A DNA stretch of 64,000 nt from a virus. The notes under the pieces were generated by a model, which was not told where the DNA came from, did not search any database, and was given only the letters and a program-made list of their open reading frames with translations. Shown here piece after piece: positions 1-64,000 of the stretch. The DNA is taken from positions 1 to 64,000 of the IMG/VR virus record IMGVR_UViG_3300015195_000005; one strand, written 5' to 3'. Position numbers and translations under genes: made by a program. Position 1 is the stretch's first letter, and every line of letters begins with the position of its first letter.

Positions 1-80
1 CGATTGACTGGGCTGTTGTTACGACGGTATTTAGCCCAGAGTCCGTCAGCGATGGATGTGTCCTTGGCGGGGAACGCCAT
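1..80 (-). CDS. Partial CDS running off the left edge
   Basis: Read on the minus strand from ATG at 80, the frame is open to the window edge and begins MAFPAKDTSIADGLWAKYRR. The composition looks coding, but only 26 codons are visible and the family is not recognised. A TATACT hexamer at 144-149 and a tandem repeat at 96-117 lie upstream, so it may have its own controlled promoter. It follows the lysis genes in the leftward direction. Confidence 0.45.
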   Translation of the reverse strand, partial: MAFPAKDTSIADGLWAKYRRNNSPVN

Positions 81-95
81 GTGTTGTGCTTCTCA

Positions 96-117
96 ATCCG
101 CCCCACATCCGCCCCAC
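96..117. repeat. Tandem 11-bp repeat ATCCGCCCCAC x2
   Basis: Two perfect back-to-back copies lie between a possible leftward promoter (-10 TATACT at 144-149) and the start codon at 80. This position would suit an operator or an RNA control element, which is inference only. Confidence 0.4.
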
Positions 118-162
118 GACTGCCTGCGACAGCAGTTACAGGCAGTATACCTCACTTTGTGT

Positions 163-200
163 GGGAAAAAGAGCAGCCCGGCCCCTAAAGACCGGACTGC
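163..200 (-). terminator. Intrinsic terminator for the leftward lysis/tail transcript
   Basis: Arms at 173-181 and 192-200 form a GC-rich stem with one mismatch. On the minus strand the stem is followed directly by a T-rich run (TCTTTTT). It lies downstream of the endolysin stop codon at 429, so it probably ends the late transcript. Confidence 0.6.
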
Positions 201-258
201 CCCTTCCGGCGCCTTGTGGGGGCGGGTCACTCAGCACCGGAAATCTTGAGGGGACATG

Positions 259-288
259 CCAAACGCCCCCTTCTCAGGGGGCGCTTGG
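259..288. terminator. Strong GC hairpin after the endolysin
   Basis: Arms 259-270 and 277-288 pair over 12 positions with one mismatch around a 6-nt loop. A TTTT run follows on the plus strand. Either a second terminator for the leftward operon or a bidirectional one. The rest of 201-428 shows no supported gene. Confidence 0.5.
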
Positions 289-428
289 TGGCTTTTGCCG
301 CCCCATTCTCAGAACGTCTTGGCAACTCAATGGCATCCCATAAGGATACCCCGTCCCAACAGAGAGCTACCAAGATGTCAAAGAACCCGAACGACCAAGC
401 AATTGTCACCCTATCACACTAGAAAGAT

Positions 429-1400
429 TTATCCAAACATCTTCGCCCAGGTAGCTGGTCCCACGATGCCATCAGCCTGTAAGCCCCGAGCACGTTGCCA
501 TCTCTGTACCAAACCTTTGGTAGCCAGTCCAAAGATCCCATCAGCAGGAGCACCTACCGCCTGTTGCACAGCCAGTACGTTTTGTCCCCTATCGCCCACT
601 TGAAGCAGAGCGCCGGGATAAGGCTTACGAGGAACAGTATTGATGAATTTATCCCAAGTAACCGGGCCAACTATCCCATCAGCAGCTATGTTGACACTTC
701 TCTGGAATGCTCTGACAGCGTTATCTGTGTTCGGTCCCCAAATACCATCCACTGTGATATGAGCACCATGCACATTGCACTCAGACTGTACTTTAGTAAT
801 GGTTACCAAAGGCACAGTGATATGCACCACAGTAGGCGCAGGAGGCAACGGAGAGGGTTGTGGCGGGGGTATGTAAACAGGGGAGGGAATGGGCGCATTA
901 GGAGTCCACAGCTTTACCGAGTCGTCAACTAGCGACAGATCATAGGCCCCTGCAAACTTCCACTGTGTCTCTACGCTGCCTGGATACATGTGTGCAGCAC
1001 CACTTGGATCAGCGGCCCAATAACCACCACTGGTAATCGGGTTCTTGAACAAGGTGCCGGTAGATCCGTATAGCAGGACGTAATAGCCAAGTCCAGATAC
1101 AACCTGATTGAAGGTGGTCGTATATGCAAGAGCAATAGCTGTTTCAAGATCGAGAGCCACAGTAGTCCCGATAGGCTGCCCGATGGTCTTCAGCCTGGCT
1201 ATGCAGTCGTTGGCGTCCGCAAGGGGATTTCCGAAACCAAAGGACCGCACATAGATGGGCAGTCTCTCTTGGGTACCCTGAGCGGCCTCTATCTCAGGCA
1301 GGGTCCAGACGTGCGGAGTGTCCCCTCCGATGTAGAAGGCGAGACAGTCAGCTTGAGCGGGGTTGGCCCCAGGACTGGAAGAGTCCCACATGATTCGCAT
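429..1400 (-). CDS. Endolysin: glycoside-hydrolase-like domain plus peptidoglycan-binding repeats
   Basis: Predicted to cut the host wall at lysis. Residues 1 to about 165 resemble the DUF1906 / Rv2525c-like glycoside-hydrolase-like fold (opening MRIMWDSSSPGA, with VALDLE and a GYYVLLYG strand). A proline-rich linker follows at about 170-190. Two PG_binding_1-type repeats occupy about 195-260 and 265-323, each with the signature DGI(W/V)GP or DGIFG and a tryptophan-rich end. The gene is the last recognised member of the leftward late operon, 16 nt after the peptidase gene, and is followed by two hairpins. The exact bond cut cannot be told from sequence. Confidence 0.8.
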   Translation of the reverse strand: MRIMWDSSSPGANPAQADCLAFYIGGDTPHVWTLPEIEAAQGTQERLPIYVRSFGFGNPLADANDCIARLKTIGQPIGTTVALDLETAIALAYTTTFNQVVSGLGYYVLLYGSTGTLFKNPITSGGYWAADPSGAAHMYPGSVETQWKFAGAYDLSLVDDSVKLWTPNAPIPSPVYIPPPQPSPLPPAPTVVHITVPLVTITKVQSECNVHGAHITVDGIWGPNTDNAVRAFQRSVNIAADGIVGPVTWDKFINTVPRKPYPGALLQVGDRGQNVLAVQQAVGAPADGIFGLATKGLVQRWQRARGLQADGIVGPATWAKMFG

Positions 1401-1416
1401 ATCTACAGTGTCTCAC

Positions 1417-2121
1417 CTATTTAATCCCTACCGTAATATCGCCTTGCTCATCCATCAGTCGTTGGAAATCTGTCCAGGTAAATTGCCCGCAACCATGATC
1501 TCCCCAAGTCGGTCCCCATGAGTTACAGAATCGTATGGTTTGGGCCTCTACGTCTACTCCTATGATCTCTACTTCATGGCCCCCACGAACTGAGTCGTTA
1601 GGACTTATCCTACATACCCCTGCGCTATCTGGGGAGTCAAACCCTCCGTACCAGTTGCAACCAAAGATGACTGGGCCAACCCATCCAAGGAACATGACAA
1701 GGATACTTAGATCGAAGATGTGATAGTAGGCCCGTACTAGCCCTTCTCTACGAGCCGCCTTCATCACGCTCAATCCAGACGACCCGTTATCGTTGGGCGG
1801 GTACCCCCGACCAGGACTGTCGATCTGAGTGGCTTCTTCGTATAGGCGCAGAGCATCGGTTTCCGAAAGTGGAGCCCTACCAGGAGAGTAGAAGGGGGCG
1901 GTCATCATCATGCCTGCCGCTGCATTGCCCGTACACGATCCTATGTTGCCCTGGTTGTACGCCAGGGTATGTCTACGCCAGACTTGGGATCTAGGGACCA
2001 TCTGGGGAGATAGAAACTGAGAGGCGGGATACTGCAAGCTACGGGGGTCATGGAAGATGTGCCTGCCCAATCTACGTCCTTCTACTACGAATTCCTGTAT
2101 CTCCTGCTTAATTGTTTCCAT
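1417..2121 (-). CDS. Papain-like (C1-type) cysteine peptidase
   Basis: The classical papain layout is visible. An oxyanion Gln (Q57) precedes GSCTGNA with the nucleophile C63. GGHEVEI supplies H182, and CNSWGPTWGDHG supplies the catalytic Asn N200 and the NSWG signature. There is no signal peptide or propeptide, and the 234 residues fit a bare catalytic domain. It lies between a tail gene and the endolysin, so it may be a second lysis enzyme, a virion-borne peptidase or a maturation protease. Family assignment is firm and role is inferred. Confidence 0.8.
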   Translation of the reverse strand: METIKQEIQEFVVEGRRLGRHIFHDPRSLQYPASQFLSPQMVPRSQVWRRHTLAYNQGNIGSCTGNAAAGMMMTAPFYSPGRAPLSETDALRLYEEATQIDSPGRGYPPNDNGSSGLSVMKAARREGLVRAYYHIFDLSILVMFLGWVGPVIFGCNWYGGFDSPDSAGVCRISPNDSVRGGHEVEIIGVDVEAQTIRFCNSWGPTWGDHGCGQFTWTDFQRLMDEQGDITVGIK

Positions 2122-2131
2122 AACACCCTTT

Positions 2132-2803
2132 CTAGAGCCGAATTTTACCGATAATTATGCCACTGCCAACACTACTAGGTATAGTTAGACTACAATCGCT
2201 TATCAGCCATACATCTCCATCCTGAAGGTCTAAAACATGACCACCATGTATAGCTTGAATGTTGACAGCGATACCAACTGCGCCTGCCCCTGCTGAGTTA
2301 TATGGCCCCACTGCCCCTGTTGTAACCCATTCAACCTTGTTCCATGCCCCGACACCGGGGATTGGGCCATAACCATTTTGCCAGAATACTTGAGTACCAT
2401 CGGCATAGAGCAACGCCAGTCTTAGCAAGATGCTGTAACTGGCAGGAGTCCCGGCCGGTATGTACTGCATCCAACACGAGAAGGTCACATCGGTCATCGG
2501 ATCAAAGGTCAGTGGATCGGGAGAACCACCACCAGGGCCGTTTTGTATGTCCTTCCAAGGCGGTATGTTAACTACCGAATAAGAAGGGACGCCCCACCAT
2601 ATAGACCAGGAACTCAGGGCACGTACCGTCCCGGTATATCTGAACGACTGGCCAAGCCCACTATGTGACCCTGCAACTAGGTCTACAGTGCCGTCTGTTC
2701 TGATCCCACTTATTCTGTCAACAAAAGGCTCAGCAGTCCATAACCCCGTTGAACCTATAAAACGAGCATCATCGCCAGTTAGAACTTCCATCACTGTGTA
2801 CAC
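2132..2803 (-). CDS. Probable minor tail / tip protein
   Basis: A 223-residue protein of unknown family, rich in Ser, Gly, Trp and beta-prone stretches (for example SSWSIWWGVPSYSVV and VTFSCWMQYIPAGTP), suggesting a jelly-roll or carbohydrate-binding-like module. It overlaps the end of the large minor tail gene by 13 nt, a sign of translational coupling. Position after the large tip protein and before lysis genes suits a receptor-binding or tip accessory protein. Function not shown by sequence. Confidence 0.55.
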   Translation of the reverse strand: MYTVMEVLTGDDARFIGSTGLWTAEPFVDRISGIRTDGTVDLVAGSHSGLGQSFRYTGTVRALSSWSIWWGVPSYSVVNIPPWKDIQNGPGGGSPDPLTFDPMTDVTFSCWMQYIPAGTPASYSILLRLALLYADGTQVFWQNGYGPIPGVGAWNKVEWVTTGAVGPYNSAGAGAVGIAVNIQAIHGGHVLDLQDGDVWLISDCSLTIPSSVGSGIIIGKIRL

Positions 2804-4818
2804 TCAATGGTGCCACCTAGATCGCTGGCTCCAGTACCAGCGATTATAACTGCAACAGCATACGTATCTACGCCGCCTTGGAAGAAGGTTGGACTACTAA
2901 ACGAGTTATGTCCATAGACATCTCCTGCGTTGAGCACTACTGAATGTGCCACAATCCCATTTTTCAATAGCTGTACTTCAGTTATATCTGACCCAGCTAC
3001 AAGCAGCGTGGCACTGAGCCCAACGGCATAGAACGAACGCTGAGCAGGGATGTTAGGGGATGTAGTGACACTGATGGCCCCAGGCATGTCATAGGGGATG
3101 TCAGGAAGATGCACAGGAGTACCAGGGATATAGTCAATAGGCTGTGGTACCCACGGCATGAGCTTCGGGTTGGTTATCGCCTGTTCCAAAGCCGCTATCC
3201 GCTGGTCAAGATTATTGATGACAGCAGGAAACCCGCTGGCTGAACCAGCAGGAGTCTTGAATGGATTGAACCCGTCGATCAGAGCTATATCTATAGTACC
3301 ATCATCTTTCCATGTGATCGTCAGGATACGATACAGGTCATTGATGTGCGTTGTATCGTCATCAATGATGACCCGTACAAGATCCCCCTTGTGATAGTAG
3401 CCAAAGACAGGGTTATCGTGATTAGAGGCAAGCACAGTGACGGTGAACGTGGGAACGGGCTTAGAACGGGCTATGACCCCCTGAGAGGCTCTGGCCTGTA
3501 GCCAAGCAGGGTCAAGCTCCGATGCCCATGACGTAGTGCCCACCATAGCTCCGTACATGGCACTGGCGGCTGCGTTCTCATACTCAGCCTCAAACTTGGT
3601 TGTGCCATCCGTACCTCCTGTCACATACAACTTGGTACGCATAGGCAGACCATCTTCTTTGAAGTCATAGTCAACTATCTGTGTACCCCACTCCAGAGGG
3701 ACCAGTTGTGTGACCCCCATATAAGGGTAGAACGGGGTCCATACCCTCATACCTGAATTACCATTAGCAGTCACCACTATGTCAGAGTCAAACCCGCCAT
3801 CTAGCACATCGGCATCAAACGCCTTCAGCAGATCAAAGATGATCCCGTGCGACTCTCTATCGTAGTTTTGAGAGCGGATACGTCCCGTTGTCACACCGCC
3901 TGTACCTATATTACGATCGTAGTTAGGCCCAAGCTGGGCATGATGAACAAGATCGTAGGCAATAGCTGTCTGTTCCACAGAGGTATACAGCAATGAGCCA
4001 CCGGCCCCACAACCCTGATCGTCCCCAACTATGCGTGTCTTAAAATAAGAACTTAAGCCTTCACATCCGATGGTACTGAACTCAGGCTTACGCTCTCTCT
4101 TGGTTGGAAAGCCCCACCATATCTCAGGGCCAGGAGTATTGTGGAAGATAATCTGTATCTCACACATCATAACCATGAGATACTGAGCCGTACTATCCAA
4201 TTTGGACACATCAAAGTCGGCAGTACCGGAGTCGTTCAGTGTCCAGGCCACACTCTTAAGGGCCGCTGAGGGTACAGGGGCCAGTCTGAATCCGTGATTG
4301 TTCACCAGATTTATCTCAATATCTTCAGGGAACGACAGATCCCCACCAACAAAGTCAAAGACATCAGGCAAGGGGGCGGGTAACCAACTTCCACCTGTTA
4401 CAACCGTGGCTTGCTCAACACCATAACCCTGGTCACTAACACTAAAGGCTGTAGTTAGGAAGCCTCTAGTAGCTAAATCTATCCCTGTACCACTATCAGA
4501 CCCGCTTAAACTTTTACTTGTGCTTCCATTTTCAACAGTTGTCCCGCTGTCTGCAACACTTCTGCTTACTGTAAGTACAGCACCTTCAGTTCCTACGCCA
4601 CTGTCGGCACCAGAGCCTCCTATGACAAGTGCTGCCGAATCAGTCCCTGTGCCACTGTCTGCGGCACTTAGAGCGATACTGACTAATGCTGTCTCAGTAC
4701 CTACCCCACTTTCGGAAACTGAGAGTGCTGCATCTTGGAGGAGCCCGTTGGCTCCAAGCAGCAACAGCACCCTTGTCGTAGACGGGGCTATGGAATTGCC
4801 AAGCAGCAGCAAGATCAC
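2791..4818 (-). CDS. Large minor tail protein (Gp37-like tail tip protein)
   Basis: About 675 residues. The frame is open further upstream, but the likely start is GTG at 4818, whose GTGA overlaps the stop of the preceding gene; the upstream extension is Trp/Cys/Arg-rich shadow sequence. The N-terminal 110 residues carry about five imperfect repeats with the core (S/A)DSG(T/V)G(T/I). The middle resembles the Gp37-like minor tail family of actinophages (QTAIAYDLVHHAQ, GIIFDLLKAFDADVLDG). The C-terminus ends in a beta-rich tip domain. Probably part of the tail tip or baseplate. Confidence 0.7.
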   Translation of the reverse strand: MILLLLGNSIAPSTTRVLLLLGANGLLQDAALSVSESGVGTETALVSIALSAADSGTGTDSAALVIGGSGADSGVGTEGAVLTVSRSVADSGTTVENGSTSKSLSGSDSGTGIDLATRGFLTTAFSVSDQGYGVEQATVVTGGSWLPAPLPDVFDFVGGDLSFPEDIEINLVNNHGFRLAPVPSAALKSVAWTLNDSGTADFDVSKLDSTAQYLMVMMCEIQIIFHNTPGPEIWWGFPTKRERKPEFSTIGCEGLSSYFKTRIVGDDQGCGAGGSLLYTSVEQTAIAYDLVHHAQLGPNYDRNIGTGGVTTGRIRSQNYDRESHGIIFDLLKAFDADVLDGGFDSDIVVTANGNSGMRVWTPFYPYMGVTQLVPLEWGTQIVDYDFKEDGLPMRTKLYVTGGTDGTTKFEAEYENAAASAMYGAMVGTTSWASELDPAWLQARASQGVIARSKPVPTFTVTVLASNHDNPVFGYYHKGDLVRVIIDDDTTHINDLYRILTITWKDDGTIDIALIDGFNPFKTPAGSASGFPAVINNLDQRIAALEQAITNPKLMPWVPQPIDYIPGTPVHLPDIPYDMPGAISVTTSPNIPAQRSFYAVGLSATLLVAGSDITEVQLLKNGIVAHSVVLNAGDVYGHNSFSSPTFFQGGVDTYAVAVIIAGTGASDLGGTIECTQ

Positions 4819-5543
4819 CGCAGACGCCGCCTGGACAACGACCCACGCACACCTGAGACAGGAGCCGCTACAGGACCACCACCACCGCCACCCACTGGAG
4901 CGAGGATGATGGTCTGGGCTACCCAACCAACATTCACAGCAGTAGTAGCCGCAGTAGTTCCAGAGGCACCGGCCGCTGCTTGAGGCTGATCGCTTACGCA
5001 AACAGCCTGGACGTTGTTGAACTCAGTAACATTTTCACGAACCGTGGCTGGACCCGTCAATGTCATAGGTGATCCGCCACTGTTGGTCGCACCAAAGAAC
5101 TCAACAACCTGAGTATTCGGCCCGGTGGCAACGACAGAGGGGGAAGTCAGTGTCGTGCCATAAACGGTGCTAAGGGCAGCGCCCTGAGCCTGAATGGGAG
5201 TTGTTGGATCAACGCCCGAATAAGCGACAAGAGTCGCAGCCAACCAACTGTTGTTCGGATTCAGGTCGAATAGTACGGTTGTGGCGCCCCCGACATCTCC
5301 GCTAGCGGCAACCTTGTAAAACAGCGTTTGGTGCTGGTGAAACCCCCCGGCGATACTGTCATCGTCACGGATCAGCGTCCACCCAGTAGGAGTAGCAACA
5401 ACTTTGGACGCTGGACCGGGGACAAGGCAGGATGCCACCATCACATCCCCCACCACTACCGCAGCCGGTATTGTCAAACTAACAGAGGCAACGCTGCTCG
5501 TTGCCGCTACCGACGTGGACGCACGATACTGCGGACCGGGCAT
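4815..5543 (-). CDS. Minor tail protein with beta-sandwich domain
   Basis: 242 residues of beta-strand-prone sequence. WTLIRDDD, TLFYKVA and LVAYSGVDP are typical of a beta-sandwich repeat found in actinophage minor tail proteins. The C-terminus is a Gly/Pro/Arg tail. It sits 2 nt from the upstream gene and shares GTGA with the downstream one. A structural role at the tail tip is inferred from position. Confidence 0.55.
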   Translation of the reverse strand: MPGPQYRASTSVAATSSVASVSLTIPAAVVVGDVMVASCLVPGPASKVVATPTGWTLIRDDDSIAGGFHQHQTLFYKVAASGDVGGATTVLFDLNPNNSWLAATLVAYSGVDPTTPIQAQGAALSTVYGTTLTSPSVVATGPNTQVVEFFGATNSGGSPMTLTGPATVRENVTEFNNVQAVCVSDQPQAAAGASGTTAATTAVNVGWVAQTIILAPVGGGGGGPVAAPVSGVRGSLSRRRLR

Positions 5544-5545
5544 GA

Positions 5546-6193
5546 CTAATCCTGAATGACGACGAGCTTGACCGAAAGGTCGTCAGCAGCAGCCCAGGTA
5601 GGCGTGCCGTGAACCACCATGACGCCGTAAAGGCTCGTACCCACCAACGCGACCTCTATGCCGATGTTGCTAACTGACTGGATCGACGTAGTGGCGAAGG
5701 TATAGGCCGCAGCAGGGAACGAGATACACCCTGCAACAAGCGGCAGATCAGCAGCTAAGATGTCGAGTGCCACATGGTCGGTAAAAGTTGACGCACTGGG
5801 GTTGTCATCGAACAAGATCAGGTCGATAACAGCGTTTTGCTTACTCTCGTCCTGAAGTACCGCTGAAGCAACCAACAGAGAGCCGCCTGATGCTCTGGCA
5901 GCATTGGTAAACGCAAGCAACCCCCCAACGCAATAACCAGCTACGAAAGCACTGGTTGAGACAGTTGGGTTAGCAGTCAGCTTCTTGGCCAGGATACGGG
6001 GGTCAACATACGCAGCAGCAGTATCAGCGGCGCCATCAACGCCACGGCCACCTTGCGTACCTACATACAGATCCCTGCCACCAAGGGCATTGGCAGTCTC
6101 CTGCACCTGTACAGGTACTGCATTTATGGTTTTAGTCTCACTACCGACTAGTTGGCCGCTACCGGCACCTACGATGGGGATGTTATCGGGCAC
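5546..6193 (-). CDS. Minor tail protein, unknown family
   Basis: 215 residues, Ala/Val/Ser-rich and without charged clusters or membrane segments of export type. The middle (LIALIL-type strands around IDLILFDDNPSAS) looks like a compact beta protein. It lies between the distal tail protein gene and another minor tail gene in the leftward tail operon, so a virion role is likely. No catalytic motif seen. Confidence 0.5.
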   Translation of the reverse strand: MPDNIPIVGAGSGQLVGSETKTINAVPVQVQETANALGGRDLYVGTQGGRGVDGAADTAAAYVDPRILAKKLTANPTVSTSAFVAGYCVGGLLAFTNAARASGGSLLVASAVLQDESKQNAVIDLILFDDNPSASTFTDHVALDILAADLPLVAGCISFPAAAYTFATTSIQSVSNIGIEVALVGTSLYGVMVVHGTPTWAAADDLSVKLVVIQD

Positions 6194-6218
6194 TGTGCTC
6201 TCCTATGTTGTTTTTTAG

Positions 6219-7013
6219 TTACGACCATGTATGGTTAAAGGTCAAAGATGCTGAAGCTGCGGGATCAGGCAGGGTTATCACATTGGTCCCAGGCTGTAAC
6301 TTCCACCACTGAGAGGTAACGTCCCTAAGTTGCCGGGCATCTGACCCGTTGATGAGGACTGTCCGTTTTCCGAAATCTACCACTAGGGTTTCTGCCCCTG
6401 TCAGAGCCCGATCCAAGACAAACAACCTGTTGTCGTCCGAGGCATTGAGTACAGCAGCCCAACCAGAGGTAGGCCCAACGATGGTGACAACAGGGGCAGC
6501 GGCACTGTCCCCATGATTGACCACAGAGCCCGGTAGAGCGACCGTGGTGGGCGCCAAGCTGTAGATACGGGGATCATTGGCCTTTAGCTCACACAGAGCC
6601 GTACCGTGGCCGTAAGCCAGGTCAAAGTCCGAAGGTAACGACAACCTCCCTGGTCGGCACATGATGAACCGTTTGCCCGCATAGGGCCAGTTACGCCAGA
6701 AGACCAGGGGCACCGGAGCAGCTATCCCAATTCTTTCGGGAATCGCCCATGCCGCACGCAGCGCATCTACGTCTGTGTCTATGGTTCCTGCCTCGTTCAC
6801 TATGTCTATCGTGGCAACAAGGGCCTTGCCCTTGTAAAGATCCCTGCCGGGATACTCGCCCCAGGCATCCTTGCGGGCATAGTCGGTGGTCTTGATGTCG
6901 GCCTTATCATAAAGCCCAGTAAACTGAGTGACCATAAAATTCGTGTTGTGCCCAAACTTGAACCCATTGAACTCATAAGCCCCGTAATCTGTAACCAAAT
7001 CCCCTATAGCCAC
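6219..7013 (-). CDS. Distal tail (Dit-like) protein
   Basis: 264 residues with features of the siphovirus Dit / SPP1 gp19.1-like family. An N-terminal strand pair (YEFNGFKFG) and the DYARKDAWGEYPGRDLYKGK segment precede a central RPGRLSLPSDF region, followed by a C-terminal galectin-like part with TLVVDFGKRTVLINGSD. It lies directly after the tape measure gene, the normal place for Dit, which links the tail tube to the tip. The start ATG at 7013 is 2 nt after the tape measure stop. Confidence 0.75.
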   Translation of the reverse strand: MAIGDLVTDYGAYEFNGFKFGHNTNFMVTQFTGLYDKADIKTTDYARKDAWGEYPGRDLYKGKALVATIDIVNEAGTIDTDVDALRAAWAIPERIGIAAPVPLVFWRNWPYAGKRFIMCRPGRLSLPSDFDLAYGHGTALCELKANDPRIYSLAPTTVALPGSVVNHGDSAAAPVVTIVGPTSGWAAVLNASDDNRLFVLDRALTGAETLVVDFGKRTVLINGSDARQLRDVTSQWWKLQPGTNVITLPDPAASASLTFNHTWS

Positions 7014-7014
7014 T

Positions 7015-10000
7015 TTAGCTCCTCACACTTACGGCATGTTGCCACATGAACTGATCCACTATCTCTCTGGGGTCTGCGGTGGTTATGGCCGTCAGATAGT
7101 TATTCTGTGCCCCGCCATTGGCATTGTTCACAGTAGATGTGGCAAGTTGGGTTATTTCCGCTGCTCCAGCAGGACGAGCAGCAGCAGGAAGGCTTGAGAA
7201 CTGATTGAGCAACCCTGAAGATGACAACCACTGCATAGCCAGAGCAGGGTTGTCCAGAGGTATCACAACTTCAGGGGCGTGCAACATAGCGGGCGTATCT
7301 ACCGTAACTATGCCACCACCCCCAAATCCCTTAACGCTCCCTGTTTGGCCTATCCCCATCTGCCCTGCCGATAGTCCTAGTTGAGCGGCCTTGTTAGCGT
7401 TCAGGGTTGCCGTGTTAATATCCCACAGGCTCTGTTTAAGTATCACAGCCTGAGCATTTGCTACAGACAGCGGCCCAGCTACGTTGTTGATTATGAAATG
7501 GCCTGCCGTAACTAAATCGGGATTATGACCGGCAGTACCTATGTCGATAAGATGATGAGCCAAGATAAGGGCTTTTTGGCCTACCCCATCTATGATCCCC
7601 TTGGAAGCATCCAGATCCACTTGCACTCTAGTTTGTGCTTCGGCCTCTTGATACAGAGCCTGCGTAAGTGCCAAGTGAGCCGCACTTGCGGCTCTCTGTG
7701 CAGACCCATCCTGCAACTTGGCAAGTGTACGCTCAGCATCTATGATCCCGTTATCTGCCTTGAGCACGTTATCTTTGGCAGTAACCAAAGCATCGTGGGC
7801 CTTGATGACACCTATGTTGTCGGCACTTATCAATTGCTGCCTAGCAAGCGCCTCTTGTACAGCAGCTAGGGCCTCTCCTGAGCGGGTCAGAGTGATCTGA
7901 GAAGCCTCAAGGGCATCGTTAGCTGCTGCAACCTGCCGAGCATGGTCAGCAGGCATATTATTGACCTTCTGCTGAGCCGCTGCCTGATTGGTGGTTACAT
8001 CCGTGACTTTCTGCTGAGCAGTAGCAAGATCAAGTTGGGCCTTAGCTATATCTGCGGGAGATCCGCCCTCCTCAACCACCTTGTTGAGTTGCCATACGGC
8101 GTCAGCAGACTTAGTTTGGGCATCCCTAAGAGATATTTGGGCATCAGCAACAGCATTGATGGCCTGCTGCAAGCTGATCCAATAGTCGATACCGTTTAAC
8201 TTCTGTAGGGCCGCTTGAGCAGTAGCTACCGCTTCAGTATCGGTTTCTATCTTGATCTGGGCATCTGCAACAGCATTTTGAGCAGTAACCAGAGCCCTTG
8301 CTTGATCTTCAGCGGCATGGTCAGCATCGAACTGAGCTATCTTTTCCGAAAGTCCAGCCTCAGTAGCAGTGTTACGGGCAACTGTAACTGCCAGAGTAGC
8401 CTCAACCACCTTCTGTGCAAGATCAGCCTGTGTCTGTAGAGCGGCATTATAACTTATAGTAGCATCAGCAACTCTGTTTGTATCCTCACCAACTATGACC
8501 AATTCTTTCGCATAATCCTGTACTGCCTTGTTGGTAGCATCCAGATCCGCTTGAGTGGGACCGATAGTGCCGGAACCACTAGCAGCAGTCTTGGTATCTC
8601 CCAGAGCAGTCTTGACATCTGCAAGCACTCCACTGAGAACAACACCCTTCTTTGCAGCCAAGTCAAACACCGCTTGGACACTTATCCCCATGTCCGTAGC
8701 TATCTGGTTGGCGTTGGCTGTTGTAGTGCCGTAGCCATCCATCTGCCCCTGGAGGTTTGCTATCTCTGCTCTAAGCTCTTTGACATGCGTTTGAGGATCT
8801 TTGGTGCCAACTCCAAACGCATCCCACAATTTAGCCCCAGTAGTTTGTGTGGTGTCAAGCTCCTTCTGCAACTTCTGTAGCTCAAGTTCTGTTGCATGAG
8901 CAGCCTGCGAGTTGGCATCAGTAGACCCAGTGGGTTGTTGCTTGGCCCACTGATCGGCAAAGTCCTTAGCAGCCTTGGTAGCTTTTTCGGTTTCTGCCCT
9001 GGCGTGGGCCTGTGCCTGCTCCCAGACAAAGAAAGCAATAGCAACAACGCCCAGTACGGTAGTTAGCGTTCCTATAAGTCCAGTGGTGGTTACTACCGCC
9101 CCATCTGTTGCTATAAGCGCACTATCAGTATCTACGAGAGCAACAACAACTCCCTCTTCAGCTACAGCCAAAGCCTCAGTAGCAGTTCGTACATTAGCTG
9201 TAGCCAGGGCCAGGGCATCCATAGCCTCTGTATCGCCCATAGCCCCTGTAGAGACTTTTGTAAGAGCCTCATCTTCAGCGGCTTGTGCCGCAGCCAGGTT
9301 GGCTGTTGCTCTTTCAAGTGCTTCCATAGCTATAGTAACTTCATCTATCGACAAAGCATGTTCTTGGGCGGCAACAGTAGTTCTCTGATGAGCCGCATAC
9401 ATGGCCTGTAGGGCACTTATCATCTGAAGTGCCCTTACGCCGAACAGGAGCACTACGCCACCTATCATGGTGAGAACACCCATAAGCAGCGTAAGAACAA
9501 CAATTACCGCCTTCATGGGTTCAGGCAGCATCTTAAAGATGTCTGCAAGAGCACCAAGAACGGTATATCCTACTTTTAGTATGGGAAGCAGTCCTGACTC
9601 ACCAAAACTAGTCTCAAGCTGAACCAACTTGTCTTTGAAAGATACGATGGCCCCAGCCACAGTATCGGTAGCGGCCTTATAGGAGTTGGTCAGGGTAGTA
9701 GAGTCCCCATACGCCTTGTTTATCCCGGTAAGTGTGTCTGTGTACGTCTTGCCGTTGACTGCACTTGCCGTCTGGGCCTGAGCAAGATCCAAGATGCCAG
9801 TAGCGGTTTGGCCACTCTTGGCCCCGATGTCTGTAAGAACGGGGATGATGTTTTGACCCGACTGTTTGGCCTTCTCAAGATTGGCAAGCCAAGCAGTTAG
9901 AGTGCCGCCAGGATCAGCTTGGAACGCCGCCTTGAACTGCTCCCCTGTCTGTCCAGAGATAGCGGCTATGTCCTTGAGTTTTGTGCCGCCCTGCGCCATA

Positions 10001-10740
10001 GCATCTACGAAACCAACAGTGAAAAGTTGGAAGGTACCGGCCATACCACGGACACGGCCATCCAAGTTAGCCATAACAGCAGTCAAGGCCAACGTCTGTG
10101 TAACACTAAGGCCAATGGACTGACCCAAAGCCCCGCCACGATCAGCCATCGTCAGGAAAGCGGCCGTACCTCCAACTGTCTCAACAGCAGCAGCCTTGAC
10201 GGCAGACGCCAGATTGAGAGACTTATCTGCGGTAACACCGAACAGATCAGCTAACCGGCTAAACGGGACAGCCACAGATGATGCTGATGCCCCCGATGTG
10301 GTAGCCAACTCCTGAATGGCTGTTGATACTGTGGTTATGTCCTTCCCACGATAACCGAAGGTAGCTACTGTGGTGTTCAGATCATTGAAAGCAGTTATTG
10401 GTTGCTTAAGAGCAACAGCCGTATCTCTGATCTGACTCTCTTGAGCAGAACCAGCCGCTACGTTCTGCTGAAGGCTCTTGGTATTGTCGTAGGTGATGGC
10501 ACTTATCTGTGCTGCTGCTGTCTGATAAGCCTCAGCAGCACTAGCAAAGCCACCTACGACCCCTAAGAGGGCATCCCCAACCTGCTTGAGCCCTATGCCA
10601 ACTTGGTTGAGCCCATAGAAACTGCTCTGAGCGACTGTTACAAGCCCCTGTAGGACTCCCTGAGCCTGTTGAGCACCTACACTCATACCAGATGCGTCTA
10701 GGGTTATGACGGCCTTCATGTTGCTCAGGATGTCGCTCAT
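7015..10740 (-). CDS. Tape measure protein
   Basis: 1241 residues, by far the longest uninterrupted protein in the tail operon. It is Ala/Gln/Thr-rich with long helical coiled-coil stretches and a central hydrophobic segment near 390-430 (AVIVVLTLLMGVLTMIGGVV) as usual for tape measures. It acts as the ruler for tail length and is threaded inside the tube. The start overlaps the tail chaperone stop by 4 nt (ATGA). At about 0.15 nm per residue the tail would be about 185 nm, a rule-of-thumb inference. Confidence 0.9.
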   Translation of the reverse strand: MSDILSNMKAVITLDASGMSVGAQQAQGVLQGLVTVAQSSFYGLNQVGIGLKQVGDALLGVVGGFASAAEAYQTAAAQISAITYDNTKSLQQNVAAGSAQESQIRDTAVALKQPITAFNDLNTTVATFGYRGKDITTVSTAIQELATTSGASASSVAVPFSRLADLFGVTADKSLNLASAVKAAAVETVGGTAAFLTMADRGGALGQSIGLSVTQTLALTAVMANLDGRVRGMAGTFQLFTVGFVDAMAQGGTKLKDIAAISGQTGEQFKAAFQADPGGTLTAWLANLEKAKQSGQNIIPVLTDIGAKSGQTATGILDLAQAQTASAVNGKTYTDTLTGINKAYGDSTTLTNSYKAATDTVAGAIVSFKDKLVQLETSFGESGLLPILKVGYTVLGALADIFKMLPEPMKAVIVVLTLLMGVLTMIGGVVLLFGVRALQMISALQAMYAAHQRTTVAAQEHALSIDEVTIAMEALERATANLAAAQAAEDEALTKVSTGAMGDTEAMDALALATANVRTATEALAVAEEGVVVALVDTDSALIATDGAVVTTTGLIGTLTTVLGVVAIAFFVWEQAQAHARAETEKATKAAKDFADQWAKQQPTGSTDANSQAAHATELELQKLQKELDTTQTTGAKLWDAFGVGTKDPQTHVKELRAEIANLQGQMDGYGTTTANANQIATDMGISVQAVFDLAAKKGVVLSGVLADVKTALGDTKTAASGSGTIGPTQADLDATNKAVQDYAKELVIVGEDTNRVADATISYNAALQTQADLAQKVVEATLAVTVARNTATEAGLSEKIAQFDADHAAEDQARALVTAQNAVADAQIKIETDTEAVATAQAALQKLNGIDYWISLQQAINAVADAQISLRDAQTKSADAVWQLNKVVEEGGSPADIAKAQLDLATAQQKVTDVTTNQAAAQQKVNNMPADHARQVAAANDALEASQITLTRSGEALAAVQEALARQQLISADNIGVIKAHDALVTAKDNVLKADNGIIDAERTLAKLQDGSAQRAASAAHLALTQALYQEAEAQTRVQVDLDASKGIIDGVGQKALILAHHLIDIGTAGHNPDLVTAGHFIINNVAGPLSVANAQAVILKQSLWDINTATLNANKAAQLGLSAGQMGIGQTGSVKGFGGGGIVTVDTPAMLHAPEVVIPLDNPALAMQWLSSSGLLNQFSSLPAAARPAGAAEITQLATSTVNNANGGAQNNYLTAITTADPREIVDQFMWQHAVSVRS

Positions 10741-11168
10741 TTGGCCAACCTCTCAGCCTCTCGTCGGGCCTTGACCTTCGCAAACACAACAGCAGGGTCT
10801 TGATAACGACCCTTTGAGTCATCCTCAAAGATAGCCTGACTACCGGGGGCTTCCTTACGCATACTATTACTATTAGAATCAGATCCAGGGGTCCAGTCCA
10901 AGATAGTGGTAAGCCTATGAAAGATAGCCGCAGACATCCTATCCTTTTTCATCCTGGTTTCACCATCCAAGAACTCATCTTGCACCTTATCTATCTCTGC
11001 GTCTACCCATGTGCCGAACATGAATACAGCCTCGTCCAGACACCAAGCAGCATAACTAGGACTTTGGCTTAACTCTGACCCGTCGCTGTTCTCTGTTGAG
11101 TTGCGAAGCCCCACTATCTGACTCGGTAGTTGTCCCCACTCCTGAGACATCCGCCATAGTTGCCACAA
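10737..11168 (-). CDS. Tail assembly chaperone, downstream frame (GT-type)
   Basis: This frame overlaps the end of the upstream chaperone by 113 nt and ends at the tape measure start. The first codon available is TTG at 11168. An internal ATG (MSQEWGQLP) lies 18 nt later, but neither has a clear Shine-Dalgarno. In siphoviruses this frame is usually reached by ribosomal frameshifting. Here it is +1 (or -2) relative to the upstream frame, not the common -1. The C-terminal half contains SYAAWCLDEAVFMFG and a basic helical tail. Confidence 0.65.
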   Translation of the reverse strand: MWQLWRMSQEWGQLPSQIVGLRNSTENSDGSELSQSPSYAAWCLDEAVFMFGTWVDAEIDKVQDEFLDGETRMKKDRMSAAIFHRLTTILDWTPGSDSNSNSMRKEAPGSQAIFEDDSKGRYQDPAVVFAKVKARREAERLAK

Positions 11169-11634
11169 TCTTCGCCTGTTGCTCGCGAAACTGGGCTAGG
11201 TCGGTGGTCCCTCCCTGAGCCACCGAGAAGATAAAGCCCTTGTCATCCCAAGGGACATCAGCAATAGATATTTCATCTACACCTGTTGGAGTCCAGATGT
11301 CCCTGTTCTCTCCTTCAGGGACCAACAAAATAGTTGGATAGATAACTGTCTTGCATACCATCTGGTCTATGAACTCAGCCATCTGCTGAAAGGCTTCGGG
11401 GTTCAAGGTCTGCATGTCCACCTTGATGCCCTTGCCTATCTGGCCCTGTAGGGCATCGGCAAGGGGATTGGGTATCTGCCCGGTACGCAGCATGAACATG
11501 AGATCCACAGAGCGGGACATGCGTATCACCCGCTGGGATGGAAGGGTTACCACTATCCCCCGCTGTGTGCTGCCCTTCCATTCTGATGCTGGCGTTACCT
11601 GTGGTTCAGCACTTCCGTTATCTGACGTGCTCAC
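11056..11634 (-). CDS. Tail assembly chaperone, upstream frame (G-type)
   Basis: 192 residues. It lies between the major tail protein and the tape measure, as expected for the lambda G-like chaperone. The central region (VDLMFMLRTGQIPNPLADAL, FQQMAEFIDQMVCKTVIYP) matches the actinophage tail chaperone pattern. It guides tail tube assembly around the tape measure and is not part of the virion. Its last 113 nt overlap a second frame at 10737-11168, the candidate frameshift product. Confidence 0.7.
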   Translation of the reverse strand: MSTSDNGSAEPQVTPASEWKGSTQRGIVVTLPSQRVIRMSRSVDLMFMLRTGQIPNPLADALQGQIGKGIKVDMQTLNPEAFQQMAEFIDQMVCKTVIYPTILLVPEGENRDIWTPTGVDEISIADVPWDDKGFIFSVAQGGTTDLAQFREQQAKIVATMADVSGVGTTTESDSGASQLNREQRRVRVKPKS

Positions 11635-11690
11635 GATCCTCCTTCAAGGATTCCGGCATCTAGGTTTTGACTATCTTCTCACATGCAGAA

Positions 11691-11710
11691 GGCCACCCCG
11701 AAGGATGGCC
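11691..11710 (-). terminator. Hairpin between tail chaperone and major tail protein genes
   Basis: Arms GGCCA/TGGCC with a further CC..GG inner pairing form a short hairpin in the 119-nt gap. No long T-run follows on the minus strand, so it may be an attenuator that lowers expression after the abundant tail tube protein. A TTTCGGAAA palindrome copy lies next to it at 11726-11734. Confidence 0.4.
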
Positions 11711-11753
11711 CCCTGCTGCTTGGACTTTCGGAAACTGCTATGAGGCGATAAAC

Positions 11754-12569
11754 CTATGAGGCTACGATCACGATGCTCTGACTGGTAACAGTGCCAGCAG
11801 CGTTGGTAGCAGAGACAGTGAACGTGGACGTACCTGCCCCTGTCACAGCGCCGTAGAGGACACCAGCAGCGGTATCCAGCAACAGACCAGCGGGCAGGGC
11901 ACCAGAGGCAACCGCCCAGGTGATCGGCGTATCCCCAAGGGCCGTAAAGGTGTAGATGTAAGCAGCACCGTGGACCGGTGCCAGCGGAGGCGTATGGGCC
12001 ACCAGCACAGGAACATTGGGACCGATAGCAGCGGCCTGCTCATTCTGCACGAAGTCATAGAGAGAGCCGTCTGAGATACGGGGAAGGGCAATGCCCTTGG
12101 CTCCTGTGAGCCAGAATGCGTTCTCATCCATAGTCCCTGTAATGTTGCCGTTTAGCTTGCAACGATAGAGGATCACATGGAAGTCGCCACCTGAGTCTGA
12201 GTAAGCCTGTCCCTCAAGACGGAAGTAGGGGCGCAAGTTGGTGGACTTCTTGGTAAACACCCGCTTACCGGTACCAGCACCGTTGTTCCACGTACCCGAC
12301 TCAGTAATGGTACCGCCAGTGATGGCCTTGACAACATCGAGGGTCACGCCACCAGCGGTGATATCCCAGTCAACTTGCGGGCCTTTACCGTGGACAGCCT
12401 GAAGGGCATCATCTCCCCTAAGCTCCACGTAAGTCTCGGCTTCTGCAAAGGTCAGCTTCTGGTTGGCAGCGAGATCAAGACCGGACCCAGGCGTCTCACC
12501 AGTAAGGGGAAAGACCTGAAGATCCCGCAAACCAAACGGCAGCGGTACAAAACTGTTTGAGGGGGCCAT
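11754..12569 (-). CDS. Major tail protein with C-terminal Ig-like (He_PIG) domain
   Basis: 271 residues. The first about 185 match the tail tube protein pattern (LPFGLRDLQVFPLTG, KRVFTKKSTNLRPYFRLEG). The last 80 form an Ig-like He_PIG module (ITWAVASGALPAGLLLD, VLYGAVTGAGTSTFTVSATN), a common decoration on major tail and capsid proteins. It forms the tail tube; the Ig domain probably projects outward. A hairpin follows the gene. Confidence 0.8.
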   Translation of the reverse strand: MAPSNSFVPLPFGLRDLQVFPLTGETPGSGLDLAANQKLTFAEAETYVELRGDDALQAVHGKGPQVDWDITAGGVTLDVVKAITGGTITESGTWNNGAGTGKRVFTKKSTNLRPYFRLEGQAYSDSGGDFHVILYRCKLNGNITGTMDENAFWLTGAKGIALPRISDGSLYDFVQNEQAAAIGPNVPVLVAHTPPLAPVHGAAYIYTFTALGDTPITWAVASGALPAGLLLDTAAGVLYGAVTGAGTSTFTVSATNAAGTVTSQSIVIVAS

Positions 12570-12764
12570 CTAAGTCTTCCTTTCGGGAAATAATGAGGCG
12601 GGGTTTCTGTATTTCACTGTCTCGACCAACTGCATCGTATCTACATCGAAGTAGTGCAACACTACTGTACCGTTACCTGCCCCACAGGCTTTGGAATGGC
12701 ACATAATCTCTATGCGACCATCTTCTATCCTGAACTGGATACGGGACGGACATCTGACATCCAC
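12570..12764 (-). CDS. Small protein next to major tail gene
   Basis: 64 residues with Cys at about positions 5, 22 and 27 (HSKACGAGNG) and beta-prone sequence. Its stop abuts the start of the major tail gene. Unknown family. Position in a tight operon (2 nt from the upstream gene) supports expression. Confidence 0.5.
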   Translation of the reverse strand: MDVRCPSRIQFRIEDGRIEIMCHSKACGAGNGTVVLHYFDVDTMQLVETVKYRNPASLFPERKT

Positions 12765-12766
12765 TG

Positions 12767-13039
12767 TTATGCAGAGATGGGCTTGTAAAGCTTTTCGTAT
12801 TCGTTTCGTGGGACATTGCCACCTGCAACATCATCGGTAACGTCCTTGAACTCATCGAACTCAAGCAGCACGTCCCAAAATTCTTGGGGGACATCTGGGT
12901 GATCCTCGGTGTCAAGAAGATGCTCAGTGGCCTTGTCCCATACAAGTTCTTCCTCAAGGGGCTCTACCTGATCCAGCAGAGTTGCACCGGGATAGAACAT
13001 CCGAATGTCGCTGGAACCCATAAACTTTACGATCATCAT
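12767..13039 (-). CDS. Small acidic protein in head-tail region
   Basis: 90 residues, very acidic in the middle (EPLEEELVWDKATEHLLDTEDH, broken here into its visible helical run), no recognised family. It lies 6 nt after the tail terminator-like gene. It may assist tail completion, but this is only from position. Confidence 0.5.
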   Translation of the reverse strand: MMIVKFMGSSDIRMFYPGATLLDQVEPLEEELVWDKATEHLLDTEDHPDVPQEFWDVLLEFDEFKDVTDDVAGGNVPRNEYEKLYKPISA

Positions 13040-13045
13040 TGCTCC

Positions 13046-13477
13046 TTAAATACTGGTAAGAAACCGCATGGTCAAGGTTTTGAATATCTTGTCCAGCACA
13101 GGGTCGTCGCTATCTAGCCCGAAGCCCTGCCACTTCACATCCGTACATCTAGCCCCTGAAGGGCTTACGGACAGAGCCAATCCCAAAAGTGTATCTCTAA
13201 CCAGACGAAGCAAAGTTTCTATCCTTAGATAGTCCCCTCGTTCGTCATAGGCCCGTATGTCAAATATCTGTACAGCAGACCGCCTTACCTTCTGAACCCC
13301 CGGTGCAGCATGGTCAACGATGTTGGGCATGGAGTGGATCAACAGGAACGGAGGATCAGGATTAGACGATATGGGGGATACCCCCAGAGAGTTGGCCTCA
13401 TAGATACGAGCAGGTACGCCAACTATATCTGTGACAGCAGTTGTGTTGCTAAGGGTAGTCCATATCAACTGTCTCAT
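13046..13477 (-). CDS. Tail terminator-like protein
   Basis: 143 residues. The pattern of an N-terminal helix, NPDPPFLLIHSMP, RSAVQIFDIRAYDERGDYLRIE and a late helix fits the DUF3168-like/tail terminator group that caps the tail tube. It overlaps the preceding gene by 4 nt. Assignment rests on gene order (connector, neck, terminator, tail tube) as well as sequence. Confidence 0.6.
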   Translation of the reverse strand: MRQLIWTTLSNTTAVTDIVGVPARIYEANSLGVSPISSNPDPPFLLIHSMPNIVDHAAPGVQKVRRSAVQIFDIRAYDERGDYLRIETLLRLVRDTLLGLALSVSPSGARCTDVKWQGFGLDSDDPVLDKIFKTLTMRFLTSI

Positions 13478-13941
13478 CTGTGTGCCCTCAACTTACCAGC
13501 AAAGATGGGCGCAAAGTAACGAATAGTAGGCAAGATTATGGCATAAGATATGCCTCCGTAAGTCTTGTCCTCCAGAAAGATGCCGTAGAACATAGAGTGC
13601 CCAAGGCTGATGTCACTACTGCCATCCTTGTCACGATGCACTACAACAGCCTTCAAACCGTCCCGTGCAAGACCAGTACGATCTTTCCACGGAGCGTTAG
13701 CCTTCATGTACTGCTCCATGACAGGGCCTAGTTCGGCTGCCACTTTACGACGATAATCCTGCCAGTCATCAGCATACTTCTTCATGCTCTGATCGAATAA
13801 GTCAAGTCCTTGCCAACTGAACCCAACTCCGTCCTTTACAAATCTTCCAACACTATCTCTAAGTGCTGACGAAAGAGCATATTCAGGACGCCCAGCGTTA
13901 ACTATGCCATATTTACTATCTGACCCGTAGATACTGTTCAT
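13474..13941 (-). CDS. Neck / HK97 gp10-like head-tail protein
   Basis: 155 residues. MKANAPWKDRTGLARDGL and the HSMFYGIFLEDKTYGGISYAI segment are typical of HK97 gp10-like proteins, which join head to tail. Starts and stops overlap both neighbours by 4 nt. Confidence 0.65.
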   Translation of the reverse strand: MNSIYGSDSKYGIVNAGRPEYALSSALRDSVGRFVKDGVGFSWQGLDLFDQSMKKYADDWQDYRRKVAAELGPVMEQYMKANAPWKDRTGLARDGLKAVVVHRDKDGSSDISLGHSMFYGIFLEDKTYGGISYAIILPTIRYFAPIFAGKLRAHR

Positions 13942-14333
13942 TGGACTGGCTCTATCTCTGCTCGTGTCTCCATAGAGCGGTCAGGATGCACATACTGGAT
14001 CACGAACTTTCGGTTATCTACAGGGTTGATGAACCAATCCCCTTTTTGCAGGTCATCATCGGGCATCCCGACCATGTACTTCTTCAGATGCTCTCCTGCA
14101 CCTACCCCTGGAGACTGCTCGTACTGCTCTCTTCCCTGTACCCCAAAGAACCTACGCTTAGGGGGAAAGATACGGGGTGACCCTGAACGGGTCACACCGC
14201 CAGCGTTATTGGTTTGTTGCGTAGCAGGACGGTTTATCTGCACTAGCGTCCCATAGAAACGTATAATCATACTAGTATTACGTTGAGCAAGTATCTGCTC
14301 CTGGGATACATAGATACCGTCTGCTGTGGACAT
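13938..14333 (-). CDS. Head-tail stopper-like protein
   Basis: 131 residues from ATG at 14333, which shares one base with the upstream stop (TGATG). An upstream in-frame Met exists but lies deep in the previous gene. The C-terminal part (DDDLQKGDWFINPVDNRKFVI) resembles the head-tail joining/stopper family. Gene order supports a neck role. Confidence 0.6.
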   Translation of the reverse strand: MSTADGIYVSQEQILAQRNTSMIIRFYGTLVQINRPATQQTNNAGGVTRSGSPRIFPPKRRFFGVQGREQYEQSPGVGAGEHLKKYMVGMPDDDLQKGDWFINPVDNRKFVIQYVHPDRSMETRAEIEPVQ

Positions 14334-14842
14334 CAGTAACCTATCGTGTCCCAAGCAAGATAAGCCCTGTCGATGTGACTGACATCCCAAAGCTGGTTGT
14401 ACAGGTTAAGAGAATTGTCATCGTAGACACGTGCCGTCATACCAGCAGTACGGACTGCTCCTGCGAATGCTGCTATCTCTATATCTGCTCTGGCTTGCCA
14501 CAGATGGGCTACCTTCTGGGCCGCAGCAGAGGCTTGGGAGAACTTCTTTTGAGCCCCTATGCCATCATTACGGTCCACCATAACGGCATAAGCGCCAGCC
14601 TTTATCATCCACCCTGTCGCAGCAGCAACTGTGATGAAGTTGTTGGACCGATTGAGTATCTCTACGATGTGGCCGTTCAGGAACAAGGTATCCGAATCGG
14701 AGCCACTGGGCGGGATAACTTCTTGCAAAAGCAACCGAAGATACTGACTATTGCTTTCTGTAACGTCACCAGGAGCCTCAACCTCAGGGGCTTGAGGGGT
14801 CCAAATCTCTTCAGGACTCAAACTAAGGTCTGGTGCAGGCAC
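14333..14842 (-). CDS. Head-tail connector / adaptor protein
   Basis: 169 residues, mostly helical (QYLRLLLQEVIPPSG, AAAQKVAHLWQARADIE). It is the first gene of the neck block and follows a hairpin-bearing gap, as head-tail adaptors usually do. Direct motif evidence is weak. Confidence 0.5.
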   Translation of the reverse strand: MPAPDLSLSPEEIWTPQAPEVEAPGDVTESNSQYLRLLLQEVIPPSGSDSDTLFLNGHIVEILNRSNNFITVAAATGWMIKAGAYAVMVDRNDGIGAQKKFSQASAAAQKVAHLWQARADIEIAAFAGAVRTAGMTARVYDDNSLNLYNQLWDVSHIDRAYLAWDTIGY

Positions 14843-14883
14843 CCTATCTCCTTCGTATTGCTTCTAAACCTGCTGTTATGCCA

Positions 14884-14917
14884 CTGGAGCGCCGATCCCG
14901 AAGGACCGACGCTCCAG
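14884..14917 (-). terminator. Hairpin between capsid-side and connector genes
   Basis: CTGGAGCG at 14884-14891 pairs perfectly with CGCTCCAG at 14910-14917, with further pairing inside (GGTCC/GGATC-like). The T-run after it on the minus strand is weak, so partial termination or mRNA processing is as likely as full termination. Confidence 0.5.
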
Positions 14918-14950
14918 GGCCTCTGGGGGTTGAGCCGCTTAGGGATCTGG

Positions 14951-15427
14951 CTATGCCCTTGTCCGACGTTTAGTAGCGCCGGTTGGACTGACAGTGGAAT
15001 CCTGCGGGCCTTCTGAGCCACCAGAAGATTGCAGAGTACCGACTTCCTCTTCTTCGTAACTAGAGGTATCGGTACCACTTCTAAGATCATCGAGCTTCTT
15101 ACGGGTATCCACTCCGATTGCCTGGAGAGCCGCTTCTTGATGCCCATAGCGGTCATGGGCATCGTGCTCGTTAAGCTGATCTACGTGGGCCTGTGACATA
15201 GCCCTGCGGGAATCCTGCACGACCTTATGCTCCTCAGGGCTAGCAGCTTCAAGATGTCCCTTACGCAGCTTGTCACGGACATAAGCTGCCGCAACAGGGT
15301 TTGCTTCAGGGTCAGGAAACACCTTGACATCGTGACCCCCGATGAACCAACCGCTGTCAAGATCAGCCATAGAGCCGCTCAGCAGTCGCTCAGGGAGTCG
15401 AACGTGGGTGGGATCTTCTGTGGACAT
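14951..15427 (-). CDS. Hydrophilic protein after the capsid block, unknown
   Basis: 158 residues, with many charged residues and His, and a disordered C-terminus rich in Ser/Gly/Thr ending in a basic TKRRTRA tail. The N-terminal part has GWFIGGHDVKVFPDPEANPV, a pattern seen in small virion-associated proteins. It sits 3 nt downstream of the GIY-YIG gene. No enzyme motif seen. Confidence 0.5.
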   Translation of the reverse strand: MSTEDPTHVRLPERLLSGSMADLDSGWFIGGHDVKVFPDPEANPVAAAYVRDKLRKGHLEAASPEEHKVVQDSRRAMSQAHVDQLNEHDAHDRYGHQEAALQAIGVDTRKKLDDLRSGTDTSSYEEEEVGTLQSSGGSEGPQDSTVSPTGATKRRTRA

Positions 15428-15430
15428 GAC

Positions 15431-16030
15431 TTATTCCTCGACTTTCTTGATAGACCAGGGCCGCTCAGCACGTGCCCGCTTCATACTTTCGGAAATCTTC
15501 TGCTTCCACTCTGCGCTGAACGGCGCTCGCTTCTTGCCAAGGTGGCCTGCGGCTATCTTGGCCCGCACTTCTGGTGGCCGTGGGATACCACGCAAGGCGG
15601 CTGCTCGTTTCTCATTAACTTCAGGATCAAATACTTGCTGCGCCCTGGCTTCTCGAACTTTGATCAGCGATTCTTCCGAGTGCTTGTACCCACTTGAGCC
15701 TCTGCCGCCTACTGTCTCGTTCAGCAAGTCGGCACCATCAAGTAAATAGTCCTCTATCCACAGCCGTTCCTCCTCATCACCGTCTACGAGAGCTACTTGA
15801 GCAAGTAACACGGCCTCGGGCCGCACACCTTCAGCAAGTAGCTCTCGCACCCAACTTGAAACTTTGGACGACCTGCCATAGTTCGCCGCAGCTACGTGGC
15901 GATACAGACGATCACGGACAGATTGCTGAGTCTGCCCAACATATCGGGCCGCTCCTGTCCGTAGATCTTGCAGGACGTACACGTTCACCTTTCCGACATT
16001 TTCGATTGGCATATCACTAGGATACGCCAA
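15431..16030 (-). CDS. GIY-YIG homing endonuclease with NUMOD3-like repeats
   Basis: 199 residues. The N-terminal domain has the GIY-YIG layout (VYVLQD ... ARYVGQT, a conserved Arg at RDRLYRH and a Glu in EEERLWIEDYLL). The C-terminal half contains NUMOD3-like DNA-binding repeats (KHSEESLIKVREARA; RPPEVRAKIAAGHLG; FSAEWKQKISESMKRA). It is inserted as a free-standing gene between the major capsid gene and the next structural gene, only 14 nt after the capsid stop. Such genes usually cut an allele lacking them and spread by repair; the target is not visible. Confidence 0.85.
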   Translation of the reverse strand: MAYPSDMPIENVGKVNVYVLQDLRTGAARYVGQTQQSVRDRLYRHVAAANYGRSSKVSSWVRELLAEGVRPEAVLLAQVALVDGDEEERLWIEDYLLDGADLLNETVGGRGSSGYKHSEESLIKVREARAQQVFDPEVNEKRAAALRGIPRPPEVRAKIAAGHLGKKRAPFSAEWKQKISESMKRARAERPWSIKKVEE

Positions 16031-16044
16031 CCACGTCCGACTAC

Positions 16045-17142
16045 TTACGAGTAGATTGTAGGCCCTGGGTTAGTACCGAGCGTCGTGAGATAGCTGAGCA
16101 CCAAGCGACCGTCACGGAAGATGTTCGCAAACCCGGTCATCATGGAGACGAACGTCTCATTGAGTTGACGGGAGATAATACGATCCGACTCCGTAAGAAG
16201 TGGCTGTGCTGTCAACTGGATGAAGGAACGGGCCACATCCACGAAAACAATGGTGCCGTCCGGCACAGCATCGTGGATATACACATCCTGATAGGACGGA
16301 AGTGGAGTGGAAACGTTCAGGGTCACACCAGAAAGCGGAACAGCGCCAGGGAAGATAGTCCGCTGGAATTGGCTCGTATTGAGCAGAGTAAGCGCATCGG
16401 CTTCCGAGCACAACATGACTGTTGAGTTACGGAACATACGCTTCATACGGGTCCAGAGCCGGGCTACGTCGATGTACTGCAAAGACGTACCTGTGGTAGA
16501 ACCCATGACGTAAGCAGACTGGCTACCGTCCCCTTGATCGCCATTGATAGCGATGTTGATGAGGTCACGGTCCAGATCCGCACCAAGGCGGGCGCCAAGC
16601 TCCTCGAAATAGATAGCAGCGAGATTGATGGGCGTGAACTGGATCGACTCGTAAGACTGCTTCAGGCCACGGGCCTTCTTGTGGATACTGACCTGCTTCT
16701 CAGCCCAGATGATCGCTTCACTTTCGGGAATCGTGCCAGCCTCCTGCACATCTCGCAGCCGGAACACGTTGGGATCAACGAGCCGGTAGTCCATCATTGG
16801 CATCGTTACGCCTGTGCCGTTGATGGTTTCCTCGCCCGTAATGAGCTTGGAGAAGAACGGAGTGTACTCAAGTCCCCGACGAATAGCGTCACGGATGATC
16901 TCAGGGAACATCCAACGGGAAAGCTCCCCTGTGTTGAGGATCTTGTCCACGGTGAGATTGCGAAGATCGATACCAAGGGTCTGATAGAACGCCTCTGGGG
17001 TGGTACCGGGCCAAGTATCGTCAAGATACTGCTTCAGGGTCACATCTTCCCTGGTTGTCTGACGGACTCGCTGGATCTCCTTGTGGAAGTGCTCCAAATC
17101 AAGCCCCTTTTCCAGCGCAACTGTGGAAAACCGGGTAGCCAT
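16045..17142 (-). CDS. Major capsid protein (HK97 fold)
   Basis: 365 residues. There is a charged helical N-terminal arm, an E-loop-like region with GEETINGTGVTMPMMDYR, a P-domain helix (AAIYFEELGARLGADLDRDL) and a C-terminal A-domain with DVARSFIQLTAQPLL and FANIFRDGRLVLSYL. It follows the decoration-like protein and the protease-scaffold gene in the order expected for HK97-type heads. It forms the icosahedral shell. Confidence 0.8.
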   Translation of the reverse strand: MATRFSTVALEKGLDLEHFHKEIQRVRQTTREDVTLKQYLDDTWPGTTPEAFYQTLGIDLRNLTVDKILNTGELSRWMFPEIIRDAIRRGLEYTPFFSKLITGEETINGTGVTMPMMDYRLVDPNVFRLRDVQEAGTIPESEAIIWAEKQVSIHKKARGLKQSYESIQFTPINLAAIYFEELGARLGADLDRDLINIAINGDQGDGSQSAYVMGSTTGTSLQYIDVARLWTRMKRMFRNSTVMLCSEADALTLLNTSQFQRTIFPGAVPLSGVTLNVSTPLPSYQDVYIHDAVPDGTIVFVDVARSFIQLTAQPLLTESDRIISRQLNETFVSMMTGFANIFRDGRLVLSYLTTLGTNPGPTIYS

Positions 17143-17179
17143 AGTGGGTTATTTCTCCTTTCAGGGGATTGATACTGGA

Positions 17180-17830
17180 TTATTGGACAAGCACGTCAAT
17201 AGAGGTACCCGCACCGGTAGCGCCGTTGAGAGCGATACCGTAAGTTGCAGAGCCACCAACCGATGCCGTGATCGTACCAGTGGCCGTAGCCAGGACATTG
17301 ACCTGGGACGTAGGCGACGATGACAGGAGATAACTGGCACCAGGGGCAACCGTGCCAACGAAGGTGTTGGCCGGAATACCAGCGCCGGTAACAGTAGCGC
17401 CCTTTTCAAGAGCCAGGATGCCCGGATCGGTAACCGTGGCCGAACCAGACGTAGTGCCCGTAGAAGCAGCACTACGAGCCGCACGAACAGGTTCAGCGAG
17501 CCCAGCGGCATTGATACCTACCGCAGCACCAACCGTGACAGCAGCCCCAGTCTTCTTGGTCTGCACCGCATGACCCCTGACCCCGATAGAAACATCGCCG
17601 GGAACATTGGCCTGGGGATAGGTACCGGCAAGAGCCCCGGTCCCACGCTTGACGTTGGGCATGATGACATCGCCCAAGATAGGAAGGGAGCCGTCAGCCG
17701 CTACACACTGAAAGTCACCCGGCCCTCCCATGACACAATCACCGATAGCGGCGGCATAGTTAGCTTCAAGCGTTAGAGCGATGCGATACCCAACAACGCC
17801 TCCCGCGATTTTCGTTGTGATTCTAACCAC
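17180..17830 (-). CDS. Capsid decoration / cement-like protein
   Basis: 216 residues, almost all Ala, Gly, Thr, Val and Ser. The N- and C-terminal parts fit DUF2190-like capsid cement proteins (alternating beta strands, AVQTKKTGAAVTVGAAVG). Residues around 125-190 are an inserted repeat-like module (VTGAGIPANTFVGTVAP, YLLSSSP) that recurs in the protein at 22112-22849. It lies directly before the major capsid gene. Confidence 0.6.
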   Translation of the reverse strand: MVRITTKIAGGVVGYRIALTLEANYAAAIGDCVMGGPGDFQCVAADGSLPILGDVIMPNVKRGTGALAGTYPQANVPGDVSIGVRGHAVQTKKTGAAVTVGAAVGINAAGLAEPVRAARSAASTGTTSGSATVTDPGILALEKGATVTGAGIPANTFVGTVAPGASYLLSSSPTSQVNVLATATGTITASVGGSATYGIALNGATGAGTSIDVLVQ

Positions 17831-17880
17831 CTTCTTTCTGTGAAAAGCGGAGCAGATACTTAGGACAGTATGCCTTACTT

Positions 17881-17898
17881 CTAACTACACATAGTTAG
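17881..17898. other. Short perfect hairpin in a structural intergenic gap
   Basis: CTAACTA and TAGTTAG pair perfectly around CACA in the gap between the protease-scaffold gene and the decoration gene. There is no T-run, so it is perhaps an mRNA processing or attenuation site. Confidence 0.35.
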
Positions 17899-17911
17899 AT
17901 CGTTATTTAAC

Positions 17912-19915
17912 TCAGCCGTGAATCCTGCGAACCCTCTCATCTGCATCCTTCTTGTTACCCTCATCAGGCATGTTGGGAGCAGGCGTAGGCGTGTTGTGAT
18001 CCTGCTCCACGGTGGAACGCCTGACTGCCTGAGGGAACTTGGCCCTAAAAGCCGCTTCGTACTCATCCCGCAGAGTGCTAAGGGTTTCAGGATCGTCACC
18101 AACCCTGTCTAAGAGCCGCTCAATCTTCTCAACATCCACAGGGGAGCCCCCACCAGGGATCGTCTTGGACTTGGCGTACATATCGAGCACATCAGCCCGC
18201 AGTTCCTTGACATAAGCCTCGCCCGCAGCGGCCTTGGGAGTCAATTCAGCGATGTGTTGAGACACTTCCCCCATCAGCATCACGAACGCCTCCTGACCCT
18301 CTTCAGGGGCCGCTGTGACCTTCTCCACGATGGACCGTGGCAATGACATCTTGGTCATGACGGCAAGAACCGCTTTCTTGGACATCTCATCTCCTTCAGG
18401 GTGGGCGCTCTTATCTTCGTGGGCATGGCTGTGTGTCACATCGGTATCGCTGGCATCGTGGTTGTACCCAACAGCATCAGTATGGTTATGGAAGTGGCTG
18501 TGAGTGGTATCGGTAGTTGGATGATTATGAGAATGACTGTGACCCTTAGCCAACTTGGCAGCCTTGGACTCCTCAGTATCATCGTCCTCTGCACCTTCGG
18601 CTTCGCCAAGTTCCTCGATCAACTGCTTGATCTGATCCTGTGCCGTATCAATGAGCTTGTCACAGTCATCATCGTTATCTGCCTCGATAGCCCCGTCCAA
18701 GGCGCTCAAGGTGCCCTCAAGCTGCACAGCGATGACAGCAGCACCAGAAGTATCCTTGGCAATAGCATCTGCCAAATCTGCCAGCTTGGCCTTGACAGCA
18801 TCCCGCTTAGCCTTGATTTCCGAAACTCTGGACGAGGTATCGGCAGCCCGACCAAAGCACAACGGGGACGTGTCCTCACCGGGGGTGAAGCTCCAAACGA
18901 GATTCTGCTCGTCCTTCCATTGGAACCGACCATCCTCTTCCCGCAACTTGTGGCTACGAGCAGCCTTGACTACCGCCGCTGGCATCTTGGGGGTAGGAAC
19001 CTTGCTGCCCTCATCATGTCGCAGCCCAATAACCGAAATGTGCTTGGTGTTGGCGCTCTTGACGATGGCCTCGATCCCAGCAGCCTTGGATACCTCGGCA
19101 AAATACTGAGCACCAAGGAACACTTGCGAAAGCTCGTACATATCCTTCGCATCATCAAGATCCCTGGTGCATTTGACAGCCTTGGCATCACTTTCGGAAA
19201 CTGGGACCGGCCAGCCCCAATCGTCCTCTTCATCAGAGTCGGGATCGTAGTAAAGCCCCTTCTCATGTCCCTCAGAACAGAACCACCAAAATCCCCAGTC
19301 ATGCTCCTTACCGATCGTACAGGCCGACTTACCCAACATTACGCCAACTGAGACAGCCCAGTTAATACCAAACTCAAGGTTCTCGATAAACTGTTCGTTG
19401 GCAACAGTACGGGGGATATAGACATCGTTGTCAAGGAAAGTAGCCGTTACTTCTTGCCCGCTATCGGGGTCAGCAACCTTGATCCTGCTGTTAGCAGCAT
19501 CAAAGATGCGTCCAACAGCCAACTTGGTGTAGTCATGACCCACCATGTAGGACTTGCCGATAGGTGAGTATGGATAAGGAAGTTCCGCAAACCCCTTAAC
19601 CGCAGAGGTACGGAACCTATCATCATCCCTATCGAGCAGGTCGTTGCATGAATGGGTAGTGAAACAGGCAACCTCATCGGCACCCACTGAACGAAGAGTG
19701 AACTTGTTGATCTTTGCCAACTGCTCTTCTGACGGAACAAACAGGGACGGAGAGATAAGGCCCCCAGTTGAGGCTTCCTTCTCCTCTACATTGGCAAGCC
19801 GCAACGTAGTAACACGCTTGTCGATCCCCTTACGGGAAGTATCGCTATCCTGCGGGGGACTACCTACAAGCAGATCAGTTAGCGAAGTCTCAGGCCGCTT
19901 GCGCTTGATAGTCAT
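17912..19915 (-). CDS. Prohead protease fused to a His-rich scaffold-like domain
   Basis: 667 residues. The N-terminal half (to about 230) resembles phage prohead proteases (CFTTHSCNDLLDRDDDRF, KSYMVGHDYTKLAVGRIFDA, EFGINWAVSVGVM). The rest is helical and acidic with a striking His-rich tract near residues 480-535 (repeats of HSHSHNH, HSHFHNH, HSHAHE), followed by a coiled scaffold-like C-terminus. It probably guides capsid assembly, then cuts itself and the arm of the capsid protein. The active site residues were not assigned with confidence. Confidence 0.65.
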   Translation of the reverse strand: MTIKRKRPETSLTDLLVGSPPQDSDTSRKGIDKRVTTLRLANVEEKEASTGGLISPSLFVPSEEQLAKINKFTLRSVGADEVACFTTHSCNDLLDRDDDRFRTSAVKGFAELPYPYSPIGKSYMVGHDYTKLAVGRIFDAANSRIKVADPDSGQEVTATFLDNDVYIPRTVANEQFIENLEFGINWAVSVGVMLGKSACTIGKEHDWGFWWFCSEGHEKGLYYDPDSDEEDDWGWPVPVSESDAKAVKCTRDLDDAKDMYELSQVFLGAQYFAEVSKAAGIEAIVKSANTKHISVIGLRHDEGSKVPTPKMPAAVVKAARSHKLREEDGRFQWKDEQNLVWSFTPGEDTSPLCFGRAADTSSRVSEIKAKRDAVKAKLADLADAIAKDTSGAAVIAVQLEGTLSALDGAIEADNDDDCDKLIDTAQDQIKQLIEELGEAEGAEDDDTEESKAAKLAKGHSHSHNHPTTDTTHSHFHNHTDAVGYNHDASDTDVTHSHAHEDKSAHPEGDEMSKKAVLAVMTKMSLPRSIVEKVTAAPEEGQEAFVMLMGEVSQHIAELTPKAAAGEAYVKELRADVLDMYAKSKTIPGGGSPVDVEKIERLLDRVGDDPETLSTLRDEYEAAFRAKFPQAVRRSTVEQDHNTPTPAPNMPDEGNKKDADERVRRIHG

Positions 19916-19984
19916 ACTATGCCTCTTTTCTCAGTGCCCTCGACGGTTTTGAACAACTTGCCTTGCGTGGGGTCAACCAATATC

Positions 19985-21550
19985 CTACTCATCGACTCCT
20001 TCTTCAATTTCTTCTTCGGCTTCTTCAGTTCTTTGACCGGATCTTTTCCTTTGCTCATCTGCGATAGTCCCTTCCGGTTCGGTAGAACCAATAGAACCCG
20101 GCTCCTTCATATTAGACGATGCTGTAAAGATGGGGTTATCTGGCAGCGCATCCATCGCACGGTCAACATCGGCGTAGCCCAACTTATGAGCACCGTCTAC
20201 TTGGCCGATAATGCCTGCTGCCCACAAAAACAGGATGTTGATGATCTCAAAGTGCTCAGCCTGAGCATCATCCTTGCGGTGCAGACTCTTGTTGCTCTTA
20301 AACTGCATGGTAATACGGTTTACCTTCTCACCCCACAACTGCGCCATCAGGTAGTACCCGTACTCAATCATCATGCCTACCGACCGCTGATACCTAAGAG
20401 CGTTGCGGATCATAATATCATAGGCAACGCCCGCATAAGTTTCCGTGGTCGAATAACTTCTCCCCTGAATTGAAGGCATGGACTTAAGCCCTGAGAAAAC
20501 CTGCTCTTCGTTCTGAGTAAAGATATTGGTTGCTCCTGCTGCGTTACCTGCTAAGTTCTGCGAGGTAACTGTAGAGTCGTCAAAGTGAACCAAACCGCCA
20601 TCATCCAGCATCTGTGCAGCCAGATCGGCATACTCAGAGATAAATGCAGCAGCCCTGGCTTGAAACTGGGTCTGAGTTTCACCAGGAAGAGGCTTAAGCC
20701 CTTGTACCTGTATATCTATCAGGCCCAGCAGGGCCAGTTTCCGAACAACTGCGGCCATATTGGTCATCATGTCCCGCTGGATTGAGATGTTGTTCAGGGC
20801 AGCCAAGAACGGGGGGACACCGTAAGGTGAGCCTGGAGCGGCATTGAAGGCAAAGTATTGAAAAGTTATCTCGTTTAGCTTGAGATAAGCCCCGTTTAGC
20901 ACCTTCTGACCATTCTTACGAGCCTCTTCTATCTGCATCATGGTGGCCCGCTGGTACGGAGCCCAGTGTGGACCCACAGACCACGGATCTAGCTCGGGAT
21001 CTGGCTCCCAGAAGAACCGTATCGTCTTGGGGTTGACATCTATAAAGTCAACTATGTCAGTAAGGCTTTCGTTAGGAACATATTCCCCTGCCATAGCTCC
21101 GTGAACAGCAGCTTGCCACAACAACTTGTCCATGAGTCCTTCTACACCGCCATGCTTACGCTGTATCTGACGGTCCTTCTCCCATATCCTCTGCTTGAGC
21201 CGCTTCTGTACCCCGCCAGTAGCGTCAATGATAAGCATGTGACTGGGATTAGATAGCGTCTGTATGTTTGCTACCGCTTGGGAATAATCGGGGTTGTATA
21301 CAGCCAACAACTCGATATAATCCAAGATTTCAAACGGCAGCATGTAACTCATGGGGGCATAGCTACGGAACATCCCCAAGATAGAGGAGTAGACCGCTGG
21401 CCCTGTTACAACAGATGGGTCAGCTTCTGAGTTGCCTTTGCTGGGCCTTCTAAGGGTACGTGCAGAGCCGCTTCCCTTGGCACGGGCATAGGCGCCATCA
21501 GTCATCTTCATGATCTCTGCTAGGTCATCAGGAATCCCTGTAGTAGTCAC
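19985..21550 (-). CDS. Portal protein
   Basis: 521 residues. Typical portal features are present, such as YMLPFEILDYIELLAVYNPDYSQ, DFIDVNPKTIRFFWEPDPE, and the PGSPYGVPPFLAALNNISIQ clip/wing region, with a basic acidic-rich C-terminal tail. It forms the ring through which DNA is packaged. The start is GTG at 21550 sharing GTGA with the stop of a 32-residue membrane protein gene. Confidence 0.85.
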   Translation of the reverse strand: MTTTGIPDDLAEIMKMTDGAYARAKGSGSARTLRRPSKGNSEADPSVVTGPAVYSSILGMFRSYAPMSYMLPFEILDYIELLAVYNPDYSQAVANIQTLSNPSHMLIIDATGGVQKRLKQRIWEKDRQIQRKHGGVEGLMDKLLWQAAVHGAMAGEYVPNESLTDIVDFIDVNPKTIRFFWEPDPELDPWSVGPHWAPYQRATMMQIEEARKNGQKVLNGAYLKLNEITFQYFAFNAAPGSPYGVPPFLAALNNISIQRDMMTNMAAVVRKLALLGLIDIQVQGLKPLPGETQTQFQARAAAFISEYADLAAQMLDDGGLVHFDDSTVTSQNLAGNAAGATNIFTQNEEQVFSGLKSMPSIQGRSYSTTETYAGVAYDIMIRNALRYQRSVGMMIEYGYYLMAQLWGEKVNRITMQFKSNKSLHRKDDAQAEHFEIINILFLWAAGIIGQVDGAHKLGYADVDRAMDALPDNPIFTASSNMKEPGSIGSTEPEGTIADEQRKRSGQRTEEAEEEIEEGVDE

Positions 21551-21645
21551 GGTCTATCGTCATCCTCCCATATATCTGCCCAAGCAATACCAAATACAAC
21601 CAAAACCATGACCAAGAGAATAGTAAGCATAATCACAGGACTCAC
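21547..21645 (-). CDS. 32-residue single-span membrane protein
   Basis: GTG start at 21645 overlaps the previous stop and the TGA at 21547-21549 overlaps the portal GTG, so it is knitted into the operon. Sequence opens MSPVIMLTILLVMVLVVFGI, a single transmembrane span, then an acidic WEDDDRP tail. The tight overlaps on both sides argue that it is translated. A small membrane protein in a head operon has no obvious role; a holin-like or assembly anchor role is possible. Confidence 0.6.
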   Translation of the reverse strand: MSPVIMLTILLVMVLVVFGIAWADIWEDDDRP

Positions 21646-21989
21646 GACGCTTGAACCAGCCAAAGTCCTTTGACGACAGTAGTTGCCGCCAAACCGTTTA
21701 GAATATCAATCCGATAACAGAATTGTCCTGCCCTAGCAGTAGCACTTGAAGGTACAGCTACGGACAAAATGCCATGAACACGATCTGTCCATGTCAACTG
21801 ACCCCCAACGGTACTGCCAATTGCCAGGGCCGCACCATCATCATCTGTGGCATTGCGCTTAACCACAAATTGAGCATCCAACCCCATGCAAGAAAACGGC
21901 ACGATACCCGAAACAGGATCGGTGAGCACAACGGGCACGCTCAATACAGGTTGGTTTTCATAACCAATCACCAAATCTTGAATCCTCAT
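21642..21989 (-). CDS. Small beta-rich structural protein
   Basis: 115 residues. DPVSGIVPFSCMGLDAQFVVKR and the late IDILNGLAATTVVKGLWLVQ region look like the N-terminal Ig-like domain of baseplate or fibre proteins that bind the virion. Family not assigned. ATGA and GTGA overlaps tie it to both neighbours. Confidence 0.5.
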   Translation of the reverse strand: MRIQDLVIGYENQPVLSVPVVLTDPVSGIVPFSCMGLDAQFVVKRNATDDDGAALAIGSTVGGQLTWTDRVHGILSVAVPSSATARAGQFCYRIDILNGLAATTVVKGLWLVQAS

Positions 21990-22111
21990 AGTATGACTAC
22001 CAGACCAGTCTCTATCATGTAGACATACGCACTTACTCTGCCAAGAGTCAGATTAGATACCATCCTAACTCCGGCCTCTACGGCTGTCCCTTCGTCATCA
22101 CCTGTAGGCAT
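21986..22111 (-). CDS. 41-residue small protein in structural operon
   Basis: The frame runs MPTGDDEGTAVEAGVRMVSN onwards and ends VYMIETGLVVIL. The start is immediately after the upstream stop (TAA then ATG) and the end overlaps the downstream ATG (ATGA). Short, with no known family, but the seamless packing supports it as a real gene. Confidence 0.55.
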   Translation of the reverse strand: MPTGDDEGTAVEAGVRMVSNLTLGRVSAYVYMIETGLVVIL

Positions 22112-22849
22112 TTATGCTATCCCACAAGTAATAGTCAAAGTCCACGTACCACCAGTCTTAACTCCAAGGTTTTGGACAAAACGGTTCAGACACTCCAAGG
22201 CAGTAGCTCCGTTGTCAACAACCCACTCCTGCCAACCAGTGCCCCACTCCCCTACTCCACCTGTAAATGCCGCAACCCACTGCATCTTGTTGGGAGAACC
22301 CCCTGTAAGGGTCGCAGAGGTAACCGTAACGAGCACCTTGTTGGTAGCTGCCTGAAGGGCCGTTTGGGACTGTGTGGCCGCAGTAGACGAGTCGCCAACC
22401 CCAACACGAGCCAATCCAGCAAACTGTCCAGTCGGATGCAAAATGGTACAAGTAACTGTGGCGCTGGCAGTGGCGTTAACCGAAAGAGTAAAGCTCACTC
22501 CCGCAGACACAGAGATGATGGTGGCCCCAAGAGGCACACCGGCCCCTACGACTACAGAGCCCACATCAGTAGCCAACGCTGAAGCATCAGTGACCACAGC
22601 ACTAGTGTTGGTGGTCACACAACTAGCATCAGCACGGCCAAGATAAGTCCCTGTGCCAGCTATCAGGGCCGAGATACGAGTGATACCGGTAAGTACGAGC
22701 AGATTGCGCTCAAGAGTGATTATCTCGTTGGGTGGCTTACCAGAGTTATAAGCCTCGTCGGTATCCCACTTTTGACAAGTGGTTTGTGCATACCAAGGAG
22801 CATAGTCAATCTCTTGTACATCAGATTTAGCATCAAGCAGGATAGTCAT
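22112..22849 (-). CDS. Structural protein with repeat-like beta module
   Basis: 245 residues. N-terminal helix (APWYAQTTCQKWDTDEAYNS). Residues about 75-135 hold a Thr/Ala/Val-rich module with GSVVVGAGVPLGATIISVSA and FTLSVNATASATV, similar to the inserted module in the decoration protein at 17180-17830. C-terminal WVAAFTGGVGEWGTGWQEW. Probably a virion decoration or fibre-attachment protein. Confidence 0.5.
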   Translation of the reverse strand: MTILLDAKSDVQEIDYAPWYAQTTCQKWDTDEAYNSGKPPNEIITLERNLLVLTGITRISALIAGTGTYLGRADASCVTTNTSAVVTDASALATDVGSVVVGAGVPLGATIISVSAGVSFTLSVNATASATVTCTILHPTGQFAGLARVGVGDSSTAATQSQTALQAATNKVLVTVTSATLTGGSPNKMQWVAAFTGGVGEWGTGWQEWVVDNGATALECLNRFVQNLGVKTGGTWTLTITCGIA

Positions 22850-23349
22850 GCCTCTGGCTCCTTAAAAACATCCTCTAGGTAACCTTCTGCCACATCCCCG
22901 CTATCATCCACCCACCACAGCGTAAGTGTAAGAGGGTCATGAGGATTAGCTCCGGTGACAACATAATCATTACCATCATGAGTGCCTGTGTACTGGATCA
23001 CAAGCCCATCATCCACGATCTTCTGATGGACTTTGATGAGAAATGCCCGCTTGGCCTCACCGTCCTTGATTCCCTGAAACTCACTTTCCGAAACTACGAG
23101 CCGGTTGTAGTTGGCACCCTGAGCATTGACATGCTGCACCACGATGCCACTTGGATTACCGTGAACTTCCTTGAGAGCAGCATGAGCATCGTCAGGAATC
23201 ACCGCCAACAAATGATCTCCCACAGTTTCCTCTCTATGTCCAAGTTCCCTGGCCGCTGCCCTGCGTAGAGCAATCACCTTTGGATGCTGCGCTTCAGCAC
23301 CCACCCCCACATCCTCTACAACTATTGCCTTGGATTCACTCGTTGTCAT
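22846..23349 (-). CDS. Unknown protein at the head of the portal operon
   Basis: 167 residues, hydrophilic, with REETVGDHLLAVIPDDAHAAL and a beta-rich C-terminal half ending in an acidic tail (DVAEGYLEDVFKEPEA). It overlaps the next gene by 4 nt. Unknown family; a capsid accessory role is likely from position. Confidence 0.5.
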   Translation of the reverse strand: MTTSESKAIVVEDVGVGAEAQHPKVIALRRAAARELGHREETVGDHLLAVIPDDAHAALKEVHGNPSGIVVQHVNAQGANYNRLVVSESEFQGIKDGEAKRAFLIKVHQKIVDDGLVIQYTGTHDGNDYVVTGANPHDPLTLTLWWVDDSGDVAEGYLEDVFKEPEA

Positions 23350-23409
23350 CTACGCTCCTCCTAAAAGGTGTGTCCTATTATCTCTCACAAGGGGTACTTG
23401 GGGGTTAGA

Positions 23410-26400
23410 TCACCTTCTACGCACCCCGCTGGCCCCAAAGCTAGCACCGGCAGGAGTGCGGAACACGCCCTGAGAACCTGATGAGGAAGACGTACCCGGT
23501 ACCAATGGCATGTGAGTCTGACCCGTCCCTGTATTGAAGGATTTAGGCGGAATCCTCAAGTGACTGACCCCAAGTTCCTCTACAAACCTTGCAAAGTAAC
23601 AGACCGCGGCGTCACACAGATGGTCGTTGCCCTTCTGGATGCGCCCATTCTTCCTACGCCACTTCTTAGCCTGATCTATGAAGTCCACATTGGATGCAGG
23701 GATAATAAGATCGTGGGCCTCACTTGTTATGTTCCATGCCGCTACTGCCGACTCCTTCTCTTCAGAGAAGTTCACATCCCTTACTTCAAACCCCTTCTCC
23801 CGCATATAGGGATTTAGATAGTTACCACCCCCGCCAATGTCGCAGGCCATCTCCTGAAACCCCGCCACATATTTGTTGGCGTACCCGATCAGAGCAGCAA
23901 CTATCTGATTTATCCCTGCATTCTCAATCTGCTCAGATGCCAACAGGACATGTTTGGACCCTGGAAGTGCCTGCCATACACAGACCCCCGCTGCCACAGT
24001 ATTGCCTTGATAAGCCACGCAACCAGCCCGACGAGTAACAATAAACTCATCAGGGACAGTACAACAATAAACTTTACCATTATAAGCTACCCGCTCAGGT
24101 TGTGTTAGCACGCGATCTGCCATCAAGGACACGCTAACCGACCATCTAGCCTTTCTATTACCAACAGCAGGAAATCTTAGTTTCATATATGCCCTGTAAC
24201 CCAACCGAACGGCAAGTTCTTGAAAATCAGAACAAAGTTGCTCTGAAGTAGAGTGGTAATCTCCCCCACCTTCGGAGCGCCATGAGCCATCTCCCGTCAT
24301 CATAGCATTAAATAATATGGCCAACTGACGATCAGAAAGATTCAAGAACTGCCGAGGTATCCGTTTATCAGAACTTATAGTCCCGATATTGTCTACCCAC
24401 CACATCCACAATTGTCGGCCACACATCGTCCAGTTAGTATCTCCCGTCTTAGGATTGAAATACTCTTGGTAATCAATACCCAACCTATCCATACAAGCCC
24501 GCATCTGCTTAGTGTTCAGTGGATGCCGCTGAGACATCTTGACACAAGCAGGCTTACGACCACCATCTTTAGCTGGTCGATAACACAAACCGCCTTCAGA
24601 CAGCAGATAACCAAGAAACTCTAACCAGTCGTCCATACAGTAAACCTTGGGATTAACCGCATCCCAGCCCCTGTAACCCTGTATGCCTTTAGATTCGATA
24701 GCATCTATTTCTGGCATAGTAAAGTATTGTTTTTCCCGGCCTCTCCACCATACACTTCCTACAGCATAGGGTTTAGACCACTTCTCTATCTCGTCGGCTC
24801 GCTCAACTCGCCACTCAACATTCCACGCTTTACGAGTAAGCATCCTGTGATTAGGAGTAACCATCATATCTACTCCCCGCCCAGAAAAGTGCAACAACTC
24901 GCCTTGATAATCCTTGACAGTCAACTTGCTGGGAATAACAAAAGACATCTGACGAGTATCTTTGTTAAACTGAGCTACTTTCTGATTGAGAAGCACATCT
25001 TTGAATAACTTCCACCCTGTATCTGTCAATATCTCAGTATGGTCATCATGACAGCCCCAGTCAACACATACCGAGACAGGGAACCCAGGCATGTAGAACG
25101 TGGACCCGTCCTCTTCCACCACACTGTCTAGGAACGCTTTTCGGCTTTTGATGACAAAGCCAGAAGAACCGGGCCTAGATCCCATCTGCTCTATCTCAAA
25201 AGTCTCATGGTGGCGCTTCATGCGCATCCAGAGAGTGACTATCTCGTCATAGGGCACCCAACCCTCTGCATACATGGCTCTACCGCCACAATATGCCCGA
25301 TGCAGTAGTTTACGTTCCTCTATGCCAGTATCGGGATCAATATAAGTTTCATAATGATCCTCTCTGAAGCACACTTCCTCAGACTGGCAGGCATCCCCTA
25401 TACACTCACATCCCGCACATACATCAAAAACATCCCAACGGTATAACTTGTACCCCATCTCTTCGTGATTGTCGATCAAGTCAGCAAACGATCCTGTTTC
25501 ATTGTGAAACGTCGAGGATCTTATATTAATAGAAGGACGAGCGGTGTTGATGGTCGGTAGAGCAGACTTCACCACTTCGGGCTCAGCCTCAGCCTCTTCA
25601 TCTATTACCAACAACCCACCACGGTTAACCTTGACCCCGTTCACAATGCGGATACCACCGGCATGAGGGGATCTAGTCTGCTTCTGAGAGGCGGTAAGCA
25701 CCCTGATCCATGCCCGCTGCTTGTTGGTACTTTCAGAAACTTTCATCTCTCCCGAGACAAGCATCTTCCACTCTTCATGACTCTCCACATACTGCTGAAG
25801 ATAGGTGTAGACGTTAGCAGCCTGTAACTCAGAACCACCCAAGTTCAGAGCATCAAAGTCCATAATCATCCACAGATAGAACTCAACAAAACTGACTCCT
25901 TGTGAATTATGCGTTGGGACCATCTGTTCGCCTACCAAATAAGTATGGGAAGGTGAATCAACTTCAATACAGCGCACCGGCACCGAAGGTACTTCTCGTA
26001 CATTAACGATCATCCTACGAAGATGACGAGTCTCTTGAGCTACATTAAAATCCATCATAGCGTGTTTGCGATTGCTACGAAACACTCGCTCAGTAGGCCG
26101 AAAAGACACCCCATGACTCACTCCATAGCTAATCCCATCTAAGATGGCATCCTTCTTGTATCGAGTGGCCTTCCACCCTAGAGATACCACCAACTCATAC
26201 ACAGCATCAGATAACTGCTCGTTCATATTATCAAACTGACAATTATTATTATAATTGCGGCAGGTGCCATCAGTATCCATCAAGCCAGCCAGGAGCCATC
26301 TACGTTGGCTCACAGAGGCCCGTAGATATTGAGCAGGGACATGCTTGTTGTTAAGCACCCCGAGTGCTCTGAACCTCGGCAACATGCCTAAAACACCAAC

Positions 26401-27294
26401 TCGATAACAGTGCTTACCAATCTCCTTACTACAAGCCCCAATAGTGACGCCTCTACGCTTCATCCTCCGAACTATGTCAAGATCAGAAGCATTAAACGAA
26501 ATCATCCCCGTACCTGTTGTCCCATTACCTAACCAAAGACCAAGCAGATAAGGGTCTACAGGTAGTTCTGCCTTCGGAAATTGTATCGGGAGCGTGTTAT
26601 CAATAGAATGGTTAGTATCGCCCCGTCTACCATACAACAAAGTATCTTTTATCTCTTGAGTAGTCCGCTTACCCTCTCGCTTGCCCCTCCACTGGCCATG
26701 CCAGCCATCATCTCGTAATGTGCGCTGATCGTGCATTAAATTGGCAGCACGCTCTGGGGCCGTTTGCGTCAACCAAGGATGAGTGTCTGAGCACACGATA
26801 GTAGAACCATCACTGAACTCCATCTCATAGCACTTCTTATCACGATAAATAGGATACAGATGCGTAACTTTGCAAGGTTGACCTTCACGATCAAAAAGTG
26901 TGTCCCCTACTTGTAATTGGCCCATCGTTGTCCACCCATCAGGAGTGGGACAAATGGTATAAAGCGAGACAAGCTTGCCTCCCCCTCTTGGGCCTACAGC
27001 GGCAGCCGATCTAACCTCTAAACTACAGGTGTCAATGACCAGATCCCGTAGGCCAGGTTGTATGTCCCCAAACCGAGATACCGCTTCTTCAGACGTGATG
27101 ATCCCCAGCCGAATCATCTTAAGAACAGGCTTCTCAGGCAGTATCAGGCCAAGCCGTATGGCTAAACCCTCTGGGTCATCCCTATATTTAGTCTTCAGGT
27201 TGACTGACCTGTTACGGGTGGCCTTGACATACGACTCTAAGCCCTGAACCGTGGGCAATCTTGGTGACTGTGGCATCTGTCCATCATGCCACAC
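23410..27294 (-). CDS. terL: Terminase large subunit with two inteins
   Basis: 1294 codons; removing two inteins leaves 587 residues, the normal size for TerL. The ATPase Walker A (GPRGGGK-S) is split by intein 1, and Walker B lies in GGLLVIDEEAEAE. The C-terminal nuclease has its first acidic motif in VCVDWG, split by intein 2, and later FQEMACDIGGGGNYL and KGNDHLCDAAVCYFARF. The enzyme pumps DNA into the prohead and cuts it. The start could be ATG 27294 or ATG 27276 (MPQSPRL). No small subunit lies next to it; a candidate is at 38564-39166. Confidence 0.92.
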   Translation of the reverse strand: MWHDGQMPQSPRLPTVQGLESYVKATRNRSVNLKTKYRDDPEGLAIRLGLILPEKPVLKMIRLGIITSEEAVSRFGDIQPGLRDLVIDTCSLEVRSAAAVGPRGGGKLVSLYTICPTPDGWTTMGQLQVGDTLFDREGQPCKVTHLYPIYRDKKCYEMEFSDGSTIVCSDTHPWLTQTAPERAANLMHDQRTLRDDGWHGQWRGKREGKRTTQEIKDTLLYGRRGDTNHSIDNTLPIQFPKAELPVDPYLLGLWLGNGTTGTGMISFNASDLDIVRRMKRRGVTIGACSKEIGKHCYRVGVLGMLPRFRALGVLNNKHVPAQYLRASVSQRRWLLAGLMDTDGTCRNYNNNCQFDNMNEQLSDAVYELVVSLGWKATRYKKDAILDGISYGVSHGVSFRPTERVFRSNRKHAMMDFNVAQETRHLRRMIVNVREVPSVPVRCIEVDSPSHTYLVGEQMVPTHNSQGVSFVEFYLWMIMDFDALNLGGSELQAANVYTYLQQYVESHEEWKMLVSGEMKVSESTNKQRAWIRVLTASQKQTRSPHAGGIRIVNGVKVNRGGLLVIDEEAEAEPEVVKSALPTINTARPSINIRSSTFHNETGSFADLIDNHEEMGYKLYRWDVFDVCAGCECIGDACQSEEVCFREDHYETYIDPDTGIEERKLLHRAYCGGRAMYAEGWVPYDEIVTLWMRMKRHHETFEIEQMGSRPGSSGFVIKSRKAFLDSVVEEDGSTFYMPGFPVSVCVDWGCHDDHTEILTDTGWKLFKDVLLNQKVAQFNKDTRQMSFVIPSKLTVKDYQGELLHFSGRGVDMMVTPNHRMLTRKAWNVEWRVERADEIEKWSKPYAVGSVWWRGREKQYFTMPEIDAIESKGIQGYRGWDAVNPKVYCMDDWLEFLGYLLSEGGLCYRPAKDGGRKPACVKMSQRHPLNTKQMRACMDRLGIDYQEYFNPKTGDTNWTMCGRQLWMWWVDNIGTISSDKRIPRQFLNLSDRQLAILFNAMMTGDGSWRSEGGGDYHSTSEQLCSDFQELAVRLGYRAYMKLRFPAVGNRKARWSVSVSLMADRVLTQPERVAYNGKVYCCTVPDEFIVTRRAGCVAYQGNTVAAGVCVWQALPGSKHVLLASEQIENAGINQIVAALIGYANKYVAGFQEMACDIGGGGNYLNPYMREKGFEVRDVNFSEEKESAVAAWNITSEAHDLIIPASNVDFIDQAKKWRRKNGRIQKGNDHLCDAAVCYFARFVEELGVSHLRIPPKSFNTGTGQTHMPLVPGTSSSSGSQGVFRTPAGASFGASGVRRR
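24001..25053 (-). other. Intein 2 of terminase (nuclease active site)
   Basis: 351 residues starting with Cys after VDWG and ending CVAYQGN before Thr. Block B is TPNHRML, without the Trp, so it looks like a standard Cys1 (class 1) intein with a Gly-Asn end. Block F has KVYCCTVPDEF. LAGLIDADG motifs are FLGYLLSEGG and LFNAMMTGDG. Confidence 0.85.
25906..26973 (-). other. Intein 1 of terminase (Walker A site), class 3-like
   Basis: 356 residues between GPRGGGK and SQGVSFV. It starts with Leu, not Cys or Ser. Block B has HPW (Trp at B:12), block F has RCIEVD (Cys at F:4), and the end is VPTHN (Thr before the terminal His-Asn) followed by Ser. This Trp-Cys-Thr set is the known class 3 signature, in which the block F Cys starts splicing. 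LAGLIDADG motifs are seen as LLGLWLGNG and LLAGLMDTDG, so it is also a homing endonuclease. Confidence 0.85.
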
Positions 27295-27297
27295 GGG

Positions 27298-27879
27298 TCA
27301 AGGAGTTTCGGTTATCTCCTCTAGACCCCAAAGCTCAGAATCGTGTGGACGACGGCCATACTCCAAATTGTACTGGTCACTGGCCCTGTTCATGGCTCCA
27401 TCTTCAGTATGGGCCACTACCCTGAGACTAGTGCGCTTACTACCGGGGGTTATTACCTGCACCTGCCAATCTTTGACTGGCATGGCGTTCTCCTCAACCG
27501 CCCCTGAGTTGGGATCTACTACATCCGATTCTATACCAATTGGGATAGGAGGATAACTATACTTGCCGTCCTTGGCTTCCAAGAGGACAGTGGCCCCTGG
27601 CCGCACATAAGCTTCCACGTTCATGTAGGACAGCCGACAGAGCCCTGTTTCAGACACCGCTACTGAGATGTCCGAATACTGCCACTTGCTAACTTTATCA
27701 GCAAGCGACTTGGTTAAGTGAGCAATCTGATCGTCTGCGGCTTCAAGTTGCCGTTTCAGTTCCTGTGGTTGGCTTCTGAGATTCCTGTTCCTGCTCTGCT
27801 CTGACTCCAACTGTGCTCTCAACCCGTGGATATGGCCCTTCAACTCCCTCTTAGACCACCCCTTGTACAATTTGGTCAT
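27298..27879 (-). CDS. Coiled-coil protein upstream of terminase
   Basis: 193 residues. Residues 10-65 form a charged coiled coil (RAQLESEQSRNRNLR, LKRQLEAADDQIAHL). The rest is beta-rich. It lies 3 nt before the terminase gene, where a small subunit often sits, but no helix-turn-helix is seen, so the function is left open. Confidence 0.55.
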   Translation of the reverse strand: MTKLYKGWSKRELKGHIHGLRAQLESEQSRNRNLRSQPQELKRQLEAADDQIAHLTKSLADKVSKWQYSDISVAVSETGLCRLSYMNVEAYVRPGATVLLEAKDGKYSYPPIPIGIESDVVDPNSGAVEENAMPVKDWQVQVITPGSKRTSLRVVAHTEDGAMNRASDQYNLEYGRRPHDSELWGLEEITETP

Positions 27880-28058
27880 CTATTCCTCTCTCTACGGTCT
27901 GTTATCTGTACCTCGATAGATATACCTTCTGGCAATAAGACACTCTTGCTGCACGCAACAGCGAACTTCTCAGCCATCTCCCGAGATAACCAGCCTTTGA
28001 TGACCACTTCGTAGACTACAGGGCTCTCGCCTTGTGATCTACGATGCTGTAGATTCAT
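27876..28058 (-). CDS. Small protein, 60 residues
   Basis: Mixed helix and strand (YEVVIKGWLSREMAEKFAVA, GISIEVQITDRRERNR). The fold pattern is like a small ferredoxin-like domain. It overlaps the next gene by 4 nt and abuts the previous one. Unknown function. Confidence 0.5.
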   Translation of the reverse strand: MNLQHRRSQGESPVVYEVVIKGWLSREMAEKFAVACSKSVLLPEGISIEVQITDRRERNR

Positions 28059-28370
28059 TCATCCCCCTTCTATCTCTAACATAGCCTTATCATGCTCTGT
28101 GTGGGCCGCTATAGAACAAGCCACTAAGTAAGAAGCATATCTGATCCCATTAGCATAACTTCGTATCTCTTCTTCACTGAGCCCCTGAGCGCCATCCATC
28201 TCGATGCGATCGGCCTGTAACAACAAATCAGCAGGTATCTCCTGGGTGAACCCAACCAGACGACGGATAATATCGTTATAGCGGTCTGTAAGTTCCATCA
28301 AAGCCTCAAACAACGCTGTCTGATCCTCTGGCTTACGATCGGGACCAACCATTCCAAATTGGAATTCCAT
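28059..28370 (-). CDS. First gene of the leftward late operon, 103 residues
   Basis: Start chosen at ATG 28370, 6 nt after a TATCAT -10 box at 28377-28382, so the mRNA is probably leaderless. A longer frame upstream would run through this promoter and an opposing gene. Mostly helical and acidic (FEALMELTDRYNDIIRRLVG). Unknown function. A TTTCGGAAA palindrome at 28393-28401 lies just upstream of the -10 box. Confidence 0.55.
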   Translation of the reverse strand: MEFQFGMVGPDRKPEDQTALFEALMELTDRYNDIIRRLVGFTQEIPADLLLQADRIEMDGAQGLSEEEIRSYANGIRYASYLVACSIAAHTEHDKAMLEIEGG

Positions 28371-28401
28371 GCTATGATGATACGCAGCAGAGTTTCGGAA
28401 A
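28371..28401 (-). promoter_or_regulatory. Leaderless promoter with overlapping palindrome
   Basis: TATCAT (minus strand, 28377-28382) is 6 nt before the ATG at 28370. The palindrome TTTCCGAAA (28393-28401) lies in the -10/-35 spacer, an ideal operator position. This may be the main promoter of the leftward structural operon. Confidence 0.55.
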
Positions 28402-28416
28402 CCGAGAGGAGAGCGC

Positions 28417-28572
28417 ATGGCAGGCATCAGTCTAGTAGGCAGGCCGCACGGGTCCAAGATGGCTTCCAAGGGGCCTGGTCCCAACCGCCCCAGTTATACG
28501 CCCAATACCGGCACCAGCCGTGGAGTCGGTGGCGGCAAGGGCAAGAGCTACGTCGGAGGCAAGCAGAAGTAG
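28417..28572 (+). CDS. 51-residue Gly/Lys-rich basic protein
   Basis: Starts MAGISLVGRPHGSKMASKGP and ends in a GGGKGKSYVGGKQK-type tail. SD GAGAGGAGA lies 6 nt before the ATG. It is divergent from the leftward operon and closed by a strong terminator at 28591-28627. Extremely rich in Gly, Ser, Lys and Pro, probably unfolded and nucleic-acid binding. Unknown function. Confidence 0.6.
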   Translation: MAGISLVGRPHGSKMASKGPGPNRPSYTPNTGTSRGVGGGKGKSYVGGKQK

Positions 28573-28590
28573 AGATACAAAGGCAATACA

Positions 28591-28627
28591 TAGAGAAGCC
28601 CACCCTGGTTGGGGGTGGGCTTCTCTA
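28591..28627. terminator. Bidirectional terminator
   Basis: A near-perfect stem: TAGAGAAGCCCACCC at 28591-28605 pairs with GGTGGGCTTCTCTA at 28614-28627. It separates the converging genes 28417-28572 (+) and 28650-28979 (-) and is symmetric, so it probably stops transcription both ways. Confidence 0.8.
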
Positions 28628-28649
28628 GCTCTATGGACCGGAGAGGGCG

Positions 28650-28979
28650 CTAGGCGCCCGCAGGAGCCGCAGGAGCCGCTGGCGGCAAGGCAGCGGTCAA
28701 GGCCGTAACCTCAGCCTCGATAGCGTCAGCAGCAGCCTGAGTAGCCGCACCATTGCCAGCGGCAACAGCCGCCTGTAGGGATGCAACCTGAGCCGCAAGG
28801 CCAGTCTCGTTGGTAAGTGTTGCAGAAACAGCCGCTACCAGATCGGCCTCTGCCTGTGTGATGTTTGCCATATCGTGTGCTATCCCTTCTTGTTGGTTTG
28901 CCAGGTGAGATACCTGAATGGTAAGCGCATTGACTCTATCCGTTAGATCCTGTACTTGTCTCCACATGGGGACACCCAT
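28650..28979 (-). CDS. Ala-rich coiled-coil protein
   Basis: 109 residues. Long heptad-like helix (VNALTIQVSHLANQQEGIA, LAAQVASLQAAVAAG) and an Ala/Pro tail. The start abuts the stop of the membrane protein gene 28980-29099 (TAG then ATG). Together they look like a small membrane/coiled-coil pair; a lysis regulation or spanin-like role is possible but unproven. Confidence 0.6.
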   Translation of the reverse strand: MGVPMWRQVQDLTDRVNALTIQVSHLANQQEGIAHDMANITQAEADLVAAVSATLTNETGLAAQVASLQAAVAAGNGAATQAAADAIEAEVTALTAALPPAAPAAPAGA

Positions 28980-29099
28980 CTATTGCCTGAACCGTGCCAA
29001 AATAAACATAATCAGAGCAATAATAGCAAGCACAATCAAAACTGTGAGCAAAGTGCTTTGATTGATCTTGACATCGCCCAGCAAGGCGATCAATGACAC
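28980..29099 (-). CDS. 39-residue single-span membrane protein (holin-like size)
   Basis: GTG start at 29099 with a very strong SD (AAAGGAGG, 7 nt away). Sequence opens MSLIALLGDVKINQSTLLTV and continues as one hydrophobic span ending ILARFRQ with a basic end. Promoter TTGGGG-N17-TATATT lies upstream (29122-29150). Small membrane protein next to a coiled-coil protein; holin, or membrane anchor, are both possible. Confidence 0.65.
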   Translation of the reverse strand: MSLIALLGDVKINQSTLLTVLIVLAIIALIMFILARFRQ

Positions 29100-29121
29100 G
29101 ACATACCTCCTTTGTTGACCA

Positions 29122-29150
29122 AATATACCACCTTTCATAGCCAGCCCCAA
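29122..29150 (-). promoter_or_regulatory. Promoter for the small membrane protein operon
   Basis: TTGGGG (29145-29150) and TATATT (29122-29127) with a 17-nt spacer containing CTATGAAAGG. The same TTATGAAAG-like element is found in the spacer of four right-arm promoters. Confidence 0.55.
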
Positions 29151-29200
29151 ATCATATCATATATTTCTCAAGTTGCTGTAACTACCATCGAAATATCAGC

Positions 29201-29650
29201 ATGAGACTAAAAATGCCGTCTATCGTTATGGCAACCGCCACCGCTCTCACACTAGGCCTCGGTATGATAGCTACCCCAGCCTATGCTGGCGTAAAGCCAG
29301 TTGTCCCAGCCTGTCACAACGACACCAACCTGCCTAACAACTTTATCAACGGCAGCAAGTTTGGTGGCGATCCCAATGTTGGCCTTAAGCCGCAGGGTGG
29401 ATATTACTATCTCGACCTTACGGCCTGTGGTTCTACAGTTACGTTTGCACTGGATACCACGCCGGGTTGTTGGAACTTTCAGATGTTCGACGGCCCTGAT
29501 CATAACTCACCCCGCTTGGTGCATTTCAAGGTCATGCACCCCTTCACTTACACCCTTACCGGTACCATCCCTGGCCATGTCTACTCGGCAAGGGTAGACA
29601 ACCTTGAAACCTTCGTTGTCACAGACCATTCCAGTATCAATAGCCCCTAA
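29201..29650 (+). CDS. Secreted protein with signal peptide
   Basis: 149 residues. The first 29 form a clear signal peptide (MRLKMPSIVMATATALTLGL ... TPAYA, cleavage before GVKP). The mature part is a beta-rich domain with four Cys that could form two disulfides, and GYYYLDLTACGSTVTF. It is the only long plus-strand gene in this part of the left arm, so it looks like a moron-type cargo gene acting outside the cell. Function unknown. Confidence 0.7.
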   Translation: MRLKMPSIVMATATALTLGLGMIATPAYAGVKPVVPACHNDTNLPNNFINGSKFGGDPNVGLKPQGGYYYLDLTACGSTVTFALDTTPGCWNFQMFDGPDHNSPRLVHFKVMHPFTYTLTGTIPGHVYSARVDNLETFVVTDHSSINSP

Positions 29651-29800
29651 CTACGAGCGGGCATTAGCTATGACATCGTGCCACCTACGATGCGCTTCCT
29701 TGTCGATGAAGACCACCCCACAGGCATCGCACACTTTCATCAGTTTCAGAAACTCTGTGTCCTGCTCCAATGTACGATAGCTCAGACCTGTGATAGTCAT
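29651..29800 (-). CDS. 49-residue C2H2 zinc-finger-like protein
   Basis: Start at ATG 29800 (MTITGLSYRTLEQ). CDAC then HRRWH after 10-11 residues gives a C-x2-C / H-x3-H zinc site. It converges with the secreted protein gene with no gap. Likely nucleic-acid or protein binding. Confidence 0.55.
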   Translation of the reverse strand: MTITGLSYRTLEQDTEFLKLMKVCDACGVVFIDKEAHRRWHDVIANARS

Positions 29801-29811
29801 TTTGGGCCATC

Positions 29812-30030
29812 CTAGTGCTCGTCGGGACGGATACGCCAAGCCCTGACTGTACTACCCCTGTGGATGGCCAATGGATATTGCAATCCCTCCACTTGAACCA
29901 AAACTGTATACCCATCGGGTGCGACACGGGTACTGAGGACTTTTCGGTTCCCATCAGGGACATCCAGAGTGCTGGTTTCCAGCACGTCATTAGAGCGTAA
30001 TTTGGCCGGTGGAACCTCCATAAAGTCCAT
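29812..30030 (-). CDS. Small beta-rich protein, 72 residues
   Basis: Start ATG 30030 has a good SD (TGGAGG, 6 nt). Sequence MDFMEVPPAKLRSNDVLETS with a later TVLVQVEGLQYPLAIHRGS strand pair. Unknown family. Confidence 0.5.
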   Translation of the reverse strand: MDFMEVPPAKLRSNDVLETSTLDVPDGNRKVLSTRVAPDGYTVLVQVEGLQYPLAIHRGSTVRAWRIRPDEH

Positions 30031-30082
30031 CAAAAGCCTCCAGAAGTCGAAATAAATGGCTAAAACAGGTCAAAAAAGCAGA

Positions 30083-30334
30083 TTATAGGGTTGTTTCTCT
30101 CACAGAGGCCCCAGAGGACAGAAACCCCTCCTTTTCAGCCAGATAAGTGACTGCTTTTAGGGCTACATCCACATATTCGAGGGTTGGAGTCTTAGTTGTC
30201 TCCTGACCGGGCACATATACCGCCCACACAGCCAATCTCATTGACCTTGGCAGCATGTACCAGTGTTTTTTACACATAAATAGATTTTCAGGGGTTATGA
30301 CATTGCACCGAAGAGCGTGACAGGTATGGTTCAC
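30083..30334 (-). CDS. Small zinc-finger-like protein, 83 residues
   Basis: MNHTCHALRCNVITPENLFM then CKKHW gives a C-x4-C ... C-x2-H zinc-ribbon-like site of the kind common in actinophage small proteins. The C-terminal half is helical. It overlaps the upstream membrane protein gene by 4 nt. Confidence 0.55.
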   Translation of the reverse strand: MNHTCHALRCNVITPENLFMCKKHWYMLPRSMRLAVWAVYVPGQETTKTPTLEYVDVALKAVTYLAEKEGFLSSGASVRETTL

Positions 30335-30519
30335 GGCCTCTGATCCTTATAGATCATGCTGGACACTACACCACCTGTAACAAATCCCAAAAGGATCAAG
30401 ACAATGACTCCTGCCTTGCCAAATATCTCCCACACTATGAGTGCTAGAACCAACCAAGACCCAACGGTAAAGCAGAACAGCACAAATGGTGTCAGATTGG
30501 TGAAATAGCTCTTACTCAC
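30331..30519 (-). CDS. Two-span membrane protein, 62 residues
   Basis: GTG start at 30519 is 1 nt after the previous stop, with SD AAAGGA inside the end of the upstream gene; a longer frame from 30573 overlaps that gene. Two hydrophobic spans (FVLFCFTVGSWLVLALIV; AGVIVLILLGFVTGGVV) with a short turn. Could be a holin-like or superinfection protein; unproven. Confidence 0.55.
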   Translation of the reverse strand: MSKSYFTNLTPFVLFCFTVGSWLVLALIVWEIFGKAGVIVLILLGFVTGGVVSSMIYKDQRP

Positions 30520-30520
30520 G

Positions 30521-30706
30521 CTATATGTTCCTTTCATCGGCATGCCCTGTGATCTGACGGTGGTGTAACTCACACAGACCGAGCCCAGTGGCCCCTGGAC
30601 GCCCGCACGAGTCCCTGTTGACAGGCCACAGAGGACTTGCCCAACATTCCGGCAGATCGTGGGACAGAGGGTCAGGGCGCCATGTCATTGCATTGTACCC
30701 GTTCAT
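30521..30706 (-). CDS. Small zinc-binding protein, 61 residues
   Basis: ECWASP, DSCGRPGATGLGLCELHH gives Cys and His spaced as in a compact treble-clef-like zinc site that recurs in actinophage small genes. Start could be MNGYN or MTWRPD. Unknown role. Confidence 0.5.
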   Translation of the reverse strand: MNGYNAMTWRPDPLSHDLPECWASPLWPVNRDSCGRPGATGLGLCELHHRQITGHADERNI

Positions 30707-30747
30707 CTAATCAGTCTAGTTTGCTTACTTCGTTCGCCTGTAACTCG

Positions 30748-30972
30748 TCAACAGCACGATTGCTGCGCCTCTTTGACTGTGACATTCTGAGTCTTGTTCA
30801 GATCACCCCTGTTTATCAGTGAGAGCAGGTGAAGTGGGGCGGAAGAGTGGGTCCAGTTGACTATCCAAGGATCAGGGTAAAGGGCCGTCAGAGCGTTGAC
30901 TATCTCATGGCCCTTGTCTGAGTCCCATTGGATACCTTGAACGACGGCGTTCTTCTTACGGAGTGTCTGCAT
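30748..30972 (-). CDS. Small protein, 74 residues, leaderless
   Basis: Start taken at the second Met (MQTLRKKNAVVQG), 7 nt after TATCAT on the minus strand. Contains VQGIQWDSDKGHEIVNAL, a pattern seen in small phage proteins that carry a short alpha-beta fold. Function unknown. Confidence 0.5.
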   Translation of the reverse strand: MQTLRKKNAVVQGIQWDSDKGHEIVNALTALYPDPWIVNWTHSSAPLHLLSLINRGDLNKTQNVTVKEAQQSCC

Positions 30973-30985
30973 GGGATACATGATA
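30973..30985 (-). promoter_or_regulatory. Leaderless -10 box
   Basis: TATCAT at 30980-30985 on the minus strand followed by GTATCCC and ATG. No good SD precedes the ATG. The AT-rich repeat region lies upstream. Confidence 0.45.
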
Positions 30986-31100
30986 CGTTAGTACTACCTA
31001 AGATAAGCAAACGGGACTTGTATATCCACCTAGAGACTCCAACTGGGATTCCCACATGGAGACAAGTACCTATCATTCACTTTGTTCACATACTTCGTAT

Positions 31101-31271
31101 CTATCCCTTTCTTACATAACTTATCACTTCGTTTCTTCGATCTATTGATATCTCCTATTTCTATTGTCTATCCCTTTCTTACATAACTTATATATCTATC
31201 TAACCAATAACTACTATCGCTAATCAACTTGTTATATAACTTATATATTGATATCTCCTATTTCTATTGTC
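31101..31271. repeat. AT-rich region with two interleaved direct repeats
   Basis: A 24-bp unit occurs at 31101-31124 and 31168-31191, and a 26-bp unit occurs at 31143-31168 and 31246-31271, all perfect. The surrounding 30986-31327 has no supported gene. On the minus strand the 24-bp unit contains AAGTTATGTAAG, one base off the promoter spacer element AAGTTATGAAAG. It shares ACTTATATATTGATA with 54157-54171. Probably a control region for the leftward genes at 28.6-31 kb. Confidence 0.7.
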
Positions 31272-31327
31272 CCTGTTTAATCTACTATCCGCAAGACTAT
31301 AGAAACACGACCTACTGCTACTGACTG

Positions 31328-31361
31328 CATAGTGTAGTTACCCCATTGTAACTACACTATG
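31328..31361. terminator. Perfect 14-bp inverted repeat
   Basis: CATAGTGTAGTTAC at 31328-31341 pairs perfectly with GTAACTACACTATG at 31348-31361. It starts 17 nt after the stop of gene 31378-31512. No T-run follows. The core GTAGTTAC/GTAACTAC recurs three times in the origin region (34937-34974), so it may be a protein binding site as well as a hairpin. Confidence 0.6.
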
Positions 31362-31377
31362 AGTACGGGTCAGTAAG

Positions 31378-31512
31378 TTAGGACCAGTCAAGTACAGACT
31401 GATCGGCCAATCGCTTAGCCTCAAGTGCTGCAACGAAACATCCCAAGGAGGATGTCGGATCAGTAGCACTGGCTACCAAACGGTCGAAAGCGTAAGCTTT
31501 ACGTGGGATCAT
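31378..31512 (-). CDS. 44-residue small protein
   Basis: Starts MIPRKAYAFDRLVASATDPT and ends in a helix (AALEAKRLADQSVLDW). SD GGAGA lies 8 nt before the ATG. Bordered by a hairpin on each side. Coding-like composition, no known family. Confidence 0.5.
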   Translation of the reverse strand: MIPRKAYAFDRLVASATDPTSSLGCFVAALEAKRLADQSVLDWS

Positions 31513-31529
31513 GGGTCAGTCTCCAGTCT

Positions 31530-31547
31530 GGAGCCCCTCAGGGCTCC
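31530..31547 (-). terminator. Hairpin after the AAA-partner gene
   Basis: GGAGCCC and GGGCTCC pair perfectly around CTCA. It lies between the stop of 31626-32438 and the start of the 44-residue gene. No long T-run, so attenuation is more likely than full stop. Confidence 0.45.
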
Positions 31548-31625
31548 GGTAGTGTCACAGGATGATGGCATAGGGGAACTATGAGTAATGGCGAGTGTAA
31601 CCCGTAGTGGGCCACGCTCTTATAT

Positions 31626-32438
31626 TCAGTCTGACAATAGACCTAGGCTACGCAGATGATCTGTTACGAACCTATCTGCGTCTGGCACGTCTGAGGATGA
31701 CCGTAACGACGGAAGATAGATCGTACCGTCAGGTAGATCATGTTCGCAGTCTGTCGGTAAGCCATACCCTTTGCCCAGGCCAAACGACAAATGCATGTTA
31801 GCAGGCATGGCGAACGATTCCATGAACCCGAGTCGCCTAAGCATGGCAGGGTGGCCATAAGCGAAAGCAATACGTTCAGGGTCAACCAGATCATGAGCGC
31901 CTTTAACCAGTACCCGCACGTAAGAGAAATGGCCATTGCGAGATTCTGAGGATAGGTCCGCCCATAGCTCAGTCTCATGGCCGGTAGCCTCAAGTGCTAA
32001 TGCAAGTGCCGTGATGGCAGCACCGCGCTTAAAGGCACTCTCACTTGAGATAGCGCCAGAGTACGAAACACTGGCAACCAGAGTAACTACCCTGCCAACT
32101 CTGCTGATCGGTGGCATTTCGTACTCAACCATGCACTCTGGCATACCGGCCAGATACCGGCCTACGTCAACTTGACCGCCAACAACGTCATGATATGACT
32201 CGAACGTCTGGGCAGGATGTTCACGCTCAACCAGGGCCAGAGCATTATTCACTATCTCAGTAGCCTTGGTAAGTCCGTCGGCCCAACCGTTAGAGGCTAG
32301 ACCGAAAGCTTCTTCGCAGGTAGCACCGGCCCATTCGTCCCGATTCTTAGTAAAGGTGGCTTGTCGTCCGAGATATTCGACGTTGGCAACGTCGGCAAAC
32401 TCTGCCAACGATTGATAAGTACGGCGGGTGATAGTCAT
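31626..32438 (-). CDS. Conserved-type partner of the MoxR-like ATPase
   Basis: 270 residues. The N-terminal region has ATFTKNRDEWAGATCEEAFGL and a central beta-alpha core (VVTLVASVSYSGAISSES, GHFSYVRVLVKGAHDLV) that resembles phage proteins found next to MoxR-type ATPases, with a possible metal-site-like DLSSESRN segment. No von Willebrand MIDAS motif is clear. It overlaps the small gene 32435-32653, which separates it from the ATPase gene. Confidence 0.5.
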   Translation of the reverse strand: MTITRRTYQSLAEFADVANVEYLGRQATFTKNRDEWAGATCEEAFGLASNGWADGLTKATEIVNNALALVEREHPAQTFESYHDVVGGQVDVGRYLAGMPECMVEYEMPPISRVGRVVTLVASVSYSGAISSESAFKRGAAITALALALEATGHETELWADLSSESRNGHFSYVRVLVKGAHDLVDPERIAFAYGHPAMLRRLGFMESFAMPANMHLSFGLGKGYGLPTDCEHDLPDGTIYLPSLRSSSDVPDADRFVTDHLRSLGLLSD

Positions 32439-32653
32439 GACGAATAGTAAAAACGTCGGGATTCATCCATACCGGCAACGTATCCACCGATATAGTTGAA
32501 ACCATGATAGTTGCCGGTATCCATAAGGATACGCTCCAACATGGATGCAACAGCCATGCGGGATTCAGCAGATACCGCATGGGTCGAATTGGCAAGCATG
32601 TTGTTTGCCATCGACAATACCGCCGATACCTCTATTGTCTTACGCTGTTTCAT
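32435..32653 (-). CDS. Small helical protein, 72 residues
   Basis: MKQRKTIEVSAVLSMANNML then an acidic helix and YIGGYVAGMDESRRFYYSS. Start has SD AAGAAAGGC nearby. Its 4-nt overlap with the next gene and position between the ATPase and its partner suggest a shared function. Confidence 0.5.
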   Translation of the reverse strand: MKQRKTIEVSAVLSMANNMLANSTHAVSAESRMAVASMLERILMDTGNYHGFNYIGGYVAGMDESRRFYYSS

Positions 32654-32688
32654 TTGGTGCCTTTCTTATTTGGGTTAGGAATTCAGCA

Positions 32689-32713
32689 CGGGAGCGATAG
32701 TTAGTCGCTCCCG
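32689..32713 (-). terminator. Perfect hairpin after the AAA+ ATPase gene
   Basis: CGGGAGCGA and TCGCTCCCG pair perfectly around TAGTTAG. It follows the ATPase stop by 11 nt. On the minus strand it is followed by GTGCTGAATTCC, not a T-run, so read-through into the next genes is likely. Confidence 0.5.
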
Positions 32714-32723
32714 CACTCAACCA

Positions 32724-33986
32724 CTAAGCTGGAATGGTTACGTCTGTTGTGACCTTGCGCCAATCGGCATCCGAAATACCCTTGCGAACCCTCATGGCGA
32801 TAACCTCAGTCATTGTGAATCCGCCTTTAAGTAGTTTGGCACCGAAGATACATGCCCGCGGACTGAAGATCACTTGCATTTTATGTGCTTCAGCCTTGAC
32901 ACGTAGCGCACGAACAAATGTGATCAGGCTATCGGTGACATGAGTGTCGGCGCCCTGGCCATGAGCGATCAAATGCTCTAGCGTTTCATCGACAGGCACC
33001 GTAACGGTAGCAAACCTGTCAAGCGTAGCGCCGTCAATCTGCAAGCGGCCGACGTAGATACGGTCCGGGCCGGTACCGTAAGTGTTAGCCGCCGCGGCCA
33101 TATGACAGTCCGCATGTTTCGTGACCATACCATCGGGGAATGCCATATGGCCATTGGCCATAGCCATGTTTACTTTCCCCAGTGTGGAAGGATGTCCGTT
33201 ATCTACTTCGTCAAACAGGAATACCCCACCATGTTCGTAAAAGTCACGAAACATGGTTCGGACATAGTTACCGTTAGCATCCATATATCCGACCAATTCG
33301 GAGACTGGCATGGTTGGTGTCAGTGAAACAGCGCCGAACCGTAGGCTAAGTGCCATTGCGCAATTCTCCGCGATAGTGGACTTGCCAGTACCTGCCGGAC
33401 CGGTCATCCACACATTATCGCCGGACAGTAGAACCTTAAGCACGGCAGGCATAACCTCGTGCACGGCATTGGGGAGCGTAACTGTCGTACCGGCTGCCAT
33501 GTCGTTAATCGTGATCACGGTCGGCAAGGATAGGGCGGCAAATTTACCGTCAATCACTGTTGCGACCGTATCCAACAGGGCCGAAGAGTGCTCGTTGGTA
33601 ACAGCTTCAGCGATGGTGCGGACCGCACTTTCGTCAAGCGTGGCGCCGATCAGGGTCCGTAACGTGTCGATCAAGCTTGACTCTGACTCTGACACGACAG
33701 GTGCCGATACGGCAAGCGGCGGGATGATAGCGGCCGGATAAGGTACCGGGGCATCATCTGTATTGTAGATAGGTGTAGCCGGTACGGCCGTTGGGAACGT
33801 CGAGCACGTATGCCTAGCGCCAGCTTCGTCACATAGCACCCACGAAGCATGGGTGCCGTTAGCCTCGCATGTTGACTCTGCGCACCGATTACCGAAGGGC
33901 CGCTCAGTATCATGAAACCAGTAATACGATCGGACGCCGCAACGCTTGCACTTGTTGGACCGTTGGGAGTGCTTGACCATAGACAT
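32724..33986 (-). CDS. MoxR/CbbQ-like AAA+ ATPase with N-terminal zinc finger
   Basis: 420 residues. Residues 10-60 carry a zinc-finger-like domain (CKRCGVRSYYWF ... NRCAESTCE). The ATPase core has Walker A GPAGTGKS, Walker B VFLFDEVDN, a sensor-1 Asn in AAANTYGTGPD and an arginine-finger region LDRFATVTVP. MoxR-type ATPases remodel or insert metals in partner proteins. Here it is followed by two uncharacterised genes, forming a three-gene unit close to the origin region. Cargo unknown. Confidence 0.8.
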   Translation of the reverse strand: MSMVKHSQRSNKCKRCGVRSYYWFHDTERPFGNRCAESTCEANGTHASWVLCDEAGARHTCSTFPTAVPATPIYNTDDAPVPYPAAIIPPLAVSAPVVSESESSLIDTLRTLIGATLDESAVRTIAEAVTNEHSSALLDTVATVIDGKFAALSLPTVITINDMAAGTTVTLPNAVHEVMPAVLKVLLSGDNVWMTGPAGTGKSTIAENCAMALSLRFGAVSLTPTMPVSELVGYMDANGNYVRTMFRDFYEHGGVFLFDEVDNGHPSTLGKVNMAMANGHMAFPDGMVTKHADCHMAAAANTYGTGPDRIYVGRLQIDGATLDRFATVTVPVDETLEHLIAHGQGADTHVTDSLITFVRALRVKAEAHKMQVIFSPRACIFGAKLLKGGFTMTEVIAMRVRKGISDADWRKVTTDVTIPA

Positions 33987-33991
33987 TGTGA

Positions 33992-34159
33992 CTACTTTCC
34001 AAAGCCGTAGGATGTGACGAACATGGCAAATCGTAGGTGATAGGCGAATTCGGCGATACTGGCCGATACCGTATTCTGATGGGTAACGCGGTGCTCTGCG
34101 ATCATGGCATCATGAGCCCTAATCCCGATCTCATGGTCTATCCGAAGATAGTTGCTCAT
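33992..34159 (-). CDS. 55-residue small protein
   Basis: Reads MSNYLRIDHEIGIRAHDAMI and ends FVTSYGFGK. Its ATG overlaps the TGA of the upstream small gene (ATGA), and its stop is 5 nt before the ATPase start. Helical, His-rich. Unknown function. Confidence 0.55.
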   Translation of the reverse strand: MSNYLRIDHEIGIRAHDAMIAEHRVTHQNTVSASIAEFAYHLRFAMFVTSYGFGK

Positions 34160-34278
34160 GATGCGAACCTTGCCGCACGGGTGATAAGTGCGAGGTTGCG
34201 ACGGTAGATACGCTCTGTATCCTGCTTGGCCAACATGGCAAGCATGTTGTCTATTGCTGTTGACTGCTCTTTGCTCAT
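34156..34278 (-). CDS. 40-residue small protein, first gene left of the origin region
   Basis: Reads MSKEQSTAIDNMLAMLAKQD and ends LALITRAARFAS, a single amphipathic helix type. SD AAGGA lies before the ATG. A possible leftward promoter is TTGGGC-N17-GATAAA in the 34330-34360 area. Unknown function. Confidence 0.5.
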   Translation of the reverse strand: MSKEQSTAIDNMLAMLAKQDTERIYRRNLALITRAARFAS

Positions 34279-34904
34279 GGCGTGTCCTTCGTAGTGGTTA
34301 GTAGTTGTTCGGGTCTATCTGATTTATCCCGACTTAGTAGAGTCTGCCCAACTTCGTAGTCTTTTTTCCGGGAGACTTCTCCCGCCCGCCACCTTTACCA
34401 GCTACCTAACTGGTCGCCATGACTAGGCGAGGTCTTTCGGAAGACCCATCCGGGGCTAAGTGCGCTAGACCGTACTCTGCGCATCCGTGCTTGCAACATG
34501 AGTATCGCTCATAGTTCGGCTATACCTTAGCTAAATTGGGAAATACTTATCCACAGATGTTATCCACAGGATGTTGATAAGCTGTGGATAACTGCCATAC
34601 CTGTAGTACAGCTATACCGGGGGAACACTCAAAGACAGGGGCTCACAGGGCCTACGATGCCCCATAAGGTCACGAAACAGGATTAATGGCGCCTAGGACC
34701 ATGTTCGCTAGATTGCCCTGAGGGGGGCTTATATGAGGATATGAGCCGGGCATGCCTGCCAAGCCTCAGTTATCTGACCAAATCTGACCGATACAGGGCT
34801 CAGATGGGCCATATATATGTTATGAAAGTACACGATAAGCGGTAGACCGATTTGCACGGCTCAAATTTGATCGTTGGTAGGCCATGTTGCAGGGTCACCC
34901 GGCA

Positions 34905-34992
34905 GGATCTAAGTGAGCAGTAAGACCCTAACCAGTGTAGTTACATAGGGTGTAACTACTCGCCATGTAACTACATGTCGCCTGTTAGATCC
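34905..34992. repeat. Nested palindromes inside the origin region
   Basis: An outer perfect inverted repeat GGATCTAA (34905-34912) / TTAGATCC (34985-34992) encloses GTAGTTAC (34937), GTAACTAC (34952 and 34967) and CATGTA-AC-TACATG (34964-34977). The GTAGTTAC core is shared with the inverted repeat at 31328-31361. Likely protein binding sites or a cruciform. Confidence 0.6.
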
Positions 34993-35024
34993 TTAAATCA
35001 GATCGGTCTAAGACTTGACTCTTG

Positions 35025-35039
35025 CTTGCATTATGCAAG
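35025..35039. promoter_or_regulatory. Palindrome CTTGCATTATGCAAG next to a TTGACT box
   Basis: Perfect 7-bp arms around one T. TTGACT lies just upstream and TATGTC/AATATG just downstream, so it overlaps a possible rightward promoter and could be an operator. Confidence 0.4.
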
Positions 35040-35658
35040 TATGTCAATATGGCCGATCCTCTAGCTTCGATCCCGGCAAGTACCGGTGATAGCTGGCCGG
35101 ACTTATCCACAGGGTTATCAACAGGGGTGTGGACAACTATCTCATCCTGTGGATAACTCTGGATGAGATACTAGATAGTGAAAAAGGACAAAATAGGACA
35201 TTGGAGCAACTTCCATAATGCGTTTTGGCTATCTGCGGTACAAAATCGGTATTTTGATGAACATAAGTACCTATTATCTCACTCAAAGTAAGTGGTATTA
35301 GGTCGGTTGCCGATCATATATCGCCAGATAACCCTCATTTTCACCATAAAGAGGGGGAATAATGGGGTAAATAGTAAGTAGACATAGATAGAGTGACTGA
35401 TATCCATCTGGAATACGTGTATAGATACCTATACGCTACAAGGTAGTCTCTCTCTACTACTCCCGAGGTAAGGTATACATCCCGTTTTATTATAGATAAT
35501 AGTACTTTGATGTGTTTCTATCTACATAGGGGGCTTCGCCATTGTGACTTCCTATGTGGAGCCTGGTATACAAGGGAGACTGGAGAAGATAGAGCCCATT
35601 TTGTTAGAGTAGGTATGACTCTACTATGGATATATGAATGGCAGTGTCCTCGGAGACG

Positions 35659-35664
35659 TACTAT
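35659..35664 (+). promoter_or_regulatory. -10 box of a leaderless start
   Basis: TACTAT, then GGGGGT and ATG at 35671. The same TACTAT-N6-ATG arrangement is found at 36388-36402. A second TACTAT lies about 35 nt upstream. No strong -35 seen. Confidence 0.45.
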
Positions 35665-35670
35665 GGGGGT

Positions 35671-35871
35671 ATGACACTTTCCCTGTTCAAAGACCTTGGG
35701 CATGGTGATGAGGTAACGATCACTACCCGGCACGGTGACCAGTTTGGGGGCCATATACAGCACCCTGACCAGATACAGCACACGGTCTGTCTCAAGCCCG
35801 CATTCGGTCAAGGTAGATACCACTGGGTAGTAGTCAATGAGATAACCGCTATCACTAAATACGTCAAGTAG
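35671..35871 (+). CDS. Small beta-barrel-like protein, 66 residues
   Basis: First rightward gene. Start at ATG 35671 (MTLSLFKDLGHGDEVTITTR), 6 nt after TACTAT; a longer frame from 35638 lacks an RBS. Sequence suggests a small SH3-like or KOW-like barrel (HGDEVTITTRHGDQFGGHI, HWVVVNEITAI). Unknown function. Confidence 0.5.
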   Translation: MTLSLFKDLGHGDEVTITTRHGDQFGGHIQHPDQIQHTVCLKPAFGQGRYHWVVVNEITAITKYVK

Positions 35872-35883
35872 CCGTCTAATTCA

Positions 35884-36078
35884 GGGATGGTCTTACGGAT
35901 GGTCACATCCCGTTTTCCGAAAATCCAGCCAGTGGGTGTGCTGTCACGCCAAAGGGAAGCTCGGCCTTACCAGTTACGGGGTGCTCTGCTACTATCCACG
36001 TCCTCCACAAAGGTAATTCGGCATCGGTACAAGTCCTAGCCGTCTGCCCTATTCGTGGCGCTTCGTCCCACTCTTTAA
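35884..36078 (-). pseudogene. Coding-like stretch without a start codon
   Basis: On the minus strand a frame of about 60 codons reads like a protein (WDEAPRIGQTARTCTDAELP, then LWRTWIVAEHPVTGKAELPF) and ends in TGA at 35902-35904 region. Upstream it meets a TAG with no ATG, GTG or TTG between. It may be a decayed gene, use an unusual start, or have lost its start by a small deletion. A palindrome copy TTTCCGAAA (35914-35922) lies within it. The rest of 35872-36126 shows nothing else. Confidence 0.35.
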
Positions 36079-36126
36079 CGGGTGGCTGCTTCTAAGCCTA
36101 CCGTCCCACTACCTTAAACCTTACAG

Positions 36127-36297
36127 CTACAGGTCATCCCTGGAGTCGTTGAAATGGTCGTCATCGTACTCTTGTTGTGAGTAGTAGAACCCTTGCAGTT
36201 CCTCGTCCTCGTCTGTCTCTGGCTCGTCTTCCTCTTCGTCATCGTCCTCACCGGAGATGTTGTCGGGGGCATCCTGTGGGTCGTCGTAGGTGGGCAT
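36127..36297 (-). CDS. Highly acidic 56-residue protein
   Basis: Begins MPTYDDPQDAPDNISGEDDD and is over one-third Asp/Glu. Start at ATG 36297, 6 nt after TATAGT of a TTGTAG-N17-TATAGT promoter. Acidic phage proteins often mimic DNA or bind basic host proteins; that is inference. It diverges from the lipoprotein operon. Confidence 0.55.
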   Translation of the reverse strand: MPTYDDPQDAPDNISGEDDDEEEDEPETDEDEELQGFYYSQQEYDDDHFNDSRDDL

Positions 36298-36332
36298 ATC
36301 CTCACTATACACATGGGGTGGTCCCTCTACAA
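36298..36332 (-). promoter_or_regulatory. Leaderless promoter TTGTAG-N17-TATAGT
   Basis: -35 at 36327-36332 and -10 at 36304-36309 on the minus strand; GAGGAT then ATG at 36297. Confidence 0.6.
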
Positions 36333-36365
36333 CCTCTTGAGAGAGAAACTTTCATAAGTTTTCCC

Positions 36366-36393
36366 TTGACATCCCTGAATATACCTGTACTAT
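36366..36393 (+). promoter_or_regulatory. Promoter TTGACA-N16-TACTAT
   Basis: Consensus -35 at 36366-36371 and -10 at 36388-36393, then 6 nt and ATG at 36400. The reverse of the TTATGAAAG element (CTTTCATAAG) lies just upstream at about 36348-36358, between this and the divergent promoter. Confidence 0.7.
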
Positions 36394-36399
36394 AGGGGT

Positions 36400-36447
36400 A
36401 TGCCCACAGAAACCCAAGTCCAGACCCCATACGGGGCCACCACATGA
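36400..36447 (+). CDS. 15-residue leader peptide
   Basis: ATG lies exactly 6 nt after the -10 box and the frame reads MPTETQVQTPYGATT, stopping in TGA that overlaps the lipoprotein ATG (ATGA). A leaderless mini-ORF could load ribosomes for the coupled downstream gene. Alternatively it is only the leader of the lipoprotein mRNA. Confidence 0.5.
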   Translation: MPTETQVQTPYGATT

Positions 36448-36788
36448 ACAAGAAGTTTGCAGTTACAGCCGTTATCTTTGGGACACTAGCCCTTGGGGCT
36501 TGCGGTACCAAGACCGTCTATGTGAACAGTCCCGCCCCTGTACCTGTCGTTACTGCTGCTATATCTACATCGCAGTATGTGACTGATGTGCAGACCGCTT
36601 ATCCTATGGCGCTGAATGTTGACTCAGCTACCATCATCAGGACCGGTAACTCTGTCTGTGGGGCTCTTGCTAGAGGGGCTTCTGTTACTGACCTTATCAC
36701 CGCTGGTGATGCCGCTACCCCCGGATACCCTGGGATGTCACAGGCCGTTGTGGATGCCGCACGTAACGATCTGTGCCCCGGATCATGA
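36444..36788 (+). CDS. Lipoprotein with DUF732-like domain
   Basis: 114 residues. Signal MNKKFAVTAVIFGTLALGAC ends in a lipobox (LGAC), so the Cys at about 20 is lipid-modified and the protein sits on the outside of the membrane. The mature part has the DUF732 pattern of mycobacteria: a helix ending in VCGALARGAS and a second Cys near the end (DAARNDLCPG). Phage lipoproteins often block superinfection; this is inference. Translationally coupled to a leader peptide and to the next gene. Confidence 0.7.
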   Translation: MNKKFAVTAVIFGTLALGACGTKTVYVNSPAPVPVVTAAISTSQYVTDVQTAYPMALNVDSATIIRTGNSVCGALARGASVTDLITAGDAATPGYPGMSQAVVDAARNDLCPGS

Positions 36789-36982
36789 GTATCTATGGGC
36801 CACATATCTATAACGCTGTGGCTAAGGATCTAAGAGAGATCCGGCAAGAGCGCAAGACGAAGGTGCGTTGGGAGATGGTTGACAAGATGGCCCTTAAAAT
36901 GGCCCTTAGATTCAAGCTGGACGATCCTAACTTCGATCATGACCGCTTCCTTGCCAATACGTTCCCAAAGGAAACTTCTTGA
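36785..36982 (+). CDS. Small protein, paralogue A of a tandem pair
   Basis: 65 residues from ATG 36785, overlapping the lipoprotein stop by 4 nt. Contains YNAVAKDLREIRQE and LKMALRFKLDDPNFDHDRFL, matching the next gene (YNAIAKDIREVRSD; LAIRFAADNPRFDIERF). Helical, likely a small adaptor. Unknown function. Confidence 0.6.
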   Translation: MSIYGPHIYNAVAKDLREIRQERKTKVRWEMVDKMALKMALRFKLDDPNFDHDRFLANTFPKETS

Positions 36983-37000
36983 AACTTATTAGGAAACAGG

Positions 37001-37029
37001 TTGCAAACCGTAGTATGAGCAGGTATAGT
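37001..37029 (+). promoter_or_regulatory. Leaderless promoter TTGCAA-N17-TATAGT
   Basis: -10 at 37024-37029, then AAGGGT and ATG at 37036. Confidence 0.6.
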
Positions 37030-37035
37030 AAGGGT

Positions 37036-37251
37036 ATGGCAACCAACCCGAAGTTCTCTGCTCAGCACTACAACGCAATCGCCAAGGATATTCGTGAGGT
37101 TCGGTCTGACCTGGATACCACATCTATCTCCCGTTTGGACTCTGATCCGGTGCTCAACATCGTCTGTCACAAGTTGGCAATCCGTTTTGCTGCCGATAAC
37201 CCCAGGTTCGATATTGAGCGTTTCGTTGCCGCTTGCATGGACAACGCATGA
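37036..37251 (+). CDS. Small protein, paralogue B of a tandem pair
   Basis: 71 residues. ATG 37036 (MATNPKFSAQHYNAIAKD) chosen because it is 6 nt after TATAGT; upstream TTG/ATG starts lie inside the promoter. Clear duplicate of the previous gene. The paralogue has kept its own promoter. Confidence 0.6.
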   Translation: MATNPKFSAQHYNAIAKDIREVRSDLDTTSISRLDSDPVLNIVCHKLAIRFAADNPRFDIERFVAACMDNA

Positions 37252-37526
37252 CAAAACCATTGTTCTCACTGGGCAGGGTCGTTGGTACTCCAGGGGCCAT
37301 AGACGAGTTGGATCATGCCGCTATCTCTGCTATGTCTGTACTGGCTCTGCACCAGACGGGATACTGGGGAGACATGGACGAGGAAGACAAAGCCGCTAAC
37401 AACGCTGCTGTCAAGAACGGTAACCGCATCATGTCGGCCTATACCCTTACTACAGGGGTCACGATCTGGGTTATCACAGAGGCCGATCGTGCAAGCACAA
37501 CTATCCTTCTACCAAGGGAGTACTAA
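37248..37526 (+). CDS. Plasmid/phage small protein family (SLGRVVGTPGA type)
   Basis: 92 residues. LFSLGRVVGTPGAIDEL, YWGDMDEEDKAANNAAV and TIWVITEADRASTTILLP match a widespread family in plasmids and phages, often mislabelled as a restriction subunit. Function unknown. Starts in ATGA overlap with the previous stop. Confidence 0.7.
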   Translation: MTKPLFSLGRVVGTPGAIDELDHAAISAMSVLALHQTGYWGDMDEEDKAANNAAVKNGNRIMSAYTLTTGVTIWVITEADRASTTILLPREY

Positions 37527-37763
37527 ATGAGCAAAGTTGTTATCACTACAGCTATGGGCACCAAGATGGAGCTACTGACCATTGTTAGAGCAGGTCGGCA
37601 ATGCCCCGCAGTCGTCTTGACTATGGGGCATGAGATCATGGAGCACATCTTTAACAGCGAGCATGAGCGGGCTATCAACATAGTGCGCATAGAGGATTAC
37701 GACCAACTCCAAGCCGATGAGCACATCAGGGACTTTAGAAAGACCTTGACATCTATCCCATAG
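37527..37763 (+). CDS. Small protein, 78 residues
   Basis: Abuts the previous stop. MSKVVITTAMGTKMELLTIV, then a helix and IVRIEDYDQLQADEHIRDF. Unknown family. Confidence 0.5.
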   Translation: MSKVVITTAMGTKMELLTIVRAGRQCPAVVLTMGHEIMEHIFNSEHERAINIVRIEDYDQLQADEHIRDFRKTLTSIP

Positions 37764-37769
37764 TGTAAG

Positions 37770-37798
37770 TTGCATATCATCAGACTATGGGATATACT
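37770..37798 (+). promoter_or_regulatory. Promoter TTGCAT-N17-TATACT with a normal leader
   Basis: Both hexamers are close to consensus. The next gene starts 26 nt after the -10 and has SD AAAGGAG, so this is one of the few plainly leadered early transcripts. Confidence 0.65.
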
Positions 37799-37824
37799 GC
37801 CAGATAACCACCAAAGGAGAAACC

Positions 37825-38067
37825 ATGCCCAGACCTATCAGTGATGCTAAACGGAACGAAGCGACACGAAGGCTTACTATGGCCATGAACAACCGTACAA
37901 GGGCCGCACATCAAGCCGAGCTTGCCCGCCAGAAGTTCTTTAGGTACTGTCTCAAGGCTTACAACGCTGGGCTCAGTTATGCTGAGATCAAGGAAGTTAC
38001 CGGCTTGACTGAGATCCGTATTAGCCAGATCCTCCGCAAAGAGCGTGAGATAGCAAATGGTGACTGA
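37825..38067 (+). CDS. Helix-turn-helix protein
   Basis: 80 residues. The C-terminal half is a helix-turn-helix (AGLSYAEIKEVTGLTEIRISQILRKERE, seen as AGLSYAEIKEVTG then EIRISQILRK). A long basic helix precedes it. Strong SD (AAAGGAGAAACC). Probably a small DNA-binding regulator. Confidence 0.65.
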   Translation: MPRPISDAKRNEATRRLTMAMNNRTRAAHQAELARQKFFRYCLKAYNAGLSYAEIKEVTGLTEIRISQILRKEREIANGD

Positions 38068-38338
38068 CCCAAGCTCACAAGATGATCCTATGGAGCAGCA
38101 TCGCTCTAACATAGAGCGGACAGGGGCTGTCGTAGCTGAGGCTATCCATACCCTTGCCAAGACCAAGCATGAGCTTGACAAAGCCAGGATTGCGGATGAG
38201 GCGACTCCTAAAAGGGTATTTACGGCTGCCAAGGCTTATCGCCAAGCTGACTTTGCTGCGGTAGAGGCCGTCAAGGCACAAGTACAGGCTTACAGGGATA
38301 TGTTCACCATGATTGACGAACATGCAAATCCTAGCTGA
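38057..38338 (+). CDS. Helical protein, 93 residues
   Basis: Alternating charged and Ala residues (AVVAEAIHTLAKTKHELDKA) suggest a long helical hairpin or coiled coil. Overlaps the previous gene by 11 nt. Unknown function. Confidence 0.55.
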   Translation: MVTDPSSQDDPMEQHRSNIERTGAVVAEAIHTLAKTKHELDKARIADEATPKRVFTAAKAYRQADFAAVEAVKAQVQAYRDMFTMIDEHANPS

Positions 38339-38567
38339 CCTGCTTGGGGTGGTCGTCATCATTGTGCTCTCAGGGTGCCTGTACGGGCTCCTACGCTTCT
38401 GTCACTTCGTCTATTGGATTGTGTGGGCAAGCCCCCACGACCCCAACTACAAGGAGCTACAGCACTCCAAGCGCAATCATGGACACGGTACCTACTGTCC
38501 GCCCAACTTCAATGGTCCCCAAGTCCAATTCGGTTCGTCTATGGACGAGCCCGATGAGTGGTACTAG
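38322..38567 (+). CDS. Membrane-anchored small protein, 81 residues
   Basis: ATG 38322 (MQILADLLGVVVIIVLSGCL) begins a single N-terminal transmembrane span, followed by a soluble His/Pro-rich tail. Overlaps the previous gene. Unknown role at the membrane. Confidence 0.55.
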   Translation: MQILADLLGVVVIIVLSGCLYGLLRFCHFVYWIVWASPHDPNYKELQHSKRNHGHGTYCPPNFNGPQVQFGSSMDEPDEWY

Positions 38568-39166
38568 GCCAATACTTCTTCCCCTTCGGCATCCATGTCG
38601 AAAGAGGTTTCCGAAAGCTCTGGCATCATCTGACCGAGGAACAATTGTAGGCGCACCCTGTCTATCTCGCATAGCTGGGTCTGTAGAAATTCCAGTAGCT
38701 TGTTTTGTAGCTCAGACACCTGCTGTATGTGCAGGAACACATCCTGCTTGACCCCCAACAGGCCGAACAATTTGGTGCGCTGATCCATAGCCTTTAGCAC
38801 CACGTTGTGCAAAGTAGCGGCACTTTGGGCATTCAGGGTTACATAGCAGCCACATTCTAGGCCACACTCCTGACAACAGTGGGGCTCTGCTTCCTGCAAT
38901 CTTGCCCAAGCATCTGCCCGCACAAGATCGAGTTCCTCAAGGCTTCTTAAAGTGTTACCGAGGACATCCATCAACACGCCGGGATTGTTCTCCTTGACCA
39001 ACAGGAGATGTTCCTCGTACTTATGCCGATACGTCGTTATAGTGTCGGGATGAACCTTCAGGTTCCTAGCCACCTGGGCATTGGTCATGCCCTGCTTAAA
39101 GTACGTAAAGGCGTGATCTAAGCGAACCTTGCGGGTCATGGTGCTGGCGGTCTTACCTTTTGGCAT
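38564..39166 (-). CDS. Terminase-small-subunit-like HTH protein
   Basis: 200 residues from ATG 39166, 6 nt after TACTAT. N-terminal helix-turn-helix (MTNAQVARNLKVHPDTITTYR), a zinc-like CCQECGLECGC and a C-terminal helical bundle (LEFLQTQLCEIDRVRLQLF). This layout suits phage TerS. It is the only minus-strand gene in this part of the right arm, far from terL, which is unusual. A regulator function is the alternative. Confidence 0.5.
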   Translation of the reverse strand: MPKGKTASTMTRKVRLDHAFTYFKQGMTNAQVARNLKVHPDTITTYRHKYEEHLLLVKENNPGVLMDVLGNTLRSLEELDLVRADAWARLQEAEPHCCQECGLECGCYVTLNAQSAATLHNVVLKAMDQRTKLFGLLGVKQDVFLHIQQVSELQNKLLEFLQTQLCEIDRVRLQLFLGQMMPELSETSFDMDAEGEEVLA

Positions 39167-39172
39167 GACCCC

Positions 39173-39178
39173 ATAGTA
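39173..39178 (-). promoter_or_regulatory. Leaderless -10 box (TACTAT)
   Basis: On the minus strand TACTAT is followed by GGGGTC and the ATG at 39166. Confidence 0.4.
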
Positions 39179-39266
39179 CGCTAACTCAGGCAAGGTGGCC
39201 CAATACCCGAACTTAGAGCCCCCTAGATGGGCTTCTACCTGCGGTTTTACAGTTCGGTATCCGAAG

Positions 39267-39491
39267 TCAACTACGGTGGAGACTTCGGCGTATCCTGGTA
39301 CCTATCCCCAGTACGGGGGATTTCGTATGGGCCGCACACTCATTGGATGCGTTGTAGCGGCTCAGGACCGTCTCGCACTCATCGTGGCTACATAGGCGCC
39401 CCTCTTGAAAGTGCTTGGACGGGCGCACGTTGGCGGCTGTTGCTGTCACCGCTGTCTGATGGGGTTCAATCATGTCTTCAACTGTACTCAT
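39267..39491 (-). CDS. Zinc-ribbon-like small protein, 74 residues
   Basis: Read from MSTVEDMIEPHQTAVTATAA. RLCSHDECETVLSRYNASNE then CAAH is a zinc site typical of small actinophage proteins. A longer frame upstream runs through DnaA boxes and is not credible. Two plus-strand frames here are shadows. Confidence 0.5.
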   Translation of the reverse strand: MSTVEDMIEPHQTAVTATAANVRPSKHFQEGRLCSHDECETVLSRYNASNECAAHTKSPVLGIGTRIRRSLHRS

Positions 39492-39603
39492 AGGCCCGTC
39501 AACCTTCGGAAAACGGCAGAAGTGGGCATGCCGCCAGCGGACAGTCCAGCGGCACGACCCACAGCCAGGGAGCCACCACCCCGGCTGTCCGAATGATACC
39601 AAG

Positions 39604-39645
39604 TTGTCCACAAGCTGTGGATAACTCTGCCCGATCTGTGGATAA
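39604..39645. other. Second cluster of DnaA-like boxes
   Basis: TTGTCCACA at 39604, TGTGGATAA at 39616 and TGTGGATAA at 39637, within 42 bp between diverging genes. It resembles the main cluster at 34.5-35.2 kb and may modulate initiation or transcription of the HNH gene. Confidence 0.5.
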
Positions 39646-39651
39646 CTTGTA

Positions 39652-39681
39652 TTGCAATTTGGGTTCGGTTTACTGTACGGT
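39652..39681 (+). promoter_or_regulatory. Leaderless promoter TTGCAA-N18-TACGGT
   Basis: -10 at 39676-39681, then GTTTGT and ATG at 39688. Confidence 0.5.
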
Positions 39682-39687
39682 GTTTGT

Positions 39688-40269
39688 ATGCGTCTTTGTG
39701 AAAATTGTGGCCAGAAGTTGACCAAGAGACAAAAGAGATTCTGTAGCTATACCTGTTTGTGGGCAATCTGCCGAGTTGATCGTACCGAGCCGCTAGATAG
39801 TCGATTTTGGCGGCATGTAGACAAGCACGGGCCGTTGGCCATAAGTCATACTACCGGTAGAAAAATAGGGCGATGTTGGGAATGGACTGCTTATCTAAAT
39901 CCACAGGGATACGGAAATGTCGGACTAGACGAGAAGGCTCCTTCAGGGAAACCTAAAACCTCCTTATCTCATCGAGCAGCATGGTTTCTAGCCGAAGGCA
40001 GATGGCCTACGTATCATTTAGAACATCTGTGCGACAACCCATCATGTGTGCGCCGTTCCCATCTTGAGGACGTACCACAAGCTACAAATAACCGGCGTAG
40101 CCCTAGACCTAAACTTCAGCAGTGTAAGTATGGCCACAAACTAAGTGGTGACAACCTCTACACGACCACTCGCGTTGTAGCACAGGACGGGAGACGAATT
40201 GAAGTCCGTAACTGTAAAAAGTGCGCTCTACGACGATCCGCTGAGCGACGAGCAAGAAATCTTGCATAA
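39688..40269 (+). CDS. HNH homing endonuclease
   Basis: 193 residues. N-terminal zinc finger (CENCGQKL ... FCSYTC). The HNH core is in LEHLCDNPSCVRRSHLEDV with downstream ATNNRR, and the C-terminal zinc site is QCKYGHKL / NCKKCAL. It is a free-standing endonuclease, likely mobile, next to the amidoligase operon. Target site unknown. Confidence 0.8.
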   Translation: MRLCENCGQKLTKRQKRFCSYTCLWAICRVDRTEPLDSRFWRHVDKHGPLAISHTTGRKIGRCWEWTAYLNPQGYGNVGLDEKAPSGKPKTSLSHRAAWFLAEGRWPTYHLEHLCDNPSCVRRSHLEDVPQATNNRRSPRPKLQQCKYGHKLSGDNLYTTTRVVAQDGRRIEVRNCKKCALRRSAERRARNLA

Positions 40270-40283
40270 GTTTCAGAAATCTA

Positions 40284-40311
40284 TTGACTTCCTAGAGTTT
40301 GGTGGTAAGCT
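40284..40311 (+). promoter_or_regulatory. Leaderless promoter TTGACT-N16-TAAGCT
   Basis: -10 at 40306-40311, then TCGAGT and ATG 40318. A TTTCAGAAA palindrome variant (40271-40279) lies just upstream of the -35, a possible operator. Confidence 0.5.
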
Positions 40312-40317
40312 TCGAGT

Positions 40318-41220
40318 ATGCGTATGTATGGCATCGAAATTGAGTTCCTCTACGAAGGACTGCGGGACAACAACAGGGTTATGCCCGAGTTGTTGAACCA
40401 AGGGCTTAGGGCCGTCGATCGTCGTAATACCCATCTCGGCTTCTCTGCTAGCGAGTGGGTGCTCAAGCGGGACGGCTCTGTAGCCGGGGGCGGGGAGCTT
40501 GTATCTCCTCATCTCGATTGGGACAACCCCGAAGATCATGCCCAGATAGAGAAGGCTATGGCTGCTCTGATCGCTGCCGGTGCCAATACCGATAAGGCAG
40601 CCGGTATCCACGTGCATGTCGAGTGCCGTAACTTTACTCCTAAGCAGGTAGCGGCAGTCATGCGGTTCACCTATAAGTTTGAGGATGCCATCTATCGCAT
40701 AGCATCTAGTGGCTGGGATGCCCACAGGGGACTCAGCTACTGTAACCCGATGGCACTAGCATATGACCGCTATGGCTCTCATGATGGTCGTGAGACACGC
40801 TTCGCCAACACGCTCATGAAGATACGTAATGCTGACCAACTTCGCACGTTCTACGGGCGCATGGACCGTTACGCTGCCGTTAACGTACATGCCTGGTACC
40901 GTCATGGGACTATGGAGTTCAGGGTCTTTAACTCTACGCTTAACGCTAAGAGGGCTCTTGCCTATGCTGCTCTGTGCGTGACCATCGTGGACGATGCCCG
41001 TAAGGGGTACAGCCGCTCAACAGCCAAGCACTATCCTTTAGGACACATGGCCGCTGCTGCTAACCCTGAGACGGCTTCCAAGGCCCTGTTTCTGAGGCTT
41101 CAGCAGGTACTGAGGTACGAGAGCGGCATGTCTGCCACAGACTGGAAGCGCATACTATGGGTATGGAACGACAGTAAAAATCAGACCACAGAAACTATCT
41201 CACGAAGCAGGTATGCATAA
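40318..41220 (+). CDS. Amidoligase (glutamine-synthetase-like)
   Basis: 300 residues. YGIEIEF at the start, VLKRDGSVAGGGELVSP, GIHVHVECRN and TMEFRVFNS are the conserved strands and metal/ATP residues of the amidoligase_2 family, which join a carboxyl group to an amine using ATP. Substrate unknown; predicted partners in such clusters are peptide or wall-linked amines. First gene of a cassette with a glutaminase-type amidotransferase (start overlaps the stop by 1 nt) and a cyclotransferase-like enzyme. Confidence 0.8.
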   Translation: MRMYGIEIEFLYEGLRDNNRVMPELLNQGLRAVDRRNTHLGFSASEWVLKRDGSVAGGGELVSPHLDWDNPEDHAQIEKAMAALIAAGANTDKAAGIHVHVECRNFTPKQVAAVMRFTYKFEDAIYRIASSGWDAHRGLSYCNPMALAYDRYGSHDGRETRFANTLMKIRNADQLRTFYGRMDRYAAVNVHAWYRHGTMEFRVFNSTLNAKRALAYAALCVTIVDDARKGYSRSTAKHYPLGHMAAAANPETASKALFLRLQQVLRYESGMSATDWKRILWVWNDSKNQTTETISRSRYA

Positions 41221-42488
41221 TGTGCCGCCTATGGGGTATCTCATATAGCGATACAAGATCCGAAAAACTGTCAACGGCTCAGATAGCCAGGATCATGTTC
41301 CCTATCCTTACTCCTGGGGGACCACACGCATTTGGCTGGGCACAGAATACCGACTCAGTACCTGACCATCTGATCGTCCGTAAGTACGAGGGTAAGGCAG
41401 ATACTCCCGAAGCCCTGTTCAAGATCAACAGCATCCGTAATCAGTGTAAATGGTTCATTGGGCATACCCGCTTCGCTACCCACGGTAGCCCTACGATCAT
41501 GCTCAACAACCACCCTGTTAAGCACGACAACATCATCGGGGTACACAACGGAGTACTTACCAACCACGCCGACATCCTCTCTGTGACGGGCCGTGACAAT
41601 CCCCTGACCGAAGTGGACAGTGAAGCTATCTTTGCTGCTGTCAACCGTTGGGGACACAAGAAGGGTCTAGCCAAGATCCACGGCTCTATGGTTACCGTAT
41701 ACGCTGACTTCCGTAGGTTGGACACCGTTATGATCGGGCGCAGCTATGGACGTAGCCTGCGATTGGGTTGGACTGATAGAGATAATCTTATCTGGGCCAG
41801 TGACCAGCGGGCTCTGGATGCACTTAGCAACGCCGGTATCGTGTTCACCAAGTTCTCTGGAGTCTCCGAGAATCGTTTGCTGACCATCTGTAACGGAGAT
41901 ATCATAGGACGCACCTTCTTTCGCGAGCCTCTTCCTATGCCTACGTTGGCTCCCTGGCACCCCTTGGTTGATCTACGCCCGCTGGCTCCTACTGGTACAC
42001 GCAAGGCGCTTAAGCAAGCGCAGAAGCGGTCCAGGGCCAAACTGGATGCTGAGGCCGCTGCAAACCTTCGGTACCGCTTGAACAACAACGGCCCCATGTC
42101 CACAAGGGAGCGTTGGGAGTACCATCCTCTGAGGCGGGCCATCATGGATTTCCTAAACCCGCCACAGGGAGATCCATTTCTGGAGCAGATAGCTGAGTAT
42201 CTGGTAACCAATGGGTTTCTCACCATGCCACAGATAGCTAGGGTGCTAGATGCTATGGGCCGATTATCTTCTCCAAGGGCACACCCTAAGACGCACATCA
42301 CTAAACCTGCTAAAGCTACTAACAATGTCAGGCCCGAGATAATCGGCACCGATCAGGTTAGCTACCAAGGCAAAGTTATGAGTGTGGACGACTACCTTGT
42401 TATCTGTAAGCAGGCTGACTTGGAGTGGGAAGCTGACGACAAGGAAACTTCCGAAGATGTCAATAAACCTGTTGACAATAAGTTATGA
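41220..42488 (+). CDS. Class II glutamine amidotransferase (N-terminal nucleophile)
   Basis: 422 residues. Cys2 (MCRLWG) is the expected N-terminal nucleophile after Met removal. FGWAQN, IGHTRFATHGSP and HPVKHDNIIGVHNGVLTNH are the GATase type 2 motifs. It releases ammonia from glutamine. The C-terminal 150 residues are helical and unassigned. The shared stop/start with the amidoligase suggests that it supplies ammonia to it or works on the same product. Confidence 0.85.
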   Translation: MCRLWGISYSDTRSEKLSTAQIARIMFPILTPGGPHAFGWAQNTDSVPDHLIVRKYEGKADTPEALFKINSIRNQCKWFIGHTRFATHGSPTIMLNNHPVKHDNIIGVHNGVLTNHADILSVTGRDNPLTEVDSEAIFAAVNRWGHKKGLAKIHGSMVTVYADFRRLDTVMIGRSYGRSLRLGWTDRDNLIWASDQRALDALSNAGIVFTKFSGVSENRLLTICNGDIIGRTFFREPLPMPTLAPWHPLVDLRPLAPTGTRKALKQAQKRSRAKLDAEAAANLRYRLNNNGPMSTRERWEYHPLRRAIMDFLNPPQGDPFLEQIAEYLVTNGFLTMPQIARVLDAMGRLSSPRAHPKTHITKPAKATNNVRPEIIGTDQVSYQGKVMSVDDYLVICKQADLEWEADDKETSEDVNKPVDNKL

Positions 42489-42500
42489 AAGATGTACGAT
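42472..42500 (+). promoter_or_regulatory. Promoter TTGACA-N17-TACGAT with TTATGAAAG spacer
   Basis: -35 at 42472-42477, -10 at 42495-42500, then CAGGGT and ATG 42507. The spacer contains AGTTATGAAAG, found at the same place in promoters at 51108, 51664 and 55085. Confidence 0.75.
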
Positions 42501-42506
42501 CAGGGT

Positions 42507-42725
42507 ATGGAAAAGATACTAGCAGCTTCGGTAGCAGCAGCAACGGCCCTGTGTGGGATAGATGCTCTCTACAACACTGATCCCACAACCACCGACCTTC
42601 ACAAAGCACTTCGTATTATGACTACACAGGTCAAGGGACGTATCGACCACAATCGCTACGGTACAAAATTGGCTTCTCTGCCAACCAAGTCCACCGAGGT
42701 AATAAAGGAGATGTGGGCAGCATGA
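42507..42725 (+). CDS. Small protein, 72 residues
   Basis: ATG 42507 chosen, 6 nt after the -10; the upstream ATG at 42492 overlaps the promoter. MEKILAASVAAATALCGIDA then a Lys-rich helix. Unknown. Confidence 0.55.
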   Translation: MEKILAASVAAATALCGIDALYNTDPTTTDLHKALRIMTTQVKGRIDHNRYGTKLASLPTKSTEVIKEMWAA

Positions 42726-43531
42726 GGCTTCACCTTAGGTACAAGCATTTCAAGCCCGATGCAGTAGCAGCTACTGAGGCGCTGTTTGCTCAGAAGCTGT
42801 GGCGGCTCAACGGGTCTGCTACTGCTGAGGATGAGCAGAGCACAGCTATGCAGCAATGGGCCGACAAGATGTGTACCATTTACGGAGTCCCACATCTGCA
42901 TGTGGCTGTGGATGCCAAGCAAGGTTACCGATACGGTAACTACACCCCACCGGCCTATGTGATGGAAGAGGATGAGACTCCCCACGGTATGCAGGAGGGC
43001 AGTATCATTCTGGGCCAATTCAGCTTGACCAACCTGCTGTGGCACTTTGCCACTCATCTACAGGTTGCGGGGCTCCTGCGAAATAACGGGTTCTATAGCT
43101 CGTTTAGCTGGGCAACCAGCATGTTCTACACAGTAAGGCCGGTTATGTTCAGGGCCAGGGTGCGTGAGGGCCGTATCGCTGGAGTTACTCCTCGTGATAC
43201 CTATTCCTCTGAGACGTTCGCTCAGATGCTTGACGCCGGTATCGACCCTGATGCAAAGGGGGCTCTGGATGAGCTACGTGGCGCTGAGAACGAAGCTATC
43301 TCCTTGGACGATCCCCCCGCTACCGAGGCCGAGATACTGGCGGAAACCGAAAGTGTTACCGCCCCTCGCACAAACACTAGGGCCGACTTCGATGGTCAGG
43401 CTTATGGACGACCCTTAACTGCTCTAACCACCCGTGAGCTTAGGCGTTATGCTACTGAGCGAGGTATCACAGGGTCATGGGGGCTTACTAAGCCCCAACT
43501 GCTAGAGGCCCTTGGAGTTACCAATGCCTGA
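42722..43531 (+). CDS. Unknown enzyme-like protein with HFATH motif
   Basis: 269 residues. A central helix carries HFATH, resembling the HExxH zinc site of peptidases but lacking the Glu, so activity is doubtful. The C-terminus (TTRELRRYATERGITGSWGL) is a SAP/Rho-N-like module. It lies between the amidotransferase and the cyclotransferase-like gene and overlaps both neighbours, so it probably acts in the same process. Confidence 0.5.
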   Translation: MRLHLRYKHFKPDAVAATEALFAQKLWRLNGSATAEDEQSTAMQQWADKMCTIYGVPHLHVAVDAKQGYRYGNYTPPAYVMEEDETPHGMQEGSIILGQFSLTNLLWHFATHLQVAGLLRNNGFYSSFSWATSMFYTVRPVMFRARVREGRIAGVTPRDTYSSETFAQMLDAGIDPDAKGALDELRGAENEAISLDDPPATEAEILAETESVTAPRTNTRADFDGQAYGRPLTALTTRELRRYATERGITGSWGLTKPQLLEALGVTNA

Positions 43532-43949
43532 GCAAGCCGTATTTGTCTACGGCACTCTTAGAGTTGGTTGGTGGAACCACAGGGCCATAGAGGATGCAGT
43601 AGTTTCGGTTATCTCTGATTGTACGGCTCCTGGCTTCATCTGGAGAGTATCTGACTACTCTGAAGCCTACCCTGTTGCCAAGTTCACAGAATGGGGTGGC
43701 AAAGAACTGCAAAATAGTGCCCGTATCACAGGGGATCTCCTATATATCCGCACAGATACCCAGGACTATGAGTACATGCGACAGATGGAGTTGGGAGCGG
43801 GCTACAAAGAGGTAACTGTACCGGTGCTCACTCCCGCTGGCGATACGGTCTATGCCATCGCCTACCACTACATGCACTCAGTACGGAAGGAACTTCTCAT
43901 AAAAAGTGGAGATTGGGCCGCACAAGCAGAGAAAATCAGGTATACTTAG
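43524..43949 (+). CDS. Gamma-glutamylcyclotransferase-like (AIG2/GGCT fold)
   Basis: 141 residues from ATG 43524. FVYGTLRVG is the signature glycine-rich loop of the GGCT/AIG2 fold, and a conserved acidic position is likely in the EAYPVAKFTEWGG region. The family cleaves gamma-glutamyl amides by cyclisation. With the amidoligase and amidotransferase it would make and undo isopeptide-type links. Substrate unknown. Confidence 0.75.
   Translation: MPEQAVFVYGTLRVGWWNHRAIEDAVVSVISDCTAPGFIWRVSDYSEAYPVAKFTEWGGKELQNSARITGDLLYIRTDTQDYEYMRQMELGAGYKEVTVPVLTPAGDTVYAIAYHYMHSVRKELLIKSGDWAAQAEKIRYT
43941..43946 (+). promoter_or_regulatory. Leaderless -10 box (TATACT)
   Basis: TATACT, TAGACT, ATG at 43953. 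No clear -35. Confidence 0.45.
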
Positions 43950-43952
43950 ACT

Positions 43953-45203
43953 ATGCCCCGCCAACCAAGAGTCCTTCACCCTGAGCGCAACACTAGGGTA
44001 TCTTCATATCAGGCCCGCATTGAGCGTACCCTGACAGACATCTACACTGAAGTTCCTGCATGGGAGCGGGGATCTGGGGACTGGACATTGGTGGCTGTTG
44101 GGCATACCCACGGTCATGCTACCTGCGAGTTGTGCGGGCACAATCCTATCCGCCGTCTGTTCTGGATCAAGCAAAACAGCACAGGGCGTGAGCTTATGGT
44201 GGGCTCTGAGTGTGCTGTCAACTACGCTAACGCCGATCTAGTGCGTGGGTACATGAGCCGTTTGCAGTCAGAGCAGAATCGTAACCGCACCAGGGCTCTA
44301 CGTGAAGCTGCTTATGCTGAGCGTAATGCTCGTAACGAGGCTATTGCTGCCGAACGTAGAGCTATCTGGGCCAACAACATTGACCGTGAAGCCATCACAG
44401 AGTTCATCAACACCGACTTACCTGCAACAAACCGTAGTTCTGGATTTATCCAATCTCTTAGAAACTGGCTAACTCATGCCGGTTATCTCACAGAGGCCCA
44501 AGTCACTAGTGCCCTGCGGATTATGAGAGAGACTCCTGCTTTGCCTGTACAGACCCCACTACCAGATCCCGAACTAGAACGGTTGCTTACTGAGGAAGAA
44601 GAGTACGAGCGCCGAATTCGTGCGGTCGAAACCATACCGGCAGTTACTACCCCGCCCGTTATCCGAAACTGTGAGGCCGCTGACCTTCCCAACATCGCTG
44701 ATGCAGAATATCTGGTAGCAGACAGCCACAACCAGATCAGTTACCAGATCCACACGGTACAAAGAGGGCGTCTTGAGGGCAAGCGCATCATCAAGGTCAA
44801 GGTAAACGGCACCTACAAGGGGTTTGCCTTTCTGACTACCGCTCCAGGGCTACTTACATGGCGCTCTGCCCAAGAGTGGATCACAACCGATCAGAAGCGG
44901 TTCGCCCGTGCGATGGTTCAAATCGTTGCCGCTAACAGTACCGGGATTTCTCAAATTGTCCGCACCGGCATCTACAACGAAGTTACCTACACTGTGACCC
45001 GTTCCAATGTGGTTCCTAGTGCTGCTGCAAGAGCCGCTGCCGTTCTAGAAGCGGCCGAGGATGCTCGCTACGTTGCCAACCGTAATGCCCGCCTACATCG
45101 GGAAGAAGCCGCTAGAGCTATCCCTGAGCCTGTACAGCATGTGGGATATGTCAGGCGTACACCATTGGCCATGTCCTCTATTACCCCCACGGAGATACGA
45201 TGA
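43953..45203 (+). CDS. Zinc-binding protein, 416 residues
   Basis: CELCGHNPIRRLFWIKQNST then GRELMVGSECAVNY form a treble-clef-like zinc site around residue 60-95. A long Arg/Glu/Ala-rich helix follows, then a beta-rich C-terminal half. The family is common in actinophages but unnamed. Nucleic-acid binding is plausible. Confidence 0.6.
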   Translation: MPRQPRVLHPERNTRVSSYQARIERTLTDIYTEVPAWERGSGDWTLVAVGHTHGHATCELCGHNPIRRLFWIKQNSTGRELMVGSECAVNYANADLVRGYMSRLQSEQNRNRTRALREAAYAERNARNEAIAAERRAIWANNIDREAITEFINTDLPATNRSSGFIQSLRNWLTHAGYLTEAQVTSALRIMRETPALPVQTPLPDPELERLLTEEEEYERRIRAVETIPAVTTPPVIRNCEAADLPNIADAEYLVADSHNQISYQIHTVQRGRLEGKRIIKVKVNGTYKGFAFLTTAPGLLTWRSAQEWITTDQKRFARAMVQIVAANSTGISQIVRTGIYNEVTYTVTRSNVVPSAAARAAAVLEAAEDARYVANRNARLHREEAARAIPEPVQHVGYVRRTPLAMSSITPTEIR

Positions 45204-45370
45204 GCAGGCCCATCTGTTCAGGCAGCTATAGCAGAGTTATACGAGTCTCAAGGGACGACCCCATGAAAGCCATCTGCCCTGTGTGCCATAGGATCAAACG
45301 TATAGTTCCCGATGGCATCCGCATGTCTGGTAGATACATCTTTGCCAGTCACTATCCGGTCAAACCATGA
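45200..45370 (+). CDS. 56-residue zinc-ribbon-like protein
   Basis: Overlaps both neighbours by ATGA. CPVCHRIKRIVPDG then HYP at the end suggests a short zinc ribbon. Begins MSRPICSGSYSRVIRVSRDD. Confidence 0.5.
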   Translation: MSRPICSGSYSRVIRVSRDDPMKAICPVCHRIKRIVPDGIRMSGRYIFASHYPVKP

Positions 45371-45810
45371 GAAAACCGAAACGTGACCCCAAGGTGTTCG
45401 TACTGGCCACAGGCTCTAGGGATTTTACTGACGATTATATCGTGGGTATCTTCATCCACGGTATGCGGCTCTACCACGGGCTAGGGCTTGAGTTGTACCA
45501 CGGAGCCGCTAAAGGGGCCGATACAATGGCCGCTGAAGCTACCAAAGTTACTAACGGCTGGATCACAAACCCATTCCCCGCAGACTGGGCTAAAGATGGC
45601 AAGGCTGCTGGCCCTATCCGCAACAAGAGGATGCTAGAAGCCATGCTGAAGGCCGCTGACCATCCTGATGACATCTGCATGTGCATCGCTTTTAAGGACG
45701 ATCTAGGGGCTCAGAGACACCCTGACGGACACACTAAGGGTGGTACTGAACACATGATCCGTCTGTGCCAAGAGGCAGATGTACCTGTGTACCACTTGGA
45801 ATGCCTATAA
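45367..45810 (+). CDS. SLOG-family (DUF2493-like) nucleotide-binding protein
   Basis: 147 residues. TGSRDFTDDY, YHGAAKGADTMAAEATK, PADWAKDGKAAGPIRNKRML are the typical Rossmann-like motifs of the YspA/DUF2493 SLOG group. These proteins bind nucleotides or derivatives, often in signalling or defence. The exact ligand is unknown. Confidence 0.75.
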   Translation: MRKPKRDPKVFVLATGSRDFTDDYIVGIFIHGMRLYHGLGLELYHGAAKGADTMAAEATKVTNGWITNPFPADWAKDGKAAGPIRNKRMLEAMLKAADHPDDICMCIAFKDDLGAQRHPDGHTKGGTEHMIRLCQEADVPVYHLECL

Positions 45811-45823
45811 CTTATGATACACT
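45796..45823 (+). promoter_or_regulatory. Promoter TTGGAA-N16-TACACT
   Basis: -10 at 45818-45823, then GAGGACT and GTG 45831. The spacer has AACTTATGA. Confidence 0.5.
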
Positions 45824-45830
45824 GAGGACT

Positions 45831-46091
45831 GTGACAACCGAAAGAGATACCATGACGACCCCGACGATGATCTATGAGACACCAGATGGTGAGATATACG
45901 AGGCCGTCACTTACGATGGCATCGTGGAGCAAATGGCCCAAGGGAAGATGACTGAACCCCGATCTATGGCCAGTTACCGCAAGGCTACGGCTAAGCGCAT
46001 CAAGCGACTGCTGGATCTGGACATAGACCCCACGAATTCCGAAACTTTCGTACTGGGCATGATAGCCGCAGACTTGCTAAGAAGAATATGA
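45831..46091 (+). CDS. Small protein, 86 residues (GTG start)
   Basis: GTG 45831 lies 7 nt after the -10, giving VTTERDTMTTPTMIYETPDG; ATG 45852 is the alternative. The longer frame from 45765 runs through the promoter. Helical C-terminus. Unknown. Confidence 0.55.
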   Translation: MTTERDTMTTPTMIYETPDGEIYEAVTYDGIVEQMAQGKMTEPRSMASYRKATAKRIKRLLDLDIDPTNSETFVLGMIAADLLRRI

Positions 46092-46234
46092 TGGCTGAGC
46101 ACAAGTGCGCTACAGATGGATGTGAAGATCCTGTAACTGTCATTGACCATGAGTATGAGGAATATTGGTGCCAAGAACACTGGGACGCCTTCAGTCCCGA
46201 GGAACAGGGTGTCAATTGGGATTTTATCTCCTAA
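46088..46234 (+). CDS. 48-residue zinc-finger-like protein
   Basis: Starts MMAEHKCATDGCEDPVTVID, then YWCQEHW. C-x4-C ... C-x2-H zinc-binding pattern as in other small genes here. ATGA overlap with the previous gene. Confidence 0.55.
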   Translation: MMAEHKCATDGCEDPVTVIDHEYEEYWCQEHWDAFSPEEQGVNWDFIS

Positions 46235-46238
46235 CAGG

Positions 46239-46291
46239 GTGATCTTGTATCGTATATGCTGTATACTATGAGTATGGGAACGAACTGATGG
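46239..46291 (+). promoter_or_regulatory. Promoter and 4-codon leaderless ORF before the helicase
   Basis: GTGATC-N17-TATACT; 6 nt after the -10 box (46262-46267), ATG at 46274 opens MGTN and stops in TGA whose A begins the helicase ATG at 46288 (TGATG). It looks like a minimal mini-ORF that delivers ribosomes to the next start. Confidence 0.55.
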
Positions 46292-49200
46292 GGCTGAAGC
46301 TCACGCTGTCAAAGACTGGGGATGCCAGGCCAAAGCATCTGGTGGTCGTAGTACCTACCGCCGAGCACTACGAAGTCATGCGTTTGCTGGAGGCCGAAGT
46401 TACCGGGGGCAAGCGTATCGAGCGTAACTTCCTGCGCCAGACCAATCAAGTCCAGTTGAGATTCAATATCTCCTACCTTGAGAAGCTGATGCTGTGCGTA
46501 CCCTTCGCTACTTTGAGCGAGGGCGTAGAGAAAATGTTGCTGAAAACCGAAAAAGCACGGCTGGCAGCTATGCCCGTACCAGAGTTGGACATCCCCGGCA
46601 TGGTCAACCGTGAGCTATGGGACTTTCAAAAGATCATGGTACAAAAACTGGCAAACGAGGAAGTAGAGCTAAACAACGATGAAATGGGCTTGGGTAAAGG
46701 GGTTGTCTATGGTACCCCCTTACTTACTCCTAACGGGTGGCGTAAGATTGAGTATATCCACACCGGGGACAAGGTTATCGGTAGCGACGGTAAGCCTACT
46801 ATCGTAGTTGGAGTCTATCCTCAGCCTGCACAACCGGTCTACCGGGTAACGTTCTCGGACGGTGCTTGGGTCCGCACCGATGCAGCCCATTTATGGCAAG
46901 TATCAGACGCTAATGGGCGCTCCTGCATCCTATCTACCGGCCAGATGCACCAAGCGGTAGACACCTACATCTATGGCAAAATGCCCAATGGCGGCTCCCG
47001 GACCTACCGTGCCAACGCCGGTATCCGACTAGCCAACGGTGATCGCAAATGGCGCGTCCCCCTGGTCGAGCCAGTCCACTTCAATCCAACAAATCTCCCT
47101 ATAAAACCTTATGTGCTGGGCGTAATCTTGGGTGATGGCGCTATTTCCACCAAAGGTTACGTATCTGTGAGCAAACCTCTGGACACAACCGCTCTAATCC
47201 AGCTACTAGAGCAACAGGGAGCTAAAATTCCCGGAATCGGTAGCCAAGGGCAGTTTTCTATCTCAGAAGTTAGTACCGAGCTATGCGCAATGAGACTGAA
47301 CGGCAAGCGGTCCTGGGAAAAGTTTGTACCCAGGGGATATCTACAAGGTATTCCTGCTGACCGCCTGGCGTTGCTTCAGGGCCTTATGGATACTGACGGT
47401 TACGCCATGCCCGATGGAGGCGCTGAGTTTTCGTCTACCTCCTACCGCTTGATTACCGCTGTAATTAGCTTAACCCAATCCCTAGGGGGCGTAGCCAAGT
47501 GTGACCGCAACGGCCGATACACTAAGTATCCATACAACGGAGAGATGAGAACGGGCCGCAAGTCGTGGCGGGTTAACATCAAGCTACCATCCCCCTACAA
47601 CCCCTTCAGACTGCCCCGCAAGGCCACTCAGTATGTCGTGCCAACCAAGTACCAACCAACTCGATTGATCGACTCTATCGAGCCTGATGGGGTTGCAAAA
47701 ACTATTTGCATCAAGGTAAGTGCTCCTGACGAACTTTATGTCACTCGCAACTACATCGTCACCCATAATACTACCGCTATCTTGGCTACCCTGTCTCTGA
47801 AGCAGTGGTTCCCCTGCCTTGTGGTTGTTGGGTCTGTTGCAGGGAAATGGGTCTGGGAGCGTGAGGCTGCCTTAGCTTTCCCTGAGCTTACGGTACAGGT
47901 AGTGGACGGGACCAGTATCCAACGCCGCAAGCAGATCAAAAGTGGAGCCGACATTGTTATCGTCAATGCTCAGGCACTCAGAGTCAAACGTTGGATCGAC
48001 AAGGATACCCACACGATCCAAGAAGAGGTTATGAACCCCGATCTTTTCAAGATCGACTGGGAGTGCCTGGTTGTGGACGAGTATCACAAGTTCAAGAACC
48101 CATCCGCTCAGCAAACCGTTGGCTTTCTGAAAATGGGCTGTGGGCACTTCATCGGAGCTTCAGGGCCTCAACCGCTTACAGCCAAGGTGCTAACTCCTAG
48201 CGGGTGGAAGTCAATGGGTGACATGACCCCTGGTACTGACATCATCGGTCAAGATGGGAAAACCTATCAGGTCACTGGATTCTTTCCCAAGGGCCAACAA
48301 GAGGTCTTTGAGGTTACCTCGTCGGATTATGGAGTTACGCACGCTACTGCCAATCACCTTTGGTCTGTAAACAGCCCTGGCAGGATGCAAAGCAAACTAC
48401 CGTACCGCCTTATGACTACACAACAGATCATCGACCGAGGGCTTCAGGTATGTCATAACTGGATTCACTTCCTGCCTATCCCCCAACCCGTTGAGCTATC
48501 TGACAGCGGGTATCAACCTATTCCGCCCTACATTCTAGGGTTACTCTTAGGCGATGGAACATTCAGAAACGGTATAACAGCTATAGCCAACAATGACCAA
48601 GAAATTCTAGATTATGTCGCCAAACGACTTCCCAAATCAGTTCACTTGACCGACAAGGGGCACTCTAGTTGGAACATTTCTTTGCGCGACAATCAACTAC
48701 GAGGGAAAACTAATCCAGTCACAAGGGGGGTTCGCAAACTTGGACTAGCTGAAGTAGAAGGACGGTACAAATTCATTCCTATCGCATACAAGACAGGTTC
48801 CATCGAAACTAGATTGGCAATCTTGCAAGGTTTGTTAGATGCTGATGGCCACATCACACATAAAAACGCCATTGAATTTACGTCTATCTCTAAACAACTC
48901 GCTGAGGATGTTGTGTTTTTAGCTCGTTCATTGGGCGGCACCGCTTCAATGTGTAAGTCAACTTACGAAGGCCAGTTTGGCAGAGAAAATAATCATCCTC
49001 GTTATAGAGTTGTGCTAGCAATCGCTCCTGGCCTAGTTCCATTTAAGTGTTCTAAGAAGGTAAACAGGTGGACTCCCCAACAACCTCGCACCCGCTCCTT
49101 GGTGAGAAAAATAAAGTCCATCACAAGTGTAGGAGTGCAAGATGTGGCTTGTATCTCTACCAACATCCCTGACCAACTTTACATAACTGACGATTTCATC

Positions 49201-50142
49201 GTCACGCACAACACCCCGATCATGAACCGGCCCGAAGAGGCTTGGAGCTTCATGCACAAGGTAGACCCTGAGCTATATCCCACTTACTACAACTTTGAGA
49301 GCAAGATAGCTGTTACCAACAAGGCTGGTCATATTGTAGGATACAACCCCTCTGAAATGCTTAAGCTGAAGAATTGGCTCAATACCCACTCGCTTAGACG
49401 GCGCAAGGAGCATGTACGGGATGATCTACCTGAAGTTATCCGCTCAGATCAACTTGTACCTCTTACCCCTGAACAGAGGCGGCTCTACAACCAGATCAAG
49501 AATGAGATGATCCTGGCTATGGACGATGGCGAGCTTAAGGACATAACCCAAGTACGGGTACAGATCATGAGGCTCAAGCAAGCTTGCTTCTCTCCCGAGT
49601 TGTACGGTGGTAGTCCCCATAGCGGCAAGATAGATCAGATCAAGCAGGACGTAGCTGACCTTGTGGCATCCGGCGAGAAGGCCATCATCTTCTCTGAGTG
49701 GGCACGGGCCGCACGTATCTTGGAGAGGGAGCTTGCCGAGTACAACCCCGCTTACGTGGACGGCAGCGTGCCTGGCAAGAACCGTCAGGCTCAGGTAGAC
49801 CGCTTTAATTCAGATCCCGACTGCCACTTATACATAGGGACCATCAAGGCTAACCAGGAAGCTATAACGCTATCTGCGGCCACATACGTTCTCTTCGCAG
49901 ACGAGGATTGGACTCCAGCGGCTAACGCTCAGGCTGAGGCCCGTAGCGCATCTGGCGGTATGCGAGGTATCAACGTGACGGGCTCTATCAACATTATCCG
50001 CTATCAGGCTGAAGATACCGTGGAACAGAGACTTAGCGAACGTCTGTACCGCAAGCAGAAGACATTTAACGCGATGGTAGAACGGGATGCAGGATCAAGT
50101 CTCAAGAAAATGAGCATTCGTAGACTTAGGGATCTACTTTAA
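46288..50142 (+). CDS. SNF2-type helicase with two inteins
   Basis: 1284 codons, 578 residues after removal of two inteins. Motif I NNDEMGLGK-TT (split by intein 1), Ia LVVVGSVAGKWVWE, II VVDEYHKFKN, III GASG-TPIMN (split by intein 2), then a helicase C domain (KAIIFSEWARAARIL, HLYIGTIKANQEAI, FADEDWTPAANAQAEARS). Like other phage SNF2/DEAD-like helicases it may act in recombination or replication. Intein placement in two ATPase motifs explains their persistence. Confidence 0.9.
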   Translation: MGLKLTLSKTGDARPKHLVVVVPTAEHYEVMRLLEAEVTGGKRIERNFLRQTNQVQLRFNISYLEKLMLCVPFATLSEGVEKMLLKTEKARLAAMPVPELDIPGMVNRELWDFQKIMVQKLANEEVELNNDEMGLGKGVVYGTPLLTPNGWRKIEYIHTGDKVIGSDGKPTIVVGVYPQPAQPVYRVTFSDGAWVRTDAAHLWQVSDANGRSCILSTGQMHQAVDTYIYGKMPNGGSRTYRANAGIRLANGDRKWRVPLVEPVHFNPTNLPIKPYVLGVILGDGAISTKGYVSVSKPLDTTALIQLLEQQGAKIPGIGSQGQFSISEVSTELCAMRLNGKRSWEKFVPRGYLQGIPADRLALLQGLMDTDGYAMPDGGAEFSSTSYRLITAVISLTQSLGGVAKCDRNGRYTKYPYNGEMRTGRKSWRVNIKLPSPYNPFRLPRKATQYVVPTKYQPTRLIDSIEPDGVAKTICIKVSAPDELYVTRNYIVTHNTTAILATLSLKQWFPCLVVVGSVAGKWVWEREAALAFPELTVQVVDGTSIQRRKQIKSGADIVIVNAQALRVKRWIDKDTHTIQEEVMNPDLFKIDWECLVVDEYHKFKNPSAQQTVGFLKMGCGHFIGASGPQPLTAKVLTPSGWKSMGDMTPGTDIIGQDGKTYQVTGFFPKGQQEVFEVTSSDYGVTHATANHLWSVNSPGRMQSKLPYRLMTTQQIIDRGLQVCHNWIHFLPIPQPVELSDSGYQPIPPYILGLLLGDGTFRNGITAIANNDQEILDYVAKRLPKSVHLTDKGHSSWNISLRDNQLRGKTNPVTRGVRKLGLAEVEGRYKFIPIAYKTGSIETRLAILQGLLDADGHITHKNAIEFTSISKQLAEDVVFLARSLGGTASMCKSTYEGQFGRENNHPRYRVVLAIAPGLVPFKCSKKVNRWTPQQPRTRSLVRKIKSITSVGVQDVACISTNIPDQLYITDDFIVTHNTPIMNRPEEAWSFMHKVDPELYPTYYNFESKIAVTNKAGHIVGYNPSEMLKLKNWLNTHSLRRRKEHVRDDLPEVIRSDQLVPLTPEQRRLYNQIKNEMILAMDDGELKDITQVRVQIMRLKQACFSPELYGGSPHSGKIDQIKQDVADLVASGEKAIIFSEWARAARILERELAEYNPAYVDGSVPGKNRQAQVDRFNSDPDCHLYIGTIKANQEAITLSAATYVLFADEDWTPAANAQAEARSASGGMRGINVTGSINIIRYQAEDTVEQRLSERLYRKQKTFNAMVERDAGSSLKKMSIRRLRDLL
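46699..47769 (+). other. Intein 1 of helicase (motif I), class 3-like
   Basis: 357 residues from Gly after DEMGLGK to VTHN before TT. No nucleophile at position 1. Trp at B:12 in AHLWQ, Cys at F:4 in ICIKV, Thr before HN. LAGLIDADG motifs VLGVILGDGA and LLQGLMDTDGY. Confidence 0.85.
48166..49212 (+). other. Intein 2 of helicase (motif III), class 3-like
   Basis: 349 residues from Pro after GASG to VTHN before TPIMN. Trp at B:12 in NHLWSV, Cys at F:4 in ACISTN, Thr before HN. LAGLIDADG motifs ILGLLLGDGT and LQGLLDADGH. Position 1 is Pro, unable to start splicing itself, as expected for class 3. Confidence 0.85.
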
Positions 50143-50394
50143 ATGTCAACTGAAACCACCCGACCATATTGGTACGAAGTAGCCGAGGGCGGTATTTACT
50201 GTCAATGGTGCAGAGCCAAAATGCTAGAGGAATGGAGCCCCCATGCCGTTGCCCAAAAGGGTGGTACCGAAGACGAGATGGCTCGACCTTCAGATTTCAG
50301 ACCGCTAGGCCGTACACCTTGGGCCGGTAATTCAGTAGGCGAGCGGTACATGCAGTGTGACAATTGTAACGGACAGTGGGGACCAGATGCCTAA
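50143..50394 (+). CDS. Small zinc-ribbon protein, 83 residues
   Basis: Two CxxC pairs (YCQWCRAK and QCDNCNGQWG) form a zinc ribbon. Abuts the helicase stop. Unknown role. Confidence 0.6.
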   Translation: MSTETTRPYWYEVAEGGIYCQWCRAKMLEEWSPHAVAQKGGTEDEMARPSDFRPLGRTPWAGNSVGERYMQCDNCNGQWGPDA

Positions 50395-50452
50395 GATCAC
50401 ATACAAGTTAGAAAACTTCTCAAAGCTACCGGCGCCCGGTGGGATGAGGTAA
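50387..50452 (+). CDS. Possible 21-residue peptide
   Basis: Overlaps the previous stop and reads MPKITYKLENFSKLPAPGGM then R. Too short to be sure. Confidence 0.3.
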   Translation: MPKITYKLENFSKLPAPGGMR

Positions 50453-50471
50453 CGCAACTACTACAGGCCAG

Positions 50472-51053
50472 TTAACACCCGTCGTAGGCCACCCAAGGGG
50501 ACCAACCAGACCGTGCGTAAGCGTTCAAGGCCACTCGCCATTGCTCTGCCACAGATGCCTGCCAGGCATTGCCGGTACCACCGTAAGCTCGCCAAGATGA
50601 GGGCAAAAACTGAAACAATCCACCGGCCATAGATGACCGATTGATAGCCCCCGGATTGCCCCCGCTCTCCCTAGAGATGATGCAGGCCCACTTGCCACCT
50701 ACCCCGGCCACACCTGCCTTGACAGCAGCAACTACGTGTGTAGCCGCTCGTAGAGCCCGGTGGGGCACTGAGACTGCTATATGGCGGGGAACGACTGCTA
50801 GAACCTTTTTAGCAGGAGAGGGAGCCACAGTAGACGGGACAGTAGAGGCGATCAGGAGCCCAGGATGAGGAGGCTCAGACTTGACGATGGGCTCAGAAAC
50901 CGAAACTATGGGAGCAACAGCGGTCGGCTTGGAGACAGGAGCGGCATCACTGACGACCCCCGCAAAAGTAGCAATAGCAATCAGGATGAACACAAGGGCG
51001 ACGACAATTAGGAGTCTCTTGACCATGAGGGGGTTTTTTACCGATAGAGCCAT
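50472..51053 (-). CDS. Membrane-anchored lysozyme-like / transglycosylase (Rpf-like)
   Basis: About 193 residues from ATG 51053 (MALSVKNPLMVKRLLIVVAL); ATG 51026 is also possible. A single N-terminal membrane span, a long Pro/Ser/Val linker, then a transglycosylase-type domain (CIISRESGGNPGAINRSS with the catalytic Glu, GGLFQFLPSSWRAYGG). It would act on host peptidoglycan from the outer face of the membrane or in the virion. It is the only minus-strand gene in this stretch and opposes the early genes. Confidence 0.75.
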   Translation of the reverse strand: MALSVKNPLMVKRLLIVVALVFILIAIATFAGVVSDAAPVSKPTAVAPIVSVSEPIVKSEPPHPGLLIASTVPSTVAPSPAKKVLAVVPRHIAVSVPHRALRAATHVVAAVKAGVAGVGGKWACIISRESGGNPGAINRSSMAGGLFQFLPSSWRAYGGTGNAWQASVAEQWRVALNAYARSGWSPWVAYDGC

Positions 51054-51107
51054 ATTAAGAGGTTCGATGTCCCCAAGAAGAACTTGAGAGAATTCTTCCC
51101 CACCTAC

Positions 51108-51136
51108 TTGCATAACTTATGAAAGAGTGATACGAT
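51108..51136 (+). promoter_or_regulatory. Promoter TTGCAT-N17-TACGAT with TTATGAAAG spacer
   Basis: The spacer holds ACTTATGAAAG. GAGTCCT then ATG 51144. Confidence 0.7.
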
Positions 51137-51143
51137 GAGTCCT

Positions 51144-51275
51144 ATGGACAAGAACCTAACCAGTCCCCTTGGGGCTATCCGAGAGAACGCTGTACCATGC
51201 CGTGTCTGCTTGAAAACAACAACATGGAACTTCTCGGCGGTCTGTGACAACTGCTTGACAAAGGAATCTAAATGA
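51144..51275 (+). CDS. 43-residue zinc-ribbon protein
   Basis: Starts MDKNLTSPLGAIRENAVPCR, then CRVCLK and CDNCLT, a four-Cys zinc ribbon. ATG is 7 nt after the -10. Overlaps the next gene by 4 nt. Confidence 0.6.
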   Translation: MDKNLTSPLGAIRENAVPCRVCLKTTTWNFSAVCDNCLTKESK

Positions 51276-51667
51276 CCGTTAAACCCGCCAAGCTGTCAGA
51301 TGCAAAACTGGCCGACTTGGGCCGAGAGCGTGAGCAGATCAAGAAGGACATGGGAGACATGGCTCTCAAGATGTCCACTATTGACGACAAGATCATCGCT
51401 GAGTTGGAAACCCGTGGCACAGATGTTATTGAAAACAGCGGCATCCGAGTTACCAGGGTCCAGCAGATGATAACCACTTACGATTGGCTTGGGCTCCGCA
51501 AGAAGTTGAAGCCTGCCATCCGCAAGTTGTGTGTCAAAGAGGTACTTGACACCAAGGGGCTTAGCGCATGTGTCCAGCAGGGACTCGTCCCTGTCGAGCT
51601 AGTAGCCCGTTACTCTGAGCAGAAGCCCAAGAAGGCTTATGTCTCAGTTACTGAGATCCCTAGTTGA
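51272..51667 (+). CDS. Coiled-coil protein, 131 residues
   Basis: N-terminal coiled coil (LADLGREREQIKKDMGDMA), central strand (GIRVTRVQQM) and basic middle (LRKKLKPAIRKLC). Layout recalls Gam-like or host-interaction proteins, not enough for a name. Confidence 0.5.
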   Translation: MTVKPAKLSDAKLADLGREREQIKKDMGDMALKMSTIDDKIIAELETRGTDVIENSGIRVTRVQQMITTYDWLGLRKKLKPAIRKLCVKEVLDTKGLSACVQQGLVPVELVARYSEQKPKKAYVSVTEIPS

Positions 51668-51692
51668 TCCTAAAGTTATGAAAGGCTATGAC
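51664..51692 (+). promoter_or_regulatory. Promoter TTGATC-N17-TATGAC with TTATGAAAG spacer
   Basis: Spacer contains AGTTATGAAAGGC. TATAA then ATG 51698 (5 nt). Confidence 0.65.
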
Positions 51693-51697
51693 TATAA

Positions 51698-51961
51698 ATG
51701 ACCTTGCGAAAAATTGGGGCCAAAAACGTGGACGAGAAGCTGGTGTCTATGGGTGAAATAGCTAAGTACTGCAACGTATCATCTTGGACAGTCAACCAGT
51801 GGCGAGTTACCGGCAAGATCCCTGCCCCTGTGGTTGACGAGTACGGTAACAGGCTTTGGACGGTATCTCAGGCCCGACAGATCATGCAATGGTGGGCAAC
51901 AAGAGCTACCCCGAGACATCTACTCCTACTAGGAAAGAAGAGAAAACCCGATGGACTTTAA
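51698..51961 (+). CDS. MerR/AlpA-type helix-turn-helix protein
   Basis: 87 residues. VSMGEIAKYCNVSSWTVNQW, then GKIPAPVVDEYGNRLWTVSQ is the winged HTH of the excisionase/AlpA class. Likely a DNA-binding regulator; no integrase was seen. Confidence 0.7.
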   Translation: MTLRKIGAKNVDEKLVSMGEIAKYCNVSSWTVNQWRVTGKIPAPVVDEYGNRLWTVSQARQIMQWWATRATPRHLLLLGKKRKPDGL

Positions 51962-52121
51962 CGAGATACTGGCAAGTATAGACCCCACAGGTACGTGGGG
52001 AACAGACGGATTTGGCATAGATAGCTGCCTGGAGCATTGCGGGGAGCTAATTGAGCAGGACTGCCCCAAATGTTGTATCTGCGGGGCACCTAACCCACTC
52101 ATGGCCGCAGGGCTCATCTGA
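51951..52121 (+). CDS. 56-residue Cys-rich protein
   Basis: Starts MDFNEILASIDPTGTWGTDG; then CLEHC and CPKCCICGAPNP supply several Cys for a zinc site. Starts inside the previous gene and shares TGATG with the next. Confidence 0.55.
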   Translation: MDFNEILASIDPTGTWGTDGFGIDSCLEHCGELIEQDCPKCCICGAPNPLMAAGLI

Positions 52122-52360
52122 TGGACAATGACTCTGATTGGGCCACAGTAGAAATAGGGGATACCGTAACCCTAAAGCCCGCTGATTGGGCATCTAGGGA
52201 ACAAGCACCTGTCATTAGCGGGGAAGTGCGAGGGGTAACCCGTCTGCTGGACAGCAACGATAACTTGCAGTATCAACTACTTATCAAGCAACCCAACGGT
52301 ATACAAACTTACGGTACTCCCCTGTGGTCACTAACTGGAGCGGACAGAGACAGTGCTTAG
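52121..52360 (+). CDS. Small barrel-like protein, 79 residues
   Basis: VEIGDTVTLKPADWASRE, VISGEVRGVTRLLDSNDN suggest an SH3-like barrel. Unknown. Confidence 0.5.
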   Translation: MDNDSDWATVEIGDTVTLKPADWASREQAPVISGEVRGVTRLLDSNDNLQYQLLIKQPNGIQTYGTPLWSLTGADRDSA

Positions 52361-52568
52361 CAAGAAACCGAAACTCCACTGGGTATCGTGGACATGGAAC
52401 ATCTATGTATTCAACAAGTGGATAGAAGCCAACCCTGCCAAAGAAGTTGCGGTACTGCCGTTATCACCCTTCACCGTCCCTCTTATTGGCCCAATCCTTA
52501 AACGGCTCAACTTGGGCAGCAACTATTCCATCCTGATCGTCCGAAGCAGAAAGCGTACCGATGCCTAG
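52353..52568 (+). CDS. Small basic protein, 71 residues (GTG start)
   Basis: Starts MLSKKPKLHWVSWTWNIYVF, has a hydrophobic segment (LPLSPFTVPLIGPIL) and a basic end. Overlaps both neighbours. Confidence 0.5.
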   Translation: MLSKKPKLHWVSWTWNIYVFNKWIEANPAKEVAVLPLSPFTVPLIGPILKRLNLGSNYSILIVRSRKRTDA

Positions 52569-52851
52569 CTCAACCGAGAGACTGATAGCGGCCCTACATG
52601 CCGCTGCACAGGCCGATCCAGAGGATGCGATAATTAAGGTCAGTGAGTATGTGACCCTCAAAATTGGGATACCCAACACTTACTCGTCTGCTGAGATCAA
52701 CTTTGGTCACAGTAGATCATGCCGTAACGATCCTGAGCAGATAGCCCTTACCAGTACCCTTGTGCATGACTTTAACGCCGATGTTGCCCAACGTCAGGCC
52801 GAGGAATACATAACTATACTACAGTCACTCATTGAGAGCGTTACGCCGTGA
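52561..52851 (+). CDS. Unknown protein, 96 residues
   Basis: Helical N-terminus (RLIAALHAAAQADPEDA) and a beta centre. Overlaps both neighbours. Confidence 0.5.
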   Translation: MPSSTERLIAALHAAAQADPEDAIIKVSEYVTLKIGIPNTYSSAEINFGHSRSCRNDPEQIALTSTLVHDFNADVAQRQAEEYITILQSLIESVTP

Positions 52852-53150
52852 GTGATCCACGCTCAACAAAACTACAACACTTACAGGCCGTTGAGAGCAA
52901 GATAGTAGTTCTGGCCGAGAAGGTTGGGCAAGTATCCTGTGATCTTGAGGAACTGGCCCTGTATGTAGGCCAGATGATAGTCAGAGAGCGCGCTCAAACA
53001 CCACCAGAAACCGAAAGTTTATATGTACAAGCAGGATGGTGGAGCCCATATGTCAGAGATGGCAGAGTTCACGATCATTCAAGCATCGTTAGCCGCACAA
53101 CTTATCATCGTGATTGTAAGCCTGTGTATACGAAACAAGATAAGCCATGA
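52848..53150 (+). CDS. Unknown protein, 100 residues (GTG start)
   Basis: N-terminal coiled coil (HLQAVESKIVVLAEKVGQV). GTGA overlap with the previous stop. Unknown. Confidence 0.5.
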   Translation: MSDPRSTKLQHLQAVESKIVVLAEKVGQVSCDLEELALYVGQMIVRERAQTPPETESLYVQAGWWSPYVRDGRVHDHSSIVSRTTYHRDCKPVYTKQDKP

Positions 53151-53284
53151 CCCGTACCGAGGCTATTGCTAAGGCCATCTATCATCTTGAGCGAGCAGAG
53201 ACACTAGGTAAGGATTGGCGTCTATCAGAAATAAAGATAGCCAAGACATACCTAGACTTGGCAACCCTGCTGCCGCCAGACTGA
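53147..53284 (+). CDS. 45-residue helical protein
   Basis: Reads MTRTEAIAKAIYHLERAETL and ends TLLPPD. ATGA overlap before it and TGATG after it. Confidence 0.5.
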   Translation: MTRTEAIAKAIYHLERAETLGKDWRLSEIKIAKTYLDLATLLPPD

Positions 53285-54132
53285 TGACCTTCCCTGTAGG
53301 TACCCCGATCGCGTTCTACCCTCGCAAGGGGTCTACCAGGCAGGGTGTAGTATGTTATGATTTCTCTCCACAACGCAATAAGACTCTGATACGCTTAGTT
53401 TCAGATCCACTAGATGTTTATGTCCGTACTGACCAACTCAAGAAAGTAGAAGCCACCGTGCCCACCGCTACCATCGAGGCGCCCGTTTCGGAAAATGGGG
53501 CCAAGCCCAAACGGACCAGGCGTACCGCTAAGCCTGATGTCATTGACCTGACCGACTCCGCTCCTGTCAAACGTGGACCGGGAAGGCCCAGGAAGGATGG
53601 CAGCGCCCCTCAGAAGGCCACTACAGCCCGTAAGCGGGTAGCCAAAGCTCCTGTTGCGGAAGCACCTGTTGTGGTCAAGCGAGGGCCAGGGCGTCCCAGA
53701 AAGGATGGTAGTCCCCCGGTACCTAGTGCTCCTAAGCGTGGAGACAAGGCTAAGGCCGCTCGTAAGGTCATAGAGGCCAAGGACAGGGCTATCGTCAAAG
53801 CTCGTGCAAAGGCTGCTGTCCCCAAGATCACAGTCAACGGAGATACCAGGGCTACTGACAACCCATTCAGGATTGGGTGTAACAGCTATATCTACACAGA
53901 GATGCTGAAGCAGGGTGGTAAGCGGTCGGCACTTATCCGTAGGATCAAGTCTAAGGTGCAACTACATCCCTGGACTAAATCAGAAGCCGACATAGATGTA
54001 GACTACGAGATAGACCAACGGCTCATCCTTGTTGCCAACAAGCTGTCTAACTTGGGATGGAAGGTTGAGAAGGGTGGCCGTGGCAGGGAAAGTACCATCA
54101 AGGTGTACCCGCCAAGTAGGAGAAAAGCATGA
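53284..54132 (+). CDS. AT-hook DNA-binding protein
   Basis: 282 residues from ATG 53284 (MTFPVGTPIAFYPRKGSTRQ). An N-terminal barrel-like domain (to about 65) is followed by a Lys/Ala/Pro-rich linker with two perfect AT-hooks KRGPGRPRKDG (about residues 100 and 145), then a globular C-terminus (IRRIKSKVQLHPW, LSNLGWKVEKGGRG). AT-hooks bind the minor groove of AT-rich DNA, such as the AT-rich repeats at 31 kb, so a silencer or nucleoid-like role is possible. Confidence 0.8.
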   Translation: MTFPVGTPIAFYPRKGSTRQGVVCYDFSPQRNKTLIRLVSDPLDVYVRTDQLKKVEATVPTATIEAPVSENGAKPKRTRRTAKPDVIDLTDSAPVKRGPGRPRKDGSAPQKATTARKRVAKAPVAEAPVVVKRGPGRPRKDGSPPVPSAPKRGDKAKAARKVIEAKDRAIVKARAKAAVPKITVNGDTRATDNPFRIGCNSYIYTEMLKQGGKRSALIRRIKSKVQLHPWTKSEADIDVDYEIDQRLILVANKLSNLGWKVEKGGRGRESTIKVYPPSRRKA

Positions 54133-54420
54133 CTTACGAGACTAGGTAACACGACTACTTATATATTGATAATGTGCAGGTTTAAGATGTGCAGTAGCAG
54201 TTAGTAACACCCGATACTGACCTGGGATGTGCCAGCTAGCCTTTTATGCTAGCGGCATCATCCAGAACCAACCCGCTGTCTAGTTGTCGGGGGGTTGGGG
54301 CTCATCGGTGGGTTCCGCAAATGGCCAGATAACGGAATCCGAGTACCTGCGTAACTCAAACCCACCAAGATAGAGCGGAGAGGGTCAGCCCCAGTAGATA
54401 GGAGGGTTGGCCCTCTCTTT
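54133..54420 (+). ncRNA. Candidate structured RNA 1
   Basis: No credible ORF. Consecutive stems: 54225-54263 (GGATG/CATCC, TGCC/GGCA, GCTAGC/GCTAGC, 15 bp in all), 54268-54298 (CCAACC/GGTTGG), 54307-54366 (GGTGGGTT/AACCCACC enclosing TTCCG/CGGAA), and a terminator at 54378-54420. Upstream TATATT and GATAAT lie at 54163-54173 with the 15-mer ACTTATATATTGATA shared with 31239-31253. Not a recognised RNA family. Confidence 0.5.
54378..54420 (+). terminator. Terminator of structured RNA 1
   Basis: GAGAGGG 54378-54384 pairs with CCCTCTC 54411-54417 and the stem extends inward with wobble pairs; TTT follows. Confidence 0.65.
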
Positions 54421-54505
54421 ACATCTATCTGAGGATAGATACGGCTTGCTTTCCGAAACCATGCTATGTATTCTGTTACCTATGGTAGCGATGGGGAGCA
54501 CAGAA

Positions 54506-54652
54506 ATGGACAAAACGACAATCCTAACCCAAGCAGTAGCTCAACTGCGAGCCGAGCTTGCTAAGACCATCTCTGAGCGGGATGCTGCCTTGCAAGAGGC
54601 TTATCTGGTCATGGCTGATAACGAGCGACTCAGGACTCATACGGCTGCTTGA
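54506..54652 (+). CDS. 48-residue coiled-coil protein
   Basis: ATG 54506 has SD GGGGAG 7 nt upstream; the longer frame from 54407 runs into the terminator. Coiled-coil (QLRAELAKTISERDAALQEA). A TTTCCGAAA palindrome (54450-54458) lies just upstream. Confidence 0.5.
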   Translation: MDKTTILTQAVAQLRAELAKTISERDAALQEAYLVMADNERLRTHTAA

Positions 54653-54685
54653 AGTATCCTTGGGTGAAACCTACCTAAAGGATGT

Positions 54686-55078
54686 GTGATGTCTGACCTG
54701 CGTGTGAACATGAGTGAAGCCGATGTTGAGGGACCAGACCTTATCGACCAGCTAAACAAGGCCAACACCCACGTCAAGGCTCTACTGGCTAGCGGAGGGG
54801 CAACACAGTCCAGCAACATTCCCGCTCTGGGGGCACTTACTTCTGCGGCGCCAGCGGCTCTCACATCAGTTCAGAACGCCACCACAGCCGCTGTGGACCT
54901 GGCTACCTCCGAGGCCCTTGCAAACGCTCTCAAGGCCAACTACAACGCTCTCCAGACAGATGTAGTGGCTATCCGTACTGCTCAGGGGCTCATCCAAGCC
55001 GATGTGGCTGTCATCCGTACCAAGATCAACGCCATCCTGACTGCTCTAACAGGTACAGGCAAGCCCATCTCCAGCTAG
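54686..55078 (+). CDS. Helical Ala-rich protein, 130 residues
   Basis: MSDLRVNMSEADVEGPDLID with a helical C-terminal half (VVAIRTAQGLIQADVAVIR). Similar in style to the coiled-coil protein at 28650-28979. Unknown. Confidence 0.55.
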   Translation: MMSDLRVNMSEADVEGPDLIDQLNKANTHVKALLASGGATQSSNIPALGALTSAAPAALTSVQNATTAAVDLATSEALANALKANYNALQTDVVAIRTAQGLIQADVAVIRTKINAILTALTGTGKPISS

Positions 55079-55084
55079 TCGCAC

Positions 55085-55113
55085 TTGCCAAGTTATGAAA
55101 ACCCTGGTACATT
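55085..55113 (+). promoter_or_regulatory. Promoter TTGCCA-N17-TACATT with TTATGAAAA spacer
   Basis: The spacer carries AGTTATGAAAA. No ORF follows; the transcript would begin near 55120 and encode a structured RNA. Confidence 0.65.
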
Positions 55114-55119
55114 GACTTT

Positions 55120-55363
55120 CAGCAGACCCGGCACCGGAACGGTTGCCTCCGATCAAGCCATATCCTTGTGATCCCTGGTACTTCGGACAACCGTTCCTAG
55201 AGTCTTAACTTCTAGCCAAGACCGGCAAGGGCGAAGAGGGGCATCCCGAGGAGTTGTCGATTCGGACAAATGCCATAGAACAGGCAACTGGGCTCTACCG
55301 TCCGATCGCACGGTAGGTAGAAGGCAAGAGGGGCCGCTTCCACCGAGCGGTCCCTCTTCTGCG
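55120..55363 (+). ncRNA. Candidate structured RNA 2 (about 240 nt)
   Basis: Own promoter and own terminator, no credible ORF. Stems: 10-bp GGAACGGTTG 55136-55145 / CAACCGTTCC 55188-55197; CTAGA/TCTAG 55197-55215; GGCAT/ATGCC 55240-55274 enclosing TTGTC/GACAA; CTACCGT/ACGGTAG 55295-55316; terminator 55327-55358. Does not match tRNA, tmRNA or RNase P hallmarks that I could look for by eye. Confidence 0.65.
55327..55358 (+). terminator. Terminator of structured RNA 2
   Basis: AGAGGGGCCGCT 55327-55338 pairs with AGCGGTCCCTCT 55346-55357 with a short pyrimidine tail. Confidence 0.65.
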
Positions 55364-55429
55364 TCCGGGGTTATGTCGCTCCGAAGGTAACCAAATGGCC
55401 GGTTTCCGAAAGAAGTACTGGTCAAACAA

Positions 55430-55468
55430 CAAGTGCCCCCGATCCTTGCGGACACATGGGGGCACTTG
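55430..55468 (+). terminator. Perfect 11-bp hairpin
   Basis: CAAGTGCCCCC 55430-55440 pairs with GGGGGCACTTG 55458-55468. A palindrome TTTCCGAAA (55403-55411) precedes it. A short transcribed unit may end here. Confidence 0.5.
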
Positions 55469-55616
55469 GTAAATTCACTCCCACCACCACAGCCCACCAC
55501 AGAGCGAGGAAGACAGGAGGTAGCCTTATAGTACCACGGTGACGTAGAGCGCAAGCAAGAAATTGCTTTTTCACGCTCCGCACCCGTCCCGCCACTGGCG
55601 ATGACCTTGGTACAGC

Positions 55617-55655
55617 CTTGCCTCCGCTGAGACTTTCCAAAGTCTCCGAGGCAAG
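55617..55655. other. Double-step hairpin
   Basis: CTTGCCTC 55617-55624 pairs with GAGGCAAG 55648-55655, and inside it GAGACTTT pairs with AAAGTCTC. Stable in RNA of either strand. Part of the structured non-coding stretch 55.4-55.73 kb, which contains no supported gene. Confidence 0.5.
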
Positions 55656-55672
55656 AGAAAACCCCCAAACAT

Positions 55673-55727
55673 ACCAAAGCCCCCGATCTCCAAGGATGGA
55701 GTGAGGGCCTTGGTACTTTGATTTTTC
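55673..55727 (+). terminator. Terminator before the winged-helix gene
   Basis: ACCAAAGCCC 55673-55682 pairs with GGGCCTTGGT 55705-55714 with one mismatch, enclosing CTCCA/TGGAG. TTTGATTTTT follows, a good terminator tail. Confidence 0.65.
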
Positions 55728-55750
55728 CACAACCAATAGGAGATTACCTG

Positions 55751-56092
55751 ATGACAACCCACAAGTCAAGCAGCATCGTTCGGCGTAGCCGACCGGCGTT
55801 TACCACCATCCCAGTAAAACTATTTGAAGCCCTGGAGTGGGGAGACGTAAGTATTGCCGCTCCAACTCTTTATGCACTGTTGGGCACTTATGCCGACAAC
55901 ACAACTCACAATGCTTATCCAGGGCAAAAACGTCTAGCTGAACAGATGGGGCTAACTGATCGTCACATCCGACGCCTGCTCGCTGAACTGAAGAAGACAG
56001 GATGGCTCGAAGTTCGCCGCAGAAGAAACAAGACCAACATCTACACCTTGCGGGATAAGCCACGGAGACAGTCCGCCAATCCCCGTAACTAG
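55751..56092 (+). CDS. Winged-helix protein, replication-initiator-like
   Basis: 113 residues from ATG 55751 with SD AGGAG. Winged HTH (YPGQKRLAEQMGLTDRHIRR, then LLAELKKTGWLEVRRR) of the HTH_36 / RepA N-terminal type. It lies next to an iteron-like array (56157-56258), so it may bind it for replication or self-control. Confidence 0.7.
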   Translation: MTTHKSSSIVRRSRPAFTTIPVKLFEALEWGDVSIAAPTLYALLGTYADNTTHNAYPGQKRLAEQMGLTDRHIRRLLAELKKTGWLEVRRRRNKTNIYTLRDKPRRQSANPRN

Positions 56093-56156
56093 CTAACATT
56101 CTGCGATAGTCCAGCATGAGTTTATCTCTACTGATATACCCGTGTTCACTTCTGGA

Positions 56157-56222
56157 CCGGACATGGGTGTCCGGTCGGGATAGGACATGGGTGTCCGGTC
56201 CTGGACCGGACATGGGTGTCCG
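56157..56222. repeat. Three palindromic iterons GGACATGGGTGTCC
   Basis: Copies at 56159, 56183 and 56208 (spacing 24-25 bp), each an inverted repeat GGACA-TGGG-TGTCC; copies 1 and 3 extend to CCGG ends. Such spacing, about 2.3 helical turns, is typical of initiator or repressor arrays. A frame running through the array (56116-56352) encodes only the repeat and is not taken as a gene. Confidence 0.75.
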
Positions 56223-56258
56223 CCTAACTAGACTCAGAGTAAACCTAACTAGACTCAG
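56223..56258. repeat. Direct repeat CCTAACTAGACTCAG x2
   Basis: Perfect 15-bp copies at 56223-56237 and 56244-56258 (21-bp period, two helical turns), directly after the iterons. They may be binding sites of a second protein. 56259-56462 is otherwise AT-rich with no supported gene and holds the palindrome CAAGATCTTG. Confidence 0.65.
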
Positions 56259-56462
56259 GCAAGCAACTAGAGAAACTAAAGTCAAAACCCTAGGGGGAGA
56301 CGTACTTGCAAAACTATACTATACATACTTGTTACCATGTGGGAATCCCTAGATACAAGATCTTGGGGTTTTGGGGTTGTTTCCCTCCTAGAAGGTGTTA
56401 ATGACATCTATACCGAAATATATGTTTATGATTCTACATGAAGGCGGATGCTTGTGACATCG

Positions 56463-56468
56463 TATAAT
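56463..56468 (+). promoter_or_regulatory. Leaderless -10 box TATAAT for whiB
   Basis: Consensus TATAAT, then GCAGGG and ATG 56475. Confidence 0.55.
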
Positions 56469-56474
56469 GCAGGG

Positions 56475-56765
56475 ATGGCAAGAACAGACGTGTTGACCTT
56501 GATGGACATAACCTTCTCCCACTGGGATGACAACCCTTGGTTGAACAAGGCCGCTTGTAGAGATAAGCCCACCGACTTGTGGTTCCCCGAGAAAGGGGAC
56601 ATGGCCCGTGAGGCTTACGCTATCTGTAGGAGATGCCCTGTCAAGGACGAGTGCCTTGACCATGCCATGCGAATCCCCAAGTTGCGGGGGATCTGGGGCG
56701 GTACGACAGAGAAGGAAAGATCCCGCATGCGGGGGGCCAAAAGAAGATATGCCGAATCCCTCTGA
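56475..56765 (+). CDS. whiB: WhiB-family regulator
   Basis: 96 residues from ATG 56475. C28, C51, C54 and C60 (ACRDKPTDLWFP; CRRCPVKDEC) bind the [4Fe-4S] cluster, and RGIWGGTT is the family G(V/I)WGG turn, followed by a basic DNA-binding tail (KERSRMRGAKRRY). WhiB proteins are confined to actinobacteria and their phages and bind the main sigma factor. It may redirect host transcription or block superinfection. Confidence 0.92.
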   Translation: MARTDVLTLMDITFSHWDDNPWLNKAACRDKPTDLWFPEKGDMAREAYAICRRCPVKDECLDHAMRIPKLRGIWGGTTEKERSRMRGAKRRYAESL

Positions 56766-56856
56766 CCATGCCTGTGACTACCCAGACCTTGAGTACCTGT
56801 CCAGACCCCGTACAGGCGTCTACAGGATCGTCTGTGGGGTCTGTGGGAGATACTGA
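56749..56856 (+). CDS. 35-residue zinc-finger peptide
   Basis: Starts MPNPSDHACDYPDLEYLSRP, ends CGVCGRY. Overlaps the whiB stop by 17 nt. Confidence 0.45.
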   Translation: MPNPSDHACDYPDLEYLSRPRTGVYRIVCGVCGRY

Positions 56857-56895
56857 AGCCTATCGCTATACCCCTCCAGGGATGCTCCTGACAAG

Positions 56896-57171
56896 ATGGT
56901 GGGATTCTGGCGGTGCTCTGCCCCTATGCCCATGCCAGGCTTTGAGGGCCGTGCAAGGTTCTATCGGCTGGTAGACGATAACCAGCATGAGGAGAACGAG
57001 GCTGACATAGCCTTACGGGAACATAACCGTACTATGAGATTGGCCCGAGAAGCACAGCAACAAGAGAAAGACAACTGGATCGAGTTCCAAGAGTTTCGGA
57101 AAGCGGGTGGGTACAAGCGATGGGTTCCTACAAGCCCTGTCCCATCGAGGGATGCAAGTGGTGGGGCGTGA
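56896..57171 (+). CDS. Helical charged protein, about 91 residues
   Basis: The start could be 56896 or MPMPGFEGRARFYRLV at 56926. Highly charged coiled coil (ALREHNRTMRLAREAQQQEK). Unknown. Confidence 0.5.
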   Translation: MVGFWRCSAPMPMPGFEGRARFYRLVDDNQHEENEADIALREHNRTMRLAREAQQQEKDNWIEFQEFRKAGGYKRWVPTSPVPSRDASGGA

Positions 57172-57281
57172 ACCCTCGTATGCACTTCCAAGCATGTAGA
57201 GGGGACGGCAAACATACCGCAGAGTTACGGGACAAGTTGTATCCGCCTAAGTTCACATCCCATAGAAAGGTAGCAGGATGA
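57120..57281 (+). CDS. 53-residue C2H2-like zinc protein
   Basis: MGSYKPCPIEGCKWWGVNPR, then MHFQAC. C-x4-C ... H-x3-C zinc site. Overlaps the next gene by ATGA. Confidence 0.5.
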   Translation: MGSYKPCPIEGCKWWGVNPRMHFQACRGDGKHTAELRDKLYPPKFTSHRKVAG

Positions 57282-57604
57282 CTGCCAAGATAAAGGGTGT
57301 AGGCCCAAATGTGCCCACACATACGAACAAGTTAGGGGCCGGGCAATCTGATATCCCTTACCGTTTCGATCTAGTGGATGCCAAAGCCATGTTTGCCATG
57401 ACAGAGGTACTAGCCCAAGGAGCAGCTAAATATGGCCAAAATAACTGGAGGGGCATACCGATAGAAGATCATCTGAACCATCTCGTCATGCACGCCTATG
57501 CTTATCTAGCGGGAGATAGGACAGACAACCATCTTAGTCATATTTGTTGCAGGGCTATATTTGCACAGGGTGTCGAAGCTCAAGGTGGCCCTACCTCTAG
57601 GTGA
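57278..57604 (+). CDS. dATP/dGTP diphosphohydrolase N-terminal-type protein (DUF5664-like)
   Basis: 108 residues. RFDLVDAKAMFAMTEVLAQG, AAKYGQNNWRGIPIEDHLNH and a second His/Asp helix (HLSHICCRAIFA) match the all-helical DUF5664 family found in actinophages. The family is linked to nucleotide pool control. Metal-binding residues are in EDHLNHLVMH. Confidence 0.65.
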   Translation: MTAKIKGVGPNVPTHTNKLGAGQSDIPYRFDLVDAKAMFAMTEVLAQGAAKYGQNNWRGIPIEDHLNHLVMHAYAYLAGDRTDNHLSHICCRAIFAQGVEAQGGPTSR

Positions 57605-57644
57605 CCACGTATCATAGAAGTACATCGCCCACCACAAGGACGCC

Positions 57645-60600
57645 ATGAGCTTAGATGCCCAGATCATCTCCCTAGTAGTACGCAAACCCGAACGCCTGGT
57701 ACTTTTACAGCAGCAGGGCGTTACCGCAGATGATCTACAACCCCCTTACGATCGTCTGTGGGGCTACATCCTCCGTATGAAGAGAGATCACGGCTCTGTA
57801 CCCTCCAGGGCCATGATAGAGGCCCGCTACGACTCTGTTCACTGGCCCAGAGTGCTTGAGCGGGACATCCCCCTGATAGTCCACCATCTGAAAGAGCGTA
57901 CCCGGTTCAATAAGTTTCTAAACCTCCTGGGTGAGAGTGCTCGCAATTGTGCGGAGCCAGAGGACATGGAGGACACCCTCCAGATGCTCATGGGGGAACT
58001 GAATCAGTTACAGATGTCCAATGGGCAGCCCAGTTTGGTCAACATCGCCAGTCCTGAGTATCGGGCGCACATAGTTTCGGAAATTACACATCGACGTATG
58101 GGTCGGGCACAGGGCTTACCTACCGGGTTGCCGACTCTTGATGCTGTAACTGGCGGGTTGCAACGTCAACGCATGGTTGTAGTCATTGGTAGAACGGGCA
58201 CGGGGAAATCATGGGTTGACCTTCTCTTTGTGGCAGAGGCCATACGATCAGGGGCCAAGGTCATCTTGTATCCCCTTGAGATGTCCCTGGACGAGACAGC
58301 CATGCGGCTCTACACCATCTTCTCTCAACGACTGTTTGGCGGCTCTAGAGTGCTCAGGAACTTGGAACTTACCAAGGGCCATGTGTCCAAGCGCAAGTTT
58401 CTCCAATTGCTTGACGTGCTGGAGAACCAGTTTAACGGCCAACTGCTTATCTCAGATGTCGGGCGACTTAACACTCCCTATACTGTAGAGCGGATAGAGG
58501 CTGAAGTAGAGATACACCAGCCGGATATGTTTTGGGTTGACTATCTTACGCTGCTAAAGGCCCCCAACCCAGGAGGCGGTGCAGATGACTACAATACCGT
58601 AAGAGCATTGTCTTCAGGGATCAAAGGGATTGCGACCCGTCATAACTGTTTTGCAGGACCAACACGGTTCCTTACGGCTGATGGAACCAAAAATCTTAGA
58701 GAGATGACTAATAGCTCCGTCAAGGTCTTGGGAGCTACCGGAAGTTGGGTAGACGCCACTGTTGAATCTTTCGGCACTCAAAGGCTGTGGGAAGTAGTGG
58801 TCAGGCGCAAAGATCACCGGATGAAGTTCCTAACTACCAAGGAACATCGTTGGTTCATCGTTCGACGGTCTAAGGGAGGTTATGCCAAGGTAGAAGTCAC
58901 TACTGACCAGCTTGAGCCAGGGAATAAGCTGTCCAACAACTCAGTTAAGAGCAAGGGGTATGACTTATCTTCGTGGGGCGTATCTCGCGGGATAACTTAT
59001 GGAGATGGATGTGTACCAAAAGGAAAAAGGTCTGCCCATACCGTATTATGTGGTGACAAGGATGCTCAACTACTCAAATGGTTCCCGCTATCTCCAACCA
59101 GGCAACTAATTACAGGGCTAGAAGTTGGTTGCCTACCTCGTTACTTCAAGCACCTTCCGTCACTATCAGAAAGTACCTCGTATCTTTACGGATGGCTAGC
59201 TGGTTACTTCGCCGCTGATGGCACAGTCGGCAAGGATGGCACATGCCGTATTGGTTCTGTCGATAAAAAGGATATCCAGCACGTCAAAGACGTTTGTAGC
59301 TTGCTGGGCATAGAGGCTGGGCCAATAGGCGAGATAGTTAATACTTCTCAGTGGGCCGCTTCTCATGTAATGTACACAACGCACCTTGCTCTACGGTCCT
59401 TGAGGCGTGACTTCTTCCTGATAGATGAACACCTACGCAGATGGGAAGAAGCAATGGCTCGTCCCGGTAAAATCTCGCAACACTGGTCTGTCGATAGTGT
59501 TCGTTCAACCAATAGATATGAAGAAGTGTTCTGTGCTGTAGTGCCCAACGGGCAGGCATTTACCTTGGACGGAAACATCCTTACTGGTAACTGTGTGGGT
59601 GGGTGCTCTGCTCAAGTCAACAGGGAGGCTCTACGGGTACGCTCGTTCCTTCCCCGCTTAGAGCACATAGCCTATGGAGACTGTGTTCGAGGCGATCAGA
59701 TCATCCAAACTGCTGATGGCATGGTAAGGCTACAAGATGCTGTAGGCGTACCTATGAAGATTTTTGACGGAACAGGATGGGAAGAAGGCATAATTACTTA
59801 TGCCGGTATGAAACAAGAGTGGGAGATACTTTTTGAAGATGGCTCTCGACTAATAGGTAGTAAAGATCACAAGTTATGGGCACAAACAGGTAGTGAAAAC
59901 TTTGAATGGAGTAAGTTCACAGACTTACAACCTGGAGACTATGGGTTGGTAGGCGGGGAGTTTGAATACGGAATAGATACTGTTCCTTATCTCACTCAAT
60001 ATACACCTAAGGGATTAGGAAACAAAGATAATCGAGGCAACTTTGTACGGACACGACTTGTGAACTGTCTAACTGTGCCATTGGCTGAGGTTATGGGCTT
60101 GTTGGTAGGCGACGGCGCTTTGAAACAAAACAATACTTGGAATCTGGCTTTGGATCTCAAAGATCAAGACGTGGCTGACTACTTCTGCCAATCTATCTAT
60201 AATATATTCGGGTATTTACCTAAACTTCGCCCATCTTACAGTAGCGCCAAGTGTCAATATGCTCATGTTAACGCCAAAGGCATCATTCATCAGATGGTGC
60301 AGATGGGTATGCAAAGAGTTTATTCTTGTCAACGATATATTCCTCATACTATTTTACGCTCTACTCCAGAGATGCGATCTGCATTTTTGCGGGGTCTGTT
60401 TGAAGCAGATGGATCTTTCAACGACAAGTGCATTGATTTGGCTACTACATCTGGACAACTGGCTCAAGAAGTGCAACTGGTATTAAGAACGCTTGGAATT
60501 GACAGTACCGCTAGTTGTAAAGAACGACGTTGGGGTATGCCTCAGTCTGATGGATACCGACGTTCAGATATATGGCGAGTGCGTATTCGTAAAGAGATGT

Positions 60601-61016
60601 GGCCGTTTTTTGAGAATGAAATAGGATTTATCTCTCAGCGTAAGAAAACCCTGTTGGTTCAACGCACCGAGTTTGGCAAACGGCCGCACACTTATTCCAA
60701 GCCATTTACACGGGGGCTGGAACCGATGCGTATAGTTTCTGTAACATCTACTGGCAACATGGCCCCAATGTACGATGTAGTAAAGGCAGCAGCGGGTAGT
60801 CATAAGTTTTCACTAAACGGCTTTGTTGTTCATAACAGCATCGGTCAGGATGCTGACCAAGTTATCCCGATTAATCGCAGAGGAGATAAACTATACTATG
60901 CTTTAGTCAAAAATAGGGGTGGCCCAGAAATAGGTAAAGTTACTTGTGACTTTCTGGTCAACTCAGGTATAATTAGAGAGATAGCGGAACAGGAGGACAC
61001 GGAAGATGACAACTAA
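57645..61016 (+). CDS. dnaB: DnaB-type replicative helicase with two inteins
   Basis: 1123 codons, 423 residues after removal of two inteins. SD AAGGA. N-terminal helical domain, Walker A GRTGTGKS (182-189), Walker B DMFWVDYLTLL, then the motif around ATRHN-CVGGCSAQVNR split by intein 1, and EHIAYGD-SIGQDADQV split by intein 2, followed by LYYALVKNRGGPEIG. Unwinds the fork and works with the primase downstream. Confidence 0.92.
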   Translation: MSLDAQIISLVVRKPERLVLLQQQGVTADDLQPPYDRLWGYILRMKRDHGSVPSRAMIEARYDSVHWPRVLERDIPLIVHHLKERTRFNKFLNLLGESARNCAEPEDMEDTLQMLMGELNQLQMSNGQPSLVNIASPEYRAHIVSEITHRRMGRAQGLPTGLPTLDAVTGGLQRQRMVVVIGRTGTGKSWVDLLFVAEAIRSGAKVILYPLEMSLDETAMRLYTIFSQRLFGGSRVLRNLELTKGHVSKRKFLQLLDVLENQFNGQLLISDVGRLNTPYTVERIEAEVEIHQPDMFWVDYLTLLKAPNPGGGADDYNTVRALSSGIKGIATRHNCFAGPTRFLTADGTKNLREMTNSSVKVLGATGSWVDATVESFGTQRLWEVVVRRKDHRMKFLTTKEHRWFIVRRSKGGYAKVEVTTDQLEPGNKLSNNSVKSKGYDLSSWGVSRGITYGDGCVPKGKRSAHTVLCGDKDAQLLKWFPLSPTRQLITGLEVGCLPRYFKHLPSLSESTSYLYGWLAGYFAADGTVGKDGTCRIGSVDKKDIQHVKDVCSLLGIEAGPIGEIVNTSQWAASHVMYTTHLALRSLRRDFFLIDEHLRRWEEAMARPGKISQHWSVDSVRSTNRYEEVFCAVVPNGQAFTLDGNILTGNCVGGCSAQVNREALRVRSFLPRLEHIAYGDCVRGDQIIQTADGMVRLQDAVGVPMKIFDGTGWEEGIITYAGMKQEWEILFEDGSRLIGSKDHKLWAQTGSENFEWSKFTDLQPGDYGLVGGEFEYGIDTVPYLTQYTPKGLGNKDNRGNFVRTRLVNCLTVPLAEVMGLLVGDGALKQNNTWNLALDLKDQDVADYFCQSIYNIFGYLPKLRPSYSSAKCQYAHVNAKGIIHQMVQMGMQRVYSCQRYIPHTILRSTPEMRSAFLRGLFEADGSFNDKCIDLATTSGQLAQEVQLVLRTLGIDSTASCKERRWGMPQSDGYRRSDIWRVRIRKEMWPFFENEIGFISQRKKTLLVQRTEFGKRPHTYSKPFTRGLEPMRIVSVTSTGNMAPMYDVVKAAAGSHKFSLNGFVVHNSIGQDADQVIPINRRGDKLYYALVKNRGGPEIGKVTCDFLVNSGIIREIAEQEDTEDDN
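58647..59591 (+). other. Intein 1 of DnaB
   Basis: 315 residues, Cys start (CFAGPTRFLTADG) and end ILTGN before Cys. Block B EHRWF has Trp and block F VFCAVV has Cys, so it shares parts of the class 3 set but keeps Cys1. LAGLIDADG motifs SRGITYGDGC and LAGYFAADGT. Confidence 0.85.
59682..60836 (+). other. Intein 2 of DnaB
   Basis: 385 residues, Cys start (CVRGDQIIQTADG), end FVVHN before Ser. Class 1 type (block B KDHKLW, block F MYDVVKAA without Cys). LAGLIDADG motifs VMGLLVGDGA and LRGLFEADGS. AT-richer than the surrounding host gene, suggesting later arrival. Confidence 0.85.
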
Positions 61017-61167
61017 GGTAGATGTTGTATACGATAACAAAACGGAGTTGTGGAGATACGTGTGCAAAGCTCCCAACTGTAGGGCTACAGCTATCTACGA
61101 GACAAGGGAGCAGGCCAGACACTTTGCGCTGGCCCACGCCAGCATCAAGTGTGCTGAACATGTGTAA
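61006..61167 (+). CDS. 53-residue zinc-finger protein
   Basis: Starts MTTKVDVVYDNKTELWRYVC; CKAPNC then HFALAH gives a C2H2 site. Overlaps the helicase gene by 11 nt. Confidence 0.55.
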   Translation: MTTKVDVVYDNKTELWRYVCKAPNCRATAIYETREQARHFALAHASIKCAEHV

Positions 61168-61191
61168 TACGGTCGGGCCGAGGAGGCGACA

Positions 61192-61371
61192 ATGGCTGAG
61201 GTCACGGTCAACCTTGACGATCTGAAAACCGTCATGCAGTGGGCCGAGCCACGGATCATCGAAGAGCGGGGACGGGGGTTCCCACCCGTTCGGGTCATGG
61301 AGGCCATCGACCGAATGGCCGCTCAGATCACCGACGAGTGGGCGACACAGTTGGGCCGTTCCGATGGCTAA
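61192..61371 (+). CDS. 59-residue protein in a GC-richer patch
   Basis: Starts MAEVTVNLDDLKTVMQWAEP with SD GAGGAGG. The stretch 61170-61560 is clearly GC-richer than its neighbours, suggesting recent transfer. Helical; unknown. Confidence 0.55.
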   Translation: MAEVTVNLDDLKTVMQWAEPRIIEERGRGFPPVRVMEAIDRMAAQITDEWATQLGRSDG

Positions 61372-61558
61372 CGGCCGACCGCCCTATCCACCCGAAGACC
61401 GGGCACGGCAGATGGCCGACGACATCTCGGCATTCTTGGAGATGTACCCGCTCATGTGGGTTACCACGGCGGACAAGCTGAGGGATGGCGCTGAGTCGCT
61501 GCGCTGGCAGATCAAGCATGGTTACGTGCGCTCACAGTCAGGCCGGGCTGATGCGTAA
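61364..61558 (+). CDS. 64-residue protein in the GC-richer patch
   Basis: Overlaps the previous gene. PYPPEDRARQMADDISAFLE and TTADKLRDGAESLRWQIKHG suggest a small winged-helix or helical domain. Confidence 0.5.
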   Translation: MANGRPPYPPEDRARQMADDISAFLEMYPLMWVTTADKLRDGAESLRWQIKHGYVRSQSGRADA

Positions 61559-61742
61559 GTTAGCGCAAGAGTGGGTCGTTCCTTATGTAGATGAGAACAA
61601 GCCTCGAACCTGTGCCATCCATCAGGGGCCGTCAATAGTGGGTATCGTAGTCCATACCAGACTGGGGACCAGCACCCGATCCAAGAGCCATTTTGTCTGC
61701 CTGAGTTGTATCTGTGCATCTATGAACGACCCTAAACTATGA
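61551..61742 (+). CDS. Small Cys-containing protein, 63 residues
   Basis: ATG 61551 (MRKLAQEWVVPYVDENKPRT) overlaps the previous stop. CAIHQG and CLSCICASM supply a possible zinc site. Confidence 0.5.
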   Translation: MRKLAQEWVVPYVDENKPRTCAIHQGPSIVGIVVHTRLGTSTRSKSHFVCLSCICASMNDPKL

Positions 61743-62767
61743 CCAATATACGGCCTAAACCTAAAACTGCTGCTGAACTTGGGATCGGAGATGTACGTCA
61801 AGTCATAGACGAAGTATACATATTGGACTACGAGATAAGAAGTGGTGAAGCCCACTTTATCTGTCCCTCACATGATGACAAGAAGCCATCTGCCCACGTC
61901 AACCTTGTAACTGGATATTGGAATTGCTGGAGTTGTCAGGGTGGAGGAGATATCATATCTCTGGGATGTGCGATCCTCAAGAAGAAGCGGCTTGCTGTAG
62001 AGGCCGCTCTGATCCCCCGAGAGCCTGATGCGATACGTGCGGCCATAGTTAGGACCGTAGAGGCTCGTAGGGCCGTACAGACACCCGACAAAGATACCCA
62101 GACCAAAGATAGGGTCGCAGACCCCGACGAATACGATGTACGCCCTATGGATTATATGTACAATAGGGGATTTACCCAAGATACCCTGGATAAGTACGGG
62201 GTTAGGTATGTACACAGAACGTCAGTTAAGACACGTTCCAACAAGGACATGACTATTTATCACTCAGTAGCCGTTCCTATCTATGATGAGAGCGGCGCTA
62301 AGTTGCTTAGCTGGTGCTACAGGAGCACACCGGATAGCGCAGAGCATCAGCCTAGATACTTCTACTTGGCGGGAACCAGTACCGCTGATCTGCTGTTTGG
62401 ACACCATTTGACCCACGATAGTCACACGGTGGTAGTTACAGAGGGGCCACTTGACTCCATGTTCGTATCTCAGGCTGGGCACCCTGCTGTAGCCCTGTTT
62501 GGAGCCTCAAACAATCGTTCCCTGGTCAAAATCGGCAAGCTGGCAGAGTTTCGGAAAGTGGTTATCTTCGGGGATCGCAACGAAGCTGGGATAAATTTCA
62601 GTATCTCTACCGGAAAGTTGCTATCTGACCAGACATCTGTTAGTGTTGCTAGATACAGGCGGACCTGGGTAGGCAACGATCCCAACACGCTGACAGAAGA
62701 TCAAGTCAGATACGCAGTAGAACATGCGATCCCTTACAGAGCTTGGATGATGGAGTCCGAGCACTGA
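61739..62767 (+). CDS. DNA primase (CHC2 zinc finger plus Toprim)
   Basis: 342 residues. Zinc site C42-x2-H45 ... C63-x2-C66 (CPSHDDKKPSAHV, WNCWSCQGGG). Toprim core VVVTEGPLDSMF with the catalytic Glu and VIFGDRNEAG. It makes RNA primers at the fork and follows the DnaB gene. Confidence 0.85.
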   Translation: MTNIRPKPKTAAELGIGDVRQVIDEVYILDYEIRSGEAHFICPSHDDKKPSAHVNLVTGYWNCWSCQGGGDIISLGCAILKKKRLAVEAALIPREPDAIRAAIVRTVEARRAVQTPDKDTQTKDRVADPDEYDVRPMDYMYNRGFTQDTLDKYGVRYVHRTSVKTRSNKDMTIYHSVAVPIYDESGAKLLSWCYRSTPDSAEHQPRYFYLAGTSTADLLFGHHLTHDSHTVVVTEGPLDSMFVSQAGHPAVALFGASNNRSLVKIGKLAEFRKVVIFGDRNEAGINFSISTGKLLSDQTSVSVARYRRTWVGNDPNTLTEDQVRYAVEHAIPYRAWMMESEH

Positions 62768-62792
62768 TACCACCACAAGGAACAGCCACCAC

Positions 62793-63245
62793 ATGCACCC
62801 ATCAATCTTCCTTGAAGTGCAGGCCGTCTACCAACGCAAGATACATACGGCAGCCTCAAGGGCATACAAACAGTTACCGGGCTTCGCCACAGAGGATGTG
62901 GAACAGGAGCTATTAGAAGTCCTATGGCACTGTGTAGCTGAATACGATCCCAACAACGGGGCCAAGTTCAATACCTATTTTTGGCAATGTGCCCGCAACA
63001 AGATAAGCGATCTGACTCGCAGGGCGACAACTATCATGCGCCAGTCCGAGAACTTCGTGACCCTGATAGCCTCTGAGGATCTGGACGAAGACACCTTTAC
63101 CACGATCTGTGATAAATACCGCCAAGAGATAAGCGCCGAAGATTGGGCCGATCTCAGGGAAGGTGTGCGTATCGCTGTCAACTGGCTGAACGACGAGGCA
63201 TGGGGTAAGTTGGTTGGGGACGAACAGACTTGGCAGGTTGGTTAA
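62793..63245 (+). CDS. Sigma-70 region-2-like protein
   Basis: 150 residues, SD AAGGA. FATEDVEQELLEVLWHCVAE, YDPNNGAKFNTYFWQCARNK then ISDLTRR matches sigma region 2 (core binding and -10 recognition). No region 4 helix-turn-helix is clear. It might steer RNA polymerase to phage promoters, or be an anti-host factor. Confidence 0.65.
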   Translation: MHPSIFLEVQAVYQRKIHTAASRAYKQLPGFATEDVEQELLEVLWHCVAEYDPNNGAKFNTYFWQCARNKISDLTRRATTIMRQSENFVTLIASEDLDEDTFTTICDKYRQEISAEDWADLREGVRIAVNWLNDEAWGKLVGDEQTWQVG

Positions 63246-63257
63246 CTTACGTATCAT
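63230..63257 (+). promoter_or_regulatory. Leaderless promoter TTGGCA-N16-TATCAT
   Basis: -10 at 63252-63257, then AGATAC and ATG 63264. Confidence 0.6.
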
Positions 63258-63263
63258 AGATAC

Positions 63264-63452
63264 ATGGCCGAAGATAAAGATAATAGGGCAGTTGTAGTGA
63301 TGGAAGATGCTGACATGGCCGAGTTAGCCAGTCTGGATGTTCACAGGGCGCAGAAGTTCCTGCAACTATTGACCACCCACCCGTTTATCTGTACGATCTT
63401 TGCCTCAGACGACAGAGACAAGATCGTTAAAATCTACACTAAGGGAAAATGA
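63264..63452 (+). CDS. 62-residue protein
   Basis: Leaderless ATG (MAEDKDNRAVVVMEDADMAE). An alpha-beta domain. Overlaps the next start. Confidence 0.55.
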   Translation: MAEDKDNRAVVVMEDADMAELASLDVHRAQKFLQLLTTHPFICTIFASDDRDKIVKIYTKGK

Positions 63453-64000
63453 TGCCAACTAAACCATTCAAGCTAAGTCCAAATGTCTTCAAAGGCGGTA
63501 TCTCAGAAAAGAGACTAGGTGAGCGGGCCGCTAGGCAAGCAGCAGCGGCCGGGGGTGGGGACCAACTACGGTACAAAGTTGGAGATACCCGCTTGGTACA
63601 GTTCTTTGGGGAGCCCACCGATACCACTTACTTCCTTGAGTTTGCCCAGCACCAGTTCAAGGCAGGCAACACATGGAACTACATCCCCTGTGCGGGGGAA
63701 GATAGCCCTGACTGTGAACCCTGTCAGTCTGAGGACGACTCCAAGTCCAAGATCCATAACCGGCTTATATGCGTAGTATGGTCATTCAAGGATAGAGCCG
63801 TCAAGATACTGGAGGGGCCAAATGCCCTGTCTCAGAACATCTTCCACCAGTGGAAGCGGGCACCTGAGAGGTTCCTGAAGCGTACCTACGAGATAACCAA
63901 GCTGAACACACAGCCCGTAGGATACTCAGTGGACAGGGGCGAAGAACGGCCCATAGACCTATCCAATAAAGAGCCCCTGGATCTGAACAAGTATCTCGTA
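63449..64000 (+). CDS. Possible ssDNA-binding-type protein, cut by the window edge
   Basis: At least 183 residues (ATG 63449 or 63452). DQLRYKVGDTRLVQFFGEP, NTWNYIPCAGEDSPDCEPC and RLICVVWSFKDRAVKILEGP show an OB-like core with a zinc cluster, a layout reminiscent of gp32-like proteins. It follows the replication genes, so an ssDNA-binding role is plausible; not proven. Confidence 0.5.
   Translation, partial: MMPTKPFKLSPNVFKGGISEKRLGERAARQAAAAGGGDQLRYKVGDTRLVQFFGEPTDTTYFLEFAQHQFKAGNTWNYIPCAGEDSPDCEPCQSEDDSKSKIHNRLICVVWSFKDRAVKILEGPNALSQNIFHQWKRAPERFLKRTYEITKLNTQPVGYSVDRGEERPIDLSNKEPLDLNKYLV

Follow-up and report, generated by a model that had tools for sequence, protein, structure and literature searches.

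An untranslated promoter-to-hairpin unit beside a putative replication origin of a probable actinobacterial phage: a possible leader RNA

Positions 55120-55363 (+ strand) of the analysed window, which comprises bases 1-64000 of a virus record of 78,350 bases, form an untranslated unit of about 244 nt, designated RNA-B, running from a promoter-like site to a terminator-like hairpin (approximately 245 nt). RNA-B is a candidate for an already known kind of phage RNA outside the known families, a candidate and not a discovery. It is one of three structured stretches located within 1.6 kb, all of them 5' of a gene for an HTH replication-initiator-like protein. We tentatively suggest, giving this reading slightly less than an even chance, that RNA-B is the promoter-proximal, largely terminated leader RNA of an early/replication operon, by analogy with the Pleft RNA of the mycobacteriophages L5 and D29. 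Actinophages have very abundant small noncoding RNAs, the role of which is obscure, and the position of RNA-B beside a putative origin, with two structured neighbours and with sister phages at hand, would make this region a place to ask if early or replication genes are under the control of such RNAs.

The source is probably a phage of Actinobacteria, as indicated by WhiB, a DnaB helicase with intein-like inserts and distant primase and DnaB matches to Gordonia, Microbacterium, Brevibacterium and Streptomyces phages. Two apparent intein-like inserts were noticed in each of the terminase, the SNF2-type helicase and DnaB (window 23410-27294, 46288-50142 and 57645-61016, respectively). A noncoding, AT-rich segment at 31080-31290 contains repeated CTATTGATATCTCCTATTTCTATTGTC and TTACATAACTTATATAT units.

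Signals and folding of RNA-B

The promoter-like site at 55085-55113 (+ strand) consists of TTGCCA, a 17-nt spacer and the extended -10 motif TGG-TACATT (9/12); transcription is expected to start near 55120. With the cut set at 9/12 or better, or 8/12 with TGN, it was one of six + strand intergenic sites retained, and between 53.5 and 57 kb only two + strand sites were found, preceding RNA-B and the second unit, RNA-A, described below. No + strand ORF of at least 30 aa is present within RNA-B. The 10-bp stem pairs the 5' arm GGAACGGTTG (55136-55145) with the 3' arm CAACCGTTCC (55188-55197); UCCGA (55148-55152) follows the former and UCGGA (55183-55187) directly precedes the latter. The predicted pair probability of this stem was 0.64 in the full RNA-B and 0.90 before the terminator is made. 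A CTACC/GGTAG hairpin (55295-55320) lies immediately 5' of the terminator-like hairpin of 13-15 bp (55327-55357, arms 55327-55339/55345-55357). The latter has no U tract (CTTCTGCG) and was not called by the consensus terminator scan. Since, of 73 hairpins at gene ends of this phage and the relatives, only one has five T among the eight bases that come first, a hairpin without a U tract is the usual form in these phages. A conserved GCGT tail behind the terminators was considered and rejected (4 of 73), and the occurrence of ACGGTAGGTAG 5' of the terminator in both RNA-B and one relative (G004) was judged to be due to chance, the flanks not being alignable.

ARAGORN found no tRNA or tmRNA gene in the window, and a search with Rfam 15 gave no match at or above the gathering threshold there, the best one for 54130-55750 being far below it. 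Similarly, blastn of RNA-B against 50,697 phage records (INPHARED) returned no match and no sequence relationship to the known actinophage leader RNAs of the L5 Pleft type. The observations of the preliminary description proved largely right: the promoter (in the sense of a promoter-like sequence), the 10-bp stem exactly as given, smaller stems, the absence of an ORF and the lack of resemblance to tRNA or tmRNA were all reproduced, and of the terminator the strong hairpin was recovered without a U tract and without a call by the scan. Its interpretation held in part. A discrete untranslated promoter-to-hairpin unit outside the known families was found, and the decoy role was left unsupported.

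The structural case for RNA-B is weaker than was claimed earlier. Separate runs with slightly differing ends and shuffles gave z of -2.8, -3.3, -3.9 and -4.4 for the full unit, and windows as extreme made up 2% of the 160 sampled windows of 250 nt. Without the terminator hairpin (55120-55325), z was -1.5, with 7 of 100 shuffles folding equally well; the part containing the 5' hairpin (hp1) alone gave -2.3 to -2.95. The structure excess thus comes from the terminator hairpin and one good hairpin, and the unit is ordinary when the terminator is removed. Such results could be expected if the stretch had no specific function and combined the terminator hairpin of the preceding small gene (54689-55078, + strand; weak head-fibre-like match to phrog_4366, E 2e-4) with a promoter-like site and a single 10-bp stem that both arose by chance. 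Coding windows with z similar to that of RNA-B fit this explanation, as does the commonness of promoter-like sites (5 found versus 1.7 per 3.5 kb in shuffled sequences). We nevertheless regard it as unlikely, because the neighbours RNA-A and element C both have z of about -6 and because promoter-like sites stand directly 5' of both RNA units.

A complete promoter-to-hairpin unit devoid of an ORF might also be a stand-alone, fully terminated small RNA acting in trans as a regulator, sponge or decoy, unrelated to the downstream operon. RNA-A, which has its own gene behind it, would then be another unit of this type, and abundant small RNAs have been described in the actinophages L5, D29, StarStuff and WC1 (PMC5712189, PMC10986025). 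On the other hand, no long antisense match of RNA-B to the phage's own genes was detected, the best perfect complement being 12 nt, and no RNA-B homologue was found in the relatives. This role appears unlikely.

Structured neighbours and the putative origin

RNA-B is not isolated, as stronger structured stretches occur on both sides, and the neighbourhood of RNA-A and element C is more striking than RNA-B itself. RNA-A (54181-54425, + strand), the second untranslated promoter-to-hairpin unit, lies directly behind the 53215-54132 gene, is preceded by the promoter-like site GTAACA-16-GATAAT (54146-54173, + strand), comprises several hairpins and contains no credible ORF. Its z of -6 and -5.8 were the lowest among all sampled 250-nt windows; the portion cut 5' of the terminator hairpin (54181-54372) still gave -3.35. 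The terminator-like hairpin of RNA-A (54377-54418, + strand, 15-17 bp) is followed by TTTACAT.

Downstream of RNA-B, an 11-bp leader hairpin CAAGTGCCCCC/GGGGGCACTTG (55430-55468, + strand) is followed by leader element C (55531-55720, + strand; z -6.1), composed of a branched domain (55531-55613) with the closing arms GTACCA/TGGTAC, a hairpin at 55617-55655 and a hairpin at 55666-55720 that has ATTTTT behind it. The arms GTACCA, TTGGTAC, TACCAA and TTGGTA could form two alternative pairings in an attenuator-like manner, or could be DNA dyads; a single fold was predicted for the element. The HTH_36 gene (55751-56092, + strand), for which a replication initiation protein was the best match in PHROG, lies 3' of this leader and may be transcribed from a separate promoter, TGG-TACTTT (55711-55719). 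Three iteron-like repeats GGACATGGGTGTCC (56142-56222, + strand), the putative origin, are placed directly behind it.

Four copies of the motif CCYTGGTAC were found in 615 nt of the + strand (window 55102, 55173, 55605 and 55708), one of which overlaps the -10 element of the RNA-B promoter. It was rejected as strong evidence, since with one mismatch allowed an equally frequent 9-mer often appears in shuffled sequences.

The complementary strands of RNA-A and element C fold almost equally well, and for this reason DNA dyads are possible at both places. The stems might act at the DNA level and not as RNA, serving the replication region as dyads of an operator or of an origin. Also consistent with such a function, the iterons adjoin, the four CCYTGGTAC copies (55102 to 55716) share one strand, with one over the -10 of the RNA-B promoter, and the counterpart in the relative G003 is a near-palindrome. 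RNA-B itself speaks against it, as its predicted folding is better for the + strand (z -4.4) than for the complement (z -1.9) and as it is framed by a promoter-like site and a terminator-like hairpin, and the shuffles deprive the 9-mer of weight. A DNA-level role of the stems is in our opinion rather improbable.

Sequence and layout in related phages

No closely related record was found in the viral contigs searched. Alignments of the terminase and the MCP identified as distant relatives G001, G003, G004, G008 and G009 (73-90 kb, nearly whole), G007 (43 kb, partial) and short fragments; their MCPs are 53-62% and their DnaB proteins 43-47% identical to those of this phage. Single queries with the primase, the HTH gene and the MCP retrieved no relatives from the viral contigs, and the scan with the DnaB alignment gave the same relatives only. 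DnaB of G001 and G003 is an unbroken ORF of 424-425 aa. In the genome contigs searched, one relative of the major capsid protein (MCP; 35%) was obtained, in a contig from a MAG of Acidobacteria (L048), and it was not useful.

Whole-record DNA searches with 54100-55760 on G001-G005 gave chance-level matches only, and nhmmer across the intergenic stretches of the relatives did not find an RNA-B homologue. The covariance comparison with related phages, proposed in the preliminary description as a check, was carried out with two single-sequence models, R1 for the hairpin at the RNA-B 5' end and R2 for element C. Models of this kind are insensitive by nature; in 530,884 bases each found only itself. 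Neither blastn nor nhmmer revealed kinship across genomes among RNA-A, RNA-B and the RNA-like stretches of the relatives. The DNA pattern GGAACGGTTGYCTCCGA had six matches in viral contigs, which were judged to be chance, and no other likeness was seen. By DNA or covariance search, the five nearly whole relatives and the partial one offered no second copy of the RNA-B stem in which to look for compensatory changes, and the novel RNA family suggested earlier cannot be claimed.

The layout of the region is partly shared, without likeness in sequence. In G003 the gene order is kept from the 53215-54132 gene to DnaB, and the interval contains, in order, a promoter-like site TTGCAA-17-TATGGT, a small structured segment bearing a terminator hairpin (z -5.6), a near-palindrome, the HTH gene and iterons. 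The near-palindrome (L031:7085-7180) spans 96 nt, has z of -9.4 and holds GATACGCAG/CTGCGTATC. The three repeats GGATGGGTACTTCTT with GATGGGT (L031:6585-6637) occupy the same place behind the HTH gene, and ATGGGT is common to the repeats of both phages. In G001 a perfect stem of 10 bp closes a domain (L020 18054-18194) which, together with a strong hairpin, is situated between DnaB and the HTH gene. A structured leader with an HTH gene is therefore common to two relatives, as a layout only. This likeness may be an analogy, because the HTH protein of our phage is only remotely similar to those of G001 and G003, which are 46-50% identical to each other.

Structured stretches 3' of the 53215-type gene were also seen in G001, G004 and G009, and G008 has terminator-like hairpins only. 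Behind this gene, at L056:16730-16954, G009 carries a strong hairpin domain (z -7.7), a terminator-like hairpin and tRNA-Gln(TTG). In these phages GCGTATCA-like motifs are found 5' of several start codons; the genes concerned may be leaderless, with these motifs as their -10 elements.

The leader RNA model and comparable systems

According to the leader RNA model, the most economical of the readings, RNA polymerase would start near 55120, and the first 80 nt are predicted to fold at once into the 10-bp hairpin. Most transcripts would end at the 55327-55357 hairpin, yielding an RNA of about 240 nt that is stable and untranslated, and a minority would continue across the structured element C to reach the HTH initiator gene and those that follow. 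RNA-B would in this way combine the roles of an attenuated leader and of a small RNA that accumulates, as the Pleft RNA of L5 and D29 does.

Several features argue for the leader model: the promoter-like site at the right distance, with a second one in the same position 5' of RNA-A; the lack of an ORF combined with a strong 3' hairpin of the type usual in these phages; and the location of element C, the initiator-like gene and the iterons directly downstream on the same strand. Further support comes from the same order in G003, from the closed 10-bp-stem domain and hairpin 5' of the HTH gene in G001, and from the L5/D29 Pleft precedent (PMC5712189). The model is weakened by the loss of significant structure when the terminator of RNA-B is left off, by the possible separate promoter of the HTH gene and by the lack of a sequence or structural homologue of RNA-B in the relatives. 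A bolder version, in which RNA-A, RNA-B and element C together would constitute a new RNA-based replication control, with tandem terminated leaders and a switching attenuator setting the initiator level at the adjacent origin and with sister-phage counterparts differing in sequence, seems to us quite improbable.

Among known systems, GOLLD and ROOL are, as RNA-B is proposed to be, noncoding RNAs of phages, and RNA-B gave no Rfam match. GOLLD and ROOL are large ornate RNAs, much larger than RNA-B. The put RNAs of HK022 resemble the proposed RNA-B in being folded RNAs near the start of an early transcript with terminators downstream; they are about 70 nt long, have two stem-loops and act on RNA polymerase, and the comparison with RNA-B is by description only (PMC9378689). 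The RNAs of Rhodococcus phage WC1, likened to RNA-B also by description only, are highly expressed noncoding actinophage RNAs identified by RNA-seq (PMC10986025). The closest parallel drawn here is the Pleft leader RNA of L5 and D29, which is about 500 nt long, approximately 90% terminated, stable, abundant and devoid of an ORF (PMC5712189). The L5 RNA maps to the right end of the genome and was shown by Northern analysis, whereas the 244-nt RNA-B is genome-internal, lies by the replication genes and is predicted from the sequence. Like the Pleft RNA of L5, D29 and StarStuff (PMC5712189), RNA-B combines a promoter-like site, assigned from its letters, with an ORF-less stretch 5' of putative early genes; the strong hairpin at its 3' end, which has no U tract, may act as the stop signal.
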